64,000 nucleotides of DNA from Pseudomonas sp. JQ170C. GTDB taxonomy: Bacteria > Pseudomonadota > Gammaproteobacteria > Pseudomonadales > Pseudomonadaceae. How positions within the stretch are numbered: the first letter of the stretch is position 1; each line of letters starts with the position of its first letter. The stretch is taken from positions 186,001 to 250,000 of the forward strand of contig NZ_CP141608.1 of assembly GCF_035581345.1 (NCBI RefSeq), read 5' to 3'. The notes under the pieces were generated by a model. The model ran no database searches. It was not told where the DNA came from and saw only the letters and a list, made by a program, of their open reading frames with translations. Both the position numbers and the translations under genes were made by a program. Of the stretch, positions 1-64,000 are shown in pieces.

Positions 1-219
1 GTACCAGTCGATGGTACTGCCGCGCTCGTCCGATTGCGGAATGGCAAGGTGTTCAACCAGTTCGGGCTGGTCGGGGTTTTTGCGTCGAATGGCTTCGCGC
101 AGCTGCAAGGCGGCCCGGTAGACCGGCTGGCCTGTTTCGCCAAGCGCAGTAAATGACTCACTTTTACCGCTGCGTAGCAGTACTCCGCGCATCCTTGCCC
201 TACCTTTTGGCTCTTCCAT
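1..219 (-). CDS. 5' end of an unrecognised protein gene (partial)
   Basis: An open frame on the reverse strand starts at the ATG at 219 (MEEPKGRARMRGVLL...) and runs off the left edge without a stop, giving the first 73 residues. The segment is rich in Arg, Glu and Gln, with no signal peptide or membrane segment in view. A GAGGC stretch lies upstream of the ATG, and it has Pseudomonas-like codon use. It contains the run LGETGQPVYRAALQLREAI, which I cannot assign to a family with confidence; an SrfA-like virulence-factor family member is a weak possibility. The rest of the gene lies outside the window. Confidence 0.55.
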   Translation of the reverse strand, partial: MEEPKGRARMRGVLLRSGKSESFTALGETGQPVYRAALQLREAIRRKNPDQPELVEHLAIPQSDERGSTIDWY

Positions 220-374
220 GAAATTCGGGCGCGTCATAAAGGAGGCGCCAGAAATGTTGAGCAACACTAACGGCATGCGCAGAGGGCGTCAATTCAAATG
301 GATGGCAATTTGCTATTGGTTCGCAGGGTAGCCCTCGAATGCGCTGAAACCACCGGTTTCAGGGGGTATTCAAG

Positions 375-444
375 GTAGGCGCGGGCTTGCCCCGCGATAG
401 CGATCAGGCTGTCACATCGCATCGCGGGGCAAGCCCGCTCCTAC
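375..444. repeat. REP pair (inverted)
   Basis: Two inverted copies of the Pseudomonas REP core (GCGGGCTTGCCCCGCGAT and its complement) are separated by about 20 bases. They lie just past the stop codon of the reverse-strand DUF6124-like gene, where the RNA hairpin could act as a 3' end stabiliser or terminator. Confidence 0.9.
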
Positions 445-452
445 ACAGTCGT

Positions 453-746
453 TTAGTTGTCTTCCATGCCATCGAGCAATGCATCCACCAGCCCCTTGGC
501 CATCTCCAGCGAATGCAGGGTGGACCAGAGGAAGCCCTTGTGGGCCGGGTCGATGTTGTCGAAGGCTTTGTAGCCGGTGTCGTAGGCGCAGCTCAGGTAC
601 AGCGAGGCATGCACCAGGGCGTCATGGGCAGCGATGCCGGAGCAGACGGCAAACAGGGGAGAGTGACCGGCCTGGCAGTTGCCGAAGACGGTGTGGGCGG
701 TGGTGGAGGATTGGTCTAGCGGTGGGTCGCGTACGATTTTTTTCAT
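453..746 (-). CDS. DUF6124/DUF3077-like small protein
   Basis: A 97-residue protein starting MKKIVRDPPL. The pattern is that of the small Pseudomonas family variously labelled DUF3077 or DUF6124: a Pro-containing polar N-terminus, then a segment with ALVHASLYLSCAYDTGYKA and a C-terminal helix LEMAKGLVDALLDGME. Function is unknown. I chose the ATG at 746 because the conserved part begins there; the frame stays open further upstream to 974, but that stretch looks like structured leader RNA rather than protein. No signal peptide or membrane helix is visible. The gene stands alone, with a REP pair behind it and a long leader in front. The family assignment is from memory of its sequence pattern. 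Confidence 0.7.
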   Translation of the reverse strand: MKKIVRDPPLDQSSTTAHTVFGNCQAGHSPLFAVCSGIAAHDALVHASLYLSCAYDTGYKAFDNIDPAHKGFLWSTLHSLEMAKGLVDALLDGMEDN

Positions 747-779
747 GTCGGGGTTCCAGTCTGAACTGACACCGTAATC

Positions 780-960
780 CGTTACCACACGAATGGGTGG
801 CAGCTGTACGCGGGGTGGTAAACCGGTGCGGAACCCCAAAACCCGGCAGGCTCGAAAGCCTCCCGCGCACAGCCGCCATTGACTGCGTTGGGAATTCCAC
901 GGCGGGTTACCACACCCGATCACCGAGTTTTCGGTGACGGGGCGGAGCCTAGAGGTACTA
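780..960 (-). promoter_or_regulatory. Structured leader RNA candidate upstream of the DUF6124-like gene
   Basis: Read on the reverse strand, this stretch holds a strong hairpin at 942-915 (TCACCGA-AAAC-TCGGTGA with flanking CCCG/CGGG), a hairpin at 861-848 (AGGCT-TTCG-AGCCT), and three related short elements. GTGGTAA occurs at 913-907 and again at 788-782, and the complementary TTACCAC occurs once between them at 821-815. The middle element can therefore pair with either flank but not both. Similar leaders recur, as I remember, before other DUF3077/DUF6124 genes in Pseudomonas. The ligand or trigger is unknown, and the promoter is not identified. Confidence 0.45.
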
Positions 961-1143
961 ATTCCCAGGGACAATCAGACGGCATTCGACAAGCGAGGCA
1001 GGGTATTTCCTAGGACCTATAAACAGCCAGCCCTTTCGATTGCTTGAAATAAAATCTGACATTCATGGCTCAGCCAGCAGTTAGACTGATAGCGCACTGC
1101 CATGAGCGGCGTATTCATAGAAGAAGCGTTGAGAGGATAGAGA

Positions 1144-2055
1144 ATGAGTCTCTGGGATGACCTGAAAAAGAAAGCCGTCGACGCCAACCCCGAACTGGCT
1201 GCCAAGGCGGCCCAGGCACTGACCAAGGCCAAGGAACTGGCAGTCGAGGCCGGTCAGAAGGCGGCACCGGTGCTCAAGGAAGCGACCGAGAAGGCCGCCG
1301 CCTATGCCAATGAAAAGACCCCGATCCTCAAGGCGCAGGCGCTCAAGGCCATTGATGACGCCAAGGTGCGACGCGCCGAGCTCAAGGAGCGCGCCAAGCA
1401 CGACAAGGCCGCTCGCGACGAAATGATCCGTACCATGTACGACATCAGCCTGTCGGCCGAAGACCCCAACTTCATCGACGAGCCGTTCAACCACTACGAC
1501 CGCCAGCTGTGCTTCTTCATCGTCAGCGGCCAGGTGCTCGACACCCAGAAGCGCAACCAGACCCACATGAGTGCCAGCCATTCGCACCATTCCGGTGGCG
1601 GCTACATGGTCAATGGCTACGGATCGGTCGGCGGCAGCTCGTCGTCGATGCACGTCAGCACTCACCATGTGCAGGAGCATGAGTTCTGGGTCCGTTTGGA
1701 CGACGGCAAGGAAGCCTGCTTCCAGTTCAACAACAGCAACGTGCGCATCCGTGAAGGGCAGTACGTCAGCATGCTGTTTGCACGCCCCGCCGACAGCAAC
1801 AACGGCAGGATGGTCGCGCTCTACAACCACAACGCCGAAGCCAACTACAACGTGGCCTCGGCAGCCGAGATCAACCAGATGTTCAACCTGTACACGGTGG
1901 AGCCTGGGCTGTTCAACAAGACCGAGGTGACCACCACCCGCAAGCGGCTGCTGACGGAATTGGAGCGTCGCCTGGGCCAGTTGGCGAAGTACTCGGCGCT
2001 GCACGGCAAGGCGCCGGTGCAGGGTCAGTTGATCGAAGGCGAGCCGCAGGCCTGA
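1144..2055 (+). CDS. Hypothetical protein with Ala/Lys-rich helical N-terminus
   Basis: I do not recognise this 303-residue protein. Residues 1-100 are rich in Ala, Lys and Glu with heptad-like spacing, predicting a long amphipathic helix or coiled coil (MSLWDDLKKKAVDANPELAA). Residues about 140-175 are rich in His, Ser and Gly (SASHSHHSGGGYMVNGYG). The part after that (EHEFWVRLDDGKEACFQF, then VRIREGQYVSMLFARP) reads like a small beta domain, followed by a basic C-terminal helix. No signal peptide or transmembrane helix is seen, so it is probably cytosolic. GAGAGGA precedes the ATG. It is monocistronic and ends at a good terminator. The His-rich stretch could be a linker or bind metal; this is only a guess. 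Confidence 0.75.
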   Translation: MSLWDDLKKKAVDANPELAAKAAQALTKAKELAVEAGQKAAPVLKEATEKAAAYANEKTPILKAQALKAIDDAKVRRAELKERAKHDKAARDEMIRTMYDISLSAEDPNFIDEPFNHYDRQLCFFIVSGQVLDTQKRNQTHMSASHSHHSGGGYMVNGYGSVGGSSSSMHVSTHHVQEHEFWVRLDDGKEACFQFNNSNVRIREGQYVSMLFARPADSNNGRMVALYNHNAEANYNVASAAEINQMFNLYTVEPGLFNKTEVTTTRKRLLTELERRLGQLAKYSALHGKAPVQGQLIEGEPQA

Positions 2056-2076
2056 AGGGCCGGGCGTGGGGCATAA

Positions 2077-2109
2077 AAAAAGGGCTCAGGTTTTAACCTG
2101 GGCCCTTTC
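2077..2109 (+). terminator. Rho-independent terminator, possibly bidirectional
   Basis: An A-run is followed by the stem AGGGCTCAGG/CCTGGGCCCT with a short TTTTAA loop and a few Ts, just after the 303-aa protein gene. The flanking A-run and T-run would let it also stop the tRNA transcript arriving from the other strand. Confidence 0.8.
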
Positions 2110-2116
2110 ATCTATA

Positions 2117-2193
2117 TGGCGCACTCGGCGGGATTCGAACCCACGACCCCTGCCTTCGGAGGGCAGTACTCTATCCAGCTGAGCTACGAGTGC
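2117..2193 (-). tRNA. tRNA-Arg (CCG)
   Basis: The reverse strand gives a 77-base cloverleaf with a GCACTCG/CGAGTGC acceptor stem, a D-arm with AGCTCAGCTGGATAGAG, an anticodon stem-loop CTGCC-CTCCGAA-GGCAG with anticodon CCG, a T-arm with GGTTCGAATCC, and an encoded CCA end. CCG reads the Arg codon CGG. tRNA genes of this type are common integration sites, but no attachment-site duplicate or integrase was seen nearby. Confidence 0.97.
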
Positions 2194-2372
2194 AACGCGG
2201 GCGCCATGATACCCATCTAGACTGGCGGCGTCCATCGTCAGAAACGGTGTAGGCAATTTCGCACACGCGGCTGTTTATAGATGTCGTTGATCCGAAAAAA
2301 GTCGCCGCACAGCGCTTTTTGTTCTTTTTTTTGAACACCCTATTGTCCTTTCTGTTCGTTGATCCTAGGATT

Positions 2373-2390
2373 CGTTTGAGATTTCAAACG
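2373..2390. promoter_or_regulatory. Palindrome upstream of gabD (possible operator)
   Basis: CGTTTGA-GATT-TCAAACG is a perfect 7-base inverted repeat, 63 bases before the gabD start, in an AT-rich region that probably holds the promoter. It is of a size that suits a GntR- or TetR-type repressor. No regulator gene for gabDT lies next to it, so the protein that would bind is unknown. Confidence 0.4.
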
Positions 2391-2452
2391 CTCTCCTTTT
2401 TCTACAATCAATAATTCGCCCGTGCTCGCACGGTGCCGTTAAGGAAGCCGAC

Positions 2453-3895
2453 ATGCAGCTTAAAGACGCCCAGTTGTTCCGCCAGCAAGCCTTCATCGAT
2501 GGCGTGTGGTTGGACGCGGACAACGGTCAGACCATCAAGGTCAATAACCCGGCCACCGGCGAGATCATCGGCACTGTGCCGAAGATGGGCGCGGCCGAAA
2601 CCCGCCGTGCCATCGAGGCCGCCGACATGGCGTTGCCCGCCTGGCGCGCACTGACCGCCAAAGAGCGTGCTGGCAAGCTGCGTCGTTGGTTCGAATTGAT
2701 GATCGAGCACCAGGACGACCTGGCCCGCCTGATGACCACCGAGCAAGGCAAGCCACTGGCCGAAGCCAAGGGCGAAATCGCCTATGCCGCCTCGTTCATC
2801 GAGTGGTTCGCTGAAGAAGCCAAGCGCGTTTATGGCGACACCATTCCTGGCCACCAGCCAGACAAGCGCCTGATCGTCATCAAGCAGCCAATCGGTGTGA
2901 CCGCCGCGATCACTCCGTGGAACTTCCCGGCTGCGATGATCACCCGTAAAGCCGGCCCGGCCCTGGCCGCTGGCTGCACCATGGTGCTCAAGCCTGCTTC
3001 GCAAACCCCGTATTCCGCCCTGGCCCTGGTCGAGCTGGCACACCGCGCCGGCATCCCGGCTGGCGTGCTGAGCGTGGTGACTGGCAGCGCCGGCGACATC
3101 GGCAGCGAACTGACCGGCAACCCGATCGTGCGCAAGCTGTCGTTCACCGGCTCCACCGAAATCGGTCGCCAGCTGATGGCCGAATGCGCCAAGGACATCA
3201 AGAAAGTGTCCCTGGAGCTGGGTGGCAACGCCCCCTTCATCGTGTTCGACGACGCTGACCTGGACAAGGCCGTTGAAGGCGCGATCATTTCCAAGTACCG
3301 CAACAACGGCCAGACCTGCGTCTGCGCCAACCGTATCTACGTGCAGGACGGCGTCTACGACGTGTTCGCCGAGAAGCTCAAGGCCGCTGTGGCCAAGCTG
3401 AAGATCGGTAACGGTCTGGAAGACGGCACCACCACTGGCCCGTTGATCGACGAGAAAGCGGTTGCCAAGGTCCAGGAGCACATTGCTGACGCAGTCGGCA
3501 AAGGCGCCCAGGTACTGACCGGCGGCAAGCTGATCGAAGGCAACTTCTTCGAGCCGACCGTACTGGTCAACGTGCCGAAGAACGCTGCCGTGGCCAAGGA
3601 AGAAACCTTCGGCCCGCTGGCACCCCTGTTCCGTTTCAAGGACGAGGCAGAAGTCATTGCCATGTCCAACGATACCGAGTTTGGTCTGGCCTCGTACTTC
3701 TATGCCCGCGACATGAGCCGTGTGTTCCGTGTTGCCGAAGCGCTGGAGTACGGCATGGTCGGTATCAACACCGGTCTGATCTCCAACGAAGTCGCGCCGT
3801 TCGGCGGTATCAAGGCCTCGGGCCTGGGCCGCGAAGGTTCCAAGTACGGCATCGAAGACTACCTGGAAATCAAATACCTGTGCATCAGCGTCTGA
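2453..3895 (+). CDS. gabD: NADP-dependent succinate-semialdehyde dehydrogenase GabD
   Basis: This 480-residue aldehyde dehydrogenase oxidises succinate semialdehyde to succinate, the last step of the GABA shunt, in the cytosol. The family signatures are intact: the general base in LELGGNAPF (Glu255), the nucleophile in NNGQTCVCAN (Cys289), the Rossmann segment FTGSTEIG, and the C-terminal EVAPFGGIKASGLGRE typical of GabD. Length and catalytic positions match E. coli GabD within one residue. It lies 183 bases before gabT on the same strand, and a hairpin between the two may reduce read-through. The palindrome at 2373 may be its operator. The assignment is firm because sequence and neighbour agree. 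Confidence 0.96.
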   Translation: MQLKDAQLFRQQAFIDGVWLDADNGQTIKVNNPATGEIIGTVPKMGAAETRRAIEAADMALPAWRALTAKERAGKLRRWFELMIEHQDDLARLMTTEQGKPLAEAKGEIAYAASFIEWFAEEAKRVYGDTIPGHQPDKRLIVIKQPIGVTAAITPWNFPAAMITRKAGPALAAGCTMVLKPASQTPYSALALVELAHRAGIPAGVLSVVTGSAGDIGSELTGNPIVRKLSFTGSTEIGRQLMAECAKDIKKVSLELGGNAPFIVFDDADLDKAVEGAIISKYRNNGQTCVCANRIYVQDGVYDVFAEKLKAAVAKLKIGNGLEDGTTTGPLIDEKAVAKVQEHIADAVGKGAQVLTGGKLIEGNFFEPTVLVNVPKNAAVAKEETFGPLAPLFRFKDEAEVIAMSNDTEFGLASYFYARDMSRVFRVAEALEYGMVGINTGLISNEVAPFGGIKASGLGREGSKYGIEDYLEIKYLCISV

Positions 3896-3917
3896 TCGCA
3901 GCGTAAGGCTTTACCTC

Positions 3918-3957
3918 TGCCAGCGGGGCGCGAGAGCGACGTCTCGCTGGCCTTTTT
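3918..3957 (+). terminator. Probable intercistronic terminator or attenuator, gabD-gabT
   Basis: The inverted repeat GCGAGA-gcgacg-TCTCGC is nested inside GCCAGCG/CGCTGGC and followed by CTTTTTA. The two stems share bases, so they compete. It could stop part of the gabD transcript before gabT. Confidence 0.5.
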
Positions 3958-4078
3958 ACACCGTACACCCAGTGGCCTGGGCCCCTGCAGCAGTCGATCA
4001 ACGCATGCTGCCCGCAGTTGAATACCGGCCACTCCGACTTGAATCGCGCCATCTTGTGTGTGGCGAATTGAGGACACT

Positions 4079-5359
4079 ATGAGCAAGACCAACGAATCTT
4101 TGATGCAACGTCGTGTCGCCGCTGTTCCACGCGGTGTTGGCCAGATCCACCCGATCTTCGCCGAGTCGGCAAAAAATGCCACCGTCACTGACGTCGAAGG
4201 CCGTGAGTTCATCGACTTCGCCGGCGGTATCGCGGTACTGAACACCGGTCACGTGCACCCGAAGATCATCGCTGCCGTTGAAGCCCAACTGCACAAGCTG
4301 ACCCACACCTGCTTCCAGGTACTGGCCTACGAGCCTTACGTCGAGCTGTGCGAGAAGATCAACGCCAAGGTTCCAGGCGACTTCGCCAAGAAAACCCTGC
4401 TGGTCACCACCGGTTCCGAAGCCGTTGAAAACGCCATCAAGATCGCTCGCGCCGCCACTGGCCGTGCCGGTGTGATCGCCTTCACCGGCGCCTACCACGG
4501 TCGTACCATGATGACCCTGGGCCTGACCGGTAAAGTCGTGCCTTACTCGGCCGGCATGGGCCTGATGCCAGGCGGCATCTTCCGCGCCATCTACCCGAAC
4601 GAGCTGCACGGTGTGAGCGTCGACGATTCGATCGCCTCCATCGAGCGCATCTTCAAGAATGACGCCGAAGCCCGTGACATCGCCGCAATCATCCTCGAGC
4701 CAGTTCAGGGCGAAGGTGGTTTCTATGTTGCGCCTAAAGAGTTCATGAAGCGTCTGCGTGCCCTGTGCGACCAGCACGGCATCCTGCTGATCGCTGACGA
4801 AGTACAGACTGGCGCTGGCCGTACCGGCACCTTCTTCGCCATGGAACAGATGGGCGTTGCTCCTGACCTCACCACCTTCGCCAAATCCATCGCTGGCGGC
4901 TTCCCGCTGGCCGGTGTGTGCGGCAAGGCCGAGTACATGGACGCCATCGCTCCAGGCGGCCTGGGCGGCACCTACGCCGGTAGCCCGATCGCTTGCGCCG
5001 CGGCCCTGGCCGTGATGGAAGTGTTCGAAGAAGAAAAACTGCTGGACCGCAGCAAGGCCGTTGGCGAGCGTCTGGTCGCTGGCCTGCGCAAGATCCAGGA
5101 CAAGCACCCGATCATCGGTGACGTGCGTGCTCTGGGCTCGATGATCGCTGTCGAAGTCTTCGACAAAGCCGGTTCCCACACCCCGAACGCTGCTGCAGTG
5201 GCCTCGGTTGTGGCCAAGGCGCGCGACAAGGGCCTGATCCTGCTGTCGTGCGGCACCTACGGCAACGTCCTGCGGATCCTGGTTCCGCTGACCTCGCCTG
5301 ATGAGCAACTGGACCAAGGTCTGGCAATCATCGAAGAGTGCTTCGCAGAACTCGCGTAA
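4079..5359 (+). CDS. gabT: 4-aminobutyrate aminotransferase GabT
   Basis: A 426-residue class-III PLP aminotransferase that moves the amino group of GABA to 2-oxoglutarate, giving succinate semialdehyde for GabD. It may also act on 5-aminovalerate in lysine breakdown, as in other pseudomonads. Seen in the sequence: TGSEAVENAIKIAR (PLP phosphate contact), AYHGRT, the ADEVQTGAGRTG loop with the PLP-binding Asp, and the Schiff-base lysine in FAKSIAGGFP (Lys269). The ATG at 4079 is chosen over the upstream GTG at 4058 because GAGG lies 7 bases before it and MSKTNESLMQRR matches the usual N-terminus. A clear terminator follows. Confidence 0.96.
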   Translation: MSKTNESLMQRRVAAVPRGVGQIHPIFAESAKNATVTDVEGREFIDFAGGIAVLNTGHVHPKIIAAVEAQLHKLTHTCFQVLAYEPYVELCEKINAKVPGDFAKKTLLVTTGSEAVENAIKIARAATGRAGVIAFTGAYHGRTMMTLGLTGKVVPYSAGMGLMPGGIFRAIYPNELHGVSVDDSIASIERIFKNDAEARDIAAIILEPVQGEGGFYVAPKEFMKRLRALCDQHGILLIADEVQTGAGRTGTFFAMEQMGVAPDLTTFAKSIAGGFPLAGVCGKAEYMDAIAPGGLGGTYAGSPIACAAALAVMEVFEEEKLLDRSKAVGERLVAGLRKIQDKHPIIGDVRALGSMIAVEVFDKAGSHTPNAAAVASVVAKARDKGLILLSCGTYGNVLRILVPLTSPDEQLDQGLAIIEECFAELA

Positions 5360-5377
5360 ACTGTGACGCACTAGAAG

Positions 5378-5403
5378 AAAACCCGCTTCGGCGGGTTTTT
5401 TTT
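5378..5403 (+). terminator. Rho-independent terminator of gabT
   Basis: AAACCCGC-TTCG-GCGGGTTT is followed by a run of Ts, beginning about 20 bases after the gabT stop codon. It is a textbook hairpin with a UUCG tetraloop. Confidence 0.93.
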
Positions 5404-5498
5404 CGCCCAAAGGAATGCCAGGGGGCTAAGGTTCCCCGTAAGGAGACACCTAGGAAGGTGCACTGGATTGCGTGTAGAGAATTTTCGGAGAGTCGAAC

Positions 5499-6707
5499 AT
5501 GAGCATTGCCAACCCACCCAAAGCGCCCTGTGTGCTGATTGCCGAAGGCGACCCCTGGGTGCGTGACATGCTGAGCCAGATGCTCCTGAGTGTGCGTTGC
5601 GATGCGCGCCTGCAGGTATGCGCCGATGGCTCGCAGGCCCTGGCGGCGTTGTCGTGCAAGCCTGATTTGATCATTGCTGCCCGCGAGCTGCCCGGTGGCG
5701 ACGGCCTCGACTTGCTGCGCAACGTGCGGGCCAAAGGCCGCCAGCCGGCGTTGCCGTTCATCCTGATGAGCAACCGCAGCGACAGCGCCAGCGTGCGCGA
5801 AGCCTTGCCGTTCGCGCCCACGGCGTACCTGAGCAAACCCTTGAACATGGACTCCTTGCGTCATCGCCTGGAGGACCTGCTGGTCAAGGTGGGTGAAGAC
5901 ATCGCCTGCCCGGTGGTGCCGTTGCAACCGGGCATGACCTTGCCGCGCTTTCTTGAGGGGCGCCGCGCCACCGCCGATGGCGGGCCGTTGCTGGCCGATG
6001 TGCAGCAGGCGATCAAGCGCAGCCTCAATCCCCAAGGGCTCAACCTCAAGACGCTGGAAGAAGAGATCCGCAACGATCCGCAGATCACGGCAGTGCTGAT
6101 CGCCGCGGCCAACAGCGCCGCGCTGCACCGTGACGGCGCCGTGCAGACCCTGCTGCAGGCCCTGAACAAGCTGGGCACCACCCAGAGCATGAACCTGATC
6201 CTGGGCCTTGCCTTGAAGCGCAGTGCCAGGCTCAGTGACCCGCTGCTGGCGCAGCATGCCGAACACTTCTGGGCGTTGTCGCTGCATGCCGCCGAATTCG
6301 CCCGGACGCTGGCGCGGATGCTCGAACTGGATCAGGAGCGATGCTATTGCGCTGGCTTGCTGCATTGCCTGGGCGACCTGGCGCTGCTGCGCTGCTTGCA
6401 GGAGTGGCGCCTGGCCGGCGGCGAGCTGGATGAAGCGGCCGTCGAGCAGTCGCTGAACGAATTCGCCGCTGCCTTTGGCTCGGCCTTGCGTACTCGCTGG
6501 CGCTTGCCGTTGGAGCTGCGTGAACTGATTGCCGCGATCTATCAGTTGGGTGGTGGGGTGTACTCGCGTGAGGCACTGGTGATGAACCTGGCCGGGCAGC
6601 TGGCGCGATTGCCGGCGGATCAGGGGCTGGAAGCGCTCGCCGAGAGCAAGACCGCGCGCTTGCTCAAAGTGGGCATGCCAGAGCTGAGCCGCCTACGGCC
6701 CTTGTAG
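5499..6707 (+). CDS. HDOD-domain response regulator with degenerate receiver
   Basis: A 402-residue protein with an N-terminal CheY-like receiver (about residues 10-130) and a C-terminal HDOD domain (about 165-370; LADVQQAIKRSL, then LIAAANSAAL). HDOD proteins are signalling scaffolds tied to c-di-GMP, motility and stress control. The acidic pocket residues Glu16 and Asp18 and the Lys of LSKP are present, but the phosphoacceptor Asp is replaced: the strand reads PDLIIAARELPG, with Ala61 where Asp is expected. Phosphorylation at the normal site is therefore unlikely. No histidine kinase gene is adjacent. The stop codon overlaps a REP element that has been split by the insertion sequence. Confidence 0.85.
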   Translation: MSIANPPKAPCVLIAEGDPWVRDMLSQMLLSVRCDARLQVCADGSQALAALSCKPDLIIAARELPGGDGLDLLRNVRAKGRQPALPFILMSNRSDSASVREALPFAPTAYLSKPLNMDSLRHRLEDLLVKVGEDIACPVVPLQPGMTLPRFLEGRRATADGGPLLADVQQAIKRSLNPQGLNLKTLEEEIRNDPQITAVLIAAANSAALHRDGAVQTLLQALNKLGTTQSMNLILGLALKRSARLSDPLLAQHAEHFWALSLHAAEFARTLARMLELDQERCYCAGLLHCLGDLALLRCLQEWRLAGGELDEAAVEQSLNEFAAAFGSALRTRWRLPLELRELIAAIYQLGGGVYSREALVMNLAGQLARLPADQGLEALAESKTARLLKVGMPELSRLRPL

Positions 6708-6722
6708 GAGCGGGCTTGCCCC
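6704..6722. repeat. Left half of a REP split by the insertion sequence
   Basis: GTAGGAGCGGGCTTGCCCC is the first 19 bases of a REP unit. The remainder of this unit, and its inverted partner, resume at 8003 after the insertion sequence. Confidence 0.88.
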
Positions 6723-8002
6723 GGTACAAACCGGAGACATCGTTTACATTTCAAACCGGGGACATGGTTTACAGGCTAATACGCATGATCAGGAGGTATC
6801 TGATCATGCCCTGGAACCAAGAGTCCCCCATGAATCAACGCATCAGATTGATCAGCGACTGGCTTTGCGGTGACTACACCAAGAGCCAGCTCGCACGACG
6901 TTTCAACGTCAGCCGTCCCACCGTGGACAAATGGATCGCCCGCTACACCGCTGCTGGTGCCAGCGGGCTGGTCGATGCCTCGCGCAAGCCGCACAGCAGC
7001 CCTCATCAGGTCGATGATGAAATCCTGATGCGCCTGATCGCCATGAAAGAGGCGCACAGCAGTTGGGGGCCGAAAAAACTCATCCAGCTTCTGCACCTTG
7101 AAGACCCATCCGTCGCCTGGCCCGCGCCAAGCACGGCCGGGCAATGGCTTGATCGCTGTGGGCTGGTGAATAAGCGCCGCCCCAAACGACGCTACGGCAA
7201 GAGCGCCACGCAGATGCGTGAGGCCAACGAGCCCAATCAGACCTGGTGCGCGGACTACAAAGGCCAGTTCAAAATGCTGAATGGCCAGTGGTGTTTTCCT
7301 TTGACGGTCACCGACCATGCCTCTCGGATGATTCTGGCCAGCCGCGCGCACGCCAAGGTCATGACCCAGCCGGTGCGTCAGACGTTTGAGCGGTTGTTCG
7401 AGGAACACGGCATGCCCGATGTCATCCGCAGCGATAATGGCATCCCGTTCGCCTCCCCAGGCTTGGCGCGGATGTCGACCTTGGCGGCGTGGTGGATCCG
7501 GCTAGGCATCTATCCCGAGCGAACCGGGCTGGGACGTCCGGACCAGAATGGTCGACACGAACGCATGCATCGCAGCTTGAAGGCCGAGCTTCCACTGGGG
7601 CAAAACTTCCTGGAACAGCAGCTTCTGCTGGAGCACTTTCGCCACGAGTTCAACCATGTGCGCCCTCACGAAGCGCTTGAAATGAAGCGCCCGGGCGAAC
7701 TGTATGTGCCATCCAATCGCCCTTATCCGGGCTGTTTGCCCGATGTGGAATACCCGTCAGAAATGGTGGTACGAAGCGTCAGACAGAACGGCTCGATCAA
7801 ATGGAAAGGCAAGCTGCTCTTCGTCAGCGAAGCCCTGGCCGGCGAGCGGATAGGGCTTAAGGAGGTGGAGGATGACACCTGGGAGTTGTACCTGTGTGAC
7901 TATCCCTTAGGGAGGCTGGGACGCGGTGAGAACCGCGTCCAGGCCTAAAATGTGTAAACCATGTCTCCGGTTTACGGTGTAAAGGATGTCTACGGTTGTA
8001 CA
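6723..8002 (+). mobile_element. Complete IS481-family-type insertion sequence
   Basis: The element is about 1280 bp with one transposase gene. Its ends are imperfect inverted repeats of about 50 bases. Each end carries two tandem copies of a unit close to AACCGGAGACATSGTTTACA, so the transposase probably binds several sites per end. The right end reads TTGTACA and the left end GGTACAA. The only duplicated target sequence visible is CCC (6720-6722 and 8003-8005). Removing the element rejoins a perfect REP sequence, so insertion was into the repeat. The family assignment rests on the single-ORF design, the transposase motifs and the TGT/ACA-like ends. Confidence 0.88.
6806..7948 (+). CDS. IS481-like DDE transposase
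   Basis: The 380-residue transposase starts at the ATG at 6806, which has AGGAGG nine bases before it; the longer open frame upstream runs through the inverted repeat and is not used. The N-terminus has a helix-turn-helix (LARRFNVSRPTVDKWIARY, near residues 30-50) and a second winged-helix part. The rve catalytic core follows, with Asp150 (TWCADYKGQF), Asp210 (VIRSDNG) and Glu252 (NGRHERMHRSLK), giving an intact DD(41)E triad. The frame is uninterrupted, so the element may still be active. It is the only gene of the insertion sequence. Confidence 0.92.
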   Translation: MPWNQESPMNQRIRLISDWLCGDYTKSQLARRFNVSRPTVDKWIARYTAAGASGLVDASRKPHSSPHQVDDEILMRLIAMKEAHSSWGPKKLIQLLHLEDPSVAWPAPSTAGQWLDRCGLVNKRRPKRRYGKSATQMREANEPNQTWCADYKGQFKMLNGQWCFPLTVTDHASRMILASRAHAKVMTQPVRQTFERLFEEHGMPDVIRSDNGIPFASPGLARMSTLAAWWIRLGIYPERTGLGRPDQNGRHERMHRSLKAELPLGQNFLEQQLLLEHFRHEFNHVRPHEALEMKRPGELYVPSNRPYPGCLPDVEYPSEMVVRSVRQNGSIKWKGKLLFVSEALAGERIGLKEVEDDTWELYLCDYPLGRLGRGENRVQA

Positions 8003-8056
8003 CCCGCGATAGCGGTCTGTCAGCCACAGCGCCTCGCGGGGCAAGCCCGCTCCTAC
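8003..8056. repeat. Right part of the split REP pair
   Basis: Begins CCCGCGATAG, completing the half-unit at 6704-6722, then has a short loop and a full inverted REP unit ending CTCCTAC. It lies just past the stop codon of the reverse-strand diguanylate cyclase gene. Confidence 0.88.
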
Positions 8057-8062
8057 AGGTTT

Positions 8063-9052
8063 TCAGCCGCTCACGATCTGGTTCTTGCCCTGGCGTTTGG
8101 CCTGGTACATCGCCGCATCTGCCCGGGCGAACAGGCTGTCGAGGCTTTGGTCGGCGGCGGTGATGCCGGTCAGTCCCTGGCTCACGGTCACGCCGAACGC
8201 CTTGTTCTCATGGCTGAAGCTCAACCGCTGGATCTCCCGCTGCAAGCGCTCGGCAATCTGCCGGGCGATTTGCGGGGTGCAGCCTGGGAACACCGCCGCA
8301 AACTCCTCGCCACCGATACGCCCGAACAGGTCGCCGCTGCGTAATACAGCCTTGCCGGTGTCGGCGATGCGCTGCAGTACGTAGTCGCCTTCCTGGTGGC
8401 CGTAGGTGTCGTTGATCTGCTTGAAGTCATCGATATCCAGCAGCAGGAAGGTCAGGGGCGTCTGGTCCAGGCGGGCGGTTTCAAAGGCGTGATGGGCGCA
8501 GTCGAAGAAGTGTCGGCGGTTGCTGCTCTGGGTCAGTACGTCGGTGGTGGCCAGGCGTTGCAGCTCACCTTCGAGCTGTTTTTTTTCGGTGATGTCTTCG
8601 GCCATGCCGACAATGATCACTCGCTGGTGGGTATCGGCCTGCTGGCTGATAAAGCATTTGTCGCTGAGCCAGCGAATTTTCCCGTCGGCGGCGATGATGC
8701 GGTATTCGCGGTCTTCCACGGCGCCCTTCTCCAGGACTTCGGCCAGGCTGCGCTCGGCGTAGTCGAGGTCGTCGGGGTAGATGCTGTCGCGCCATTCGTT
8801 GAAGTCGGCCAGCAACAGGCCGGCGGGGCGACCGAAGATGCGTTCATAGGCCGGGCTGACATAGAGCACCTGGCGCGATTCCCAGTCGAAGGCCCAGAGC
8901 ACGGCGTTGACGCTGTCGAGCAGCGAGCTGAACAACTGCTCGCGTTCACTCAGGCGTGCGACTTCGCCTTGGGCGTGCATCAGTGCCAGCAGGGTCTGGG
9001 CGGCTTCGGGGGGCGGATTACAGGGCTGGGACGACGGCTTCTTGTTGACCAT
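8063..9052 (-). CDS. PAS-GGDEF diguanylate cyclase
   Basis: This 329-residue soluble protein has a PAS domain (about residues 40-158, with VLWAFDWESRQVLYVSPAYE and a PAC tail DITEKKQLEGEL) and a GGDEF domain (about 165-329). The active-site motif is GGEEF at 247-251, with the substrate residues LLLDIDDFKQIND intact. An RxxD inhibitory site (RSGD, 238-241) lies exactly five residues before GGEEF, so product inhibition by c-di-GMP is expected. It makes c-di-GMP from two GTP in response to a PAS signal. There is no membrane segment. It is separated from the convergent HDOD regulator only by the insertion sequence, so the two may once have shared an intergenic REP. Confidence 0.92.
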   Translation of the reverse strand: MVNKKPSSQPCNPPPEAAQTLLALMHAQGEVARLSEREQLFSSLLDSVNAVLWAFDWESRQVLYVSPAYERIFGRPAGLLLADFNEWRDSIYPDDLDYAERSLAEVLEKGAVEDREYRIIAADGKIRWLSDKCFISQQADTHQRVIIVGMAEDITEKKQLEGELQRLATTDVLTQSSNRRHFFDCAHHAFETARLDQTPLTFLLLDIDDFKQINDTYGHQEGDYVLQRIADTGKAVLRSGDLFGRIGGEEFAAVFPGCTPQIARQIAERLQREIQRLSFSHENKAFGVTVSQGLTGITAADQSLDSLFARADAAMYQAKRQGKNQIVSG

Positions 9053-9189
9053 GAGCGCGCAATTTTTCTCACACTGAGGTGGGCGGCCACGACCTGGCCC
9101 GCCACGCGGGCGATATGCCAGTCAGAGTGAGAATAGGCGGTGAAGTTCCAGGCGGTGTGCTCCGGGCCGGAGCACACCGATCAACGGCA

Positions 9190-10374
9190 TCAGCCCAGAG
9201 CAGGGCGCAGGGAGTAGGTTTTCAGCTGGGCGGCAAAGTCGCGCAGCGACTGGATACCACTGGCCTCGGCCTCGTGTACCCATTCCTTGATGGCGGCCAG
9301 CATGTCGTGGCCGTTGGCGCTGGTACGGCCCCAGATCTGCTGCAGGGCCAGGCGTTTTTCGTAGATGGTCTTCAGCGCCTGGCTATGTTCGAGCATGGTC
9401 TGGATGCGCTGGTGATGACGGTCTTCAAGCAGGCTGGTTTCCCGCGACAGCAGACGCTTGGCACGACGGAACTGGTGGCGAACCGAGTCGTCGACCCGTG
9501 CCAGCTCCTGCTTGACCAGCGGTGCGATCACCAGCTTGCGGTACTGGGCCATGATCTGGAAGCGGTTGTTGAGGATCGCCATGGCGGTGTCCATGTCCAG
9601 CTGGCCCTTGCCTTCGACCCGGTGGGCGATGGGGGCGACCCGCTGAACCTTGGCCAGGCGCAGCCAGCAGAACAGTTTGATCCAGGCCCAGCCCATGTCG
9701 AACTCCCAGCGCTTGACCGACAGCTTGGCCGAGTTGGGGTAGGTGTGGTGGTTGTTGTGCAGCTCTTCGCCGCCAACGATGATGCCCCACGGCACCAGGT
9801 TGGTGGCTGCGTCGCGGCACTCGAAGTTGCGGTAGCCCACGGCGTGGCCCAGGCCGTTGATCACGCCGGCGGCCCAGAACGGAATCCACATCATCTGGAT
9901 GGCCCAGATGGTGATGCCGATGGTGCCGAACAGCAGGAGGTCGATCACCGCCATCAGGACAATGCCGCCGAGCTTGTAGCGCGAGTAGAGGTTGCGCTCG
10001 ATCCAGTCTTCAGGGCAGTTCTTGCCGTAGATGCGCAGGGTTTCAGGGTTGCGCGCTTCTTCGCGGTACAACTCGGCACCCTTGCGCAGGACGGTGGACA
10101 GGCCCTTGATCACCGGGCTGTGCGGGTCGTCGACGGTTTCGCATTTGGCGTGGTGCTTGCGGTGGATGGCTGTCCACTCGCGGGTGTTCTGCGCGGTGGT
10201 CAGCCACAGCCAGAAACGGAAAAAGTGCTTGAGCCCGGCGTTGAGTTCCAGCGAGCGGTGGGCGGAATAACGGTGCAGGTAGACGGTGACACTGACGATG
10301 GTCACATGGGTCATGACCAGGGTGACTGCCAGCAATTGCCAAGCCGACAAGTTCAGCAAACCTTGGTACCACAT
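9190..10374 (-). CDS. desA: Delta-9 fatty acyl desaturase DesA
   Basis: A 394-residue membrane desaturase with the three His boxes of the acyl-lipid/acyl-CoA desaturase family: HRYSAH (34-39), HRKHH (71-75) and HNNHH (206-210), which bind the di-iron centre. Hydrophobic segments lie at about 10-32, 48-62 and 135-180. The C-terminal part after residue 270 is polar and helical. It resembles P. aeruginosa DesA (PA0286), which desaturates phospholipid acyl chains at delta-9 under aerobic conditions, so the role is membrane fluidity. It is divergent from the GGDEF/EAL gene, sharing a 151-base promoter region; no DesT-type regulator is nearby. Confidence 0.9.
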   Translation of the reverse strand: MWYQGLLNLSAWQLLAVTLVMTHVTIVSVTVYLHRYSAHRSLELNAGLKHFFRFWLWLTTAQNTREWTAIHRKHHAKCETVDDPHSPVIKGLSTVLRKGAELYREEARNPETLRIYGKNCPEDWIERNLYSRYKLGGIVLMAVIDLLLFGTIGITIWAIQMMWIPFWAAGVINGLGHAVGYRNFECRDAATNLVPWGIIVGGEELHNNHHTYPNSAKLSVKRWEFDMGWAWIKLFCWLRLAKVQRVAPIAHRVEGKGQLDMDTAMAILNNRFQIMAQYRKLVIAPLVKQELARVDDSVRHQFRRAKRLLSRETSLLEDRHHQRIQTMLEHSQALKTIYEKRLALQQIWGRTSANGHDMLAAIKEWVHEAEASGIQSLRDFAAQLKTYSLRPALG

Positions 10375-10484
10375 AGGCGTAGGGGCCCTCTAGAACATAA
10401 GGAACAGCAGGGCAGCATTATCGCTGCACGGGCAAATAAAACCAGTCGGCCTTTTAGATAGGAGGCCACAGGAAGTTTCTATCT

Positions 10485-10490
10485 TATAAT
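10485..10490 (+). promoter_or_regulatory. Possible -10 box of the GGDEF/EAL gene
   Basis: A perfect TATAAT lies 36 bases before the start codon. No good -35 box is seen at the right spacing, so this is a tentative sigma70 promoter. Confidence 0.3.
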
Positions 10491-10525
10491 CCCCCAACTT
10501 TTTCAGTGGGCTTGTTCAGGACCTT

Positions 10526-12421
10526 ATGTCTGCTTCCATTCGAGACGCCTTGCGCATGGCGGCGCTTTACCTGGTGCTGTCCGTGCTTTGGCTGGCGCTG
10601 TCTGATCAAATATTGAGCAGTCTTTTCGATAATCCGCAGCAGTTGGCCCGCTGGCAACTGCTCAGCGCTCACCTCTGGGTGCTGTGCAGCGCGTTGTTGA
10701 TCTTCACCTCCCGTGCCCGGCTGTTGAACTTCATCGGCGTGGGCGCGCGCTTGCGCCGCGAAGACCGCGAACGCTTGCGCATGGCTGCGGCGGTGTTCGA
10801 CAGCACCCTGGAAGGCGTGCTGGTCACCAACCGTGACGGCATGATCGTGCATGTGAACCGCGCCTTCATGCAGATCACCGGGTACGAGAAAGAAGAAGTG
10901 CTCGGACAGCGCCCGAACAAGTTCAAGTCCGGACGCCATGGTCCCGCGTTCTATCAGCAGATTTTCGCCACCCTGGCAGAAAAGGGCGAATGGAGCGGCG
11001 AGATCTGGAACCGCCGCAAAAGCGGCGAGGTGTATCCGCAGTGGCAAACCATCTGCTCGATCCGCGACGACAGCGGTGAGTTGAGCCACTACGTGGCGGT
11101 GTTCAGCGATATCAGCGCGATCAAGCACAGCGAACGCGAGCTGGCTTACCTCGCCCACCATGACCCGCTCACCGACCTGCCCAACCGCCTGCTGTTCAAC
11201 GACCGCGCCGAGCAGGCGCTGGCGGCGGCCCAGGCCAACAAGCGCGGTTGCGCCTTGTTGTTGCTGGACCTGGACCACTTCCAGAGCATTAACGATGGCC
11301 TTGGCCACAATGTTGGCGACCAGTTGCTCAAAGTGGTGGGCGATCGGCTCAAGCACTTGCTGGGGGGTGGTGTGACCCTGGCGCGCCTGGGCGGCGACGA
11401 ATTTGCCGTGCTGGCTGAAAATTGCCCGCAGGTAGGGCAGGCGGCGGCACTGGCGCAAAGCATCATCGACGGCCTGAAAGAGCCGTTCGAGCTTGATGCC
11501 CAGCGGTTGTTCATCAGCGTCAGCATCGGCATCAGCCTGTTCCCCGGCGACGCCCTGAGCGCCGAGCAACTGTTGCGCAACGCCGACTCGGCCTTGTTCA
11601 AGGCCAAGTCGTGCGGCCGCGCCGGTTATGCGCTGTACACCGAAGAACTGACCGCCCACGCCCAGCAGCGCGTAGAGACGGCCGGTGAACTGCGTCGGGC
11701 GCTGGAACAGGAAGAGCTGCGGGTCTACTACCAGCCGGTGCATGACCTGCTCACCAGCAAGATGATCGGCGTCGAGGCGCTGGTGCGCTGGCAGCATCCG
11801 CAGCGCGGCCTGGTGCCGCCGGGCGAGTTCATCCCGATTGCCGAGCGCACCGGCCTGATTGCCGACATCGACACCTGGGTGCTGAACCAGGCCTGCACGC
11901 AGATGGTCGAGTGGCAGTCCGCCGGCCGGCAGCTGGAGTTTGTGGCGGTGAACCTCTCCAGTCGCCTGTTCGGCCAGCGTGATCTGTTCCAGCAGGTCGC
12001 CAAGGTGCTGCACGACACTCAACTTGCGCCGGGCCTGCTGGAGCTTGAGGTGACGGAAAGCGCGGTGATGGAAGACCCCGAGGTGGCCCTGGAGCAATTG
12101 CATCGGCTGCGCGAACTGGGCTTGCGCCTGGCGATTGATGATTTCGGTACAGGCTATTCCTCGTTGCTGCGCCTGAAGCGCTTGCCGGTGCAGAAGCTCA
12201 AGATCGACCAGGGCTTTGTCGCAGGCTTGCCCAGCGATGAAGATGATGCAGCGATTGTGCGGGTGATCATCGCCCTGGGCTGCAGCATGGGCATGGAGGT
12301 GCATGCCGAGGGTATCGAGCAGGCCGAGCAGGCGCAGTTCCTGCTGGATCAGCAGTGCCAGATGGGGCAGGGCTACTGGTTCGGGCGGCCGGTGCCAGCG
12401 CAGCAATTGCGCTGGGCTTGA
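10526..12421 (+). CDS. Membrane PAS-GGDEF-EAL c-di-GMP enzyme
   Basis: A 631-residue protein with two N-terminal membrane helices (about 10-30 and 45-63), a PAS/PAC domain (about 84-200), GGDEF (about 205-375) and EAL (about 385-631). GGDEF is intact at 289-293 but the RxxD inhibitory site is absent. The EAL domain has EALVRW (Glu417), the NLSS run, ESAVMED, DDFGTGYSSL and KIDQGFV, all the catalytic and metal-binding positions of active phosphodiesterases. It could make or break down c-di-GMP; the family members with this architecture that have been tested are mainly phosphodiesterases. From memory, P. aeruginosa PA0285 sits in the same place next to desA and oscA. Confidence 0.92.
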   Translation: MSASIRDALRMAALYLVLSVLWLALSDQILSSLFDNPQQLARWQLLSAHLWVLCSALLIFTSRARLLNFIGVGARLRREDRERLRMAAAVFDSTLEGVLVTNRDGMIVHVNRAFMQITGYEKEEVLGQRPNKFKSGRHGPAFYQQIFATLAEKGEWSGEIWNRRKSGEVYPQWQTICSIRDDSGELSHYVAVFSDISAIKHSERELAYLAHHDPLTDLPNRLLFNDRAEQALAAAQANKRGCALLLLDLDHFQSINDGLGHNVGDQLLKVVGDRLKHLLGGGVTLARLGGDEFAVLAENCPQVGQAAALAQSIIDGLKEPFELDAQRLFISVSIGISLFPGDALSAEQLLRNADSALFKAKSCGRAGYALYTEELTAHAQQRVETAGELRRALEQEELRVYYQPVHDLLTSKMIGVEALVRWQHPQRGLVPPGEFIPIAERTGLIADIDTWVLNQACTQMVEWQSAGRQLEFVAVNLSSRLFGQRDLFQQVAKVLHDTQLAPGLLELEVTESAVMEDPEVALEQLHRLRELGLRLAIDDFGTGYSSLLRLKRLPVQKLKIDQGFVAGLPSDEDDAAIVRVIIALGCSMGMEVHAEGIEQAEQAQFLLDQQCQMGQGYWFGRPVPAQQLRWA

Positions 12422-12426
12422 AGGCC

Positions 12427-12486
12427 CTGTCGCGGGGCCAGCCCGCTCCTGCAGATCCCGGTAGGAGCGGGCTCGTCCCGCGATTG
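12427..12486. repeat. REP pair (diverged)
   Basis: Two inverted units, with variant cores GCGGGGCCAGCCCGC and GCGGGCTCGTCCCGCG, lie immediately after the GGDEF/EAL stop codon. Confidence 0.8.
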
Positions 12487-12503
12487 TTTTTGGTTATATA
12501 AAA

Positions 12504-12528
12504 ATTCTTAAATAGTATTTTTAAGAAT
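12504..12528 (+). promoter_or_regulatory. AT-rich inverted repeat upstream of oscA (possible CysB site)
   Basis: ATTCTTAAA-N7-TTTAAGAAT is a 9-base inverted repeat in a very AT-rich stretch about 100 bases before oscA. It contains GAATAA (TTATTC on the other strand), the kind of half-site expected for CysB. It probably belongs to the promoter of oscA-sbp-cysTWA. Confidence 0.4.
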
Positions 12529-12621
12529 AATCACGCGCCCCTAAGATTGCCCTCAAGCCAGGCGCAGTCGCTTCTTCCTCACGCTTCTGCACGGCACCTC
12601 TTAGTTCACAGGAGCACGAGC

Positions 12622-12804
12622 ATGAGCGCATCTCTGCGTAGCGTTGACGGTCAGGACGAAGCCACCATTCTGCGCGAAATCCAGAGCGCCTTGCGCGACC
12701 TGCGGTTTGGCGCGGTTGAGATCACCGTGCACAACGCCCAGGTCGTCCAGATCGAGCGCAAGGAAAAGTTCCGCCTGCAAAACCCCGGCAACAAGCCCGG
12801 CTGA
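12622..12804 (+). CDS. oscA: Sulfur-starvation protein OscA (DUF2292)
   Basis: A 60-residue protein, MSASLRSVDGQDEATILREI..., of the DUF2292/YezD type: LREIQSALRDLRFGAVEITV, then HNAQVVQIERKEKFRLQ. In Pseudomonas corrugata, OscA is needed for growth on organosulfur compounds when chromate has depleted sulfate, and it sits upstream of the sulfate-binding protein gene, as here. The molecular function is unknown; it is probably a small cytosolic protein. The ATG at 12622 has AGGAG nearby; longer starts upstream lie in the promoter. It is probably cotranscribed with sbp, 68 bases downstream. Confidence 0.88.
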   Translation: MSASLRSVDGQDEATILREIQSALRDLRFGAVEITVHNAQVVQIERKEKFRLQNPGNKPG

Positions 12805-12872
12805 TGCAGGAGCGGGCCAGCCCGCGATAACCGCCACCTAATTAAAAAAATACGCCAATCGGGAGCTTCACC

Positions 12873-13880
12873 ATGTCCATCCGCCGTTATGCCCTGGCCG
12901 CCCTCGCCAGCGCCGTGTTTGCCGGTTCCGCCATCGCCAAGGACTACGAGCTGTTGAACGTGTCCTATGACCCGACGCGCGAGCTGTATCAGCAGTACAA
13001 CGCCGAGTTCATCAAGCACTGGCAACAGGCGCACCCGGATGACAAGGTCAAGATCCAGCAGTCCCACGGTGGTTCGGGCAAGCAGGCCCGGGCGGTGATC
13101 GACGGCCTGCGCGCCGACGTGGTGACCCTGGCCCTGGCCGGCGACATCGACGAAGTGGCCAAGCTGGGCAAGACCCTGCCCGACAGCTGGCAGACCCGCC
13201 TGCCAGAGGCGAGCACGCCTTACACCTCGACCATCGTGTTCCTGGTGCGCAAGGGCAACCCCAAAGGCATCAAGGACTGGGGCGACCTGATCAAGAAAGA
13301 CGTCTCGGTGATTACCCCGAACCCGAAAACCTCCGGCGGTGCGCGCTGGAACTTCCTCGCCGCCTGGGCCTACGGCCTGAAGACCGGTGGCAGCGAAGCC
13401 AAGGCCCAGGAATACGTGCAGCAACTGTTCAAGCACGTACCGGTACTGGACACCGGCGCCCGTGGCTCGACCATCACCTTCGTCAACAACGGTCAGGGTG
13501 ACGTGTTGCTGGCCTGGGAAAACGAGGCCTTCCTGGCGCTCAAGGAAGACGGTGGCAGCGACAAATTCGAGATCGTCGTGCCGTCGCTGTCGATCCTCGC
13601 CGAGCCGCCTGTGGCCGTGGTCGACAAGAACGCCGAGAAGAAGGGCAATACCGCAATCGCCAAGGCCTACCTCGAATACCTGTACAGCCCGGCGGGCCAG
13701 AAAATCGCCGCCGACAACTTTTACCGCCCGCGTGACGCCAAGGTGGCTGCCGAATACGCCAAGCAGTTCCCGAAACTGGACCTGGTGACTATCGACAAAG
13801 ACTTCGGTGGCTGGAAGACTGCCCAACCCAAGTTCTTCAACGATGGTGGTGTGTTCGACCAGATCTACACGGCGCAGTGA
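12873..13880 (+). CDS. sbp: Sulfate-binding periplasmic protein Sbp
   Basis: A 335-residue binding protein with a cleavable Sec signal ([22 protein letters not shown], cut near residue 22). The mature part begins [17 protein letters not shown], the hallmark of the Sbp/CysP family, and holds [13 protein letters not shown] and [18 protein letters not shown], which line the sulfate site. It delivers sulfate or thiosulfate to the CysTWA permease. It is the second gene of the oscA-sbp-cysT-cysW-cysA unit. A strong hairpin between sbp and cysT may keep sbp mRNA more abundant than that of the membrane genes. Confidence 0.96.
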
Positions 13881-13923
13881 TTACATGCCCGTCAGGATAA
13901 TCGCCGTTCAGTAGCCAGCATGG

Positions 13924-13943
13924 GCCCGGGATTCGTCCCGGGC
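13924..13943 (+). terminator. Intra-operon hairpin, sbp-cysT
   Basis: GCCCGGG-ATTCGT-CCCGGGC is a perfect 7-base GC stem with no T-run. It lies 44 bases after the sbp stop and 26 before the cysT start, and is more likely a 3' stabiliser or partial attenuator than a full terminator. Confidence 0.55.
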
Positions 13944-13968
13944 TTCGTGCGTTCAACCAGGGACCTTT

Positions 13969-14787
13969 ATGTCACGTCGTATCTCCCCCGTCATACCCGG
14001 CTTCGGGCTGACGCTGGGCTACACCTTGGTGTACCTCAGTCTGATTGTGCTCATACCGCTGGCGGCCATGTTCGTGCATGCCAGTCAACTCACCTGGGAG
14101 CAGTTCTGGGCCATTGTCAGTGCACCGCGGGTACTGGCCGCGCTCAAACTGAGCTTTGGTACTGCGCTGTTCGCCGCCATCATCAACGGCATCATCGGCA
14201 CGTTGCTGGCCTGGGTGCTGGTGCGCTACACCTTCCCGGGGCGCAAGATCATCGAGGCGATGATCGACTTGCCGTTCGCCTTGCCTACAGCCGTTGCCGG
14301 TATCGCCCTGACCGCGCTGTATGCGCCAGCGGGCCTGGTGGGCCAGTTCGCCACCGACCTGGGCTTCAAGATCGCCTACACGCCCTTGGGCATCACCCTG
14401 GCACTGACCTTCGTGACCTTGCCGTTCGTGGTGCGTACGGTGCAGCCGGTACTGGCCGACATCCCGCGTGAAGTCGAAGAAGCGGCCGCTTGCCTGGGCG
14501 CCAAGCCACTGCAAGTGTTCCGCTATGTGCTGCTGCCGGCGCTGTTGCCTGCCTGGCTGACCGGCTTCGCCCTGGCCTTTGCCCGCGGTGTCGGCGAGTA
14601 CGGCTCGGTGATTTTCATCGCCGGCAACATGCCGATGAAAACCGAGATCCTGCCGCTGCTGATCATGGTCAAGCTCGACCAATACGACTACACCGGCGCC
14701 ACCGCCATCGGCGTGCTGATGCTGGTGGTTTCCTTCATCCTGCTGCTGCTGATCAACCTGCTGCAGCGGCGCATCGAAACCCCTTGA
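13969..14787 (+). CDS. cysT: Sulfate ABC transporter permease CysT
   Basis: A 272-residue inner-membrane permease with six predicted helices. The binding-protein-dependent transport signature [21 protein letters not shown], which docks on CysA, lies around residues 168-188. It forms a heterodimer with CysW. The sequence is typical of the CysU/CysT family ([20 protein letters not shown] near the start). Its ATG follows AGGGACC. The stop TGA at 14785-14787 overlaps the AAGGAGG ribosome-binding site of cysW, consistent with translational coupling. Confidence 0.95.
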
Positions 14788-14801
14788 AGGAGGCCACGCA
14801 C

Positions 14802-15674
14802 ATGTCTGCATCTTCAATTGGCGCGGCCGCTTCGGCCAACGCTGCGCGCCGTGGCAGTGCCACATCGCGGCGAGTCCTGATCGGCCTTGCCTGGCTGATC
14901 TTCGGCCTGTTCCTGTTGCTTCCGCTGGTGATCGTGGTGTCCCAGGGCCTGAAAATGGGCCTGGGTACCTTCTTTGAAGCGATCTTCGAGCCCGATGCCC
15001 TGTCGGCCCTGAAGCTGACCCTGATCGCCGTGGCCATCTCGGTGCCGCTGAACCTGGTGTTCGGTGTCAGCGCGGCCTGGTGTGTGAGCAAGTACACCTT
15101 CCGCGGCAAGAGCATCCTGGTCACCTTGATCGACTTGCCGTTCTCGGTGTCGCCGGTGATCGCCGGTCTGGTCTATGTATTGATGTTCGGCGCCCAGGGC
15201 CTGTTCGGGCCGTGGCTGCAGGATCACGACATCCAGATCGTCTTCGCCTTGCCGGGCATCGTGCTGGCGACCATCTTCGTCACCGTGCCGTTCGTTGCGC
15301 GTGAACTGATCCCGCTGATGCAGGAGCAGGGCACCCAGGAAGAGGAGGCCGCGCGCCTGCTCGGCGCCAACGGCTGGCAGATGTTCTGGCACGTGACCCT
15401 GCCCAACATCAAATGGGGCCTGATCTACGGCGTGGTGCTGTGTACCGCGCGGGCGATGGGTGAGTTCGGTGCGGTGTCGGTGGTCTCCGGGCACATTCGC
15501 GGGGTGACCAACACCTTGCCGTTGCACGTCGAGATCCTCTACAACGAATACAACCATGTCGCGGCCTTCAGCGTGGCCAGCCTGTTGCTGATCCTGGCGC
15601 TCTTCATCCTGCTGCTCAAGCAGTGGAGCGAGTCCCGCATTAACCGTCTGCGCCACAGCGCAGCGGAGGAATAA
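14802..15674 (+). CDS. cysW: Sulfate ABC transporter permease CysW
   Basis: A 290-residue permease partner of CysT. Six hydrophobic helices are visible, with the [20 protein letters not shown] loop that contacts the ATPase. The ATG at 14802 is preceded by AAGGAGG with good spacing; the open frame reaches further upstream inside cysT but is not needed. The N-terminal 30 residues are Ala/Ser-rich and cytoplasmic. It lies 14 bases after cysT and only 3 bases before cysA, so the three are clearly cotranscribed. Confidence 0.95.
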
Positions 15675-15677
15675 TTC

Positions 15678-16667
15678 ATGTCGATCGAAGTTCGTAATGT
15701 CAGCAAGCGCTTCAACGCTTTCCAGGCTCTGGACAGCATCAACCTGGATATCCACAGCGGCGAGCTGGTGGCCCTGCTCGGCCCGTCCGGCTGCGGCAAA
15801 ACCACCTTGCTGCGGATCATCGCCGGGCTGGAAACCCCAGACCAGGGCAGCATCGTGTTCCACGGCGAGGATGTCTCGGGCCACGACGTGCGTGACCGCA
15901 ACGTCGGTTTCGTGTTCCAGCACTACGCCCTGTTCCGCCACATGAGCGTGTTCGACAACGTTGCCTTCGGCCTGCGCATGAAGCCCAAGGGCGAGCGTCC
16001 GAACGAAAGCAAGATTGCCGAGAAAGTCCATGAGCTGCTGAACATGGTTCAGCTCGACTGGCTCAGTGACCGCTACCCCGAGCAGCTGTCCGGCGGCCAG
16101 CGTCAGCGTATCGCCCTGGCCCGCGCCCTGGCGGTGGAGCCCAAGGTACTGCTGCTCGACGAGCCCTTCGGCGCACTGGATGCCAAGGTGCGCAAAGAGC
16201 TGCGCCGCTGGCTGGCGCGCCTGCACGAAGACATCAACCTGACCTCGGTGTTCGTGACCCACGACCAGGAAGAGGCCATGGAAGTGGCCGACCGTATCGT
16301 GGTGATGAACAAGGGCGTGATCGAGCAGATCGGCTCGCCGGGCGAGGTGTACGAGAACCCGGCCAGCGATTTCGTTTACCACTTCCTGGGCGACTCCAAT
16401 CGCCTGCACCTGAGCGAAGGCCACCACGTGCTGTTCCGCCCTCATGAAGTGTCGCTGTCGCGGCATGAAATTGAAGGCCACCATGCGGCCGAAGTACGTG
16501 ATATCCGGCCGCTGGGCGCGACCACCCGGGTGACCTTGAAAGTTGAAGGGCAGAGCGATCTGATCGAGGCCGAAGTGGTCAAGGATCACGACAGCCTGGC
16601 TGGCCTGGCCCGTGGCGAGACGCTGTTCTTCAAGCCCAAGGTCTGGCAGAAAGTCGCCAACATCTAA
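15678..16667 (+). CDS. cysA: Sulfate ABC transporter ATPase CysA
   Basis: A 329-residue ATP-binding subunit that powers sulfate/thiosulfate import through CysTW. It has Walker A GPSGCGKT (35-42), the Q-loop in FVFQHYALF, the signature LSGGQRQR, Walker [12 protein letters not shown] and the switch His in [14 protein letters not shown]. The C-terminal 90 residues form a TOBE-like regulatory domain. Length is close to that of other Pseudomonas CysA. It is the last gene of the sulfate operon, followed by a REP pair. Confidence 0.96.
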
Positions 16668-16670
16668 GTC

Positions 16671-16722
16671 ATCGCGGGGCAAGCCCGCTCCTACCTTTGT
16701 AGGAGCGGGCTTGCCCCGCGAT
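16671..16722. repeat. REP pair after cysA
   Basis: Two inverted REP cores with a short CTACCTTTGTAG centre form a near-perfect long hairpin at the 3' end of the sulfate operon. Confidence 0.9.
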
Positions 16723-16870
16723 CTTCCCCCTCGTATCCGCTAAACCCCCCCGCCTTCCGGCAGGCATCACCGTGCCCGCCCGCAAATCCACCTCATGCAT
16801 TTCCCTCATAAAAAGTATCGGCCAAAGGCATTTGCCGTGCCTCGGGCGGACTCCTTATAAAGGCAATCTC

Positions 16871-16877
16871 TTATTCG
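16871..16877 (+). promoter_or_regulatory. TTATTCG motif in AT-rich promoter of the TonB-dependent receptor
   Basis: TTATTCG is followed by an AT-rich stretch (TTTAAATATTTC, then AATTAATAAATAAATAA) directly before the receptor gene. The pattern resembles CysB activation sites and the other TTATTC sites in this window. The binding protein is inferred. Confidence 0.35.
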
Positions 16878-16943
16878 GTTTAAATATTTCAATTAATAAA
16901 TAAATAACCAACAGGAATATACCTTCCTGATCAGGAGCCGCCC

Positions 16944-19286
16944 ATGAGCCCGTCCCTTCGCGCCGCACCCCTTTCCTCACGGCGACTCCAGCGTCTGCCC
17001 CTGGCCTTGCTGCTGGCCGGCAGTGCGCACTGGTTGCCAGCCCAGGCGGCAACACCCGAGAAGGCCGAGGCCAAGGCCAGCGACAGCCAGCTCAAGACTG
17101 TCACCGTGACCGCACGGCGCCGTGAAGAGAGCGCCCAGAGCGTACCGACCCCCATCAGCGTGCTCGACGGCCAGGCCCTGGAAAGCCAGCGCGTGTACCG
17201 CATCCAGGACCTGCAGCAACTGGTGCCGAGCGTCAACGTGGCCTACATGCATGCGCGCCAGTCCAGCGTGTCGATCCGGGGCCTGGGCAACAACCCGGCC
17301 AGTGACGGGCTGGAGGGCAGCGTCGGTTTGTACCTGGACAACGTCTACCTGGGGCGGCCCGGCATGGCGGTGTTCGACCTGATGGACATCGAGCAGCTGG
17401 AAGTGCTGCGCGGTCCTCAGGGCACCCTGTTCGGCAAGAACACCACGGCGGGCGTCATCAACATCAGCACCCGCGCGCCGAGCTTCACACCTGAGCGCAG
17501 CATCGAGACCTCGGTGGGCGAGGATGGCTACTTCCAGACCAAGGGCACGCTGTCCGGCCCCTTGAGCGAAACCCTGGCCGGACGAATCTCGGCCTACCGC
17601 ACCCGCAATGACGGCGACATCAAGAACGAGTACGACGGTCACACCCTCAATGGCGGTGCCCGCCAGGGCTTTCGTGGGCAGTTGCTGTACAAGCCCAGCG
17701 AGCAGTTCAACCTGCGCTGGATCGGTGACTACAACGAAGAGGACTCCAGCGCCGGTACCCGTTTGCTGTACAGCACCGGCCCGACCATCAACGGCGTCAA
17801 CCGCTACGAGGCCCGGGCCCAGGCGGCGGGGGCGACGCTGATTGATGGCAGCAAGCGCAAGGTCAACCTCGACACCGATCAACAGGTCACGGTGTTCCAG
17901 GGCGGTACGTCGTTAGAAGCCAACTGGACCCTGGACAACGACTTCACCCTGACCTCGGTCAGTGCCTATCGCTGGTGGGATTTCACTCCGCGCAACGACG
18001 AGGGCCTGAACGTGCCGGCGGCCTACAACTCCGGCGTGTCGGTGCGCGACAAACAGTATTCGCAGGAATTTCGTCTGGCTTCGCCCACCGGCGGGTTCTT
18101 CGACTATGTGCTGGGCGCCTACTACTTCGGCTCCGACCTGGATAACAAATCCTTCGTCTACTACGGGCCCCAGGCGGATATCTGGAACGGCACGCCGGCG
18201 GGCGCCCTGGCCAATGTCACCACCCTGGGCAAAGGGCATATCGACACCGACAGTTTCGCCCTGTTTGCCCAGGGCACCTGGCACCTCACCGAGCGCCTGG
18301 ACTTCACCGCCGGCATCCGTGGCACCTACGAAGAAAAAAGCGCCTGGGTCGATCGTGCGGCGCCGGCTGGCGGCGCGGCCGTCAGCGGCGCCGCTGCGGC
18401 CGCGCGCCAGGGGCGTGTTGGTGCCTATGAGTCCGGCGACCTGAACCAGTACAGCTTCAGCCCCTCGGGCTTGCTGAACCTGAGCTATCGCTTTACCGAC
18501 GACGTGCTCGGCTACGCCACCCTGTCCCACGGCGAGAAATCGGGTGGGGTGAACCTGGCCGTGGCCACTGCCCCCGTCGCCGGTGCCGACTCCCTGCTGG
18601 TCGGCACCGAACGCGCCAACAACGCCGAACTGGGGCTCAAGAGCACGCTCTGGGACCGCCGCCTGCAACTGAACGCCAACCTGTTCTGGACCGAGGTCCA
18701 CGGCTACCAGACCAACGCCTACGACGAAGCCAACCGCGTGCAGTACCTGACCAACGCTGGCTCCGTGCGCTCTCGCGGGGTGGAGCTGGAAAGCACCCTG
18801 GTGCCGCTGCGTGGCCTGACCTTGAACCTCAACGGCTCCTACAACGACGTGCGCTACCTCTCCTACAAGGATGCCCCGTGCGCGCCGGAAGTCGCCTTGC
18901 AGCCGGGCGCCCCGGCGGCCTGCGACCTCACCGGGCACCAGGTGGTCGGCGCCTCGAAGTGGATCGGCAACGCCAACGGCCAGTACCAGTGGGACCTGGA
19001 CAATGGCCTGCAGCCCTATGTCACCGCCAGCTATGCGTTCCGCTCCAAGGCGGTGGGCACGGTGGAGGACTCCGACTTTGCACAGATCCCCAGCTACGCC
19101 GTGGTCAACCTCTCGACCGGCCTGCGCGGCGACCTGGGGCAGGGCCAGTGGGATGTCTCGCTGTGGCTGAAGAACGCCTTAGACAAGACCTACTACACCA
19201 CGCTCTGGAGCGCTGCCAACGGTGGCTATGAAGGGCTGTTGGGCACGCCAAGAACCTTGGGTTTGACAGGTCGCTACGACTTTTGA
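16944..19286 (+). CDS. TonB-dependent outer-membrane receptor
   Basis: A 780-residue receptor. A signal peptide ends near AQAATPEK (about residue 36), followed by a TonB-box-like TVTVTAR. The plug domain (about 60-170) has ISVLDGQALE, SIRGLGNN, VLRGPQGTLFGKNTTAGVIN. A 22-strand barrel follows, ending GLTGRYDF with the C-terminal Phe needed for outer-membrane insertion. It imports an unknown substrate. Because it lies between the sulfate operon and a dedicated TonB-ExbB-ExbD set, with a sulfur-type promoter motif, I infer an organosulfur substrate (such as a sulfate ester or sulfonate) rather than an iron siderophore. No Fur-like box is evident. PAO1 has, as I recall, a similar receptor near tonB2-exbB1-exbD1. 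Confidence 0.88.
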   Translation: MSPSLRAAPLSSRRLQRLPLALLLAGSAHWLPAQAATPEKAEAKASDSQLKTVTVTARRREESAQSVPTPISVLDGQALESQRVYRIQDLQQLVPSVNVAYMHARQSSVSIRGLGNNPASDGLEGSVGLYLDNVYLGRPGMAVFDLMDIEQLEVLRGPQGTLFGKNTTAGVINISTRAPSFTPERSIETSVGEDGYFQTKGTLSGPLSETLAGRISAYRTRNDGDIKNEYDGHTLNGGARQGFRGQLLYKPSEQFNLRWIGDYNEEDSSAGTRLLYSTGPTINGVNRYEARAQAAGATLIDGSKRKVNLDTDQQVTVFQGGTSLEANWTLDNDFTLTSVSAYRWWDFTPRNDEGLNVPAAYNSGVSVRDKQYSQEFRLASPTGGFFDYVLGAYYFGSDLDNKSFVYYGPQADIWNGTPAGALANVTTLGKGHIDTDSFALFAQGTWHLTERLDFTAGIRGTYEEKSAWVDRAAPAGGAAVSGAAAAARQGRVGAYESGDLNQYSFSPSGLLNLSYRFTDDVLGYATLSHGEKSGGVNLAVATAPVAGADSLLVGTERANNAELGLKSTLWDRRLQLNANLFWTEVHGYQTNAYDEANRVQYLTNAGSVRSRGVELESTLVPLRGLTLNLNGSYNDVRYLSYKDAPCAPEVALQPGAPAACDLTGHQVVGASKWIGNANGQYQWDLDNGLQPYVTASYAFRSKAVGTVEDSDFAQIPSYAVVNLSTGLRGDLGQGQWDVSLWLKNALDKTYYTTLWSAANGGYEGLLGTPRTLGLTGRYDF

Positions 19287-19296
19287 GGGCGGTTTT

Positions 19297-19337
19297 CCAT
19301 GCCTGCGCTGAATACTTTTCATGCGGTGCAGGCATGG
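19297..19337 (+). terminator. Inverted repeat after the TonB-dependent receptor
   Basis: CCATGCCTGC and GCAGGCATGG form a perfect 10-base stem around a 21-base loop, 11 bases after the receptor stop codon. There is no T-run, so it may be a stabiliser or a Rho-dependent end rather than an intrinsic terminator. Confidence 0.5.
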
Positions 19338-19414
19338 CAAATCAGGCGCTGGGCGCCAGGCCTTGAACGGCGCGGCGTGGAGCGTAAGTGTCGATTTTCA
19401 TATTCCTAAAACAT

Positions 19415-19428
19415 CTATTCATAACTTC
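19415..19428 (+). promoter_or_regulatory. CysB-like site upstream of tonB
   Basis: CTATTCATAACTTC, preceded by TATTCCTAAAACAT, is close to the E. coli CysB-site pattern as I remember it (TTATTCC..ATAACTTC). It lies about 105 bases before tonB and suggests a promoter separate from that of the receptor. Confidence 0.4.
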
Positions 19429-19530
19429 AAAGATTACTTTAAGAAATAAGCAGCGCGCAGCGATGATCCTGTCCAGCGAAGGCAAATGAGCTGCCTTCGA
19501 TGAAACGAAAGCGATCCCAGGAGTTGATCA

Positions 19531-20325
19531 ATGGGTAATGTCCAGACTGCCGCCACCGCGCTTGATGTGCTCTGGCGCCAGACGCCTAGCGGCGAGCTGG
19601 TCGACCTCGGCCGACCACACCGCCTCCCGCTGGCGTACCAGCGCCTGCAGCGCACCCCGAAAAGCGCATTGGGTCGCCGGGAAAAAATCCTGTTGGGTGT
19701 GTTCGCCCTGGCCCTGCATGGCGCGGTGGCTTACTGGGTGAGCCAGGCGCCGACGCCGGTATTGCCGGTGGTGCCGCCGGAAATTCCACCGATGACCATC
19801 GAGTTCTCGCAACCGGCACCGCCGGTGGTGCAACCCCCGCCACCCGCGCCACCGCCGGCGGTGGTGGAGCCGCCGCCCCCGGTGATTGATGAGCTGGCCG
19901 CCAAGCCCGCGCCTAAACCGGTGCCCAAACCTAAACCCAAGCCGGTGCCCAAGCCGGTTGCAAAACCCGCACCCAAGGCCGTCGAGCAACCCCCGGCGCC
20001 ACCGCAACCGGCCGCCCCTGCGGCGCCGCCTGCACCGGCACCGGTGACGCCGGCCTCGGCCAACGCCGGGTACCTGAAGAACCCGGCGCCGGAATACCCG
20101 GCACTGGCTCACCGCCGCGGCTGGGAAGGCACGGTGCTGCTGCGGGTGCATGTGTTGGCCAGTGGCAAGCCGGGTGAGATCCAGCTGCAAAAAAGCAGCG
20201 GCCGCCAGGCGCTCGACGATGCCGCACTGGCGGCGGTCAAGCGCTGGAGCTTTGTCCCGGCCAAGCAGGGCGAAGTGGCCCAGGACGGCTGGGTCAGCGT
20301 CCCGATCGAATTCAAGATTCACTAA
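19531..20325 (+). CDS. tonB: TonB energy transducer (TonB2-like)
   Basis: A 264-residue TonB. It has an unusually long cytoplasmic N-terminus (about 50 residues), one membrane anchor (ILLGVFALALHGAVAYWV), a Pro-rich periplasmic spacer with PKPVPKPKPKPVPKP repeats, and the C-terminal TonB domain (PEYPALAHRRGWEGTVLLRV, then VKRWSFVPA). It transfers proton-motive energy to outer-membrane receptors, presumably the one encoded upstream. AGGAG precedes the ATG. It is the first gene of tonB-exbB-exbD, an order different from the common exbB-exbD-tonB but the same, as I recall, as PAO1 tonB2-exbB1-exbD1, which is dispensable for siderophore uptake. Confidence 0.9.
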   Translation: MGNVQTAATALDVLWRQTPSGELVDLGRPHRLPLAYQRLQRTPKSALGRREKILLGVFALALHGAVAYWVSQAPTPVLPVVPPEIPPMTIEFSQPAPPVVQPPPPAPPPAVVEPPPPVIDELAAKPAPKPVPKPKPKPVPKPVAKPAPKAVEQPPAPPQPAAPAAPPAPAPVTPASANAGYLKNPAPEYPALAHRRGWEGTVLLRVHVLASGKPGEIQLQKSSGRQALDDAALAAVKRWSFVPAKQGEVAQDGWVSVPIEFKIH

Positions 20326-20351
20326 TTCGCGCTAACAGAGAGAGTACTGAC

Positions 20352-21074
20352 ATGACGTTATTGGCATCCCCCCTCGAATCCATCGAAAGCGCGGTGATCT
20401 GGCTGCTGGTGGGCTTCTCTGTCATCACCTGGGGCCTGGCCCTGGTCAAGGGTGTGCAGTTCGCACGCCTGAAGAACCAGGACAAACGCTTCCACAAGCA
20501 GTTCTGGGCAGCGTCCAGCCTGGACGCCGCCGCAGAGCTGAGTGACACCCAGCCCGGCGCGGCGGCCCGTGTGGCCCAGGCCGGTTACGCGGCCATCGCC
20601 GTGGGCGAACCTGGCCAGGCCAGCGACTTGAGCCAGGCCATCAACCATCAAGACCGCCTGGAGCGCGCCCTGCGCCAGCAGATCGTGCGTGAGCGCCGCT
20701 CGCTGGAAACGGGCCTGGCCGTGGTCGCCAGTATTGGCAGCACCTCACCCTTCATCGGCCTGTTCGGTACGGTCTGGGGCATCATGGAAGCGCTCAAGGG
20801 CATCAGCGCCGCGGGCTCTGCCAGCCTTGAAACCGTGGCTGGCCCAATCGGCGCGGCGCTGGTGGCCACCGGTGTCGGGATTGCCGTCGCGGTGCCGGCG
20901 GTGCTGGTTTACAACTACTTCCTGCGCCGCCTGAAACTCACCGCAGCCGACCTCGATGACTTTGCCCACGACTTCTACAGCCTGGCGCAGAAGAGTGCCT
21001 TTCGCGTGCTGGTCCACCCCACGGCCTACAAGGCAGCCGGTGCCAGCCCGCAAAAAGTGAAGGAGGCTTCCTGA
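20352..21074 (+). CDS. exbB: ExbB-type proton channel protein
   Basis: A 240-residue MotA/TolQ/ExbB protein. Three membrane helices are visible: about 12-32, 125-150 (SIGSTSPFIGLFGTVWGIMEA, the family's hallmark with the pore Thr) and 160-190 (GAALVATGVGIAVAVPAVLVYN). With ExbD it forms the proton-driven motor for TonB. GAGAGAG precedes the ATG. It lies 26 bases after tonB and one base before exbD. Confidence 0.93.
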   Translation: MTLLASPLESIESAVIWLLVGFSVITWGLALVKGVQFARLKNQDKRFHKQFWAASSLDAAAELSDTQPGAAARVAQAGYAAIAVGEPGQASDLSQAINHQDRLERALRQQIVRERRSLETGLAVVASIGSTSPFIGLFGTVWGIMEALKGISAAGSASLETVAGPIGAALVATGVGIAVAVPAVLVYNYFLRRLKLTAADLDDFAHDFYSLAQKSAFRVLVHPTAYKAAGASPQKVKEAS

Positions 21075-21075
21075 C

Positions 21076-21477
21076 ATGGCCTTCTCGACCCAGGACAGCG
21101 ATGAAGTACTCAGCGAGATCAACGTAACCCCGCTGGTGGACGTGATGCTGGTGTTGCTGGTGGTGTTCATTGTCACCGCGCCCCTGCTGACCAACGCCAT
21201 CCCCATCAACCTGCCCAAGACCGAGGCCGTGGCCCCGGTGGAGCAGAAGGACCCGCTGGTGGTGAGCATCGACGGCGGCGGCAAGTTGTTCATCAACAAG
21301 GACGAGATTCAGCCCGACTTGCTGGAAATCAGCCTGCAGACCGCCAAGGCCAAGGACCCGGAGCTGCGTGTGCAGTTGCAGGCCGATGACGGCGTGAACT
21401 ACGGCGAAGTGGCGCGGGCCATGGCGGCCATCGAGCGTGCGGGCATTACCAAACTGGCGGTGATCACCGCCCGCTGA
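21076..21477 (+). CDS. exbD: ExbD-type motor protein
   Basis: A 133-residue ExbD/TolR protein with a short cytoplasmic N-terminus, a single helix (VTPLVDVMLVLLVVFIVTAP, carrying the proton-carrying Asp) and a periplasmic domain with GVNYGEVARAMAAIERAGI. AAGGAGG lies within the end of exbB, and the start is one base after its stop, so translation is coupled. A strong terminator follows, closing the tonB-exbB-exbD unit. Confidence 0.94.
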   Translation: MAFSTQDSDEVLSEINVTPLVDVMLVLLVVFIVTAPLLTNAIPINLPKTEAVAPVEQKDPLVVSIDGGGKLFINKDEIQPDLLEISLQTAKAKDPELRVQLQADDGVNYGEVARAMAAIERAGITKLAVITAR

Positions 21478-21493
21478 ACCGGAAAAAGACTTC

Positions 21494-21530
21494 AGGGACC
21501 ATTTCTGTGGCAGGGGATGGTCCCTTTTTT
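21494..21530 (+). terminator. Rho-independent terminator of tonB-exbB-exbD
   Basis: AGGGACCAT and ATGGTCCCT pair around a 14-base loop and are followed by TTTTT. Confidence 0.88.
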
Positions 21531-21540
21531 ATGCGCGCGC

Positions 21541-21611
21541 GTAGGAGCGGGCTTGCCCCGCGATAGCGTTGTATCAGGTACACCGCTATCGCGGGGCAAG
21601 CCCGCTCCTAC
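21541..21611. repeat. REP pair after exbD
   Basis: Two inverted full-length REP units are separated by about 20 bases, directly behind the terminator. Confidence 0.92.
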
Positions 21612-21642
21612 AGTTGTGTTTTGGTTATTAATAAATAGCTTC

Positions 21643-21649
21643 TTATTCC
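21643..21649 (+). promoter_or_regulatory. TTATTCC motif upstream of the alpha/beta hydrolase
   Basis: TTATTCC lies inside GGTTATTAATAAATAGC and TTACGAATATAACC, an AT-rich stretch 65 bases before the hydrolase start. It matches the other sulfur-type motifs in the window. Confidence 0.38.
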
Positions 21650-21713
21650 TTTACGAATATAACCACCTCCCTATACTTGGCCTCATGCACGCAAACCAGC
21701 AGGAGGCGTTCCC

Positions 21714-22295
21714 ATGCGCAATGAGTCGATCCGTTACCTGATTGTGCCGGGCTGGCAAGGTTCGCCAGAGGATCATTGGCAAAGTCACTGGCAGCAGGTG
21801 TTGCCCAACAGCGCCCGGGTCGAGCAGGCCGATTGGCTGACGCCACAGCGCGAGGACTGGGTCGCGGCGCTGGAGCAGGCCGTGGCCGCTGACGAGTCGC
21901 CGGTGATCCTGATTGCCCACAGCCTGGGTTGCGTCACCGTTGCCCATTGGGCCGCGCAAGCCAGTGTGAGCCTGCTGCGCCGCGTTCGTGGCGCCTTGCT
22001 GGTGGCCCCGGCGGATGTCGAGCGCCCCACCTGCGCCGAAGCCCTGCGCAACTTCGCCCCGATTCCACAGCAGTTGCTGCCGTTCCCAAGCCAAGTGGTC
22101 AGCTCCGACAACGACCCGGCCGTCAGTGCCCCGCGTGCCATGCAACTGGCCCGGGCCTGGGGTGCTGAGGCGGGCTTTCTCGCCGGTGCCGGGCATATCA
22201 ACGTCAAGTCCGGGCACCGTCGCTGGGAGCAAGGATTCGCCTACCTGTACCGCCTGCAGAGCCGCCTGGAACAGCACGCCCTTCGCCGCGCCTGA
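21714..22295 (+). CDS. RBBP9/YdeN-family alpha/beta hydrolase
   Basis: A 193-residue serine hydrolase of the RBBP9/YdeN family. Signatures: YLIVPGWQGSPEDHWQSHW at the N-terminus, nucleophile Ser70 in LIAHSLGC, a late Asp in VSSDNDP and the His in AGHINVKSG, giving a full catalytic triad. There is no signal peptide, so it is cytosolic. The substrate is unknown. GGAGG precedes the ATG. It lies 64 bases before the AAA+ regulator-like gene and shares a sulfur-type promoter motif, so it may cleave an ester of an imported organosulfur compound; that is inference. Confidence 0.88.
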   Translation: MRNESIRYLIVPGWQGSPEDHWQSHWQQVLPNSARVEQADWLTPQREDWVAALEQAVAADESPVILIAHSLGCVTVAHWAAQASVSLLRRVRGALLVAPADVERPTCAEALRNFAPIPQQLLPFPSQVVSSDNDPAVSAPRAMQLARAWGAEAGFLAGAGHINVKSGHRRWEQGFAYLYRLQSRLEQHALRRA

Positions 22296-22359
22296 TTCCG
22301 GGCGCTGACCTTCGCCAGATCCGACGCCCGGCCTCAGGTGCCGAGGGCGGGAGTTTGCC

Positions 22360-23301
22360 ATGAGTATTAACGACACCCTGGGTCAGCCGTTGCTGACCTT
22401 CCCCGAACAGGACAAAAGCCCCCTGAGCATCCGCGCCAAGGCGCTGGTGTTCGTCGACCCGCGTTCACGGCAATTGCGCGAGGAGCTGGAACTGCTGGCG
22501 CCGCTGGCGTTGCCGGTGCTGATTCGCGGCGAGAGCGGCACCGGCAAGGAACTGCTGGCCCGGCAGATCCACCGGGCCAGCGATCGTGGTGGCCTGTTCG
22601 TCTCGGTCAACTGCGCCGCCATCAGCCCTACCTACGCCGACGCCGAGCTGTTCGGCTACAGCGCCGGGGCCCACAGTGGGGCGGCCAGCAGCCGGGCCGG
22701 GTGGTTCGGCTCGGCCAACGGCGGCACGCTGTATCTGGATGAGATCGCCGATTTGCCGCTGGCGATCCAGGTCAAGCTGCTCGCCGCCCTGGAGAATCAT
22801 GAAGTCACCCGCGTTGGCGCCCAGCAACCCCATCCGGTGGATGTGCGCCTGGTGGCGGCATCGAGTATCGATCTGGCGGAAGCGGTCGATGCCGGCAAAT
22901 TCCACGACCGGCTTTATCACTATTTGCACGAGGGCCGCCTGGAGCTGCCGGCGTTGCGTGAGCGGGTGGGCGACATCCTGCCGTTGGCCGAGTATTTCGT
23001 CGGTATCTATAGCCCGCGGCTGAACCTGCCGGTGCCGCTGATCAGTGAAGCGGCGCAGCGGGTGCTGGAATTGCACAGCTGGCCGGGCAACACCCGGGAG
23101 CTGGAAAACGTCATTCATTTCGCCCTGCTGGTCAGCAGTGGCGCAGAGATCCTGCCTCATCACTTGAACCTGCCCACACCGCTGCAAGTGCTGGCCAGGC
23201 AGCTCGATCAACTCTGTGCCCGGGGTGAGCCGCAAGAGCTCGGTGCGTTGCAAGGCTTGCTGGAGCAGGCATTGGTTCGACTTGCGTCAAAAAAGGAATA
23301 A
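22360..23301 (+). CDS. Sigma54-activator-like AAA+ protein without DNA-binding domain
   Basis: A 313-residue AAA+ protein of the bacterial enhancer-binding family. Present: Walker A GESGTGK (57-63), Walker B LYLDE (124-128), and sensor II WPGNTRELEN (241-250). Altered: the sigma54-contacting GAFTGA loop reads GAHSGA (103-108), and the arginine-finger region, normally FRxDLxxRL, reads FHDRLYHYL (181-189), so both usual Arg positions are lost. The C-terminus ends in LEQALVRLASKKE, with no Fis-type helix-turn-helix. The N-terminal region is only about 30 residues, with no receiver. It may bind ATP but is unlikely to be a standard sigma54 activator. It is probably cotranscribed with the upstream hydrolase. 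Confidence 0.82.
   Translation: MSINDTLGQPLLTFPEQDKSPLSIRAKALVFVDPRSRQLREELELLAPLALPVLIRGESGTGKELLARQIHRASDRGGLFVSVNCAAISPTYADAELFGYSAGAHSGAASSRAGWFGSANGGTLYLDEIADLPLAIQVKLLAALENHEVTRVGAQQPHPVDVRLVAASSIDLAEAVDAGKFHDRLYHYLHEGRLELPALRERVGDILPLAEYFVGIYSPRLNLPVPLISEAAQRVLELHSWPGNTRELENVIHFALLVSSGAEILPHHLNLPTPLQVLARQLDQLCARGEPQELGALQGLLEQALVRLASKKE
23295..23301 (-). promoter_or_regulatory. TTATTCC motif (reverse strand) before the MetQ-like gene
   Basis: GGAATAA, read as TTATTCC on the other strand, overlaps the stop codon of the AAA+ gene and is followed by AT-rich sequence. It lies about 130 bases before the MetQ-like gene, in line with the other sulfur-type sites. Confidence 0.33.
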
Positions 23302-23429
23302 GCAGCTAAATAAAAGATATTGTTGCGGCATAAAAAATCTCGGTATTGTCCGCTTCAAGCCAGCTAGCAAAGTGCTGGCAACCCCATTTGCCGTCGACCG
23401 ATGGCCACGTATACGAATAAGGACTGCGC

Positions 23430-24215
23430 ATGAAAAAGGCTCTGTTGTTCACCGCTCTGGCGGCCGCTCTGTCGGTTGCAGGTTTCGCCCAGGCGGGCGA
23501 GAAACTGGTGGTTGCCGCCACCCCTGTGCCGCACGCCGAGATTCTCGAGCTGATCAAACCGACCCTGGCCAAAGAAGGTGTGGACCTGGAGATCAAGGTG
23601 TTCACCGACTATGTGCAGCCTAACGTGCAGGTCGATCAGAAGCGTCTGGACGCCAACTACTTCCAGACCCTGCCGTACCTGAAAAACTTCAACGAAGGCA
23701 AAGGCACCCACCTGGAAACCGTGATCGGTGTTCACGTCGAGCCGTTCGGCGGCTACTCCAAGAAGGTCAAGAGCCTGAGTGAGCTCAAAGAGGGCGCCAC
23801 CGTCGCGATTCCTAACGAAGGCAGCAACAGCGGTCGTGCCCTGCTGCTGCTGCAGAAGGCTGGCCTGATCACCCTCAAAGACCCGAAGAACGCCCTGGCG
23901 ACCCCGAAAGACATCGCCGAGAACCCGAAGAAACTGAAATTCCGCGAGCTTGAATCGGCCATGCTGCCGCGTGTGCTGGATCAGGTCGACCTGGACATGA
24001 TCAACACCAACTACGCCCTGGAAGCCGGTCTGAACCCGGCCAAGGATGCGCTGGTGATTGAAGGCGCCGACTCGCCGTATGTGAACTTCCTGGTGGCCCG
24101 TCCGGACAACAAGGACAGCGAGGCCATCCAGAAGCTGGCCAAGGCCCTCACCAGCCCTGAAGTGAAGAGCTTCATCGAGAAGAAATACAGCGGTGCGGTA
24201 CTGCCGGCGTTCTAA
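23430..24215 (+). CDS. MetQ/NlpA-family periplasmic binding protein (orphan)
   Basis: A 261-residue protein of the MetQ/NlpA family, which bind methionine and related compounds. The signal peptide ends AGFAQA before GEKLVVAATPVPHAEILEL; there is no lipobox Cys, so the product should be soluble in the periplasm rather than a lipoprotein as in E. coli MetQ. Family marks include ANYFQTLPYL, TVAIPNEGSNSGRALLLL and INTNYALEAGL. No metN or metI gene lies beside it, so it must use a transporter encoded elsewhere or act as a sensor or scavenger. AAGGA precedes the ATG, and a strong terminator follows. Confidence 0.9.
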   Translation: MKKALLFTALAAALSVAGFAQAGEKLVVAATPVPHAEILELIKPTLAKEGVDLEIKVFTDYVQPNVQVDQKRLDANYFQTLPYLKNFNEGKGTHLETVIGVHVEPFGGYSKKVKSLSELKEGATVAIPNEGSNSGRALLLLQKAGLITLKDPKNALATPKDIAENPKKLKFRELESAMLPRVLDQVDLDMINTNYALEAGLNPAKDALVIEGADSPYVNFLVARPDNKDSEAIQKLAKALTSPEVKSFIEKKYSGAVLPAF

Positions 24216-24237
24216 ATCGCCGCCGTCCGGACTGAAC

Positions 24238-24276
24238 AAAAAACGCCGATGCGGGCTATGCCGCGTCGGCGTTTTT
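24238..24276 (+). terminator. Rho-independent terminator of the MetQ-like gene
   Basis: AAAAACGCCGA-T-GCGG and CCGC-G-TCGGCGTTTTT form a long stem around a GCTATG loop. It is symmetrical enough to work in both directions. From 24277 to 24465 I see no convincing gene; a 30-codon reverse frame at 24348-24256 runs into this hairpin and is listed under findings. Confidence 0.9.
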
Positions 24277-24465
24277 GCGTACGGCGCGCATCAGCGCAGC
24301 CAAGAGTTTCAACAGGTCCTGGGGATCGTGGCGCGCAGCGTCGTTCATTGTTGTGTTCTGCCTTGAGGGAGAAGCGATAGCGCTTGGAGTGTGCGGTTGG
24401 CCGAAAGATCCCCACGCCCTCAATGAAATTGCACCCGCCTTGCCCGTCACCGATTGGACCAGTAT

Positions 24466-24551
24466 GAGCGGGCTTGCCCCGCGATCAGTCGTTCAGGCAA
24501 CACTCATTTGGCTGGCTGTACCGGCCGCTCGCGGGGCAAGCCCGCTCCTAC
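24466..24551. repeat. REP pair before the acylase gene end
   Basis: A REP core starting GAGCGGGCTTGCCCCGCGAT and its inverted partner are about 35 bases apart, at the 3' side of the reverse-strand acylase gene. Confidence 0.88.
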
Positions 24552-24561
24552 CCTGAGCCGG

Positions 24562-26931
24562 CTACCGTCCCGGCACCAGCCGCAAGGTACTCCCTGCGTC
24601 GATCACGCCCATCTGCGCGTTGTGATACTGCCCCTCGATATAGTCCTTGGCCTGATCGGCATAGTGCTTGTCGAACAGCACGCCGCTTTGCCCGACCGGG
24701 TTGATGGTCAGCGCCTGCCCGGCATCGGCGAAGTCGATCAGGCGGCGGGTCGATGGCCCATAGGTGACCGGCCAGGGCGCCGGGCCGATTTTCGCCGAGA
24801 GGTTGTTGGGCACTTCATGGCTGCCCGGCGCGGCGAAGGCACCGACGTTGAACAGCAGGTTCAACGGCTTCTGCAGCCCCAGTGGATGGTTGTGGGTCAG
24901 GGTGTGCGCCTTGCCCCATTGCCAGTCGGCCGGGTCGTTGCCCAGGGCTTCGCGCAGGTGGGCCAGGCTGGCCTGCCAGGCACGTTTCACCGCTTCGCTG
25001 CGACTGCCGTGTTCGCTGCTGCCGTGCAGCCCCCACCAGGGCGATTCGGCATCGGCGGCCAGGCGTGGCAGGGCGGCGTCGATGGCGCGGGTGCTGATCA
25101 TCGTCTGGAACCAGGCATCACCCAGCTCGTCATGCATCGCCGCGTAAGCCAGGTCGTAGAGGAACTGGTTGAACAGCGTGGCGCTGACTGAATCCAGCGG
25201 GTAATCGCCGTTCCAGCCGGCCAGTTGCTCGACCAGCTCTTTTTCCTGATCACCCTCGGCCACTTCGCGCAGCACCCCGATCAACGGCGCCAGGGTACGT
25301 TGGCCATAGCCGGTGCCCGTGTCGAGCTGCAGCGCCCGGCTGTTCTGGGTGTCCCATTTGATCTGTGGGTCGGCCAGGTGGCGGTCGAGTTGCTGGCCAC
25401 GGTCGGCAAGGTTGTAGTAGCCCGGAATCGGCATGGCGGCGGCTGGCTGGTAGTTGGCCGAGACGATGTAACCGCTGGCCGGGTTCTCCTGCTGTGGGTT
25501 GGCGCTGAAGGGATAGAAGCCGAGCTTGTCGGCCTGGGGCGTGCTGCCGTCGAGGATAAAGGTCGGGTCGACCCCCTCCGGGCGAATCGGTAGCTGCGCC
25601 GCCGCCCACCAGCCGATATCCCCGCTGGCATTGGCCCACACCAGGTTGAGCCCGGGGGCCTGGATCTTCGCCGCTGCCGCGCGCATTTTGTCCAGGGTGT
25701 CGGCGCGGTTGACCTGATAGAAGCCGTCGAGAATCGGGTTGTCGGTTTCCAGGAAGGCCCACCACATGGCAATCGGCGTGGGGCCGGCGTTGCTGCCGAT
25801 CACGTCGTTGACGATGGGCCCGTGGGGCGAGCGGCGCAGGGTGATGGTCAGCGGCTCTTCACCCTTTACCGCAATGCGCTCCTGGGTAGTGGTCAGCGGC
25901 TGCCATTGACCGTTGATACGCACCTGATCCGGATTGTCCGGGTTGACCTGTTCGGCGATCAGGTCGACGTCGTCGTTCTGGAACATGGTCAGGCTCCAGC
26001 CGAACTGGCGGTTGTGCCCAAGCGACGCGAACGGGTTGAGTGCCTGGTGATAGCCGTACAGGTTGAAGCCGGGCGCCGACAGCTCGGCCTCGTACCATAC
26101 CGCCGGCACGGCAAAGCTGATGTGCGGGTCGCCTGCCAGCAACGGCTTGCCACTGCGGGTGAGGCGGCCGGAGACGGCCCAGGCGTTGCTGCCTTCGTAC
26201 TGGGGAATACCGGCCTCACTCAGGGCTTGCTGGCTGACCCGGGCCAGGTGCTCGAGGCTTTTCCAGTCGGCGGCCGCCAGCGGCGGGCTGCTGTGCAGCG
26301 CGCCCTGGGGGTTCCAGCCGAGGTCGAAGATGTTCAGGTACTCGGCGCCGAGTTGGTCGCGCACGTAGGTCATGGCCGGTTCGGTACGAAACGCTGCGGC
26401 AAAGCTGTAGGCCATGTAGCCGGCGATGCTCAAGGTGTCTTGCGCAGTGAAGGGCCGGGGCGTGATGCCCAGCACATCGAATTCCATGGGCTTGGGATGG
26501 CTGGCCTGCCAGGCGTTGACGCCATCGAGGTAGGCCTGCAGGGCGAGCCAGGCGGGGGACTGTTTGTCCTGGCGCTCGACATGGCGCTCGGCCTGCTCGC
26601 GAATGCGCAGGGAGCGGAACAGGGTGTCGGTGGGCACCAGCTTGCTGCCGAGGATCTCGGCCAGCTCGCCACGGGCCAGGCGCCGGACGATTTCCATCTG
26701 GAACAAACGGTCCTGGGCATGCACGTAGCCCAGGGCGCGGTACAGGTCAGTCTCGTTCTGGGCCTGGATATGGGGTACGCCGCGCTCGTCGTAGCGCACG
26801 CTGACCGGGGCCTGCAGGCTGGCCAGGGCCACCTCGCCTTCGCGCTGCGGCAACTTGCCCTGCACATACCAGTAACCGCCGCCGGCTGCCGCGGCAATGA
26901 CCACGGCGAGGAAGGTCAGGCTGCGCTTCAT
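24562..26931 (-). CDS. hacB: Penicillin/acyl-homoserine-lactone acylase (HacB-like)
   Basis: A 789-residue Ntn hydrolase of the penicillin-acylase family. It begins with a signal-anchor (LTFLAVVIAAAAGGGYWYV), then the alpha chain (VRYDERGVPHIQAQNE, LGYVHAQDRLFQMEIVRR). The autocatalytic cleavage point is before Ser248 in YEGSNAWAV, which becomes the N-terminal nucleophile of the beta chain (oxyanion region LAGDPHISF, HNRQFGWSLT). It is exported to the periplasm. From memory, length and position fit P. aeruginosa HacB (PA0305), which cleaves long-chain acyl-homoserine lactones. The ATG at 26931 is preferred over the GTG at 26934 because GGAG is then five bases away. No luxI/luxR genes are seen. 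Confidence 0.85.
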   Translation of the reverse strand: MKRSLTFLAVVIAAAAGGGYWYVQGKLPQREGEVALASLQAPVSVRYDERGVPHIQAQNETDLYRALGYVHAQDRLFQMEIVRRLARGELAEILGSKLVPTDTLFRSLRIREQAERHVERQDKQSPAWLALQAYLDGVNAWQASHPKPMEFDVLGITPRPFTAQDTLSIAGYMAYSFAAAFRTEPAMTYVRDQLGAEYLNIFDLGWNPQGALHSSPPLAAADWKSLEHLARVSQQALSEAGIPQYEGSNAWAVSGRLTRSGKPLLAGDPHISFAVPAVWYEAELSAPGFNLYGYHQALNPFASLGHNRQFGWSLTMFQNDDVDLIAEQVNPDNPDQVRINGQWQPLTTTQERIAVKGEEPLTITLRRSPHGPIVNDVIGSNAGPTPIAMWWAFLETDNPILDGFYQVNRADTLDKMRAAAAKIQAPGLNLVWANASGDIGWWAAAQLPIRPEGVDPTFILDGSTPQADKLGFYPFSANPQQENPASGYIVSANYQPAAAMPIPGYYNLADRGQQLDRHLADPQIKWDTQNSRALQLDTGTGYGQRTLAPLIGVLREVAEGDQEKELVEQLAGWNGDYPLDSVSATLFNQFLYDLAYAAMHDELGDAWFQTMISTRAIDAALPRLAADAESPWWGLHGSSEHGSRSEAVKRAWQASLAHLREALGNDPADWQWGKAHTLTHNHPLGLQKPLNLLFNVGAFAAPGSHEVPNNLSAKIGPAPWPVTYGPSTRRLIDFADAGQALTINPVGQSGVLFDKHYADQAKDYIEGQYHNAQMGVIDAGSTLRLVPGR

Positions 26932-27015
26932 CACAACTCCTTGTACGTTTTGGCGGATAGTGTGGTCCGATCATCGAGGTATTTGCGCACAGAGGATAGT
27001 CCCACAGGAGGCACC

Positions 27016-27582
27016 ATGGACCTCAGCGAAAAACAGAAAATGCTTACCGGCCAGCTCTACCGCGCCACCTGCCCGGAACTGCAGGCCGAACAGATCGCCA
27101 ACAAGTTGTGGATGCATCGCTACAACGGCAGCGCCGAGCTGCTCAATGACCATCGTCATGGCCTGTTGCTGGAGCACTTCAATGCGGTCGGCGAAGGCGC
27201 GGTGATTCGCCCGCCGTTCCATTGCGATTACGGCTACAACATCAGCGTGGGTCGCAACGTGTTCATGAACTTCAACTGCGTGATCCTCGATGTGTGCCCG
27301 GTGAGCATCGGCGACGACTGCCAGATCGGCCCGGCGGTGCAGCTCTACACCGCCGACCACCCGATGGACCCCGAGCTGCGTCGCAGCGGCCTGGAAAGCG
27401 GGCGACCGGTGAAGATCGGTAATAACGTGTGGATCGGCGGCGGGGCAATCATCTTGCCCGGCGTGACGGTGGGGGATAACGCGGTGATTGGTGCCGGCAG
27501 TGTGGTTACCCGCGATGTACCGGCGGGCTCGACGGTGGTGGGGAATCCTGCGCGGGTGCGTCAGCCCGCCCAGGGGCAGTAA
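27016..27582 (+). CDS. maa: Maltose/sugar O-acetyltransferase (Maa type)
   Basis: A 188-residue left-handed beta-helix acetyltransferase. The N-terminal Mac domain (MDLSEKQKMLTGQLYRATCP, LLLEHFNAVG) is followed by hexapeptide repeats (ISVGRNVFMNFNCVILD, IGNNVWIGGGAIILPGVTVG, NAVIGAGSVV). The catalytic His lies in YTADHPMDP. It moves an acetyl group from acetyl-CoA to a sugar such as maltose or glucose. AGGAGG lies well placed before the ATG; the longer open frame upstream lies antisense to the acylase. Its 3' end overlaps that of the convergent gene by 22 bases. Confidence 0.9.
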   Translation: MDLSEKQKMLTGQLYRATCPELQAEQIANKLWMHRYNGSAELLNDHRHGLLLEHFNAVGEGAVIRPPFHCDYGYNISVGRNVFMNFNCVILDVCPVSIGDDCQIGPAVQLYTADHPMDPELRRSGLESGRPVKIGNNVWIGGGAIILPGVTVGDNAVIGAGSVVTRDVPAGSTVVGNPARVRQPAQGQ

Positions 27583-28130
27583 CAGCCCACCGCCATCGTG
27601 TGTGTGGCGCTGACTGAGCGGCCCTGGCTCAGCGCCAGAAGGATGGGCTCGATAAAGCTGTTGCTCGAATTGCAGGTTGCCCCCTCGCTGTAGGGGCCGA
27701 AATACGCCAGGTTGCCGTGGCGGTCCCAGATCGCCACGGCGGGGCTGGCGGGCAGATGTTCGGCGCCGGGCAGTGCGGGGAGCGGTTTGAGCGCGCTCAG
27801 GGTGGCCGGTAATTGCCCGCGGCTGCCGGGTTTTTGCACCACGTAGAACTCGACGCCTTGAGCACCAAAGTGCTCGATCAGCTCTGCCAGGTGCTGCTGG
27901 TTACCGACGTTGCACGGGCAGGCCGGGTCCCAGAAGTGCACCAGGCGGATCGGCCCGGCGCCGGCGATGGATGCTGGAAGTTGCAGGCGATCGCCGGAAA
28001 ACAGTGCGGTCTGGTTGTCGAAGGTGCGCAGGTAGCGACTCTGGAAGCTGTCATAGGCCCACCACAGGCCAGCGGCGCACAGCGCGGTGATGAGCAGGCC
28101 GAGGAGGGTGCGGGTGGTGGGCGCGAGCAT
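27561..28130 (-). CDS. Membrane-anchored thioredoxin-like protein (DUF6436)
   Basis: A 189-residue protein with one N-terminal membrane helix (TRTLLGLLITALCAAGLWWAY) and a periplasmic thioredoxin-like part. The motif WDPACPCN, with Cys71-Pro-Cys73, sits where thioredoxins have CxxC, so any redox site is a CxC variant. Further Cys residues lie in SEGATCNSSN and GCYCPWAG near the C-terminus. It looks like the family labelled DUF6436 and may handle disulfides in the envelope. The start at 28130 places the helix at the N-terminus; an alternative start at 28193 adds 21 basic residues. Ribosome-binding sites are weak for both. Confidence 0.75.
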   Translation of the reverse strand: MLAPTTRTLLGLLITALCAAGLWWAYDSFQSRYLRTFDNQTALFSGDRLQLPASIAGAGPIRLVHFWDPACPCNVGNQQHLAELIEHFGAQGVEFYVVQKPGSRGQLPATLSALKPLPALPGAEHLPASPAVAIWDRHGNLAYFGPYSEGATCNSSNSFIEPILLALSQGRSVSATHTMAVGCYCPWAG

Positions 28131-28229
28131 AGGGGTCGTTTTCCGGAAAGTGTCGCCTAGCTTGCCATGCTGCCGACGACAGCTGAATATCACAGGTCAA
28201 TATCCCGCTTCTTGTGTTCGGAAATCCTT

Positions 28230-29171
28230 ATGCCTGCGTCATTTCAGCCTGACTCGTTACGCGCCAGCCTCTCGCCTCTGGTTGCACGTCAGCCCCTGTC
28301 GACGCAGGCCCAGGCCTATCAGCGCTACTACGGGCTTGATCTGCCGGCGCGCAAGGTGCAGCCACAGCGCTGGTTGGGGGGCTTCGAGGCCGCGGGGTTC
28401 GAGCTGGTCGGGCAGGTGTGGATGCCTGCGGCGCCGGTGGCGACCCTGGTGATGCTGCATGGCTTCTATGACCACATGGGCTTGTACCGCCATGTGATCG
28501 ACTGGGCGCTGGATCAGGATTACGCGGTCATTGCCTGCGACTTGCCGGGGCATGGTCTGTCCAGCGGCGAGCGGGCCAGCATCGACGACTTCGCCACGTA
28601 CCAGCAGGTACTGCAGGCGCTGTTCGAGCAGGGCCGCGCGCTTGAGTTGCCACAACCCTGGCATCTGTGTGGACAGAGCACAGGCGGGGCGATTGTCATC
28701 GATCATGTGCTGCACCGTGGGGCGCAAAGCCCGGCCCAGGGGGAGGTGATCCTGCTGGCGCCGCTGGTGCGGCCGCGCTCATGGCGCTGGTCGAAATTCA
28801 GCTATCGCTTGTTGCGCCCGTTCGTCAAAGGTATCGAGCGACGCTTCAGCGAGAATTCCAACGACCCGACCTTCCTGCCGTTCCTGCAGGCCGACCCGCT
28901 GCAGCCACGACGCTTGCCGACCGCCTGGGTGGGGGCGCTGGTGGCGTGGGTCAAGCGTATCGAGGCAGCGCCTGCCAGCGCGCGGCGACCGTTGATCATC
29001 CAGGGCGAATCCGACATGACCGTGGATTGGCCACACAATCTGAAGGTGCTGCGGGAGAAGTTTGCCGAGCCGGAAATACTGCTGATTCCCGAGGCGCGTC
29101 ACCACCTGGCCAACGAGCTGCCGGCGATCCGGCAGCGTTACTTCGATTTCATCGACCAGCGCCTGGGCTGA
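28230..29171 (+). CDS. Alpha/beta hydrolase, monoacylglycerol-lipase-like
   Basis: A 313-residue serine hydrolase. HGFYDHMGLYRHVIDW near residue 77 is the oxyanion/HG motif of the Hydrolase_4 (lysophospholipase/monoacylglycerol lipase) group. The nucleophile is Ser150 in CGQSTGG, followed by a late Asp (GESDMTVDWP) and His (ARHHLANE). There is no signal peptide. The likely substrates are lyso- or monoacylglycerols, but this is untested. The ATG at 28230 was chosen because upstream codons overlap the promoter side of the divergent DUF6436 gene. It converges with the DUF2059 gene, its stop codon abutting that gene's. Confidence 0.85.
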   Translation: MPASFQPDSLRASLSPLVARQPLSTQAQAYQRYYGLDLPARKVQPQRWLGGFEAAGFELVGQVWMPAAPVATLVMLHGFYDHMGLYRHVIDWALDQDYAVIACDLPGHGLSSGERASIDDFATYQQVLQALFEQGRALELPQPWHLCGQSTGGAIVIDHVLHRGAQSPAQGEVILLAPLVRPRSWRWSKFSYRLLRPFVKGIERRFSENSNDPTFLPFLQADPLQPRRLPTAWVGALVAWVKRIEAAPASARRPLIIQGESDMTVDWPHNLKVLREKFAEPEILLIPEARHHLANELPAIRQRYFDFIDQRLG

Positions 29172-29921
29172 TCACTTCAGGTCCGAGGTGTTCTGCCCGA
29201 CCGCCAGGCCCGCGCGAATGGCCGCCAGGGCAGCCTTGTAGTAGGCCTGGCCTTCGTTGGACTCGGCAAAGGTGGCGAAGGCTTCAAGCTCAGCGTCGCT
29301 CAGGTCGCGGTAGACGTACAGCAGGGTGTTGTTCAGCTCGCTGCCGATCTGGCTCATCAGTCGCTGGCGCTGGCCATCGAGCAGGCTCTGGGCCTGGCCA
29401 CCACCGAGCAGGCCGGGGATCATCTGGCTCAAGCTGTCGGCGGCAACGCCGGCAATCGCCAGGCTGACTTCGGCACCGGCTTCGCGAGCGGGCAGGGCCT
29501 GGGCCAGGTGGCCGATGATCAGCAGGCGGTCGTCGCTGGCCTCGACCTTGGGCAGGCCCTTGGCGTTCTTGGCCAGTTGGTCGCGGCGGGTCGCCAGCAG
29601 TTCGGCCGCGACAATCTTGCGCCCAAGGGGCGACTGGAAAAAGCTCAGGGCCGGTGCCGGGTTGCTCAGGTTGGCGCGTAATTGTGCCTGCGCGCGCTTG
29701 TCCACGGCCTGGGCCTGGAAGCGCTGGTTGCTGTTAGTGACCAGCGCTTGGTAAACGGCAGGCGGCAAGCTATTGCGATAGCGCTGCTGGGCGGCATCGA
29801 GGGCATCGGTAAAGTGGGCGCGCTGCTCAGGCCAGCCGGCGACCTTGTAGAGTTGGTCGAGGCTGTCTGCCCAGACAGGCGTGGTGCAGATCATCATCAG
29901 CAGAAAAAACAAACGGCGCAT
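29172..29921 (-). CDS. DUF2059-containing exported protein
   Basis: A 249-residue protein with a signal peptide (MRRLFFLLMMICTTPVWA, cut before DSLDQLYK) and mostly helical mature sequence. The C-terminal part, YRDLSDAELEAFATFAESNEGQ, then YYKAALAAI, is typical of DUF2059, a family of periplasmic or secreted helical proteins of unknown role. A related repeat (SFFQSPLGRKIVAAE) lies earlier, so the protein may hold two copies of the fold. Its stop codon abuts that of the convergent hydrolase. Function unknown. Confidence 0.82.
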   Translation of the reverse strand: MRRLFFLLMMICTTPVWADSLDQLYKVAGWPEQRAHFTDALDAAQQRYRNSLPPAVYQALVTNSNQRFQAQAVDKRAQAQLRANLSNPAPALSFFQSPLGRKIVAAELLATRRDQLAKNAKGLPKVEASDDRLLIIGHLAQALPAREAGAEVSLAIAGVAADSLSQMIPGLLGGGQAQSLLDGQRQRLMSQIGSELNNTLLYVYRDLSDAELEAFATFAESNEGQAYYKAALAAIRAGLAVGQNTSDLK

Positions 29922-30034
29922 TCAGGACTCCTGTCGGCAGGGCGCTATTGTCTTGGCCTTGCCGGGCTTTGTCGAGACGCCATTACACACTCTCAGCCAA
30001 GTGGCGCTGTCGGATTTCGCAGCACATGGATACT

Positions 30035-30667
30035 ATGCGCGCCATGCACTTACCTTCTGATCACCCGCTGCTGTTGCGCATCGTCGACGACCTGGCCACT
30101 TGTGGCTGGTCGCAGCAGGACATCTTCCTGCCAGGGCCTTTGACCCTGGCGCTGGCGGCTGAGTGCCGCAAACGTGCGGCCGAGGGTGAGCTGGCGCCGG
30201 CGGCAGTAGGCCGCGGGCCCACCCAGGAGGTGCGCGAGGGTATTCGTGGTGACCACATCCAGTGGCTCGAACCCGGCCAGGCCGATTGCTGCGACCAGTA
30301 CCTGAACCTGATGGACAGCCTGCGTGAGGCGCTCAACCGCGGCCTGTTCCTGGGGCTTGAAGACTTCGAGTGCCACTTCGCCCTGTACCCGCCGGGTGCC
30401 TTCTACCGCAAGCACCTTGACCGTTTTCGCGACGACGACCGGCGCATGGTCTCGGCGGTGATCTACCTCAACCCGCAATGGCTGCCGGAGGACGGTGGGC
30501 AACTGCGCATGAGCCTGAAGAACGGCGTCGAACACGACGTGCAGCCCATTGGCGGCTGCCTGGTGGTGTTCTTGTCGGGCGATATCCCCCATGAAGTGCT
30601 GCCGGCGCAACGCGAGCGGTTGTCGCTGACCGGCTGGTTCCGCCGTCGTGGCAACGAACCCTTCTAA
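30035..30667 (+). CDS. 2-oxoglutarate/Fe(II)-dependent oxygenase
   Basis: A 210-residue 2OG-Fe(II) dioxygenase (prolyl-4-hydroxylase-like fold). Iron ligands are visible as HLD (His127, Asp129) in YRKHLDRF and His186 in DIPHEVLP. An arginine in the following AQRERLSLTGW would bind 2-oxoglutarate. The middle part reads SAVIYLNPQWLPEDGGQLRM, typical of the SM-20/P4H group that hydroxylates proteins. It is cytosolic with unknown target. Three in-frame ATGs (30026, 30035, 30044) are possible and none has a good ribosome-binding site. Its end overlaps the next gene by 20 bases. Confidence 0.83.
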   Translation: MRAMHLPSDHPLLLRIVDDLATCGWSQQDIFLPGPLTLALAAECRKRAAEGELAPAAVGRGPTQEVREGIRGDHIQWLEPGQADCCDQYLNLMDSLREALNRGLFLGLEDFECHFALYPPGAFYRKHLDRFRDDDRRMVSAVIYLNPQWLPEDGGQLRMSLKNGVEHDVQPIGGCLVVFLSGDIPHEVLPAQRERLSLTGWFRRRGNEPF

Positions 30668-31154
30668 GCCGCAGCACAAGGTGCTGGTCAGCGCCTGCCT
30701 GCTCGGCCAGCCGGTGCGTTATGACGGGCGCACCAGTGGACACCCCGATCTGTTGCAGCAATGGCAAGGCGAAGGCCGTGTTGTGCCGTTGTGTCCGGAA
30801 GTGGCGGGCGGCTTGCCGACGCCACGCCCACCGGCGGAGATTCCCGGTGGCCAGGGTGGGGCTGTGCTGGAGGGCGATGCGCAGGTCATCACGGTAGGGG
30901 GCGAGGATGTCACGGCGCAGTTTGTGGCCGGCGCGCAGTTGGCGCTGGCGCTGGTGCGCAAGCATGGCATTCGCATCGCGGTGCTCAAGGCCGGCAGCCC
31001 TTCGTGTGGCAACCAAGTGACCTACGACGGTACGTTCACTGGCACCAAGGTGGCGGGGGAAGGTGTAACGACCGCATTGCTGCGCCGCGAAGGGGTGCTG
31101 GTGTTCAGTGAGCTGGAGCTTGAGGCCGCTGAGTTGGCGTTGCAGCAGCTTTAG
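30648..31154 (+). CDS. DUF523 protein
   Basis: A 168-residue DUF523 protein. Conserved Cys-bearing motifs are present: VLVSACLLGQPVRYDG, then PLCPEVAGGLPTPR, and AVLKAGSPSCGNQV. The three Cys suggest a metal or Fe-S site, but the family's function is unknown. It starts with GTG at 30648 inside the end of the oxygenase gene, so the pair is translationally coupled. A REP pair follows. Confidence 0.87.
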   Translation: MATNPSKPQHKVLVSACLLGQPVRYDGRTSGHPDLLQQWQGEGRVVPLCPEVAGGLPTPRPPAEIPGGQGGAVLEGDAQVITVGGEDVTAQFVAGAQLALALVRKHGIRIAVLKAGSPSCGNQVTYDGTFTGTKVAGEGVTTALLRREGVLVFSELELEAAELALQQL

Positions 31155-31158
31155 CATG

Positions 31159-31207
31159 ATCGCGGGGCAAGCCCGCTCCTACCGTAGGAGTGGGCTTGCC
31201 CCGCGAG
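31159..31207. repeat. REP pair
   Basis: Two inverted REP cores joined by CTACCGTAG lie between the convergent DUF523 and amino-acid-binding genes. Confidence 0.9.
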
Positions 31208-31210
31208 CAG

Positions 31211-31978
31211 TCATTTAGGCGGCTTGCTGGCATCCATCCCGAACCACTTCTGCGACAGCTCGCTCAACCGGCCATCGGCCTTGATGCGCTGCAGGGCGTT
31301 ATCCACCGCGCTCTGGAAGGCGGGGTTACCTTTCTGGAACGGAATTGCCAGGCTCAGGATCGGCCCGACCGTGGCGCCCTTGGTCACCGGTTGCTCGCTG
31401 TCACGAATGGCGTAGGGGACCAGCAGGCGGTCGCTGATGGCGGCGTCGATCTGGTCGTTGGCCACGTCCTTGATCGGTTGGGTGGCATCCGGGTAGCTGC
31501 GCAGGTCAACGCCTTCGACGCCACGCGCCTGTTCGGCGAACTGGCTGCCCTGGACCACGCCCAGGCTATGACCCTTGAGTGCGTCGAGGGTGCTGAGCGG
31601 GCGCTTTTCTTCCTTGCGCACGATCAACTGGGCGCTGGAGTAGCCATAGGGCTCACTGAAGTCCAGGCGTTCCTTGAGTTCCGGGGTAACGGCGACATGG
31701 TTCAGGGCGATGTCGTACTTACCGCTTTCGACGCCTGGCAGCAAGTCGTCGCGATCGGTCACGACGAACTCGGCGCGAACATCGAGTTCATTCGCCAGCA
31801 GTTGTCCCAGTTCGATCTCGAAACCGGCCAGTTTCTCGTCTTTCTTGAAGTTGAACGGCGCCATGTTGGCTTCGACGGCAATGCGAAGTTCACCGCGGTC
31901 ATTGATGTCGTCGATCAGTTCTGCATGTGCCCATGGGCTGAGCAGGGTGGCAAGTAGTACCCCGATGGTCAAACGCAT
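31211..31978 (-). CDS. Amino-acid ABC transporter binding protein (FliY/cystine-like)
   Basis: A 255-residue family-3 solute-binding protein. The signal peptide MRLTIGVLLATLLSPWAHA precedes AELIDDINDRGELRIAVEAN. Family marks: NMAPFNFKKDEKLAGFEIEL, the ligand Arg/Asp region LNHVAVTPELKERLDFSEPY, and DAAISDRLLVPYAIRD. It binds a polar amino acid in the periplasm. Its position beside DUF4399 and serA matches, as I recall, PAO1 PA0314, annotated as a cysteine-binding FliY, so cystine is a reasonable guess. Permease and ATPase genes are absent here, so it must use a system encoded elsewhere. Confidence 0.86.
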   Translation of the reverse strand: MRLTIGVLLATLLSPWAHAELIDDINDRGELRIAVEANMAPFNFKKDEKLAGFEIELGQLLANELDVRAEFVVTDRDDLLPGVESGKYDIALNHVAVTPELKERLDFSEPYGYSSAQLIVRKEEKRPLSTLDALKGHSLGVVQGSQFAEQARGVEGVDLRSYPDATQPIKDVANDQIDAAISDRLLVPYAIRDSEQPVTKGATVGPILSLAIPFQKGNPAFQSAVDNALQRIKADGRLSELSQKWFGMDASKPPK

Positions 31979-32205
31979 AAGCCCCTTAATCCTTTTGGCA
32001 GTAAAAATGACAGTCGCCGCAGCTTTCTGATGATGCCACGGTCGCGCGCAAGTTAGGACCGCATCCTGTGCAGGATGTTAGATGCCAGGGAAAATAATTT
32101 CCTGCGGCGTTGGCGAACATATTCTTATTCATTTGTTCTATGGTTACAGGTCGTTGCCATACGTTTGAGTGGCAACGGTATTGAAGTAAATCACAGGAGA
32201 AGTGA

Positions 32206-32679
32206 ATGAAAAGCCTAGTTTCGCGTGCTGCCGTTGCCGGCTTGCTGATGGGAGTCTCGGTATTTGCCGCCGCCGAAGGCCTGAAGAGCCAGGAGCCGCC
32301 GAAAGACGCCAAGGTCTTCATCGTTTCCCCGGCCGATGGCGCGACGGTCGACAAGACCTTCACCGTCAAGTTCGGTATCGAGGGCATGGAGCTCAAGCCA
32401 GCGGGTGACCAGACCCCGCACACCGGCCACCACCACCTGCTGGTAGACGTGGATAAAGAGCCCGCTGCCGATCAGGTGCTGCCGACCAGCCTGCTGCCGG
32501 AAAACAAGGGCGCGCTGCCAGCCGGCCCGCAAGTGCTGCACTTTGGCAAGGCGCAAACTGAAGTCGAACTGACCCTGACCCCCGGCAAGCACACCCTGCA
32601 ACTGGTGCTGGGCGACAAGTTCCACGTGCCGTTCAAGCCAAGTGTCGAGTCGAAGAAAATTACCGTTACTGTCAAGTAA
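32206..32679 (+). CDS. DUF4399 exported protein
   Basis: A 157-residue protein with a signal peptide ending near FAAAEGLKS. The mature part matches DUF4399: VFIVSPADGATVDKTFTVKF, then GDQTPHTGHHHLLVD, and ALPAGPQVLHFGKAQTEVEL. It looks like an Ig-like beta-sandwich. The cluster HTGHHH could bind copper or another metal; this is inference. AGGAG precedes the ATG. The 227 bases upstream hold an AT-rich stretch with TTATTC at 32125-32130, which may serve this gene or the divergent binding-protein gene. Confidence 0.83.
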   Translation: MKSLVSRAAVAGLLMGVSVFAAAEGLKSQEPPKDAKVFIVSPADGATVDKTFTVKFGIEGMELKPAGDQTPHTGHHHLLVDVDKEPAADQVLPTSLLPENKGALPAGPQVLHFGKAQTEVELTLTPGKHTLQLVLGDKFHVPFKPSVESKKITVTVK

Positions 32680-32690
32680 CCGCTGAAACG

Positions 32691-32742
32691 ATCGCGGGGC
32701 AAGCCCGCTCCTACACACGGTAGGAGCGGGCTTGCCCCGCGA
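32691..32742. repeat. REP pair
   Basis: Two inverted REP cores form a near-perfect hairpin between the convergent DUF4399 and serA genes. Confidence 0.9.
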
Positions 32743-32761
32743 TTTTTGTCGCCTGAAAAAC

Positions 32762-33991
32762 TTAGAACAGTACGCGGGAACGAATGGTGCCCTTGACGTG
32801 TTGCAGTTTTTCTTGCGCCAGATCCGAGTACTCGGCATCAACGTCGATTACCACGTAACCGACTTTCTCGTTGGTCTGCAGGAACTGACCGGAGATGTTG
32901 ATAGCGTTTTCGGCGAAGACTTTGTTGATCTCGCTGAGTACACCCGGAATGTTTTCGTGGATGTGCAGCAGACGGTGCTTGCCTGGGTGCGCCGGCAGCG
33001 CCACTTCAGGGAAGTTGACCGACGAAACCGATGTCCCGTTGTCGCTGTACTTGACCAGCTTCTCGGCCACTTCCAGACCGATGTTGGCCTGGGCCTCGGC
33101 GGTGGAACCACCGATGTGCGGGGTCAGGATCACGTTGTCCAGGCCACGCAGCGGGCTCTCGAACTCTTCGTCGTTGGAGCGTGGCTCCACCGGGAATACG
33201 TCGATGGCAGCGCCGATCAGGTGCTTGTCCTTGATCGCGGCGGCCAGGTGATCGAGCTCGACCACGGTGCCACGTGCGGCGTTGATCAGGATGCCGCCTT
33301 TCTTGATGGCACGGATTTCCTTCTCGCCCATCATCCACTGGGTGGCGGCGGTTTCCGGTACGTGCAGCGAAACGATGTCGGACATCGCCAGCAGCTCGTG
33401 CAGGTTGCCTACCTGAGTGGCGTTACCCAGCGGCAGCTTGGTGATGGTGTCGTAGAAGTACACCTGCATGCCCAGGCCTTCGGCCAGGACCGACAGTTGG
33501 GTACCGATCGAGCCGTAGCCGACGATGCCCAGCTTCTTGCCGCGGATCTCGAAGGAGTTGGCCGCGCTCTTGATCCAGCCGCCACGGTGGCAGGAGGCGT
33601 TTTTCTCTGGGATGCCGCGCAGCAGCAGGATCGCTTCGGCCAGCACCAGTTCGGCGACCGAACGGGTGTTGGAGTAAGGTGCGTTGAACACCGCGATTCC
33701 GCGCTCGCGAGCGGCTTCCAGGTCGACCTGGTTGGTACCGATGCAGAAACAGCCGACAGCGACCAGTTTCTTGGCGCAGTCGAAAACCTCTTCGGTCAGT
33801 TGAGTGCGTGAGCGGATGCCGATGAAATGGGCATCAGCGATCTTTTCCTTCAAATCGGCGTCTGGCAGGGAACCAGTGAGGTACTCGATGTTGCTGTACC
33901 CGGCGGCCTTGAGGACGTCCACGGCGGATTGGTGGACGCCTTCGAGAAGAAGGAACTTGATCTTGCTCTTATCGAGAGAAGTCTTGCTCAT
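32762..33991 (-). CDS. serA: D-3-phosphoglycerate dehydrogenase SerA
   Basis: A 409-residue cytosolic enzyme for the first step of serine synthesis, oxidising 3-phosphoglycerate to phosphohydroxypyruvate with NAD+. The Rossmann motif GIVGYGSIG lies at 155-163; the catalytic His is in LTPHIGGSTAEAQ. The C-terminal 75 residues form an ACT domain (HIHENIPGVLSEINKVFAEN) for feedback by serine. The length matches the E. coli-type (410 aa) enzyme. SerA enzymes of this group can also reduce 2-oxoglutarate to D-2-hydroxyglutarate, which the divergent dehydrogenase can recycle. The gene is divergent from it with a 173-base promoter region. Confidence 0.96.
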   Translation of the reverse strand: MSKTSLDKSKIKFLLLEGVHQSAVDVLKAAGYSNIEYLTGSLPDADLKEKIADAHFIGIRSRTQLTEEVFDCAKKLVAVGCFCIGTNQVDLEAARERGIAVFNAPYSNTRSVAELVLAEAILLLRGIPEKNASCHRGGWIKSAANSFEIRGKKLGIVGYGSIGTQLSVLAEGLGMQVYFYDTITKLPLGNATQVGNLHELLAMSDIVSLHVPETAATQWMMGEKEIRAIKKGGILINAARGTVVELDHLAAAIKDKHLIGAAIDVFPVEPRSNDEEFESPLRGLDNVILTPHIGGSTAEAQANIGLEVAEKLVKYSDNGTSVSSVNFPEVALPAHPGKHRLLHIHENIPGVLSEINKVFAENAINISGQFLQTNEKVGYVVIDVDAEYSDLAQEKLQHVKGTIRSRVLF

Positions 33992-34164
33992 CTGCGTAAA
34001 CCTGTGTCCCGGAGAAAAATGGCAGGGAAGTGAAGCGCTCGCAGGATCGGCCTCAAAGCACGATCAGCGGGGGGCGTATGCTAGCATGAGTACCCCCCGA
34101 TTCGCCCATCCCTGGCACGTGAAGAGTGCTCAGGGTGACTATGAATAGTTCGAGAGTTCTGTCG

Positions 34165-35562
34165 ATGACCGATTCTGCGCTGCTTGATGAGCTGATGACC
34201 CTGGTTGAGCCTGGCAAGATGCTGACTGATGCGGCTTCCCTCGATGCTTATGGCAAGGATTGGACCAAGCATTTCGCCCCGGCGCCCCGGGCTGTGGTGT
34301 TCCCCAAGAGCACTGAACAGGTCCAGGCCATCGTCCGTTGGGCCAACCAGCACAAGGTTGCCCTGGTGCCGTCGGGCGGCCGCACCGGGCTTTCGGCGGC
34401 GGCGGTGGCGGCCAATGGCGAAGTGGTCGTGTCGTTCGACTACATGAACCAGATCTTGGCGTTCGACGAATTCGACCGCACCGTGGTCTGCCAGCCGGGC
34501 GTGGTCACCGAGCAGTTGCAGAACTTTGCCGAAGACAAGGGCCTGTACTACCCGGTGGACTTCGCTTCTGCGGGTTCCAGCCAGATTGGCGGCAATATCG
34601 GCACCAATGCCGGCGGTATCAAGGTTATTCGCTACGGCATGACTCGCAACTGGGTCGCCGGGCTGAAAGTGGTCACCGGCAAGGGCGAACTGCTTGAGCT
34701 GAACAAGGACCTGATCAAGAACGCCACCGGCTACGACTTGCGTCAGCTGTTCATCGGCGCCGAGGGCACCCTGGGCTTTGTGGTCGAGGCGACCATGCGC
34801 CTGGACCGGGCACCGAACAACCTCACCGCGATGGTGCTGGGCACGCCCGATTTCGACTCGATCATGCCGGTACTGCACGCCTTTCGCGACAAGCTCGACC
34901 TCACTGCCTTCGAGTTCTTCTCCGACAAGGCCCTGGCCAAGATCATGGGGCGCGGCGATGTGCCTGCGCCTTTCGACACGCCGTGCCCGTTCTATGCCTT
35001 GCTGGAGTTTGAAGCCAGCAACGAAGAGGTGGCCAATGACGCCCTCGCCACCTTCGAGCATTGCGTGGAGCAAGGCTGGGTGCTGGATGGCGTGATGAGC
35101 CAGAGCGAGCAGCAGTTGCAGAACCTCTGGAAATTGCGTGAGTACATCTCCGAAACCATCTCGCACTGGACGCCGTACAAGAACGATATCTCGGTGACTG
35201 TCTCGAAAGTTCCGGCATTTCTCCGGGATATCGATGCGATCGTCGAGCAAAACTACCCGGATTTCGAGGTGGTCTGGTATGGCCATATCGGTGACGGCAA
35301 CCTGCACCTGAACATCCTCAAACCTGATGCCCTGAGCAAGGATGAGTTCTTCGCCAAATGCGCCACGGTGAACAAGTGGGTGTTCGAGATCGTGCAGAAG
35401 TACAACGGTTCGATTTCCGCCGAGCATGGCGTGGGCATGACCAAGCGGGATTACCTGACCTACAGCCGGTCGCCGGCTGAAATCGAATACATGAAAGCCG
35501 TGAAGGCGGTGTTCGACCCTAACGGGATCATGAATCCCGGCAAAATCTTCGCGGTCGAGTGA
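34165..35562 (+). CDS. D-2-hydroxyglutarate dehydrogenase (FAD-binding)
   Basis: A 465-residue flavoenzyme of the GlcD/D2HGDH group. The PCMH FAD domain shows VPSGGRTGLSAAAVA and GSSQIGGNIGTNAGG. The C-terminal substrate domain has GHIGDGNLHLNI, with metal-binding His, and SAEHGVGMTKRDYL. It converts D-2-hydroxyglutarate to 2-oxoglutarate, passing electrons to a flavoprotein acceptor. In Pseudomonas the homologous gene next to serA pulls the thermodynamically poor SerA step by recycling D-2-hydroxyglutarate. I chose ATG 34165 (MTDSALLDELMTLVEPGK) since this N-terminus fits the family; ATG 34141 and GTG 34126 are alternatives. Confidence 0.92.
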   Translation: MTDSALLDELMTLVEPGKMLTDAASLDAYGKDWTKHFAPAPRAVVFPKSTEQVQAIVRWANQHKVALVPSGGRTGLSAAAVAANGEVVVSFDYMNQILAFDEFDRTVVCQPGVVTEQLQNFAEDKGLYYPVDFASAGSSQIGGNIGTNAGGIKVIRYGMTRNWVAGLKVVTGKGELLELNKDLIKNATGYDLRQLFIGAEGTLGFVVEATMRLDRAPNNLTAMVLGTPDFDSIMPVLHAFRDKLDLTAFEFFSDKALAKIMGRGDVPAPFDTPCPFYALLEFEASNEEVANDALATFEHCVEQGWVLDGVMSQSEQQLQNLWKLREYISETISHWTPYKNDISVTVSKVPAFLRDIDAIVEQNYPDFEVVWYGHIGDGNLHLNILKPDALSKDEFFAKCATVNKWVFEIVQKYNGSISAEHGVGMTKRDYLTYSRSPAEIEYMKAVKAVFDPNGIMNPGKIFAVE

Positions 35563-35603
35563 GTTATAAGCACAAGAGCTTCCAATAGCGCCAGGAGTCG
35601 GTA

Positions 35604-36269
35604 ATGAGCTATCAGCACCAGTATGTAGACGGCACGCGTATTCACTTTCCCCTGGGCAAGGTGGTGTGCATCGGGCGCAACTATGCCGAGCACGCCAAGG
35701 AACTGGACAACCCGATCCCGACCGAACCCCTGTTGTTCATCAAGCCTGGCAGCTGCGTAGTGCCGGTGGATGGCGGCTTCAAGATCCCCACCGAGCGCGG
35801 TTCGGTGCATTACGAGGCAGAAATTGCGGTATTGCTGGGCAAGTCGCTGTCGCCGGAGCCGAGTGAGGAAGAGGTGCTCGACGCCATTTCCGGTTTCGCC
35901 CCCGCCCTGGACCTGACCCTGCGTGACCTGCAGGCCGAGCTCAAGGCCAAGGGCCTGCCGTGGGAGCGCGCCAAGTGCTTCGACGGTGCCTGTGTGCTGG
36001 CGCCCTTCGTCTCGGGCGGCACCTTTGAAGACCTGGCCGATATCGGCATCCGCCTGACCATCAATGGTGAAGTGCGCCAGGATGGCAACAGCGCCCTGAT
36101 GCTCAACCCGATCGTGCCGATGATCCAGCACATGGCGTCGCAGTTCACCCTGCAGGCCGGCGATGTGATCCTGACTGGCACGCCGGTTGGCGTGGGGCCG
36201 CTCAATCCGGGCGATGAGCTGGTGCTGGAGCTGCCGGGCGCCAGCCGTTTCGAAAGCAAGGTGTTGTAA
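35604..36269 (+). CDS. Fumarylacetoacetate hydrolase-family protein
   Basis: A 221-residue FAH-fold protein. VCIGRNYAEHAKEL lies near the N-terminus, metal ligands sit in HYEAEIAVLLG and FDGACVLAPFV, and VILTGTPVGVGPLNPGD lies near the C-terminus. Members act as acylpyruvate hydrolases or oxaloacetate decarboxylases, so a role in clearing oxaloacetate or acylpyruvates is plausible. It is 41 bases after the D-2-hydroxyglutarate dehydrogenase gene and probably cotranscribed. A GC-rich hairpin follows. Confidence 0.88.
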   Translation: MSYQHQYVDGTRIHFPLGKVVCIGRNYAEHAKELDNPIPTEPLLFIKPGSCVVPVDGGFKIPTERGSVHYEAEIAVLLGKSLSPEPSEEEVLDAISGFAPALDLTLRDLQAELKAKGLPWERAKCFDGACVLAPFVSGGTFEDLADIGIRLTINGEVRQDGNSALMLNPIVPMIQHMASQFTLQAGDVILTGTPVGVGPLNPGDELVLELPGASRFESKVL

Positions 36270-36278
36270 TTCCCTCCC

Positions 36279-36304
36279 AGGGCAGCCGGTGAGCCGGCTG
36301 CCCT
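36279..36304 (+). terminator. Hairpin after the FAH-family gene
   Basis: AGGGCAGCCGG-TGAG-CCGGCTGCCCT is a perfect 11-base stem, 9 bases after the stop codon. Ts appear only about 15 bases downstream, so termination may be only partly intrinsic. Confidence 0.7.
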
Positions 36305-36424
36305 GCGCTCTGTCGGCTTTTGTCATTTTTTTCACAATCAATCCGGATAATGCTTGCGGATTCGGCTCTGTGAACGTGCCGGTAATGTGTTATTAACTGG
36401 CAAAAAACAAGAGCACCGACCCCC

Positions 36425-37357
36425 ATGGCCACTCCCGTTCCTTCCAGTAAAACCGTGCCTTCTGCGCGCAAGCGCGGGCTCGCCTTGCGTTGGTCAACCT
36501 GGGTGGCCGCAGCAGCCATCATTGGTTATGGCGTGGCGATTGCCATGCATTGGGACGATCGCGGGCTGCTGTGGATAAAGGAAGGGTTTGAAACCCCGGT
36601 CGAGCAGCAAGCCAGCATCTGGCTGCCGGACTATCAGGTCGATATCGACGCCAAGGTGTTGCCGGGCATGGAAGACGACGAAGCGTCCGACCTGTCCTAT
36701 AACCCGGTGACCAAGACGCTGTTCGCAGTGATGGGCAAGAACCCCTTCCTGGTCGAACTGAACCTTGATGGCGATGTACTGCGCAAGATGCCGCTGGTGG
36801 GTTGGAGCAACCCTGAAGGTGTCGCGGTGCTCGAAGGTGGTCGCCTGGCGATTGTCGATGAGCGTGATCATAAATTGACCATCGTGACCCTCGCCGCCGA
36901 CACCCAGTCGCTGAACATCGCCGACTTCCCGCAATATGACCTCGGCCCCTCGAAGAACCAGAACAAGGCGTTTGAAGCCGTGGCCTGGGACCCGGCGCAG
37001 CAGCGCATCATCCTGGGCGAAGAGCGTCCGCCGGCACTGTTCACCTGGGCCAGCGACGGCAAGAGCCCGCTGGCTGGCGATAAACAGTCACTGCCAAGCG
37101 ATGAACTGGACCTGCGCAACCTCTCGGCCCTGGGTGTCGACCCCCGCACCGGGCACCTGCTGGTGCTGTCGGCTGACTCCAACATGCTGCTGGAGCTGGA
37201 CGAGAAGGGCGAGCAAGTCAGCTTCATGACCCTGCTCGGCGGGTTCAACGGCTTGAGCAAGCGCATTCCGCGCGCCGAAGGTGTGGCCATGGACGAGCAC
37301 GGCACCCTGTACATCGTCAGTGAGCCGGATCTGTTCTATCGTTTCAAAAAGCCCTGA
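36425..37357 (+). CDS. SdiA-regulated-family beta-propeller, copy 1
   Basis: A 310-residue protein with an N-terminal signal-anchor (WVAAAAIIGYGVAIAMHW) and a periplasmic beta-propeller of the SdiA-regulated/YjiK family. Blade signatures include DLSYNPVTKTLFAVMGKNP, LVGWSNPEGVAVLEGGRLAI, NKAFEAVAWDPAQQRIILG and IPRAEGVAMDEHGTLYIVSE. From memory, P. aeruginosa CarP (PA0327), a calcium-induced propeller of this family, lies at the equivalent place before rpiA. The biochemical function is unknown; the propeller resembles phytases and lactonases. It lies in tandem with a second, diverged copy. Confidence 0.82.
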   Translation: MATPVPSSKTVPSARKRGLALRWSTWVAAAAIIGYGVAIAMHWDDRGLLWIKEGFETPVEQQASIWLPDYQVDIDAKVLPGMEDDEASDLSYNPVTKTLFAVMGKNPFLVELNLDGDVLRKMPLVGWSNPEGVAVLEGGRLAIVDERDHKLTIVTLAADTQSLNIADFPQYDLGPSKNQNKAFEAVAWDPAQQRIILGEERPPALFTWASDGKSPLAGDKQSLPSDELDLRNLSALGVDPRTGHLLVLSADSNMLLELDEKGEQVSFMTLLGGFNGLSKRIPRAEGVAMDEHGTLYIVSEPDLFYRFKKP

Positions 37358-37442
37358 TTTAGGACTTTTCCTGCACAGATTTTAAGTTTGGCTTCAGTTG
37401 TCTGTGGTTTTATTCGGGCCGTCACTTATCGAGTTCCCCTGA

Positions 37443-38354
37443 ATGCGCCGCTACATTCGCCTGCCCCTGATTGCCCTGGTTGTCAGCCTGATTGCCCTGC
37501 TCCTGCTTGCAGTAGCAGGGCAGCACTATCGTCTTTACGAGCGTGGTTGGTTCAACCTCAAGACCTGGTGGGATCCGGCTGAGCAGAGCATGGGGCTTGA
37601 TCAATACCGCGTGGTCCTTCAGGCCAAGCCCATCGACGGGCTGGATGAAGACATTTCTGCGCTGACCTTCGACCCGGACCGCAACAGCCTCTTCACCGTC
37701 ACCAACAAGCAGCCCGAGCTGATCGAGCTGTCGCTGGACGGTCGTATCCTGCGGCGCGTGCCCCTGACCGGTTTCGGCGACCCGGAAGCGGTGGAATATG
37801 TAGGGCCCGGCAGCTATGTGATTACCGATGAGCGCGAGCAGCGCCTGATCCGTGTGCGCCTTGCCGACGACACGTTGTTCCTTGATGCCAATGACTCCGA
37901 GCAACTGAGCCTGGGCATCGGTCTGAACGGCAACAAGGGCTTTGAAGGGTTGGCCTATGACTCGAAGGGCAAGCGCCTGTTCGTGGCCAAGGAACGCGAC
38001 CCGATGCTGATCTACGAGGTGCATGGTTTTCCCCATGACAACCCCGATCAGCCTTACGCCGTGCACGTCGTCCAGGACCGCAAGCGTGATTCGCGGTTGT
38101 TCGTGCGTGACCTGTCGAGTTTGCAGTTTGACGAGCGCAGCGGCCACTTGCTGGCCTTGTCGGATGAGTCGCAACTGGTGTTGGAACTGGATACCAAGGG
38201 CAAGCCCCTGAGCAGCCTGTCGCTGCGCAAGGGCTTCCAGGGGCTGGAGAAGAGCGTACCCCAGGCCGAAGGCATCGCCATGGACGATGCCGGGACCATC
38301 TACCTGGTCAGCGAGCCGAACCTGTTCTACGTGTTCAAGAAGCCAACCGAGTAA
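37443..38354 (+). CDS. SdiA-regulated-family beta-propeller, copy 2
   Basis: A 303-residue paralogue of the upstream gene, with a single N-terminal membrane helix (LPLIALVVSLIALLLLAVAG) and the same blade motifs: DISALTFDPDRNSLFTVTNK, LTGFGDPEAVEYVGPG, NKGFEGLAYDSKGKRLFVAK and VPQAEGIAMDDAGTIYLVSE. It ends FYVFKKPTE, like copy 1 (FYRFKKP), so the pair arose by duplication. 85 bases separate the two. A CarP-like role in calcium response is possible but uncertain. A REP pair follows. Confidence 0.82.
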   Translation: MRRYIRLPLIALVVSLIALLLLAVAGQHYRLYERGWFNLKTWWDPAEQSMGLDQYRVVLQAKPIDGLDEDISALTFDPDRNSLFTVTNKQPELIELSLDGRILRRVPLTGFGDPEAVEYVGPGSYVITDEREQRLIRVRLADDTLFLDANDSEQLSLGIGLNGNKGFEGLAYDSKGKRLFVAKERDPMLIYEVHGFPHDNPDQPYAVHVVQDRKRDSRLFVRDLSSLQFDERSGHLLALSDESQLVLELDTKGKPLSSLSLRKGFQGLEKSVPQAEGIAMDDAGTIYLVSEPNLFYVFKKPTE

Positions 38355-38357
38355 CCG

Positions 38358-38407
38358 CATCGCGGGGCAAGCCCGCTCCTTCCGGTAGGAGCGGGCTTGC
38401 CCCGCGA
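38358..38407. repeat. REP pair
   Basis: Two inverted REP cores lie between the second propeller gene and the convergent rpiA, overlapping none of the coding sequence. Confidence 0.9.
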
Positions 38408-38412
38408 CGCTT

Positions 38413-39084
38413 TCAGGCCTTCAGCGTTTTCACACCTTCAGCCGTACCCAGCAACAGCAGGTCCGCCGGGCGCGCCGCGAACAAGCCATTGGTGACCACG
38501 CCGACAATGGCGTTGATCTGGCTTTCCAGCTCCACCGGGTTGGTGATCTGCATGTTGTACACATCAAGGATGATGTTGCCGTTGTCGGTCACTACACCCT
38601 CACGATAAACCGGGTCGCCACCCAGCTTGACCAGCTGGCGCGCGACATGGCTGCGGGCCATTGGAATCACTTCGACCGGCAGCGGGAAGGCGCCAAGCAC
38701 AGGAACCAGCTTGCTGGCGTCGGCGATGCAGATGAAGGTCTTGGCCACGGCGGCGACGATCTTCTCGCGGGTCAGGGCTGCGCCGCCGCCCTTGATCAGG
38801 TTCAGGTGCTCGTCGCTCTCGTCGGCGCCGTCGACGTAGAACTCCAGGTCGCTGACGGTGTTCAGTTCATAGACCGGAATGCCGTGGCCCTTCAGCCGCG
38901 CGGCGGTGGCTTCGGAGCTGGCGACCGCGCCGTCGAAGGCAGTCTTGTGCTTGGCCAGGGCGTCGATGAAACAGTTGGCGGTCGAGCCGGTGCCGACGCC
39001 GACGATGCTCTTGTCGTCGAGCTTGGGCAGAATGAAGTCGACAGCGGCCTGGGCGACAGCCTGTTTGAGTTGGTCCTGGGTCAT
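38413..39084 (-). CDS. rpiA: Ribose-5-phosphate isomerase A
   Basis: A 223-residue enzyme interconverting ribose-5-phosphate and ribulose-5-phosphate in the pentose phosphate pathway. Active-site runs are all present: [43 protein letters not shown] and [11 protein letters not shown]. Length and sequence match E. coli RpiA closely. The ATG at 39084 ([17 protein letters not shown]) is used; the upstream extension is not family-like. It is divergent from ilvA. Confidence 0.96.
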
Positions 39085-39220
39085 GCGGGCTCCGAAGCGG
39101 GGAGGAGTATCGTGAAGGCGCGTAGTATAGCGGCTAAAACCGCAGACTTGCTGTGGTCGCCCGACAGGGCGCTGGGGTAGACTCCAAGCCCCCGCCCAAC
39201 CGCCCAGTGATGCTTTCCCG

Positions 39221-40735
39221 ATGCTCGAACAGTACGTCAAGAAGATCCTCACCTCGCGCGTTTACGACGTTGCGGTCGAAACCCCGTTGCACACCGCCGG
39301 CCAACTGAGCAAGCGCCTGGGCAATAACATCCTGCTCAAGCGCGAAGACTTGCAGCCGGTGTTTTCCTTCAAGATTCGTGGCGCCTACAACAAGCTGGCG
39401 CAGTTGACCCCGGAAGAGCTGGCCCGGGGCGTGGTCACCGCCTCGGCGGGCAATCATGCCCAGGGCGTGGCTCTGGCGGCGCGGGAGCTGGGGATCAAGG
39501 CGACCATCGTGATGCCCAAGACCACCCCGGAGATCAAGGTCGAAGGCGTGCGTTCGCGCGGTGGCAAGGTGGTGCTGCACGGTGACTCCTTCCCTGACGC
39601 GCTGGCTTATTCGCTCAAGCTGGTCGACGAAAAGGGCTTCGTCTATATCCACCCCTACGACGATCCGCACACCATTGCCGGGCAGGGCACGGTGGCCATG
39701 GAAATCTTGCGCCAGCACCCGGGCCAGCTGGATGCGATCTTCGTCCCGGTCGGCGGCGGTGGGCTGATCGCCGGTATTGCCGCCTACGTGAAGTACCTGC
39801 GCCCGGAGATCAAGGTGATCGGCGTCGAGCCGGATGACTCCAACTGCCTGCAGGCTGCCATGGCCGCCGGTGAGCGGGTGGTGCTGCCCCAGGTCGGACT
39901 GTTCGCCGACGGCGTGGCGGTGGCACAGATCGGCCAGCATACCTTCGACATCTGCAAGCAGTATGTCGATGAGGTGGTGACGGTCAGCACCGATGAGATC
40001 TGCGCGGCAATCAAGGATATCTACGACGATACCCGCTCGATCACCGAACCTGCTGGCGCACTGGGCGTCGCCGGGATCAAAAAATACGTCGAGCTCAATG
40101 GCGTCAGCGGCCAGACCCTGGTGGCCATCGACTCGGGTGCCAACGTCAACTTCGACCGCCTGCGCCATGTTGCCGAGCGGGCCGAGCTGGGCGAGGGCCG
40201 CGAAGCCATCATCGCGGTCACCATCCCCGAGCAGCCGGGCAGCTTCAAGGCGTTCTGCGAGGCCATCGGCAAGCGCCAGATCACCGAGTTCAACTACCGC
40301 TATCACGCCGATGGCGAGGCGCATATTTTCGTCGGCGTGCAGACCCACCCGGATACCGACCCGCGCAGTGCGCTGATCCAGAGCCTGACCGAGCAGGGTT
40401 TCCCGGTGCTGGACCTGACCGACAACGAACTGGCCAAGCTGCACATCCGCCACATGGTCGGCGGCCATGCGGCGCGGGTCAGTGACGAGCTGGTGCTGCG
40501 CTTCGAGTTCCCGGAGCGGCCGGGGGCGCTGTTCAACTTCCTCAACAAACTGGGCGGTCGCTGGAACATCTCGATGTTCCACTACCGCAACCACGGTGCG
40601 GCCGATGGTCGCGTGGTGGCCGGCCTGCAGGTTCCGGATGATGAGCGCCACCTGGTGCCGGCAGCCCTGGCCAAGATCGGCTATCCGTACTGGGATGAAA
40701 CCGATAACCCGGCGTACCGGCTGTTCCTGGGCTGA
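39221..40735 (+). CDS. ilvA: Threonine ammonia-lyase, biosynthetic (IlvA)
   Basis: A 504-residue PLP enzyme deaminating threonine to 2-oxobutyrate for isoleucine synthesis. The PLP lysine is Lys51 in [10 protein letters not shown]; the phosphate loop is [11 protein letters not shown]. The C-terminal 170 residues hold two ACT-like regulatory domains ([37 protein letters not shown]), as expected for the allosteric enzyme inhibited by isoleucine. The gene is divergent from rpiA, the same order as in other pseudomonads. Confidence 0.96.
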
Positions 40736-40774
40736 GCAGCTAAGCTCAGTGCAGCCTAAAAGGAAGCAAATGAC

Positions 40775-41203
40775 ATGGAACACCTGACCACTCTCAAAAC
40801 CCTGCACGTCCTGGCCACCGTGGTGCTGCTGGGCAGTGCCCTGGGCCTGGCGATCTGGACCTGGCTGGCGCGTCGCAAAGGCGACGCCAACGCCCATACC
40901 CGCCTGATGCAGCGTCCGCTGGTGTTTGTCTGGTTGTTGATGGGCATCAGCCTGGTGAGCATGCCGTTCACCGGTTGGTGGCTGGTGCACCTGATCGGCT
41001 GGCCGCTGGGCCAGACCTGGGTGCTGGGTTCCAGCGTGATCTACACCTTCGGCGCGTTCAGCTGGTTCTGGCTGCTGGCGCGGGTCAATCGCCTGCGCAC
41101 CGAGCCTGGCGTTGGTAGCCCGAAGTTCACCCTGGCGCTGGCGGTGTTCAGTGGGGTGTGTTTTATCGCTATCGCGGGGTTGATGGGCGCTAAGCCTGTC
41201 TGA
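40775..41203 (+). CDS. DUF2269 membrane protein
   Basis: A 142-residue protein with four predicted membrane helices: residues about 7-28, 48-72, 82-100 and 115-138. LHVLATVVLLGSALGLAIW and FTGWWLVHLIGWPL fit DUF2269, a family of integral membrane proteins of unknown function. His10 and other buried polar residues resemble those of small cytochrome-like proteins, but no haem motif can be proved. It lies 39 bases after ilvA and may be cotranscribed. Confidence 0.8.
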   Translation: MEHLTTLKTLHVLATVVLLGSALGLAIWTWLARRKGDANAHTRLMQRPLVFVWLLMGISLVSMPFTGWWLVHLIGWPLGQTWVLGSSVIYTFGAFSWFWLLARVNRLRTEPGVGSPKFTLALAVFSGVCFIAIAGLMGAKPV

Positions 41204-41215
41204 CGCCCCCACCCG

Positions 41216-41285
41216 GTAGGCGCTGGCTTGGCCCGCGATAGCGATCCCTCTGTCACAACGCTTCGCGGGGCAAGCCAGCTCCTAC
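41216..41285. repeat. REP pair (variant cores)
   Basis: The two units read CGCTGGCTTGGCCCGCGAT and the inverse of AGCTGGCTTGCCCCGCG, with changes from the consensus on both arms. It lies between convergent genes. Confidence 0.85.
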
Positions 41286-41301
41286 CGGATTTGTACTGCC
41301 A

Positions 41302-41958
41302 TCAATCGCGCAGGCTGATCACCGGCCAGCCGCGTTTCTCGGCTTCGGCACGCAGGTTCGGGTCAGGATCGACCGCAACCGGATTGGCCACCTGCTCCAG
41401 CAGCGGCAGGTCGTTCATCGAGTCGCTATAGAAGTAGCTGCCTTCCAGGTTGTAGCCCTGCTCTTCCAGCCAGCGGTTCAGGCGCGTCACCTTGCCTTCA
41501 CGGAAGCACGGTACATCTGTGCTGCGTCCGGTGTAGCGACCATCAACCATTTCGCATTCGGTGGCCAGCAGGGTCTCGACGTCCAGGCGCTTGGCAATCG
41601 GGCCGGTAATGAAGCGGTTGGTGGCGGTGATGATCACCAGCTTGTCGCCAGCGTCGCGGTGCTTCTTCAGCAGGGCCAGGGCCTTGGGCTGAACGATCGG
41701 CTCGACGCAGTCACGCATGAAATCACGGTGCCATTCGTCGAGTTGCGCCATGTCGGTCGCGGCCAGGATTTCCAGGCTGAAGTTCAGGTAGGCATTGAGG
41801 TCGAGCTTGCCGGCCAGGTAGTCCTGGTAGAAAGCATCATTGCGGTTCTGGTACTCCACCGGGTCGAGAATCCCGCGGGCGCAGAGGTAGTCACCCCAGG
41901 CGTGATCGCTGTCGCCGCCGAGGAGGGTATTGTCCAGATCGAATAAAGCCAGGCGCAT
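41302..41958 (-). CDS. HAD-family phosphatase (likely histidinol-phosphatase)
   Basis: A 218-residue HAD phosphatase of subclass IB, resembling SerB. Catalytic motif I is [13 protein letters not shown], motif II is ITATNRFIT and motif III is [14 protein letters not shown]. From memory, the P. aeruginosa orthologue at this locus (PA0335) supplies histidinol-phosphate phosphatase activity for histidine synthesis, so that role is likely here. The ATG at 41958 ([10 protein letters not shown]) puts motif I at the very N-terminus, as in the family. It is divergent from rppH. Confidence 0.86.
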
Positions 41959-42098
41959 TGAAGTCACTCGCATAACATCTGAAAAGTCCCACAGAATACG
42001 GACTTTTCACAACGATGCACATAACGTAAACAGGCGCGTTGCTGGCCTTGTGACCTTTGTGGAACAATGCCGTGACATGCGTTTGCGAGGTTGCTGCC

Positions 42099-42578
42099 GT
42101 GATCGACCCCGATGGTTTTCGCCCCAATGTCGGGATCATTCTGACGAATGATCTTGGGCAGGTGCTATGGGCTCGACGGATCAACCAGGATGCCTGGCAG
42201 TTTCCCCAGGGTGGGATCAATCCTGAAGAAACGCCGGAAGATGCCCTGTACCGCGAGCTGAACGAAGAAGTGGGGCTTGAGCGGGATGATGTTGAAATTC
42301 TTGCCTGCACCCGCGGCTGGTTGCGTTATCGTTTACCCCAACGTCTGGTCCGTACCCACAGCCAACCGCTGTGCATCGGTCAGAAGCAAAAATGGTTTCT
42401 CCTGCGCCTGGTCTCCAACGAGCAGCGGGTGCGGATGGATCTGACCGGGAAACCGGAGTTCGATGGCTGGCGTTGGGTCAGTTATTGGTATCCGCTGGGC
42501 CAGGTGGTGACATTCAAGCGCGAGGTTTACCGCCGCGCTCTCAAAGAGCTTGCCCCGCGCCTGCTGGCGCGCGACTGA
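42099..42578 (+). CDS. rppH: RNA pyrophosphohydrolase RppH
   Basis: A 159-residue Nudix hydrolase that removes pyrophosphate from 5' ends of mRNA and so starts decay. [15 protein letters not shown] matches the RppH N-terminus, so the GTG at 42099 is the start. The Nudix box runs from Gly38 to Leu60 ([20 protein letters not shown]). The C-terminal part [19 protein letters not shown] is also typical. It is followed within 23 bases by ptsP, an order seen widely in gammaproteobacteria. Confidence 0.95.
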
Positions 42579-42600
42579 CGACGGAGTTCGACCCCGAGCC

Positions 42601-44880
42601 ATGCTCAATACGCTGCGCAAGATCGTCCAGGAAGTTAACTCCGCCAAGGATCTCAAGACGGCGTTGGGGATCATTGTGTTGCGCGTAAAAGAGGCCATGG
42701 GCAGTCAGGTCTGCTCCGTCTATCTGCTTGATCCGGAATCCAACCGCTTTGTGCTGATGGCCACCGAGGGCTTGAACAAGCGCTCGATCGGCAAGGTCAG
42801 CATGGCACCCAACGAGGGCCTGGTCGGCCTGGTCGGCACTCGCGAAGAGCCGCTGAACCTGGAACACGCCGCCGACCACCCGCGTTATCGCTACTTTGCC
42901 GAAACCGGTGAAGAGCGCTTCGCTTCATTCCTAGGTGCACCGATCATCCACCACCGGCGTGTGGTGGGGGTACTGGTTATCCAGCAAAAGGAGCGTCGCC
43001 AGTTCGACGAGGGCGAAGAAGCCTTCCTGGTGACCATGAGCGCCCAGCTCGCCGGTGTTATTGCCCATGCCGAGGCCACGGGTTCGATCCGTGGCCTTGG
43101 TCGTCAAGGCAAGGGTATCCAGGAAGCCAAGTTCGTCGGTGTGCCGGGTTCGCCCGGCGCGGCAGTGGGCAAGGCGGTTGTCATGCTGCCGCCGGCCGAT
43201 CTCGACGTGGTGCCCGACAAGTCCGTCGATGACATCGACGCCGAGCTCCAGCTGTTCAACAATGCCCTGGAAGGGGTGCGCGAAGACATGCGCAACCTCT
43301 CCGCCAAACTTGCCACCCAGTTGCGCCCGGAAGAGCGCGCGTTGTTCGACGTCTACCTGATGATGCTCGATGACGCGGCCCTGGGCGGCGAAGTGGTGCA
43401 GGTGATCAAGACCGGGCAATGGGCCCAGGGTGCGCTGCGCCAGGTGGTGACCGAGCACGTCAATCGCTTCGAGCTGATGGACGACGCCTACCTGCGCGAG
43501 AGGGCCTCCGATGTGAAGGATCTGGGCCGGCGTCTGCTGGCCTACCTGCAAGAGGCAAGGCAGCAGACGTTGGTCTATCCCGACAACACCATCCTTATCA
43601 GCGAAGAGCTGACCCCGGCCATGCTCGGCGAAGTGCCGGAAGGCAAGCTGGTGGGCCTGGTGTCGGTACTGGGCTCGGGCAACTCCCACGTTGCAATCCT
43701 CGCCCGCGCCATGGGCATTCCCACCGTGATGGGCCTGGTCGACCTGCCGTACTCGAAGGTCGATGGCATCGACATGATCGTCGATGGCTACAAGGGCGAC
43801 GTCTATACCAACCCCAGCGACGTGCTGCGCAAGCAGTATGCCGAGGTGGTCGAGGAAGAACGCCAGCTGGCCCAGGGGCTGGACGCCCTGCGCGAACTGC
43901 CGTGCATCACCCTTGATGGCCACCGCATGCCACTGTGGGTCAACACGGGCCTGCTCGCTGATGTGGCCCGTGCCCAGCAGCGCGGCGCCGAAGGGGTCGG
44001 GCTGTACCGCACTGAAGTGCCGTTCATGATCAACCAGCGCTTCCCCAGCGAAAAGGAACAGCTGGCGATCTACCGCGAGCAACTGGCCGCCTTCCACCCC
44101 CTGCCTGTGACCATGCGCAGCCTGGACATCGGTGGTGACAAGGCGCTGTCGTATTTCCCGATCAAGGAAGACAACCCCTTCCTCGGATGGCGCGGTATTC
44201 GCGTTACCCTCGACCACCCGGAAATCTTCTTGGTGCAGACCCGCGCCATGCTCAAGGCCAGTGAAGGCCTGAACAACCTGCGCATTTTGCTGCCGATGAT
44301 TTCCGGTATCCACGAACTTGAAGAAGCCCTGCACCTGATCCACCGTGCCTGGGGCGAAGTGCGCGACGAAGGCACCGACGTGCCGATGCCGCCGGTGGGC
44401 GTGATGATCGAGATCCCGGCAGCGGTGTACCAGACGCGCGAGCTGGCTCGCCAGGTGGATTTCCTCTCGGTCGGCTCCAACGACCTGACCCAGTACTTGC
44501 TGGCGGTGGACCGCAACAACCCGCGGGTCGCCGACCTCTATGACTACTTGCACCCGGCAGTGCTGCAGGCCCTGCAGAACGTGGTGCGTGATGCCCATGC
44601 CGAAGGCAAGCCGGTGAGTATCTGCGGCGAGATGGCCGGCGATCCGGCGGCGGCGGTACTGTTGATGGCCATGGGCTTTGACAGCCTGTCGATGAACGCC
44701 ACCAACCTGCCGAAAGTGAAGTGGATGCTGCGTCAGGTGAGCCTGAGCAAATCCCAGGAGTTGCTGGCCCAGGCCATGGGTATCGACAACCCGCAAGTTA
44801 TCCACAGCTCGCTGCAACTGGCCCTGAAGAACCTGGGGCTGGCGCGGATGATCAACCCAGGGTCGTCCAAGACCTTGTGA
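42601..44880 (+). CDS. ptsP: PTS phosphoenolpyruvate phosphotransferase EI-Ntr (PtsP)
   Basis: A 759-residue enzyme I of the nitrogen PTS. An N-terminal GAF domain (about 1-150) senses glutamine or 2-oxoglutarate in studied enzymes. The phosphohistidine domain carries His363 in GSGNSHVAILARAMG, followed by the PEP-binding barrel (EGVGLYRTEVPFM, MRSLDIGGDKALSYF) with the catalytic Cys in PVSICGEMAGDP. It phosphorylates NPr (PtsO), then PtsN, and links N and C status to potassium transport, stress and biofilm. It is probably cotranscribed with rppH; a REP pair follows. Confidence 0.96.
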   Translation: MLNTLRKIVQEVNSAKDLKTALGIIVLRVKEAMGSQVCSVYLLDPESNRFVLMATEGLNKRSIGKVSMAPNEGLVGLVGTREEPLNLEHAADHPRYRYFAETGEERFASFLGAPIIHHRRVVGVLVIQQKERRQFDEGEEAFLVTMSAQLAGVIAHAEATGSIRGLGRQGKGIQEAKFVGVPGSPGAAVGKAVVMLPPADLDVVPDKSVDDIDAELQLFNNALEGVREDMRNLSAKLATQLRPEERALFDVYLMMLDDAALGGEVVQVIKTGQWAQGALRQVVTEHVNRFELMDDAYLRERASDVKDLGRRLLAYLQEARQQTLVYPDNTILISEELTPAMLGEVPEGKLVGLVSVLGSGNSHVAILARAMGIPTVMGLVDLPYSKVDGIDMIVDGYKGDVYTNPSDVLRKQYAEVVEEERQLAQGLDALRELPCITLDGHRMPLWVNTGLLADVARAQQRGAEGVGLYRTEVPFMINQRFPSEKEQLAIYREQLAAFHPLPVTMRSLDIGGDKALSYFPIKEDNPFLGWRGIRVTLDHPEIFLVQTRAMLKASEGLNNLRILLPMISGIHELEEALHLIHRAWGEVRDEGTDVPMPPVGVMIEIPAAVYQTRELARQVDFLSVGSNDLTQYLLAVDRNNPRVADLYDYLHPAVLQALQNVVRDAHAEGKPVSICGEMAGDPAAAVLLMAMGFDSLSMNATNLPKVKWMLRQVSLSKSQELLAQAMGIDNPQVIHSSLQLALKNLGLARMINPGSSKTL

Positions 44881-44881
44881 C

Positions 44882-44934
44882 ATCGCGGGGCAAGCCCGCT
44901 CCTACACGGGTAGGCGCGGGCTTGCCCCGAGATG
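44882..44934. repeat. REP pair
   Basis: Two inverted REP units, the second with CGCGGGCTTGCCCCGAGAT, lie directly after the ptsP stop codon. Confidence 0.9.
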
Positions 44935-44937
44935 ACA

Positions 44938-45684
44938 TCAAACCTGCAAATCCACCTCGCCCAGATGCCCCCCGAACGGCCCAAAGCTGCGCTCGACCAG
45001 GCGCCGCCGGCCATCCGCCTCGACAATCAGCACCGTACTGGCTCGCGTGCCGTAGTTCTGGCTGGCAATGAACACACTCGACAGCAACCGCTCGGTACTC
45101 ATCCCCACGCCGGTTTCCGGCAGCTCGCCGTCCGCCGCCTGCAGGTTATCCCCCAGCAGCTCCAGCAGCTGTGCCGGTTGAGGCTCGGCCAGGTGCTGCT
45201 GCAGGCCCGTCCGCGCCTTGACCAGCTTTGGCCACGGCGTATCCAGGCCGGCATTGGAGAGCCCATACACGCCCTCGCTCAGTAACTGCGGCGCTGCCTC
45301 ACGGGCACTCAAGTAGCCCAGCTGTCCACTGTCACCGGCCAGCAGGTTGAACCCCGAATAGTGCTGGCTGCGGCTGGCCACCTGGTCCAGGTAGGCCTCG
45401 ACCCCCAGATCCCCGCGCAAAAACGCCGCCACCAGCTCACCCCGTGAGCGGGCGCCCTGGGGTTGGTGCGGGTCGCGGATGTTGGTCAGCGCGGCGAAAC
45501 GACCTGCCGGGCCCACGCCCAGCCAGGTGCCACCGGCTTCCAGGTCACGGCCGGCATAAACCCCGGGCGCATCGTCCCAAGCCTCAAGCACACGGCTGGG
45601 GCGGGCGTAGAACTCATCGCGGTTGGCCGCGACGATCAGCGGTTGGGCATGCCCGGGCCGCCAGGCGAAAACGATCAGACACAT
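44938..45684 (-). CDS. NRDE/TANGO2-family protein
   Basis: A 248-residue protein of the NRDE (TANGO2) family, named for its N-terminal motif: MCLIVFAWRPGHAQPLIVAA, followed by NRDEFYARP. Further conserved parts are GTWLGVGPAGRFAALTNIR and YGLSNAGLDTPWPK. TANGO2 homologues bind haem or acyl-CoA in eukaryotes; the role in bacteria is unclear. The Cys2 start resembles an Ntn-type N-terminus, which is notable but untested. The ATG at 45684 has AGGA upstream. Confidence 0.84.
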   Translation of the reverse strand: MCLIVFAWRPGHAQPLIVAANRDEFYARPSRVLEAWDDAPGVYAGRDLEAGGTWLGVGPAGRFAALTNIRDPHQPQGARSRGELVAAFLRGDLGVEAYLDQVASRSQHYSGFNLLAGDSGQLGYLSAREAAPQLLSEGVYGLSNAGLDTPWPKLVKARTGLQQHLAEPQPAQLLELLGDNLQAADGELPETGVGMSTERLLSSVFIASQNYGTRASTVLIVEADGRRRLVERSFGPFGGHLGEVDLQV

Positions 45685-45814
45685 AGGTGGTCCTCTGTGT
45701 TTTTCACCCACTCTACCCATAGCGTCCGCGCTGTTCCATTGTCTTCACATGTCTTCACTAGAGCCACAGGCCTACCTTCCGTTACCATGCCGGACTGAAT
45801 TTACGGGGGCGACA

Positions 45815-46597
45815 ATGGAATTCGTGCTCTATCTGCTGCTGGGCGCCTGTGCAGGCGTGCTGGCCGGGCTGTTCGGCGTGGGCGGCGGCATCATCATCGT
45901 GCCGGTGCTGGTGTTCAGTTTCACCTTGCAGGGCTTCGATGCCTCGGTGCTGACCCACCTGGCGGTGGGAACTTCCCTGGCGACCATTGTCTTTACCTCG
46001 GTCAATGCCATCCGCGAGCACCATCGCAAAGGCGCGGTGCAGTGGCCGATTTTTGTCTGGATGACCCTGGGCATCCTGGTCGGTGCCGGTATCGGCGCCA
46101 AGACCGCCTCGGCAATCCAGGGCCCGATGCTGCAGAAAATCATCGGCGTGTTCGCCCTGGTGATCGCCGCGCAGATGGCCCTGGACCTCAAGCCCAAGGC
46201 CAGTCGCGGCATTCCTGGCAAGCCCGGGCTGACGGCCGCCGGCGGTGTGATCGGCTGGGCCTCGGCAATCTTCGGAATCGGCGGTGGATCGTTGACCGTG
46301 CCGTTCCTGACCTGGCGCAGCCTGCCCATGCAGCAAGCGGTGGCGACGTCCTCGGCCTGCGGTTTTCCGATTGCCGTGGCCAGCGCCCTGAGCTTTATCT
46401 GGCTGGGCTGGCACGACCCGCACCTGCCCGACCATAGCCTGGGCTTCGTGTACTTGCCCGCACTGCTGGGGATTGCCCTGACCAGTATGTTTTTTGCCCG
46501 CTTTGGCGCGCGACTGGCGCACAAGCTGTCGCCGCGCCTGCTGAAACGGCTGTTCGCCGCGCTGCTGTTCTGCGTTGGCTTAAGCTTTTTGCTTTAA
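45815..46597 (+). CDS. TauE/SafE-family membrane transporter
   Basis: A 260-residue integral membrane protein with eight predicted helices in two repeats. The repeated motif [16 protein letters not shown] (near 18-34) and [16 protein letters not shown] (near 150) defines TauE/SafE anion exporters, which move sulfite, sulfoacetate or similar organic anions. The substrate is not predictable. The ATG at 45815 follows GGGGGC; longer starts lie in the NRDE promoter. It lies 14 bases before lgt and is probably cotranscribed with it. Confidence 0.87.
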
Positions 46598-46611
46598 CGA
46601 GAGGAGTCACC

Positions 46612-47421
46612 ATGCTGCCTTACCCGCAGATCGATCCAGTGGCCATCGCCCTGGGTCCGCTGAAAATCCATTGGTACGGCCTGATGTACCTGATCGGTAT
46701 CGGCGGCGCCTGGCTGCTGGCGTCGCGCAGGCTCAACCGCTTCGATCCGACCTGGAGCCGGGAGAAACTCTCCGACCTGGTGTTCTGGCTGTCGATGGGT
46801 GTGATCGTCGGCGGACGATTGGGCTATGTGCTGTTCTATGACCTGCACGCGTACCTGGCCAACCCGGCGCTGATCTTCGAGGTCTGGAAGGGCGGCATGT
46901 CGTTCCACGGCGGCTTCATCGGCGTGATGCTGGCGGCCTTGTGGTTCGGCAAGCGCAACAACAAGTCGTTCTTCGAGCTGATGGACTTTGTCGCGCCGCT
47001 GGTGCCGATCGGCCTGGGCGCCGGGCGTATCGGCAACTTCATCAACGCCGAATTGTGGGGCAAGGCTACCGATGTGCCGTGGGCCATGGTCTTCCCGCCG
47101 TTCAGCGATCCGGCGCAACTGCCGCGTCACCCGTCGCAACTGTACCAGTTCGCCCTGGAAGGTGTGGCATTATTCCTGATCCTTTGGCTGTACTCGCGTA
47201 AACCGCGCCCGACCATGGCCATTTCCGGCATGTTCGCGCTGTTCTACGGCATCTTCCGCTTCATCGTCGAGTTTGTGCGGGTGCCCGATGCCCAGCTGGG
47301 CTACATCGCCTTCGGCTGGTTGACCATGGGTCAGTTGCTTTGCGTGCCGATGATTCTCGGCGGCCTCGGCCTGATCTGGTGGGCCTACAACCGCAAACCC
47401 ACGGCCAAGGCCGCCGTTTGA
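46612..47421 (+). CDS. lgt: Prolipoprotein diacylglyceryl transferase Lgt
   Basis: A 269-residue inner-membrane enzyme that moves diacylglycerol from phosphatidylglycerol onto the lipobox Cys of prolipoproteins. It has seven predicted helices. Signatures: [33 protein letters not shown] and the Lgt motif [16 protein letters not shown], followed by [12 protein letters not shown]. All essential Arg and His positions that I know of are present. AGAGGAG precedes the ATG. thyA lies 47 bases downstream, separated by a hairpin. Confidence 0.96.
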
Positions 47422-47427
47422 TTTTCC

Positions 47428-47450
47428 ACGGCAGGGTGATCCCCTGCCGT
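47428..47450 (+). terminator. Hairpin between lgt and thyA
   Basis: ACGGCAGGG-TGATC-CCCTGCCGT is a perfect 9-base stem with a weak CTTTGTT tail, ending 18 bases before the thyA start. It may end most lgt transcripts or set the level of thyA expression. Confidence 0.6.
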
Positions 47451-47468
47451 CTTTGTTACAGGTAAGCC

Positions 47469-48440
47469 ATGAAACAGTATCTAGATCTGGTCCGCGATGT
47501 GATCGAAAACGGCACCCTGCAGGGTAACCGTACCGGTGTCCGTACCATCAGCCTGCCGGGCGCCATGCTGCGCTTCGACCTGCAGAAAGGCTTCCCGGCC
47601 ATCACCACCCGCAAGCTGGCGTTCAAGTCGGCCATTGGCGAGATGGTCGGCTTTCTGCGCGGCGTGAAGAACGCTGGCGAGTTCCGCGAACTGGGCTGCA
47701 AGGTCTGGGACCAGAACGCCAACGAAAACGCCCAGTGGCTGGCCAACCCGTTCCGCCAGGGCCATGACGACCTGGGTGAGATCTACGGCGTGCAATGGCG
47801 CCAGTGGCCGGCCTACAAGCGCATCCCGCTGAGCAACCCGGCTGCGATCGAGCTGGCCCAAAGCCAGGGCTTCCAGCAGATTGCCCAGGCCGAGGAAGAC
47901 GGCGAAGCCTTCGTGGTGCTGTACAAGGCCATCGACCAGATCCGCCAGTGCGTCGACACCATCATCAACGACCCGGGCAGCCGCCGTATCCTGTTCCACG
48001 GCTGGAACTGCGCCCAGCTCGACGAAATGGCCCTGCCGCCGTGCCACCTGCTGTACCAGTTCCACCCCAACGTCGAGACCCGGGAAATCTCCCTGACCCT
48101 CTACATCCGCTCCAACGACCTGGGCCTGGGCACACCGTTCAACCTCACAGAAGGCGCGGCGCTGCTGTCGCTGGTAGGCCGCCTGACCGGCTACACGCCG
48201 CGCTGGTTCACCTACTTCATCGGTGATGCGCACGTGTACGAAAACCACCTGGACATGCTCAACGAGCAGCTCAAGCGCGAACCGCTGGCAGCGCCGAAGC
48301 TGGTGATCAGTGATCGAGTACCGGAGTTCGCCAAGACCGGCGTGTACCAGCCGGAGTGGCTGGAGAAGATCGAGCCGAGCGACTTCAGCCTGGAAGGCTA
48401 CGAGCACCACGCGCCAATGACAGCGCCAATGGCGGTCTGA
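47469..48440 (+). CDS. thyA: Thymidylate synthase ThyA (long form)
   Basis: A 323-residue enzyme converting dUMP to dTMP with methylene-tetrahydrofolate. The nucleophile is Cys192 in [11 protein letters not shown]; the dUMP Arg and Asn positions are in [11 protein letters not shown] and [18 protein letters not shown]. It is about 60 residues longer than the 264-residue E. coli enzyme, with an insertion between [11 protein letters not shown] and DPGSRR (about residues 117-165) and extra residues near the C-terminus. folA, whose product regenerates the folate, lies 12 kb away. AGGTAAGCC precedes the ATG. Confidence 0.95.
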
Positions 48441-48442
48441 AC

Positions 48443-48512
48443 GTAGGAACGGGCTTGCCCCGCGATTGCGATCTGCCAGTCACATCGCATCGCGGGGCAA
48501 GCCCGCTCCTAC
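48443..48512. repeat. REP pair
   Basis: An inverted REP pair, the first unit with AACGGGCTTGCCCCGCGAT, has a loop that ends TCACATCGC, the same loop sequence as in the pairs at 375 and 52142. It lies between convergent thyA and cadR. Confidence 0.9.
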
Positions 48513-48514
48513 GG

Positions 48515-48958
48515 TCAATGGCCGTGGCTGCGGCCTACATGGGAATGCTCCGCTTCCGGGGCCGTCACAGCGCCATTGACCTCAAGATGCTGCAGGATCG
48601 AGCACTGTACCTCCTTCGGATGGCAGTGCTGACGCAGTTCCAGCAGTTGCGCCTGCAAGGCCTGTAGCCCATCAATGCGCGCCTTGACGTGCTGGATATG
48701 CTCGTCGATCAGCGCATTCACGCTTTCGCACTGATCTTCCGGGCTGTCGCGCAGGCGCAGCAGGCTGCGGATTTCTTCCAGGGTCATGTCCAGGGTGCGG
48801 CAGTTGCGGATGAAGGTCAGGCGCTCCACATGGGCCTGGGTGTACATCCGGTAGTTGCCCTCGCTGCGTGCCGGTTCCGGCAGCAGGTTCTCCCGCTCGT
48901 AGTAGCGAATGGTCTCCACGGCGCAGTCGGTGGCCTTGGCCAGTTCTCCGATCTTCAT
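48515..48958 (-). CDS. cadR: MerR-family cadmium-responsive regulator CadR
   Basis: A 147-residue MerR-type regulator, the same length as P. putida CadR. The N-terminal winged helix is MKIGELAKATDCAVETIRYY. Metal ligands Cys77, Cys112 and Cys119 (LRQHCHPKEVQC) match those reported for CadR, and the C-terminus is His-rich (EHSHVGRSHGH), a second metal site. It twists the cadA promoter when Cd(II), or Zn/Pb, binds. It is divergent from cadA, with the operator between the two genes. Confidence 0.94.
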   Translation of the reverse strand: MKIGELAKATDCAVETIRYYERENLLPEPARSEGNYRMYTQAHVERLTFIRNCRTLDMTLEEIRSLLRLRDSPEDQCESVNALIDEHIQHVKARIDGLQALQAQLLELRQHCHPKEVQCSILQHLEVNGAVTAPEAEHSHVGRSHGH

Positions 48959-48981
48959 CTGCAAATACCTCGACAGGTGGC

Positions 48982-49012
48982 TTGACCCTATAGTGGCTAC
49001 AGGGTGTTCACT
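48982..49012 (+). promoter_or_regulatory. MerR-type cadA promoter with CadR operator
   Basis: TTGACC (48982-48987) is followed after a long 19-base spacer by a weak -10 (TTCACT). The spacer holds the dyad ACCCTATAG-TGG-CTACAGGGT (48985-49005). The over-long spacer and central dyad are diagnostic of MerR-family promoters. Confidence 0.85.
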
Positions 49013-49040
49013 TGGCAACAGGACATTTAAGGATGAACTC

Positions 49041-51260
49041 ATGAACCAGCCTGTCAGCCCCAAAGCGCCCCATGACCACGCCAAGCACGCCCACAGTTGC
49101 TGCTCCCACGACGCCGCACCGGCCCTGGTGCAGTTGAGCGAGGCCGCCAGCAGCGATGCTCGCTTGAGCCGCTTTCGCATCGAGGCGATGGATTGCCCGA
49201 CCGAACAGACCCTGATCCAGAACAAGCTGGGCAAGCTGGCAGGCGTCGAGCAGCTGGAATTCAACCTGATCAATCGCATCCTCGGGGTGCGCCATACCCA
49301 TGCCGACACCCGGCAAATCGAACAGGCCGTCGCCTCGCTGGGCATGCAGGCCGAGCCCTTGCTCCAGAGCAGTGAAGAACCGGCCGCCGCCCCCGCCCCG
49401 GCTAAAAAGCACTGGTGGCCGCTGGCGTTGGCCGGCGTTGCTGCGCTGGCCGCCGAGGGCGTTCACTTCGCCGAGGTGGCACCCGACTGGGTGGTGGCGC
49501 TACTCGCCCTGGTGGCCATTCTCAGCTGTGGCCTGAGCACCTACAAAAAGGGCTGGATCGCCCTGAAGAACCGCAACCTCAACATCAATGCGCTGATGAG
49601 CATCGCCGTGACCGGTGCCGTGCTGATCGGCCAGTGGCCTGAGGCGGCCATGGTGATGGTGCTGTTCACCCTCGCCGAGTTGATCGAGGCGCGCTCGCTG
49701 GACCGTGCCCGCAATGCCATCGGCGGCCTGATGCAGTTGAGCCCGGACATGGCCACCGTACAGCAGGCCGACGGCCAGTGGCGTGAGCTGGAGGTCAAGC
49801 AGGTAGCCCTCGGTGCCCTGGTACGGGTACGCCCCGGTGAGCGGATCGGCCTGGATGGCGAAGTGGTCAGCGGTCAGTCGAGCATCGACCAGGCACCCAT
49901 CACCGGCGAGAGCCTGCCGGTGGAGAAGGGCCCGGGCGACAAGGTGTTCGCCGGTACCATCAACCAGGCCGGCGCCCTGGAATATCGGGTGACGGCAGCG
50001 GCCGGGCAATCGACCCTGGCGCGGATCATCAAGGCAGTGGAAGAGGCCCAGGGTGCGCGGGCGCCGACCCAGCGCTTCGTCGATCAGTTCTCGCGCATCT
50101 ATACCCCGGCCGTGTTTGCGCTGGCCCTGGCAGTGGCCGTGATTCCGCCGCTGTTCATGGCTGGCGCCTGGTTCGACTGGATCTACCGCGCCCTGGTGTT
50201 GCTGGTGGTGGCGTGCCCGTGCGCCCTGGTGATTTCGACCCCGGTAACCATCGTCAGCGGCCTGGCCGCAGCCGCGCGCAAAGGCATCCTGGTTAAGGGC
50301 GGGGTATACCTCGAAGGCGGGCGCAAGCTCGACTTCCTGGCCCTGGACAAGACCGGCACCATCACCCATGGCAAGCCGGTGCAAACCGACCATGTGGTGC
50401 TGGACCCGCTGTTTGAAGGCCGCGCCCAGGCACTGGCGGCAAGCCTTGCCGAGCGCTCCGATCACCCGGTGTCCCGCGCCATTGCCGTGTTCGCGGGCGA
50501 GCAGCAACTGGCCTTCAGCGAGGTGACCGCTTTTGAAGCCCTGGCCGGCCGTGGCGTGCGCGGGGAAATCGACGGCGAGTTGTATCACCTGGGCAACCAT
50601 CGTCTGGTCGAAGAGCTGGGCCTGTGTTCACCGCAGCTTGAAGCCCAACTCGATGCCCTGGAGCGTCAGGGCAAGACCGTCGTGCTGTTGCTCGACAAGT
50701 CCGGCCCGCTGGCGTTGTTCGCCGTGGCCGACACCGTGAAGGAGAGCAGTCGCGAGGCAATTGCCGAGTTGCATGAGCTGGGTATCAAGACTGTCATGCT
50801 CACCGGCGACAATCCCCACACTGCCCAGGCCATCGCCGCCCAGGTGGGGATTGACCAGGCCCATGGCAACTTGCTGCCCGCCGACAAGCTCAAGACCATC
50901 GAGGAGCTGTATGCCCAGGGTCATCGGGTCGGCATGGTCGGCGACGGTATCAACGATGCCCCGGCGCTGGCCCGGGCCGAGATCGGTTTTGCCATGGCGG
51001 CAGCCGGTACCGACACGGCCATCGAGACCGCCGACGTGGCGTTGATGGATGATGACTTGCGCAAAATCCCGGCCTTCGTCAGGCTCTCGCGTCACAGTGC
51101 GGCGATCCTCACCCAGAACATTGTGCTGGCGTTGGGAATCAAGGCGATATTCCTGGCGATCACCTTTGCCGGCATGGCAACCATGTGGATGGCGGTGTTC
51201 GCCGACATGGGCGTGAGCTTGTTGGTGGTGTTCAACGGCCTGCGCCTGCTGCGTAAGTAA
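49041..51260 (+). CDS. cadA: Cd/Zn/Pb-exporting P1B-type ATPase CadA
   Basis: A 739-residue P1B-type ATPase expelling Cd(II), Zn(II) or Pb(II). The N-terminus is rich in His and Cys (HDHAKHAHSCCSHD), followed by a metal-binding domain with IEAMDCPTEQ (Cys52, Glu55; CxxE instead of CxxC). Membrane metal site Cys392-Pro-Cys394 (VACPCALV), phosphorylation Asp436 in DKTGTITHG, TGES in APITGESLPVEKG, and GDGINDAPAL are intact. AAGGA precedes the ATG at 49041; the longer frame upstream covers the operator. The LysR gene starts 12 bases after its stop, so read-through is possible. Confidence 0.95.
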   Translation: MNQPVSPKAPHDHAKHAHSCCSHDAAPALVQLSEAASSDARLSRFRIEAMDCPTEQTLIQNKLGKLAGVEQLEFNLINRILGVRHTHADTRQIEQAVASLGMQAEPLLQSSEEPAAAPAPAKKHWWPLALAGVAALAAEGVHFAEVAPDWVVALLALVAILSCGLSTYKKGWIALKNRNLNINALMSIAVTGAVLIGQWPEAAMVMVLFTLAELIEARSLDRARNAIGGLMQLSPDMATVQQADGQWRELEVKQVALGALVRVRPGERIGLDGEVVSGQSSIDQAPITGESLPVEKGPGDKVFAGTINQAGALEYRVTAAAGQSTLARIIKAVEEAQGARAPTQRFVDQFSRIYTPAVFALALAVAVIPPLFMAGAWFDWIYRALVLLVVACPCALVISTPVTIVSGLAAAARKGILVKGGVYLEGGRKLDFLALDKTGTITHGKPVQTDHVVLDPLFEGRAQALAASLAERSDHPVSRAIAVFAGEQQLAFSEVTAFEALAGRGVRGEIDGELYHLGNHRLVEELGLCSPQLEAQLDALERQGKTVVLLLDKSGPLALFAVADTVKESSREAIAELHELGIKTVMLTGDNPHTAQAIAAQVGIDQAHGNLLPADKLKTIEELYAQGHRVGMVGDGINDAPALARAEIGFAMAAAGTDTAIETADVALMDDDLRKIPAFVRLSRHSAAILTQNIVLALGIKAIFLAITFAGMATMWMAVFADMGVSLLVVFNGLRLLRK

Positions 51261-51271
51261 ATCGAGGATGT

Positions 51272-52141
51272 ATGTTGAGTTCCGAGTTGAAAGCCTTCTA
51301 CATGGTTGCCCGCTTGGGCAGCATCACTTTGGCGGCAAAGAAACTCGGGCTCAGCCAACCGACGGTCACCACCCAGATCCGCAACCTGGAAAGCCAGTAC
51401 GCCGTGGAGCTGTTCTACCGCGGCGGCCGGCGCCTGACCTTGAGCGACGACGGCGCGCGGCTGCTGCCGATGGTCAAGGCGCTGCTGCAGCAGGAGGCCG
51501 ATATCGAGTTCTTCCTGCGCAACAGCGGCCAGGGCCAGGGCAGCCTGCGCATCGCCGCCACCGCGCCGTACTACATCCTCGACCTGGTGAAGATCTTTCG
51601 CGAGCGCCTGCCGCAGGTCGAGGTCTCGGTGGAAATCGGCAACTCCCAGCAGGTGCTGGAATTGCTGGAAGACTATCGCGTCGACCTTGCCGCCTCCTCG
51701 CAACTGCTTGAGGACGCCCGCCTGGTGCGTCGGGTGCTGGGGACTGACCCGCTGGTGGTCGCCGTGCACCGCAATCATCCACTGGCCAGCCGTGAATCGC
51801 TGCCGCTGTCGGCCCTGGCCGGACATTGCCTGCTGGTGCGCGAGCAGGGCTCGACCACGCGCAAGCTGACCGAGCAGATGCTGGAGCAGGCGGGCGTCAA
51901 GGTGGGGTCGATGCTGGAGATCGGCAGCCGTGAGTCGATTCGCGAAGCAGTGCTGCGCAACATCGGCATCAGCCTGATTGCTCGCCATGAAGTGCCGCAC
52001 AACCCGGAGCTGCGGGTGCTGGCACTGGAGAACGCGCCGGTGATGCACGAGTACCTGTATTGCTTGAAGGAGCGGCGCCAGGCGCGATTGCCTGCAGCCT
52101 TCCTGGGACTGGCCCAGGAAGTGTCAGCGGTAGAACTGTAG
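51272..52141 (+). CDS. LysR-family regulator, aminoethylphosphonate-type
   Basis: A 289-residue LysR regulator. The helix-turn-helix spans about 1-60 (SITLAAKKLGLSQPTVTTQI) and the effector domain about 90-289. It looks like the LysR subgroup associated with 2-aminoethylphosphonate catabolism (TIGR03339-type), which agrees with the phosphonate genes downstream. It probably activates them in response to the phosphonate or an intermediate. It lies close behind cadA rather than having a clear promoter of its own, which is odd for the regulator of an unrelated pathway. A REP cluster separates it from the operon. Confidence 0.87.
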   Translation: MLSSELKAFYMVARLGSITLAAKKLGLSQPTVTTQIRNLESQYAVELFYRGGRRLTLSDDGARLLPMVKALLQQEADIEFFLRNSGQGQGSLRIAATAPYYILDLVKIFRERLPQVEVSVEIGNSQQVLELLEDYRVDLAASSQLLEDARLVRRVLGTDPLVVAVHRNHPLASRESLPLSALAGHCLLVREQGSTTRKLTEQMLEQAGVKVGSMLEIGSRESIREAVLRNIGISLIARHEVPHNPELRVLALENAPVMHEYLYCLKERRQARLPAAFLGLAQEVSAVEL

Positions 52142-52241
52142 AAACGGGCTTGCTGTAGGAACGGGCTTGCTGTGGGAGCGGGCTTGCCCCGCGATTGCAT
52201 TCATTCAGCCACATCGCATCGCGGGGCAAGCCCGCTCCTAC
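52142..52241. repeat. REP cluster, three direct units and one inverted
   Basis: Three direct units (ACGGGCTTGCTG, GTAGGAACGGGCTTGCTGTG, then a full GGAGCGGGCTTGCCCCGCGAT) are followed by one inverted full unit. The first two are truncated after GGGCTTGC, suggesting stepwise duplication. Confidence 0.88.
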
Positions 52242-52345
52242 ACCTAAATCTGCCTATACCACTATCGGCAGCTTTTGCTTCCCAGCCACAGAACCTTCGC
52301 ATTCCCTCCCTAGCATGGCCCTCATTCGTTCGATGAGGTCCTGCC

Positions 52346-53410
52346 ATGAACACTCCGGTCGCAAACCCAGGCGCACAGATGAAAGTGCGCGGTATCCACA
52401 AGCGCTTCGGCGCCTTTACCGCCCTGCAGGATGTCTCCCTCGACATCGCCGCCGGTGAACTGGTGTGCCTGCTCGGCCCGTCCGGCTGCGGCAAGACCAC
52501 GCTGCTGCGCTGCATCGCAGGCCTTGAGCGCCAGGACCGCGGCACCCTGTACATCGGCGACCGTGACATTTCCGACCTGCCGCCCCAGGCCCGTGACTAC
52601 GGCATCCTGTTCCAGTCCTACGCGCTGTTCCCCAACCTGACCGTCGAGGCCAATATCGCCTACGGCCTGGCCGGCAGCGGTCGTGACGAGGTGCGCCAGC
52701 GAGTGGCGCAGATGCTGGAGTTGGTGGGCCTGTCGGGCAGCGAGAAAAAATACCCCGGCCAGCTTTCCGGCGGTCAGCAACAGCGTGTGGCCCTGGCCCG
52801 CGCCCTGGCGCCGGCGCCGTCGCTGCTGCTGCTCGACGAGCCGATGTCGGCCCTCGATGCACGGGTTCGCGAGCACCTGTGCACCGAGCTGCGCCAACTG
52901 CAGCGCCAGCTCGGCATCACCACCTTGATGGTCACCCACAACCAGGACGAGGCCATGCTGATGGCCGACCGCATTGCCGTGATGAACAACGGCCAGGTCG
53001 AGCAGTACGCCACGCCCCAGGACATCTACGACAAGCCGGCCACACCGTTCGTGGCCGAATTCGTCGGCCAGGGCAACTGGCTCCCGTTCCAGCGTCACAG
53101 CGACAGCCATGCCCAGGTTGGCGCCTTGAACATGCGCCTGGCCGACGGTGCCGGCCAGGCCCGCAGCGGTCGCTTGTTCTGCCGCCCCGAGGCCATCAGC
53201 GTCAACCCGCCGGTGCATGAAGAAAACCTGTTCCCGGCCCGGGTGCGCGAGATCACCTTCCTCGGTAACCGCTGCCGCATGAGCTTTGAATTCAATGAGC
53301 TGCCAGGGCACGCCTTGCTGGCGGAAGTGGCGCCCGAGTCGATGCCGCGCCTGGGCAACCAAGACATCTGGGTCGCCCTGCCGCCGCGCAGCCTGCAGGT
53401 GTTTGCCTGA
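52346..53410 (+). CDS. Phosphonate ABC transporter ATPase (PhnT2-type)
   Basis: A 354-residue ABC ATPase of the iron/putrescine/AEP group. Walker A GPSGCGKT (44-51), LSGGQQQR, Walker B LLLDEPMSALD and the switch His in VTHNQDEAMLMAD are complete, with a C-terminal TOBE domain. By context it energises uptake of 2-aminoethylphosphonate or a relative, matching the TIGR03265/PhnT2 type. ATG 52346 is chosen. The next gene begins two bases after its stop codon. Confidence 0.9.
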   Translation: MNTPVANPGAQMKVRGIHKRFGAFTALQDVSLDIAAGELVCLLGPSGCGKTTLLRCIAGLERQDRGTLYIGDRDISDLPPQARDYGILFQSYALFPNLTVEANIAYGLAGSGRDEVRQRVAQMLELVGLSGSEKKYPGQLSGGQQQRVALARALAPAPSLLLLDEPMSALDARVREHLCTELRQLQRQLGITTLMVTHNQDEAMLMADRIAVMNNGQVEQYATPQDIYDKPATPFVAEFVGQGNWLPFQRHSDSHAQVGALNMRLADGAGQARSGRLFCRPEAISVNPPVHEENLFPARVREITFLGNRCRMSFEFNELPGHALLAEVAPESMPRLGNQDIWVALPPRSLQVFA

Positions 53411-53411
53411 G

Positions 53412-55136
53412 ATGGCCGCGCCAATGACCATGCCGATCGCTCACGCGAAGGCAGCACAGCGCTCCGGCGCCTCACTGGGTGATCGACTGTTCGTGGTCGG
53501 CGGCAAATGGCTGCTGCTGCTGTTGCTCACCGTTGCCGTGCTGATGCCGTTGATGGCGATCTTCTGGCGCGGTTTCAGCAGCGATGCCGGGCAGGGCGGC
53601 GGCCTGGTGGCCGCGCGTGAACTGTTTGCCAGCGCCAACTTCCATTGGCTGCTGGGCAACAGCCTGAAGGTGTCGCTCAGCGTTGCAGCCATCGTCGTGC
53701 CGCTGGCGTACCTGTTCGCCTACGCGCTGCAGCGTACGCTGATCCCCGGCAAGCGCATCTGGCGCGGTATCTCGCTGCTGCCGCTACTGGCGCCGTCGAT
53801 GCTGCCGGCCATTGCCCTGGTGTATCTGTTCGGCAACCAGGGGCTGCTGCGCAGCCTGCTCAGCGACAACATCTATGGCTTCTGGGGCATTGTCCTGGGC
53901 GAAGCCATCTACACCTTTCCCCACGCGCTTATGATCCTGCTTTCGGCGCTGTCGCTGGCCGACGCGCGTCTGTTCGATGCCGCATCGAGCATGGGCGCAG
54001 GCCCTTGGCGTGCCTTTCACAGCATTACCTGGCCGGCCACCCGCCAGGCCGTGTTCGCGGCCTTCTGCCTGGTGTTCACCCTGACCATCACCGACTTCGG
54101 CGTGCCGGTGGTCGTGGGTGGCGACTATCAGGTGCTGGCGCTGGAAGCCTACAAGGCGGTGGTCGGCCAGCAACAGTTCGGTCGCGGCGCCCTGATCGGC
54201 ATGGTCCTGCTGGTGCCGGCGCTGCTGAGCTTCACCGTCGATGCCTGGCTGCGTCGCCGCCAGGGCGATTCGATGAGTGGCCGTGCCCAGGTGTTCCAGC
54301 CGCAGCCCTCGCGTCGTCGTGATGCCTGGTTCCTGGCGGTGGTGGTGATGGTCTGTGCGGTGCTGTTGTTGGTGGTGGGCATGGCGGTGTACTCATCGCT
54401 GGTCACCTTCTGGCCCTACAACATGACGTTGTCGCTCAAGCACTACCAGTTCGACGAAACCGCCGGCGGTGGCTGGCTGGCCTACCGGAACAGCCTGACC
54501 ATGGCCCTGTGCTCGGCGCTGATCGGCAGTGCGGTGATCTTCACCGGCGCCTACCTGATGGAAAAGACCAAGGGCCAGCGCTCGCTGAACCTGGTGCTGC
54601 GCCTGCTCAGCTTCGTGCCGATGGCAGTACCTGGCTTGGTGCTGGGCCTGGGCTACGTGTTCTTCTTCAACCTGACCAGCAACCCCCTGCATGTGTTCTA
54701 CGGCAGCATGGCGTTGCTGGTGGTGTGCACCATCGCCCACTACCTGACCACCGCCAACATGACCGCGACCACTGCCCTGCGCCAGCTCGACGGCGAGTTC
54801 GAGGCCGCCGCGCTATCGCTCAAGGCGCCGCTGTACCGGCACTTTCTGCGGGTCACCGTACCGATCTGCCTGCCGGCGCTGCTGGACATCATTCGCTACC
54901 TGTTCGTCTCGGCGATGACCACGGTATCGGCAGCGATCTTCCTCTACAGCCCCGACACCATCCTGGCCGCCGTCGCCGTGCTGAACATGGACGATGCCGG
55001 CAACGTCGGCGGTGCGGCGGCCATGTCGACCCTGATCCTGCTCACCAGTGCCACCGTTTCGCTGCTCCTAGCCTGGGCCTCGCGCGGCCTGTTGCAACGC
55101 TCCCAAGCCTGGCGCCAGCGCGCGCCGGGCAACTGA
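53412..55136 (+). CDS. Phosphonate ABC transporter permease, fused (PhnU2-type)
   Basis: A 574-residue permease with about twelve membrane helices in two tandem permease domains, each with an ATPase-contact loop (DAASSMGAGPWRAFHSIT; EAAALSLKAPLYRHFLRVTV). The fusion is typical of the FbpB-like and PhnU2 (TIGR03262) types, so no second permease gene is needed. The start at 53412 follows the ATPase stop directly; the frame is open further upstream inside the ATPase gene but is not used. The binding-protein gene is 40 bases downstream. Confidence 0.9.
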   Translation: MAAPMTMPIAHAKAAQRSGASLGDRLFVVGGKWLLLLLLTVAVLMPLMAIFWRGFSSDAGQGGGLVAARELFASANFHWLLGNSLKVSLSVAAIVVPLAYLFAYALQRTLIPGKRIWRGISLLPLLAPSMLPAIALVYLFGNQGLLRSLLSDNIYGFWGIVLGEAIYTFPHALMILLSALSLADARLFDAASSMGAGPWRAFHSITWPATRQAVFAAFCLVFTLTITDFGVPVVVGGDYQVLALEAYKAVVGQQQFGRGALIGMVLLVPALLSFTVDAWLRRRQGDSMSGRAQVFQPQPSRRRDAWFLAVVVMVCAVLLLVVGMAVYSSLVTFWPYNMTLSLKHYQFDETAGGGWLAYRNSLTMALCSALIGSAVIFTGAYLMEKTKGQRSLNLVLRLLSFVPMAVPGLVLGLGYVFFFNLTSNPLHVFYGSMALLVVCTIAHYLTTANMTATTALRQLDGEFEAAALSLKAPLYRHFLRVTVPICLPALLDIIRYLFVSAMTTVSAAIFLYSPDTILAAVAVLNMDDAGNVGGAAAMSTLILLTSATVSLLLAWASRGLLQRSQAWRQRAPGN

Positions 55137-55176
55137 TTGCCTTACCCAACCCTGTACCGTTCAAAGGAACCGCATC

Positions 55177-56202
55177 ATGTTCAAGCCACTTGCTCTTGCC
55201 GCTGCCGTCCTCACTGCGTTCAGCCTGCAGGCCACTGCCGCCGATACCCAGCTGACGGTCTACACCGCGCTCGAAGCCGAACAGCTCAAGAGCTACAAGC
55301 AGGCCTTCGAGAAGGCCAACCCGGACATCGAAATCAAGTGGGTGCGTGACTCTACCGGCATCATCACCGCCAAGCTGCTGGCCGAGAAAGACCGCCCGCA
55401 AGCCGACGCCGTATGGGGCCTGGCCGCTTCCAGCCTGGCGATCCTCGACCAGCAGGGCATGCTGCAAAGCTATGCACCCAAGGACCTCGACAAGATCGGC
55501 GGCAACTACCGTGATGCCGCCAACCCACCGGCCTGGGTCGGCATGGACGTCTGGGCCGCCACCATCTGCTTCAACACCATCGAAGCGCAAAAGCAGGGCC
55601 TGACCAAGCCTGTGAGCTGGCAAGACCTGACCAAGCCCGAGTACAAGGGCAAGATCGTCATGCCGAACCCGGCGTCCTCCGGCACCGGCTTCCTGGATGT
55701 CAGCGCCTGGTTGCAGACCTTCGGCGAGAAGCAGGGCTGGCAGTACATGGACGACCTGCACCAGAACATCGGCCAGTACGTTCACTCCGGCTCCAAGCCG
55801 TGCAAGTTGGCGGCAGCCGGCGAGTTCCCGATCGGTATCTCGTTCGAGTACCCGGCCGTGCAGCTCAAGCGCCAGGGCGCGCCGCTGGACATCGTCCTGC
55901 CAAAAGAGGGCCTGGGCTGGGAAATCGAAGCCACTGCCGTGCTCAAGGGCAGCAAGCATGAAGCCGCCGCCAAGCGCCTGGCCGACTTCTCCGCAAGCCC
56001 GGCGGCGATGGAGCTGTACAAGGAAAACTTCGCCGTGCTCGCCCAGCCGGGTATTGCCAAGCCGCAGACCGAACTGCCGGCCGACTATGAGCAGCGCCTG
56101 ATCAAGAACGACTTCGCCTGGGCCTCGCAGAACCGCGACAGCATCCTGGCCGAATGGCGCAAGCGCTATGACGGCAAGTCGGAGAAGGTGGCGCAGCAGT
56201 AA
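55177..56202 (+). CDS. Phosphonate-binding periplasmic protein (PhnS2/AepX-type)
   Basis: A 341-residue binding protein with a signal peptide (MFKPLALAAAVLTAFSLQATA). The mature part starts ADTQLTVYTALEAEQLKSYK and resembles Fe/AEP-binding proteins (TIGR03261, PhnS2). Ligand-site runs include WVRDSTGIITAKLLAEK, MPNPASSGTGFLDV and GSKPCKLAAAGEFPIGISFE. P. putida has a characterised AEP-binding AepX; whether this is its orthologue cannot be proved here. It is the last transporter gene; AAGGAAC precedes the ATG. Confidence 0.9.
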   Translation: MFKPLALAAAVLTAFSLQATAADTQLTVYTALEAEQLKSYKQAFEKANPDIEIKWVRDSTGIITAKLLAEKDRPQADAVWGLAASSLAILDQQGMLQSYAPKDLDKIGGNYRDAANPPAWVGMDVWAATICFNTIEAQKQGLTKPVSWQDLTKPEYKGKIVMPNPASSGTGFLDVSAWLQTFGEKQGWQYMDDLHQNIGQYVHSGSKPCKLAAAGEFPIGISFEYPAVQLKRQGAPLDIVLPKEGLGWEIEATAVLKGSKHEAAAKRLADFSASPAAMELYKENFAVLAQPGIAKPQTELPADYEQRLIKNDFAWASQNRDSILAEWRKRYDGKSEKVAQQ

Positions 56203-56208
56203 CTTCCA

Positions 56209-56258
56209 ATCGCGGGGCAAGCCCGCTCCTGCGGTAGGAGCGGGCTTGCCCCGCGATC
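56209..56258. repeat. REP pair inside the phosphonate operon
   Basis: Two inverted REP cores lie between the binding-protein gene and the oxidoreductase gene, where the hairpin may separate transport from catabolic mRNA levels. Confidence 0.9.
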
Positions 56259-56276
56259 TTTTTCAAGGACTTCGAC

Positions 56277-57404
56277 ATGACCGATCTACTGATCGTCGGC
56301 GCCGGCATTCTCGGTTTGTCCCACGCCTACGCCGCCGCCCGCCGTGGCCTCAAGGTGCGGGTATTCGAGCGCACCGCCACACCGCTGGGCGCCTCGGTGC
56401 GCAACTTTGGCCAGGCCCTGGTCACCGGCCAGCCACCGGGCGAGATGCTCGAACTGGCCAAGGCCAGCCGGGGCATCTGGGCGCACTGGTCGCGCCACGC
56501 CGGCTTCGATTTGAAGAGCAATGGCTCGCTGCTGTTCGCCCGCACCGCGCTTGAGCAGGAACTGCTTGAAGCGTTCTGCGCCGAGCGGGCCGTGGCCCAT
56601 GGCTACAGGGTCGAGCTGCTGTCGGGTGCGGCCCTCAATGACCTGTACGGCGGCCAGTTCCGCCACCACCGCGCGGCCCTGCGCGGCCTGGATGACCAGC
56701 AGTTGTACTCGCGCGAAGCCCTGCCGACGCTGATCCGTTTCCTGCAGCAGGAACTGGATGTGCAGTTCCACTTCTCCACTCTGGTGCGCGGCATCGAGCC
56801 CGGTCGCGTATCGACCACCGCTGGCGATTTCAGTGCCAGCCAGATCGTGGTCTGCTCGGGCCACGACTACCAGACCCTGCTCGCCGAACCCATCGCCACG
56901 CTGCAACCCCAGGTGTGTCGCTTGCAGATGCTGCGCGCCCGGCCACGCTTCAAGCTGGACCTGCAGCACGCGCTGCTGACCGGCCTGAGCTGTGTTCACT
57001 ACGGCGCCTTTGCCGACCTGCCACAGGCCCAGGCACTCAAGGCGCACCTGCAGGCAAACAGCCCGCACCTGATGGAGCACGGCATTCACCTGCTGGTCAG
57101 CCCCACGCCCCATGGCGAGCTGATCATCGGCGACTCCCATGCCTATGGCAGTGATGTTTCGCCCTTCAATGCCGAGCAGGTCGACACCTGGATGATCGAG
57201 CTGGCCGAACACACCTTCGGTGGTCGGATCGAGGTGGTCGAACGCTGGCAGGGCGTCTATGGTTCTGGCGGTCCCGGGCCGTTTTCGCTGTTGCAGGTGA
57301 CGCCGGGCGTGAGTGCGGCGCTGATGCACAGCGGCGTCGGCATGAGCGTCGGCCCGGCCCTGGCCGAGCGGCATATCGCTCGACTGCTGAACGAAACCGA
57401 TTGA
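56277..57404 (+). CDS. FAD-dependent oxidoreductase of phosphonate clusters (TIGR03364-type)
   Basis: A 375-residue FAD oxidoreductase of the D-amino-acid-oxidase fold. The dinucleotide motif is LLIVGAGILGLSHAYAAARR (residues 4-23), followed by NFGQALVTGQ, which lies near the flavin. A C-terminal GVSAALMHSGVGMSVGPAL contacts FAD. It belongs, I believe, to the TIGR03364 group found almost only beside phosphonate genes, and oxidises an amine or N-methylated phosphonate in current proposals (PbfD-type). The product would feed the PhnZ-like enzyme or another route. AAGGAC precedes the ATG. It is 11 bases before the HD gene. Confidence 0.87.
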   Translation: MTDLLIVGAGILGLSHAYAAARRGLKVRVFERTATPLGASVRNFGQALVTGQPPGEMLELAKASRGIWAHWSRHAGFDLKSNGSLLFARTALEQELLEAFCAERAVAHGYRVELLSGAALNDLYGGQFRHHRAALRGLDDQQLYSREALPTLIRFLQQELDVQFHFSTLVRGIEPGRVSTTAGDFSASQIVVCSGHDYQTLLAEPIATLQPQVCRLQMLRARPRFKLDLQHALLTGLSCVHYGAFADLPQAQALKAHLQANSPHLMEHGIHLLVSPTPHGELIIGDSHAYGSDVSPFNAEQVDTWMIELAEHTFGGRIEVVERWQGVYGSGGPGPFSLLQVTPGVSAALMHSGVGMSVGPALAERHIARLLNETD

Positions 57405-57414
57405 GGGGATAACC

Positions 57415-57969
57415 ATGAGAACAGCCGAACAGGTTGTCAGCGAAATCTTCGCCCTGTACCAGCAGCATGGCGATGACGATTACATCGGCGAGCCGGTGTC
57501 GCAGCTGGAGCACATGTCCCAGGCGGCCCAGCTGGCGCTGGACGAAGGTTTTGATGATGAGGTGGTGCTGGCGGCGTTCTTCCATGACATCGGCCATATC
57601 TGCGGCGGTGCCGAAGGCGACATGGGCGGCTACGGTGTGGTCAGCCATGAACAGGTGGGTGCCAACTACTTGCGACGCTGTGGCTTCAGTGAGCGCATGG
57701 CGACCCTGGTGCAGTACCACGTCGAGGCCAAGCGCTACCTCACCTTGCGCAAGCCCGGTTACTACGAACGCCTGAGCGAAGCCAGCCGGCGCACCCTTGA
57801 GTACCAGGGCGGGGTAATGAGCGAAGCAGAAGCCGATGCCTTCGAGCGCGATCCGCTATGTGCGGTGAGCCTGCGGATGCGCGAGTGGGATGAACTGGCC
57901 AAGGAGATGAATGTGCCGGTGATTGACCTGGACGTGCTCAAGGGCAAGGCGCTGGGGCTGTTGCATTGA
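57415..57969 (+). CDS. PhnZ-like HD-domain phosphonate oxygenase
   Basis: A 184-residue HD-domain protein matching PhnZ, the mixed-valence di-iron oxygenase that cleaves the C-P bond of (R)-1-hydroxy-2-aminoethylphosphonate to glycine and phosphate. All metal ligands line up within two residues of PhnZ: His33, His57, Asp58, His78, His102 and Asp159. The lid residues are also kept: Tyr23 and Glu26 in DDYIGEPVSQLEH. Lys106 is at the substrate Lys position. It is the last gene of the unit, 11 bases after the oxidoreductase. No PhnY hydroxylase is seen in the window. GGGGATAACC precedes the ATG. Confidence 0.88.
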   Translation: MRTAEQVVSEIFALYQQHGDDDYIGEPVSQLEHMSQAAQLALDEGFDDEVVLAAFFHDIGHICGGAEGDMGGYGVVSHEQVGANYLRRCGFSERMATLVQYHVEAKRYLTLRKPGYYERLSEASRRTLEYQGGVMSEAEADAFERDPLCAVSLRMREWDELAKEMNVPVIDLDVLKGKALGLLH

Positions 57970-57973
57970 GTTT

Positions 57974-58022
57974 TCGCGGGGCAAGCCCGCTCCTGCGGCA
58001 GGAGTGGGCTTGCCCCGCGATT
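57974..58022. repeat. REP pair
   Basis: Two inverted REP cores lie between the convergent PhnZ-like and GTPase genes. Confidence 0.9.
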
Positions 58023-58026
58023 GGGT

Positions 58027-59397
58027 CTAAAGCTCCAGCACCAAGGCCTCGATCTGCTCCTGACGTTCCACCTGATTCACCTTGGCCCCCGGGTTGAGCG
58101 ATGACCATTGCGGATGCGCCCGCGCCTTGCTCAAGGCGTCCGGCAACGTGCCCTCGCGCCAGCTCTGTTCCTGGGGTGCGCTCAACGTGATCTGCCCCAT
58201 CGCCGCATGGCCGCGGCTGTCCAGCGCCTGGATCAGCTGATGCTGGCGCAGGGCCAACAGGCGCAATACGCTGTCATCCACCGTCAACTCCCGCTGCCCC
58301 TTGAGCTTGCCAAGCAGCCGTGAGCCATAGCTGCGCGCAGTTTGCAGGGCGCCACCGGCAATCGCACCGGCCAGTGCGGCCGCCCCGAGGGTGATGCCAC
58401 CCACCAGCAGGTCGATACCCGCACCCGCCGCCGCACCCGCGGCCACGCCGCTGCCAAGGCGAACACCCAGCAACTTTAGGGTTTCGGGGTTGAACAGGTC
58501 GTCGCCCCAGCGCCCGTTGAGCAAGGGAAGGTCGTTGGCGCTGGCGTCGTCCTTGCGAAAGGCATAGAGCTTGAGCAAGGACTCGACGCAGCGTTGTTCG
58601 CGCTGGCGAATGTCCTTGCGCAAGGCTTCGATGGCCGCCGCTTCTGCGCCAGGTTCGGTGACTACGCTGCGTCGGCACGCGGCACAATCGAGCAACAGCT
58701 CGGCCACCAGGCGCTTGGCACTGAGCTGCCGGGCCAGGCGTTGTGCCTGTTGGTCGTCGATCAGCCGTTGCAGGGCCGGGCGGGACTTTTCCAGCATCAG
58801 CGCCAGGCTTTCGTAGAGGCGTCGCTCGCCATCTTCCGGGGGGGCGACGCTGTCGAAACGTACCAGGGCATGCAAGCCCAGGCGCGCCAAGGCCTCCCGC
58901 CAGTCCGGCTCACGGTGGTCGCTGCTGGCGACGAAGTTGAGCACCGGCAACAGCGGCTTGCCGCAACCGGCGAGCACCTCCAGTTCATCCCGGTACTTGG
59001 CCAGCACCGGTTCACGGGCATCGATCACGTACAGGCCGGCGTCGCTGGCCAGCAACTGGCGCAGCACCTTGGCTTCCTGCTCGAAACGCTGGCGCGCCTC
59101 GCTGCCCTGAAGAAAACGCTCCAGCCGGGCCGGGCCATCGAGACGCTCGCCCGGACGCTCCAGGCGCTCGAGATAGTCGAGGAGGGCAATGGCATCTTCC
59201 AGGCCGGGGGTGTCGTAGAGCTCCAGCAGGGGCTCGCCGTCTACCGACAGGCGCGCGCCTTCGACGTGGCGGGTGGTGCTGGGGCGATGGGAGACTTCGC
59301 CAAAGCCCACGTCGCGGGTAAGGGTGCGCAGCAGGGAGGTTTTGCCGACGTTGGTGTGGCCGACCACGGCCAGCTTCAGTGGCTTAGTCATGGCCAT
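58027..59397 (-). CDS. GTPase with DUF3482
   Basis: A 456-residue protein. The N-terminal GTPase domain has P-loop GHTNVGKTS (residues 13-21), switch DTPG (YDTPGLEDAIALL) and a NFVAS element in place of NKxD, so guanine specificity is uncertain. The C-terminal DUF3482 part has a Gly/Ala-rich hydrophobic stretch (GVAAGAAAGAGIDLL then GGITLGAAALAGAIAGGAL), perhaps a membrane-inserting hairpin. The start overlaps the end of the DUF2868 gene by 14 bases, so the two are translationally coupled. No function is established. Confidence 0.85.
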   Translation of the reverse strand: MAMTKPLKLAVVGHTNVGKTSLLRTLTRDVGFGEVSHRPSTTRHVEGARLSVDGEPLLELYDTPGLEDAIALLDYLERLERPGERLDGPARLERFLQGSEARQRFEQEAKVLRQLLASDAGLYVIDAREPVLAKYRDELEVLAGCGKPLLPVLNFVASSDHREPDWREALARLGLHALVRFDSVAPPEDGERRLYESLALMLEKSRPALQRLIDDQQAQRLARQLSAKRLVAELLLDCAACRRSVVTEPGAEAAAIEALRKDIRQREQRCVESLLKLYAFRKDDASANDLPLLNGRWGDDLFNPETLKLLGVRLGSGVAAGAAAGAGIDLLVGGITLGAAALAGAIAGGALQTARSYGSRLLGKLKGQRELTVDDSVLRLLALRQHQLIQALDSRGHAAMGQITLSAPQEQSWREGTLPDALSKARAHPQWSSLNPGAKVNQVERQEQIEALVLEL

Positions 59398-60775
59398 GCT
59401 CCAGCCAGTTCAAGGGTGCGCTGTCGGCATACGTCAGCCCAAGTTGCTCCAGTGCCTGGTGCCAGTCGCCCAGGCGGTCGGCGTCCAGTGCCTGCCCGGG
59501 CAGCGCCTGCAATAACCAGATGCGTGTGGCGCCGGCATTGCGCGCAAGCTCGGCGAGCAGCGCCAGGCTGCCTCGATCCGGGGAGCGCCGCGGGTCACAG
59601 GCAATGGCCAGGCGCGCCGGTGGAAAGCGGCTGAGTTGTTCGAGCAGTTTGTTGCGTGACTCGCGACTGTCGAGGATGCCGGCATTGCTGACCGACTTCG
59701 GCAAGGCGGGTGGCCAGGGGCGCTGATCGTCCAGCTCCAGGCCCACCAGCAGGGCCCCGTCGCTGTGTTCTTCACCTGCGCTGCGGACAATCTGCGGCAA
59801 GGCTTCGGGCGCGGCATCGTTGACGCCCAGGCGTTCGCTGCTGGGCATCAGGGCTTCGCGCAACTGACTGTAGCCGGGCAGGTTGAGGTCCAGCTGCAGG
59901 CGGTCACGCCCGCTGCGCCAACGCCACAGGCACAGGGCGGCCAACACCAGGCGCGGGACAATGCCGTACACCAGCAACACCCCGAGCAGCCAGCTTGCCC
60001 AGGCCTGGCGAGCCAGTTCCAGGGCCGGTTGGCTGTCGCCGCTGGCGCGGATCATCTCGACGTCGGGGACGCTGAACCCCAGCAGTGAAGGCAGCGAGCC
60101 CAGTGCCTGGGTCAGGCCGACGAACGTATCGGCACCAAGGATGGTGGTTTCCCAGACAAAGCCGTAGCGCCGGGTGGCGAGCAGGATCAACAGCATGACC
60201 AGCGCCGTGCTCAGGGCCACCAGCCACAGACCATGCACCAGCAGCCCGAGCAGCCAGCGGTTGAGCTTTTGCCGTTGCAGCAGCACCAGCAGGGCAGGGG
60301 CCAGGTGCGCGGCCTGGGCGTCGCGGGCGAATTTTTCGCTAAGCCACATCCACAGCCGCCCCAGCGTCGCGCCCTGTTCACCGGCCAGAAAAAAGCCCAG
60401 TGCCCAGCCCAGCAGCAACAGCAGGTTCAGGCCGAGCAGGCTGCCCAGAGCCCAGAACACATTGACCGGCCGCTGGCTGTCGCCCAGGGCCGCCAGCGCC
60501 AGGCCGGCGCCACTGAACACCGCCAGCACCAGCAACAGTGCCAGCGCCAGGCGGGCGCCCTGTTTCCAGTGCAGCAGGGCGCTGCGCAAGCCGTCGCGTT
60601 CGGCCAGCCACAGGGCGCGCTGCTCGATGCGCGTTGGCAGGTCGCCGCCCTGCTGACGGGCGCGGCGATTGGCTTCCTGGTCTTCCAGCGGGCCTGCATG
60701 TTCTTCGCGCAGGCGCACGGCTTCGGTGAGCCAGCGTTTGTCCAGGTCAGTCAGTGCAGTCACACAGTCTTCCAT
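59384..60775 (-). CDS. DUF2868 membrane protein, GTPase partner
   Basis: A 463-residue protein with an acidic N-terminus (MEDCVTALTDLDKRWLTEAV), two membrane helices near 70-90 and 102-130, a third near 172-198 and a fourth near 265-288, then a soluble C-terminal domain (LVGLELDDQRPWPPALPKSV). The order and partner match DUF2868, always found beside a DUF3482 GTPase. The C-terminal part reads like a Rossmann or von Willebrand-type fold. It is the first gene of the pair and divergent from folA. Function unknown. Confidence 0.83.
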   Translation of the reverse strand: MEDCVTALTDLDKRWLTEAVRLREEHAGPLEDQEANRRARQQGGDLPTRIEQRALWLAERDGLRSALLHWKQGARLALALLLVLAVFSGAGLALAALGDSQRPVNVFWALGSLLGLNLLLLLGWALGFFLAGEQGATLGRLWMWLSEKFARDAQAAHLAPALLVLLQRQKLNRWLLGLLVHGLWLVALSTALVMLLILLATRRYGFVWETTILGADTFVGLTQALGSLPSLLGFSVPDVEMIRASGDSQPALELARQAWASWLLGVLLVYGIVPRLVLAALCLWRWRSGRDRLQLDLNLPGYSQLREALMPSSERLGVNDAAPEALPQIVRSAGEEHSDGALLVGLELDDQRPWPPALPKSVSNAGILDSRESRNKLLEQLSRFPPARLAIACDPRRSPDRGSLALLAELARNAGATRIWLLQALPGQALDADRLGDWHQALEQLGLTYADSAPLNWLEHGHD

Positions 60776-60838
60776 TGATCAAGTGATCCCAAAGCATAAC
60801 CCAGGCATCGCAGAACGGGCTTTGCTATCCTCGCCGGC

Positions 60839-61357
60839 ATGAAAACATCACTTCCCCTAAGTCTGATCGCGGCGCTCGCCGAGAACCGCGTGATCGGCAT
60901 CGACAACAGCATGCCCTGGCACCTGCCGGGGGATTTCAAGTACTTCAAGGCCACGACCCTGGGCAAGCCGATCATCATGGGGCGCAAGACCTGGGACTCC
61001 CTCGGCCGTCCGCTGCCGGGGCGCCTGAACCTGGTCGTCAGCCGCCAGCCCGGGTTGCAGCTGGAAGGCGCCGAGGTGTTCGCGTCGCTGGATGAGGCCA
61101 TCGTGCGCGCCGAACAGTGGGCACTGGCGCAAGGCGTCGACGAGCTGATGCTGATTGGCGGGGCGCAGCTTTATACCCAGGCGATCGAGCGCGGTCTTGC
61201 AGACCGGCTGTACCTGACACGGGTCGAGTTGAGCCCGGAAGGGGATGCGTGGTTTCCCGCGTTCGATGCGGCGCAGTGGGCGTTGGCGTCGACGCGGGAG
61301 AATCCGGCTGAGGAGGGGAAGCCGGCGTATCACTTTGAGGTTTGGGAGCGGGTTTGA
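60839..61357 (+). CDS. folA: Dihydrofolate reductase FolA
   Basis: A 172-residue dihydrofolate reductase reducing dihydrofolate to tetrahydrofolate with NADPH. Active-site runs: IAALAENRVIGIDNSMPWHL with the usual Asp further on (LPGDFKYFKATT), IIMGRKTWDSLGRPLPGR, LMLIGGAQLYTQAI. Length is usual. It supports the thymidylate cycle with thyA. It is divergent from the DUF2868 gene with a 63-base gap, so the promoters must overlap. A REP pair follows. Confidence 0.95.
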   Translation: MKTSLPLSLIAALAENRVIGIDNSMPWHLPGDFKYFKATTLGKPIIMGRKTWDSLGRPLPGRLNLVVSRQPGLQLEGAEVFASLDEAIVRAEQWALAQGVDELMLIGGAQLYTQAIERGLADRLYLTRVELSPEGDAWFPAFDAAQWALASTRENPAEEGKPAYHFEVWERV

Positions 61358-61363
61358 AAAAAG

Positions 61364-61416
61364 CATCGCGGGGCAAGCCCGCTCCTACCTGTGTAGGAGC
61401 GGGCTTGCCCCGCGAA
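61364..61416. repeat. REP pair
   Basis: Two inverted REP cores with a CTACCTGTGTAG centre lie between convergent folA and tcyP. Confidence 0.9.
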
Positions 61417-61420
61417 TTGT

Positions 61421-62812
61421 TCAGGAGTGCGTCAGTTCCGCGTGCTCCTGAGCCTCCAGCAGCGTCTTGTCAGTCTGCTGCAGCATCTGGCTGGTAATCG
61501 CCCCGGCCGTCATCGAACCGTTCACGTTCAGCGCCGTACGGCCCATGTCGATCAGTGGCTCGACCGAGATCAGCAGGGCCACCAGCTCAACCGGCAAGCC
61601 CATGGCCGGCAGCACGATCAGCGCGGCAAAGGTCGCACCGCCACCTACACCGGCCACGCCGGCCGAACTCAGGGTCACGATGGCCACCAGGGTGGCGATC
61701 CACAGTGGGTCCAGTGGGTCGATGCCCACGGCAGGGGCCACCATCACCGCCAGCATGGCCGGGTACAGGCCGGCACAGCCGTTCTGGCCAATCGTCGCGC
61801 CGAACGAGGCGGCGAAGCTTGCGATGGACTGCGGAATGCCCAGGCGGCGGGTTTGCGCCTCGATGCTCAGCGGAATGCTGGCGGCGCTGGAGCGGCTGGT
61901 GAAGGCGAACGTCAGCACCGGCCAGACCTTGCGGAAGAAACGCAGCGGATTGACGCCGCTGATCGCCAGCAGCACGCCGTGCACCACGAACATCAGGCCC
62001 AGACCGATGTACGACACCACCACGAAACTGCCGAGCTTGAGGATGTCGTCCAGGTTGGAGCTGGCGACTACCTTGGTCATCAACGCCAGCACGCCGTACG
62101 GGGTGAGCTTCATCACCAGGCGCACCAGGCGCATCACCCAGGCTTGCAGGGTGTCGATGGCGGCCAGGGCGCGGTTGCCCTTGTCGGCGTCATCCTTGAG
62201 CAGTTGCAGGGCGGCCATGCCGAGGAACACCGCGAAGATCACCACGCTGATGATCGAGGTCGGCTTGGCCCGGGCCAGGTCGCCCACCGGGTTGCTGGGG
62301 ATGAACGACAGCAGCAACTGCGGGATATTCAGGTCGGCGACCTTGCCCACGTAGTCGCTCTGGATGGCCTGCATCCGCGCGGTTTCGGCGGTGCCGGCCA
62401 CTAGGCCCTCGGCGGTGAGGCCGAAGAGGTTGGTCAGGCCGATACCGATCAGCGCGGCAATGGCCGTGGTGAACAGCAGGGTACCAATGGTCAGGAAGCT
62501 GATCTTGCCCAGTGACGAGGCGTTGTGCAGGCGGGCCACGGCGCTGAGGATCGAGGCGAAGATCAGCGGCATGACGATCATTTGCAGCAACTGCACATAG
62601 CCGTTGCCGACCAGGTCGAGCCAACTGATGGTGGCCTTGAGCACCGGGTTGCCGGCGCCATAGATGGCATGCAGGGCACCACCGAAAAGCACGCCGAGGA
62701 TCAGGCCGACCAGGACTTTTTTAGCCAGGCTCCAGTTGCCATGACGGGTTTGCGCCAGGCCTAGCAGCAACGCCAGGAACGCCAGCAGATTGAGAGACAG
62801 CGGCAAATTCAT
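61421..62812 (-). CDS. tcyP: L-cystine:cation symporter TcyP
   Basis: A 463-residue dicarboxylate/amino-acid:cation symporter. It is the same length as, and very close throughout to, E. coli TcyP (YdjN), which imports cystine: [60 protein letters not shown] and [20 protein letters not shown]. The helical hairpins and the substrate Arg/Asp region are kept. In E. coli tcyP is controlled by CysB; here a TTATTCC motif lies upstream. GGAG precedes the ATG. It is divergent from the ECF sigma gene. Confidence 0.94.
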
Positions 62813-62927
62813 TGAAGCTCCAGAGAAAAAGCGGGGGCATCGCCTCTGTGTGCGATTGCGAACGGAAATGCTAACAGCATGAAAACGAACGAATTTATAT
62901 CGAAATGGAATTTAGATAGTTGTTTTT

Positions 62928-62934
62928 GGAATAA
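62928..62934 (-). promoter_or_regulatory. TTATTCC motif upstream of tcyP
   Basis: On the reverse strand TTATTCC is followed by AAAAACAACTATC and TAAATTCC, about 115 bases before tcyP. It is the same motif as in the sulfur region 40 kb away. Confidence 0.4.
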
Positions 62935-62979
62935 CGAATCGCGAAATAAGACGCCTCCTAGCCGTAAATAGATATCAAT

Positions 62980-62994
62980 TGCGAATTTATCGCA
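62980..62994 (+). promoter_or_regulatory. Fur-box-like palindrome upstream of the ECF sigma gene
   Basis: TGCGA-ATTTA-TCGCA is a perfect 5-base inverted repeat, 48 bases before the sigma start. It shares about 11 of 14 fixed positions with the fecI-type Fur pattern TGAGAAT-N-ATTCTCA. Confidence 0.35.
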
Positions 62995-63042
62995 TCTTCT
63001 GCTAGCGTGCGCTCACCTTGAGACCCTCCGCCAGGAAGTGCC

Positions 63043-63576
63043 GTGTCTTCGTGGAATACGCAGATTGCCCGGTTGTTTGCCGAGCACAAGAAAGCGCTGG
63101 AAGCCTTTGTTGCGCGACGCACCGGCAACGCTCAGGTGGCTGCCGATCTGACCCAGGAGTCCTTCCTGCGCCTGGCGCGGCTGCCGGCCGACAAGAAGAT
63201 CGACAACCTGCCCGCCTTCCTCTTCACCATTGCCAGCAACCTGGTGCGCGATCACCAGCGCCAGATGATCCGCCGCGAACGCCTGGACGGCGGCGAGCCG
63301 AGCGAGGCGCTGGCCTGCAACGCACCCGGCGCCGAAGAGCAGTTGTGGGCACAGCAGGAGCAAGCGTTGATGCACGAGGCCATTGAGTCCTTGCCCGAGG
63401 CGACCCGGCATATCTTCCTGCTTTATCATGTCGACGAATGCTCCTACCGGGAAATTGGTGAACGGCTGAAAATTTCCCCGCGTAGTGTCGAATACCAATT
63501 GCGTCGTGCGCTGATCGACTGCCGTGCCTTCATCAAGGCGCGGCTGCTCAGTGACACGTCGGGGCCGTCTCGATGA
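63043..63576 (+). CDS. FecI-type ECF sigma factor
   Basis: A 177-residue ECF sigma factor. Region 2 holds AADLTQESFLRLARLPADKK and LPAFLFTIASNLVRDHQRQM; region 4 holds the helix-turn-helix CSYREIGERLKISPRSVEYQ. It redirects RNA polymerase to a target such as a TonB-dependent siderophore receptor gene, usually just downstream of the fecR gene. The GTG start at 63043 is preceded by CAGGAAG. Its stop overlaps the FecR start (ATGA). Confidence 0.92.
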   Translation: MSSWNTQIARLFAEHKKALEAFVARRTGNAQVAADLTQESFLRLARLPADKKIDNLPAFLFTIASNLVRDHQRQMIRRERLDGGEPSEALACNAPGAEEQLWAQQEQALMHEAIESLPEATRHIFLLYHVDECSYREIGERLKISPRSVEYQLRRALIDCRAFIKARLLSDTSGPSR

Positions 63577-64000
63577 ACCGGCCGCCAGCAGCTACGGATA
63601 CCCCGATGACCGACCCTTGTGCCACGGACGCCGACGACCTGTTCGCTGAAGCCAGTGGCTGGTACTACCGCCTGCAGGCCGAGGACCTCAGCGCCCGTGA
63701 GCGCGAGGCCTTTGCTGCCTGGCTGGCCCAGGGCCCTGACCAGGCGCAGGCCTGGGACGAGGTGCTGGGCTTGCTGGGCGCGTTGCGCGAACCGGCCCGG
63801 CAGATCCGCCAGGCCCAGCGTGCGCGCTGGAACCGTCCGCGGGCTCGGGTTTGGGCCAGTGCGGCGGCAGTGCTGTTGATGGTGGGCCTGCTGGCCTACA
63901 GCCCCTGGCCGGACCGCTGGCGCGCCGACTATGCCACCGCCACGGGCGAAACCCGTACCGTCGCCCTGGCCGATGGCTCGCAACTGCAGCTCAACACCGA
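63573..64000 (+). CDS. FecR-type anti-sigma regulator (partial)
   Basis: The first 142 codons of a FecR protein, cut by the window end. The N-terminal domain (DDLFAEASGWYYRLQAEDLS, AFAAWLAQGPDQAQAWDEVL) has the Trp residues typical of FecR anti-sigma domains. It is followed by a membrane helix (ASAAAVLLMVGLLAYSPW) and the start of the periplasmic part with TATGETRTVALADGS. It holds the ECF sigma factor in check and transmits the receptor signal. The ATG overlaps the stop of the sigma gene; a second ATG at 63606 is possible. A receptor gene probably follows outside the window. Confidence 0.9.
   Translation, partial: MNRPPAATDTPMTDPCATDADDLFAEASGWYYRLQAEDLSAREREAFAAWLAQGPDQAQAWDEVLGLLGALREPARQIRQAQRARWNRPRARVWASAAAVLLMVGLLAYSPWPDRWRADYATATGETRTVALADGSQLQLNT

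Follow-up and report, generated by a model that had tools for sequence, protein, structure and literature searches.

The reverse strand of the 64,000-nucleotide stretch of Pseudomonas sp. JQ170C DNA analyzed here (the window) encodes a 97-residue protein of the DUF3077 family (453-746; PF11275, 30.7 bits against a cut-off of 21), and the region before this gene carries a heptamer, TTACCAC (821-815), flanked on both sides by its complement, GTGGTAA (913-907 and 788-782). What kind of RNA does this leader encode, and how might it act on the gene that follows it? A sequence-only reading of the region had proposed a conformational RNA switch; the repeats and the two hairpins that it described (942-915 and 861-848) are all present, and the middle heptamer can indeed pair with only one flank at a time. 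Dinucleotide shuffling of 780-960 produced a heptamer with complementary copies on both sides in 35 of 5000 trials (about 0.7%), a frequency that speaks, for the simple triple alone, in favor of a chance repeat. That the leader is such a repeat, or a remnant without function, is nevertheless extremely improbable, contradicted as it is by the covariance-model score, the conservation and the co-evolution tests described below.

Judged by its sequence, the leader RNA is a member of the C4 family, known as an antisense RNA of phages and here carried on a bacterial chromosome. An Rfam scan of bases 700-1000 matched the C4 model over its full length (RF01695, model positions 1-87 of 87) at 793-883 on the reverse strand, where all features named here lie, with 79.6 bits against a gathering score of 45 (E 2.7e-16). 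The only other matches up to E 1 were c4-a1b1 and isrK, and we therefore set aside a riboswitch. The idea of a structured regulatory leader is thus supported, in the form of a known family, although the full-length C4 identity had escaped the sequence-only reading. The RF01695 alignment, the sequence and folding place the two arms of stem P1 at 862-878 (5') and 798-814 (3'), and alignment and sequence place hairpin P2 at 848-861 and hairpin P3 at 822-847. The loop of P3 bears the b' core (TTGGGGTTCCG, 829-839), which is hypervariable among close relatives, and the middle heptamer is a' (815-821), a C4 segment that takes no part in the pairing of the module.

Both recognition segments are complementary to the region 5' of the downstream gene's start codon, which lies at 746. 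Sequence and permutation tests identify the downstream GTGGTAA, a2 (782-788), as the target of a', and b' matches b2 (TGGAACCCCGA, 748-758), an 11-nucleotide target that ends one base 5' of the DUF3077 start codon and forms 11 pairs with b' (-19.1 kcal/mol); the sole Shine-Dalgarno-like sequence that b2 covers is a weak GGAA. The sites a1 (the upstream GTGGTAA, 907-913) and b1 (GGAATTCCC, 890-898), which lie upstream of C4, are complementary to the same two segments, with a b1/b' duplex of -18.9 kcal/mol when neighboring bases are included. This upstream copy of the C4 target takes the form of a c4-a1b1-like element (899-952) that aligns to RF03163 over model positions 1-53 of 53 (E 1.4e-9) at 42.1 bits, a score that does not reach the gathering score of 46.7; sequence and alignment place its first hairpin, with flanks, at 915-942. 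The isrK model (RF01394) falls well short, at 27.2 bits against a gathering score of 50. The second three-way set, b1/b'/b2, and with it the strongest contact of the leader, b'/b2, was absent from the earlier reading. A sequence scan found no sigma-70-like or other promoter-like site near the leader, and a phage P1-type c4/icd/ant immunity operon was rejected because the downstream gene is DUF3077 rather than icd or ant.

Such leaders recur before related genes in Pseudomonas, as the sequence-only reading had suggested. Among the best 80 of 95 loci with DUF3077 relatives in named Pseudomonas genomes (orthologues as well as paralogues, 46-91% identical, with more than one locus from several genomes), 77 carry an Rfam C4, and in 76 of the 80 the C4 ends 44-56 nucleotides 5' of the matched gene start; the match is at 1501 in 72 of them, and the shorter loci L252, L281, L282 and L302 have spacings of 47-51 nucleotides. 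The three relatives lacking C4 comprise two loci without upstream sequence (L289 and L308) and one with a deletion that runs from within C4 into the gene (L237). Because the exceptions are deletions or missing upstream sequence, not one of the 78 loci having upstream sequence shows an intact gene start without C4. In L237 (1270-1560, P. vranovensis DSM 16006) the deletion takes a2, b2, the DUF3077 start and the 3' half of C4; in L288 (1380-1640, P. mosselii LB-090624) the deletion spares all of C4 and takes a2, b2 and the start, so that C4 abuts gene sequence.

The 77 C4-bearing loci reduce to 70 distinct leaders, among which the b' loop takes 59 forms and a' takes 22, and in this set each C4 pairs with its own sites far better than with permuted ones: z is -23.4 for b'/b2, -13.2 for a'/a2, -14.0 for b'/b1 and -11.9 for a'/a1, with 0 of 20,000 permutations matching the observed value in each case, even though the non-pairing L288 (-2.8 and -1.8 kcal/mol) was retained. 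The covariation check on the GTGGTAA/TTACCAC-type pairs, which the sequence-only reading had named as its own test, was accordingly passed both among these leaders and among the C4 paralogues considered below (0 of 20,000 permutations). For a'/a2 pairing, the unbiased evidence comes from the permutation tests. A table of a'/a2 pair types, covering 85 of 166 loci (31 distinct), gives 31 of 31 standard pairs by construction, because it took only helices of at least seven pairs in one register.

An alignment of the window with ten close relatives shows where the leader changes. The C4 scaffold is 86-92% identical and a' and a2 are 100% identical, and identity is 79% at the coding start, 61% in the spacer 5' of b2, 40% in b2 and 35% in b'. 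Synteny with the window was established, within the fetched flanks, for five of the ten (L233, L234, L236, L238 and L239), which share its tRNA flank; no two of these five have the same b' loop, and none has that of the window. Across 28 pairs of eight sequences, b' identity (optimal gapped alignment) is 0.51, against 0.42 for shuffled loops and 0.63 at four-fold sites, and is the lower of b' and four-fold sites in 21 pairs, a comparison that is suggestive only of diversifying selection on b'.

The same matching is seen among paralogues within single genomes. For 96 C4 loci from three genomes, we compared the duplex energy formed with the own target to that with permuted targets of the same genome. 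The loci were all 55 matches of genome G049, three of which score under the family cut-off, 35 of the 36 matches in genome G010, where one partial match was left out, and all six of JQ170C; the 10 matches of a further genome, G003, also lie outside this set. Energies for own versus other targets were -10.99 versus -5.88 kcal/mol for b'/b2 and -8.68 versus -5.28 kcal/mol for a'/a2 in G049, and -12.95 versus -6.23 and -8.88 versus -5.80 kcal/mol, respectively, in G010. The observed energy sum was reached by 0 of 20,000 permutations in both genomes, and no sampled permutation bettered the observed pairing in JQ170C (n = 6). The upstream sites behave alike, with z of -9.1 (G049) and -8.6 (G010) for b'/b1 and of -13.8 and -10.9 for a'/a1.

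Specificity can also be read cassette by cassette. For b', the own target alone ranks first in 28/55, 30/35 and 5/6 cassettes of G049, G010 and JQ170C, and it is among the top three in 43/55 for G049, whose lower count arises partly because its targets share AGGAG. For a', which falls into shared classes, the corresponding counts are 18/55, 9/35 and 4/6. With both segments combined, the own target is best in 39/55, 28/35 and 5/6 across all 96 loci, and in 33/51, 27/31 and 5/5 of the 87 cassettes that pass a start-codon filter. Badly paired cassettes are L006, L173, L177 and L214. Two tandem C4 RNAs precede one gene in JQ170C (C1:5133326-5133720, L004 and L006), and again at L254, L266 and L275; in the JQ170C pair the first C4 is poorly paired and scores just 46.8 bits.

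The covariance model recovers the C4 fold, the complementarity to the gene's leader is two-part, and this complementarity persists among relatives and paralogues whose sequences have changed extensively. Phage C4 RNA is described as being cut from its precursor by RNase P and acting in trans to block translation at a ribosome-binding site, with a four-nucleotide difference in a' separating P1 from P7 (PMC5320573, PMC8546580, PMC8198154, PMC12197685). Since the anatomy of phage C4 is present here, translational repression of DUF3077 is the best explanation of the leader, and we consider it highly probable that a C4-type antisense RNA encoded in the leader silences the DUF3077 gene next to it. 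For the transcription, processing, trans action and repression of this RNA, and for a role of the DUF protein as its regulated product, we infer the following course. A single transcript would run from a1b1 through C4 and a2b2 into DUF3077; the C4 module would fold into P1, P2 and P3 and be cut from this precursor as RNase P cuts phage C4; and a' and b' would go on to pair with a2 and b2, so that the stretch 5' of the AUG at 746 is masked and translation blocked. The upstream a1b1 would compete with a2b2 for pairing to a' and b', and as a separate transcript it could titrate C4. Such a separate short RNA, of the kind represented by IsrK, is not indicated at this locus, where a sequence scan returned nothing terminator-like between a1b1 and C4. 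Elsewhere, the 120 nucleotides 5' of C4 contain T5 runs in 20/55, 9/35 and 2/6 cassettes of G049, G010 and JQ170C, respectively, counted as T runs only, irrespective of a hairpin.

Could the competition between a1b1 and a2b2 for a'/b' instead take place entirely within one RNA, as a cis-acting switch or attenuator that releases no free C4 to act in trans? Folding of 960-735 lends this some appeal, as the fold with a1:a' (-96.9 kcal/mol) and the native C4 fold (-95.3 kcal/mol) are nearly equal in energy; b1 co-varies with b', moreover, and structures A and B of IsrK offer a precedent (PMC4825925). In the same comparison, which excludes pseudoknots and with them the contacts of native C4 to a2/b2, intramolecular a':a2 pairing is disfavored at -86.8 kcal/mol, and the mean pairing probability in the ensemble is 0.21 for a1:a' against about 2e-7 for a':a2. 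Among the minimum-energy folds of 71 leaders, 28 pair a' with a1, only 2 pair it with a2 and 41 with neither, and the outcome varies with the length that is folded, the window's own leader settling into native C4 as its minimum-energy state once longer flanks are included. In addition, C4 forms a compact module, and its family is known for acting in trans. We therefore think a purely cis-acting device possible but unlikely. The switch of the sequence-only reading survives in part, because an upstream a1b1 copy competes for a'/b' and two folds are near-equal; the portion that gave way is the cis fold itself, which these energies support weakly, and the role of the middle heptamer, which belongs to C4. 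With silencing of DUF3077 by C4 as the preferred reading, the two near-equal cis folds suggest that release of C4 may itself be switched.

A free C4 RNA might also have its main targets elsewhere, in host genes or in invading phages and satellites, with the adjacent gene incidental. Roles of this kind have been proposed for C4-like sRNAs of A. baumannii (PMC5320573), and relatives of the window's leader occur in four phage and four plasmid records. We hold this to be very unlikely given the tight co-evolution of C4 with the pairing sites of its neighbor, and the a2-b2 pattern occurs once in the JQ170C genome in a search for exact matches. Among the mobile-element relatives, PP003922.1 (2277-2369) and KU708005.1 (3961-4052), both small Pseudomonas phage records, place the leader near integrase, excisionase and primase genes or near AlpA/Rha-like genes, surroundings that we presume to resemble those of P4-like satellites.

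Silencing by an adjacent C4 also agrees with the distribution of the RNA. Of 59 genomes sampled from the genus, 54 contain C4 (53 of them with a score above the cut-off); the matches total 992, with a median of 14 per genome, at least 20 in 25 genomes and a maximum of 54 in G049 (55 with laxer filters). Of 184 genomes sampled from the class, 7 contain it, JQ170C included; the class search scored fewer candidates per genome (22 versus 61) and still recovered all six of JQ170C. C4 counts follow the summed counts of DUF3077 and its relative DUF6124 across the 59 genomes (rho 0.93), a correlation among related genomes whose p-value does not test independent events and in which one gene may match both DUF models. 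The five genomes without C4 have no DUF match, and the 11 without a DUF match have at most three C4. A same-strand C4 lies within 900 nucleotides upstream of 35/41, 27/29, 2/3 and 0/1 DUF6124 genes in G049, G010, JQ170C and G003 (6, 2, 1 and 1 lacking one), and of 5/6, 2/2, 2/2 and 3/3 DUF3077 genes, the JQ170C figure being among the matches listed (2 of 4). Matches to c4-a1b1, many of them under the gathering score, number 49 in G049, 31 in G010 and 5 in JQ170C. Among 57 DUF6124 loci on IMG/VR contigs, 55 have at least 200 nucleotides upstream, and a profile built from our own C4 set rather than Rfam's finds C4 within 300 nucleotides in 47 and about 0.5-0.65 kb upstream in the remaining 8. 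One such contig (L315, 5001-8701) has its DUF6124 cassette near a phage tail-completion gene (phrog_26) and two ORFs that, in a PHROGs search that matched neither, we take to be an Xre/RES toxin-antitoxin pair.

The 90 cassettes of G049 and G010 gave 76 downstream ORFs of at least 60 residues by a mechanical rule that places some in the wrong frame; at E 0.01, Pfam assigns 55 to DUF6124, 3 to DUF3077 and 3 to Bro-N and matches none of the other 15. Of the 76, 57 start with a P-[ND]-P-P-like motif, sought with a loose regular expression. The Bro-N cassettes are all in G049 (L127, L156 and L176); the L156 protein begins MIKVTPNPPE as DUF6124 proteins do, as if a shared start had been joined to another domain, and the L127 protein, the only one scanned against PHROGs, matches phage anti-repressors. 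In phage P1, C4 controls a gene of the anti-repressor class.

The window's protein has 39 homologues at E <= 0.001 and scores under the DUF6124 cut-off (16.4 bits against 27), and the two families are related by hhalign (97.2%, E 2.9e-11); the unannotated group A4 was rejected as DUF3077 kin, its relatedness not being demonstrable. PADLOC gave no match for six proteins, NCBIfam none for DUF3077 and DUF6124 and only chance matches under the cut-off for two other proteins, PHROGs one weak family without assigned function for the window's protein (E 0.0067), and a PDB sequence search two insignificant matches (E 0.78 and 0.83). Phage or plasmid relatives of the DUF3077 gene were found neither by tblastn nor in IMG/VR. 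Nearby in the window, 1144-2055 and P0160 have no Pfam match, 2453-3895 is an aldehyde dehydrogenase, and none of the three matched phage proteins. Just downstream of this last gene, a succinate-semialdehyde dehydrogenase, lies a gabT RNA (3971-4033; RF01738, 56.2 bits). Beyond the DUF3077 gene, at 375-445, a large GC-rich inverted repeat is seen by eye, with a similar one near the L005 C4 cassette; we take it to be REP-like.

The leader shares with P1/P7 C4 its P1/P2/P3 fold, the a' segment, the b' loop, the upstream a1b1 copy and a two-part target that includes the region 5' of the start codon. In those phages, however, the target is icd/ant and a' reportedly sets specificity (PMC5320573), whereas here the target would be a chromosomal DUF3077 gene, genomes of the genus carry many C4 copies, and b' varies most between close relatives. 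The c4-a1b1 element (RF03163) and Gifsy-1 IsrK (RF01394) similarly feature alternative structures and, upstream, an element with complementarity to the antisense module, and our near-equal a1:a' and native C4 folds recall IsrK (PMC4825925); the present locus differs in that both Rfam scores lie under gathering and a separate a1b1 RNA is not indicated. The C4-like Group 1 sRNAs of A. baumannii likewise exist as several chromosomal copies per genome with variable recognition segments, but the account in PMC5320573 leaves their targets open, while nearly every C4 examined here precedes its own complementary gene. The P4 CI RNA, with seqA and seqC, is also an antisense RNA set between upstream and downstream complementary sites, a likeness drawn from its description alone, and it is described as acting by transcription termination (PMC4825925). 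C4 has been reported in proteobacteria and phages, and c4-a1b1 in gammaproteobacteria and phages (Weinberg 2010, PMC2864571, cited in PMC5320573 for C4 in Pseudomonadales), and PMC9630843 reports a mutation in a DUF3077 or DUF6124 gene. In the literature searched, which lies mostly outside subscription journals and so leaves absence unproven, we found no paper naming DUF3077 or DUF6124 together with C4, and neither an expansion of C4 on the scale seen in Pseudomonas nor three-way co-evolution of b1/b'/b2.

Thus the RNA family is already known, and what is unusual is the number of target-specific chromosomal cassettes in which b' changes together with b1 and b2. As a speculation to which we give a low probability, Pseudomonas chromosomes could hold a large store of mutually insulated C4 cassettes, with a three-way b1/b'/b2 specificity code pressed to diverge as in phage heteroimmunity; such cassettes may be sensors, in which RNA of an invading phage or satellite titrates the matching C4 and frees a DUF3077/DUF6124 effector. 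More broadly, the association with C4 places the uncharacterized families DUF3077 and DUF6124 in a regulatory setting and points to a phage immunity RNA that has multiplied on bacterial chromosomes, where the antisense RNAs and targets that evolved as pairs form a natural series in which to study how RNA specificity diverges.
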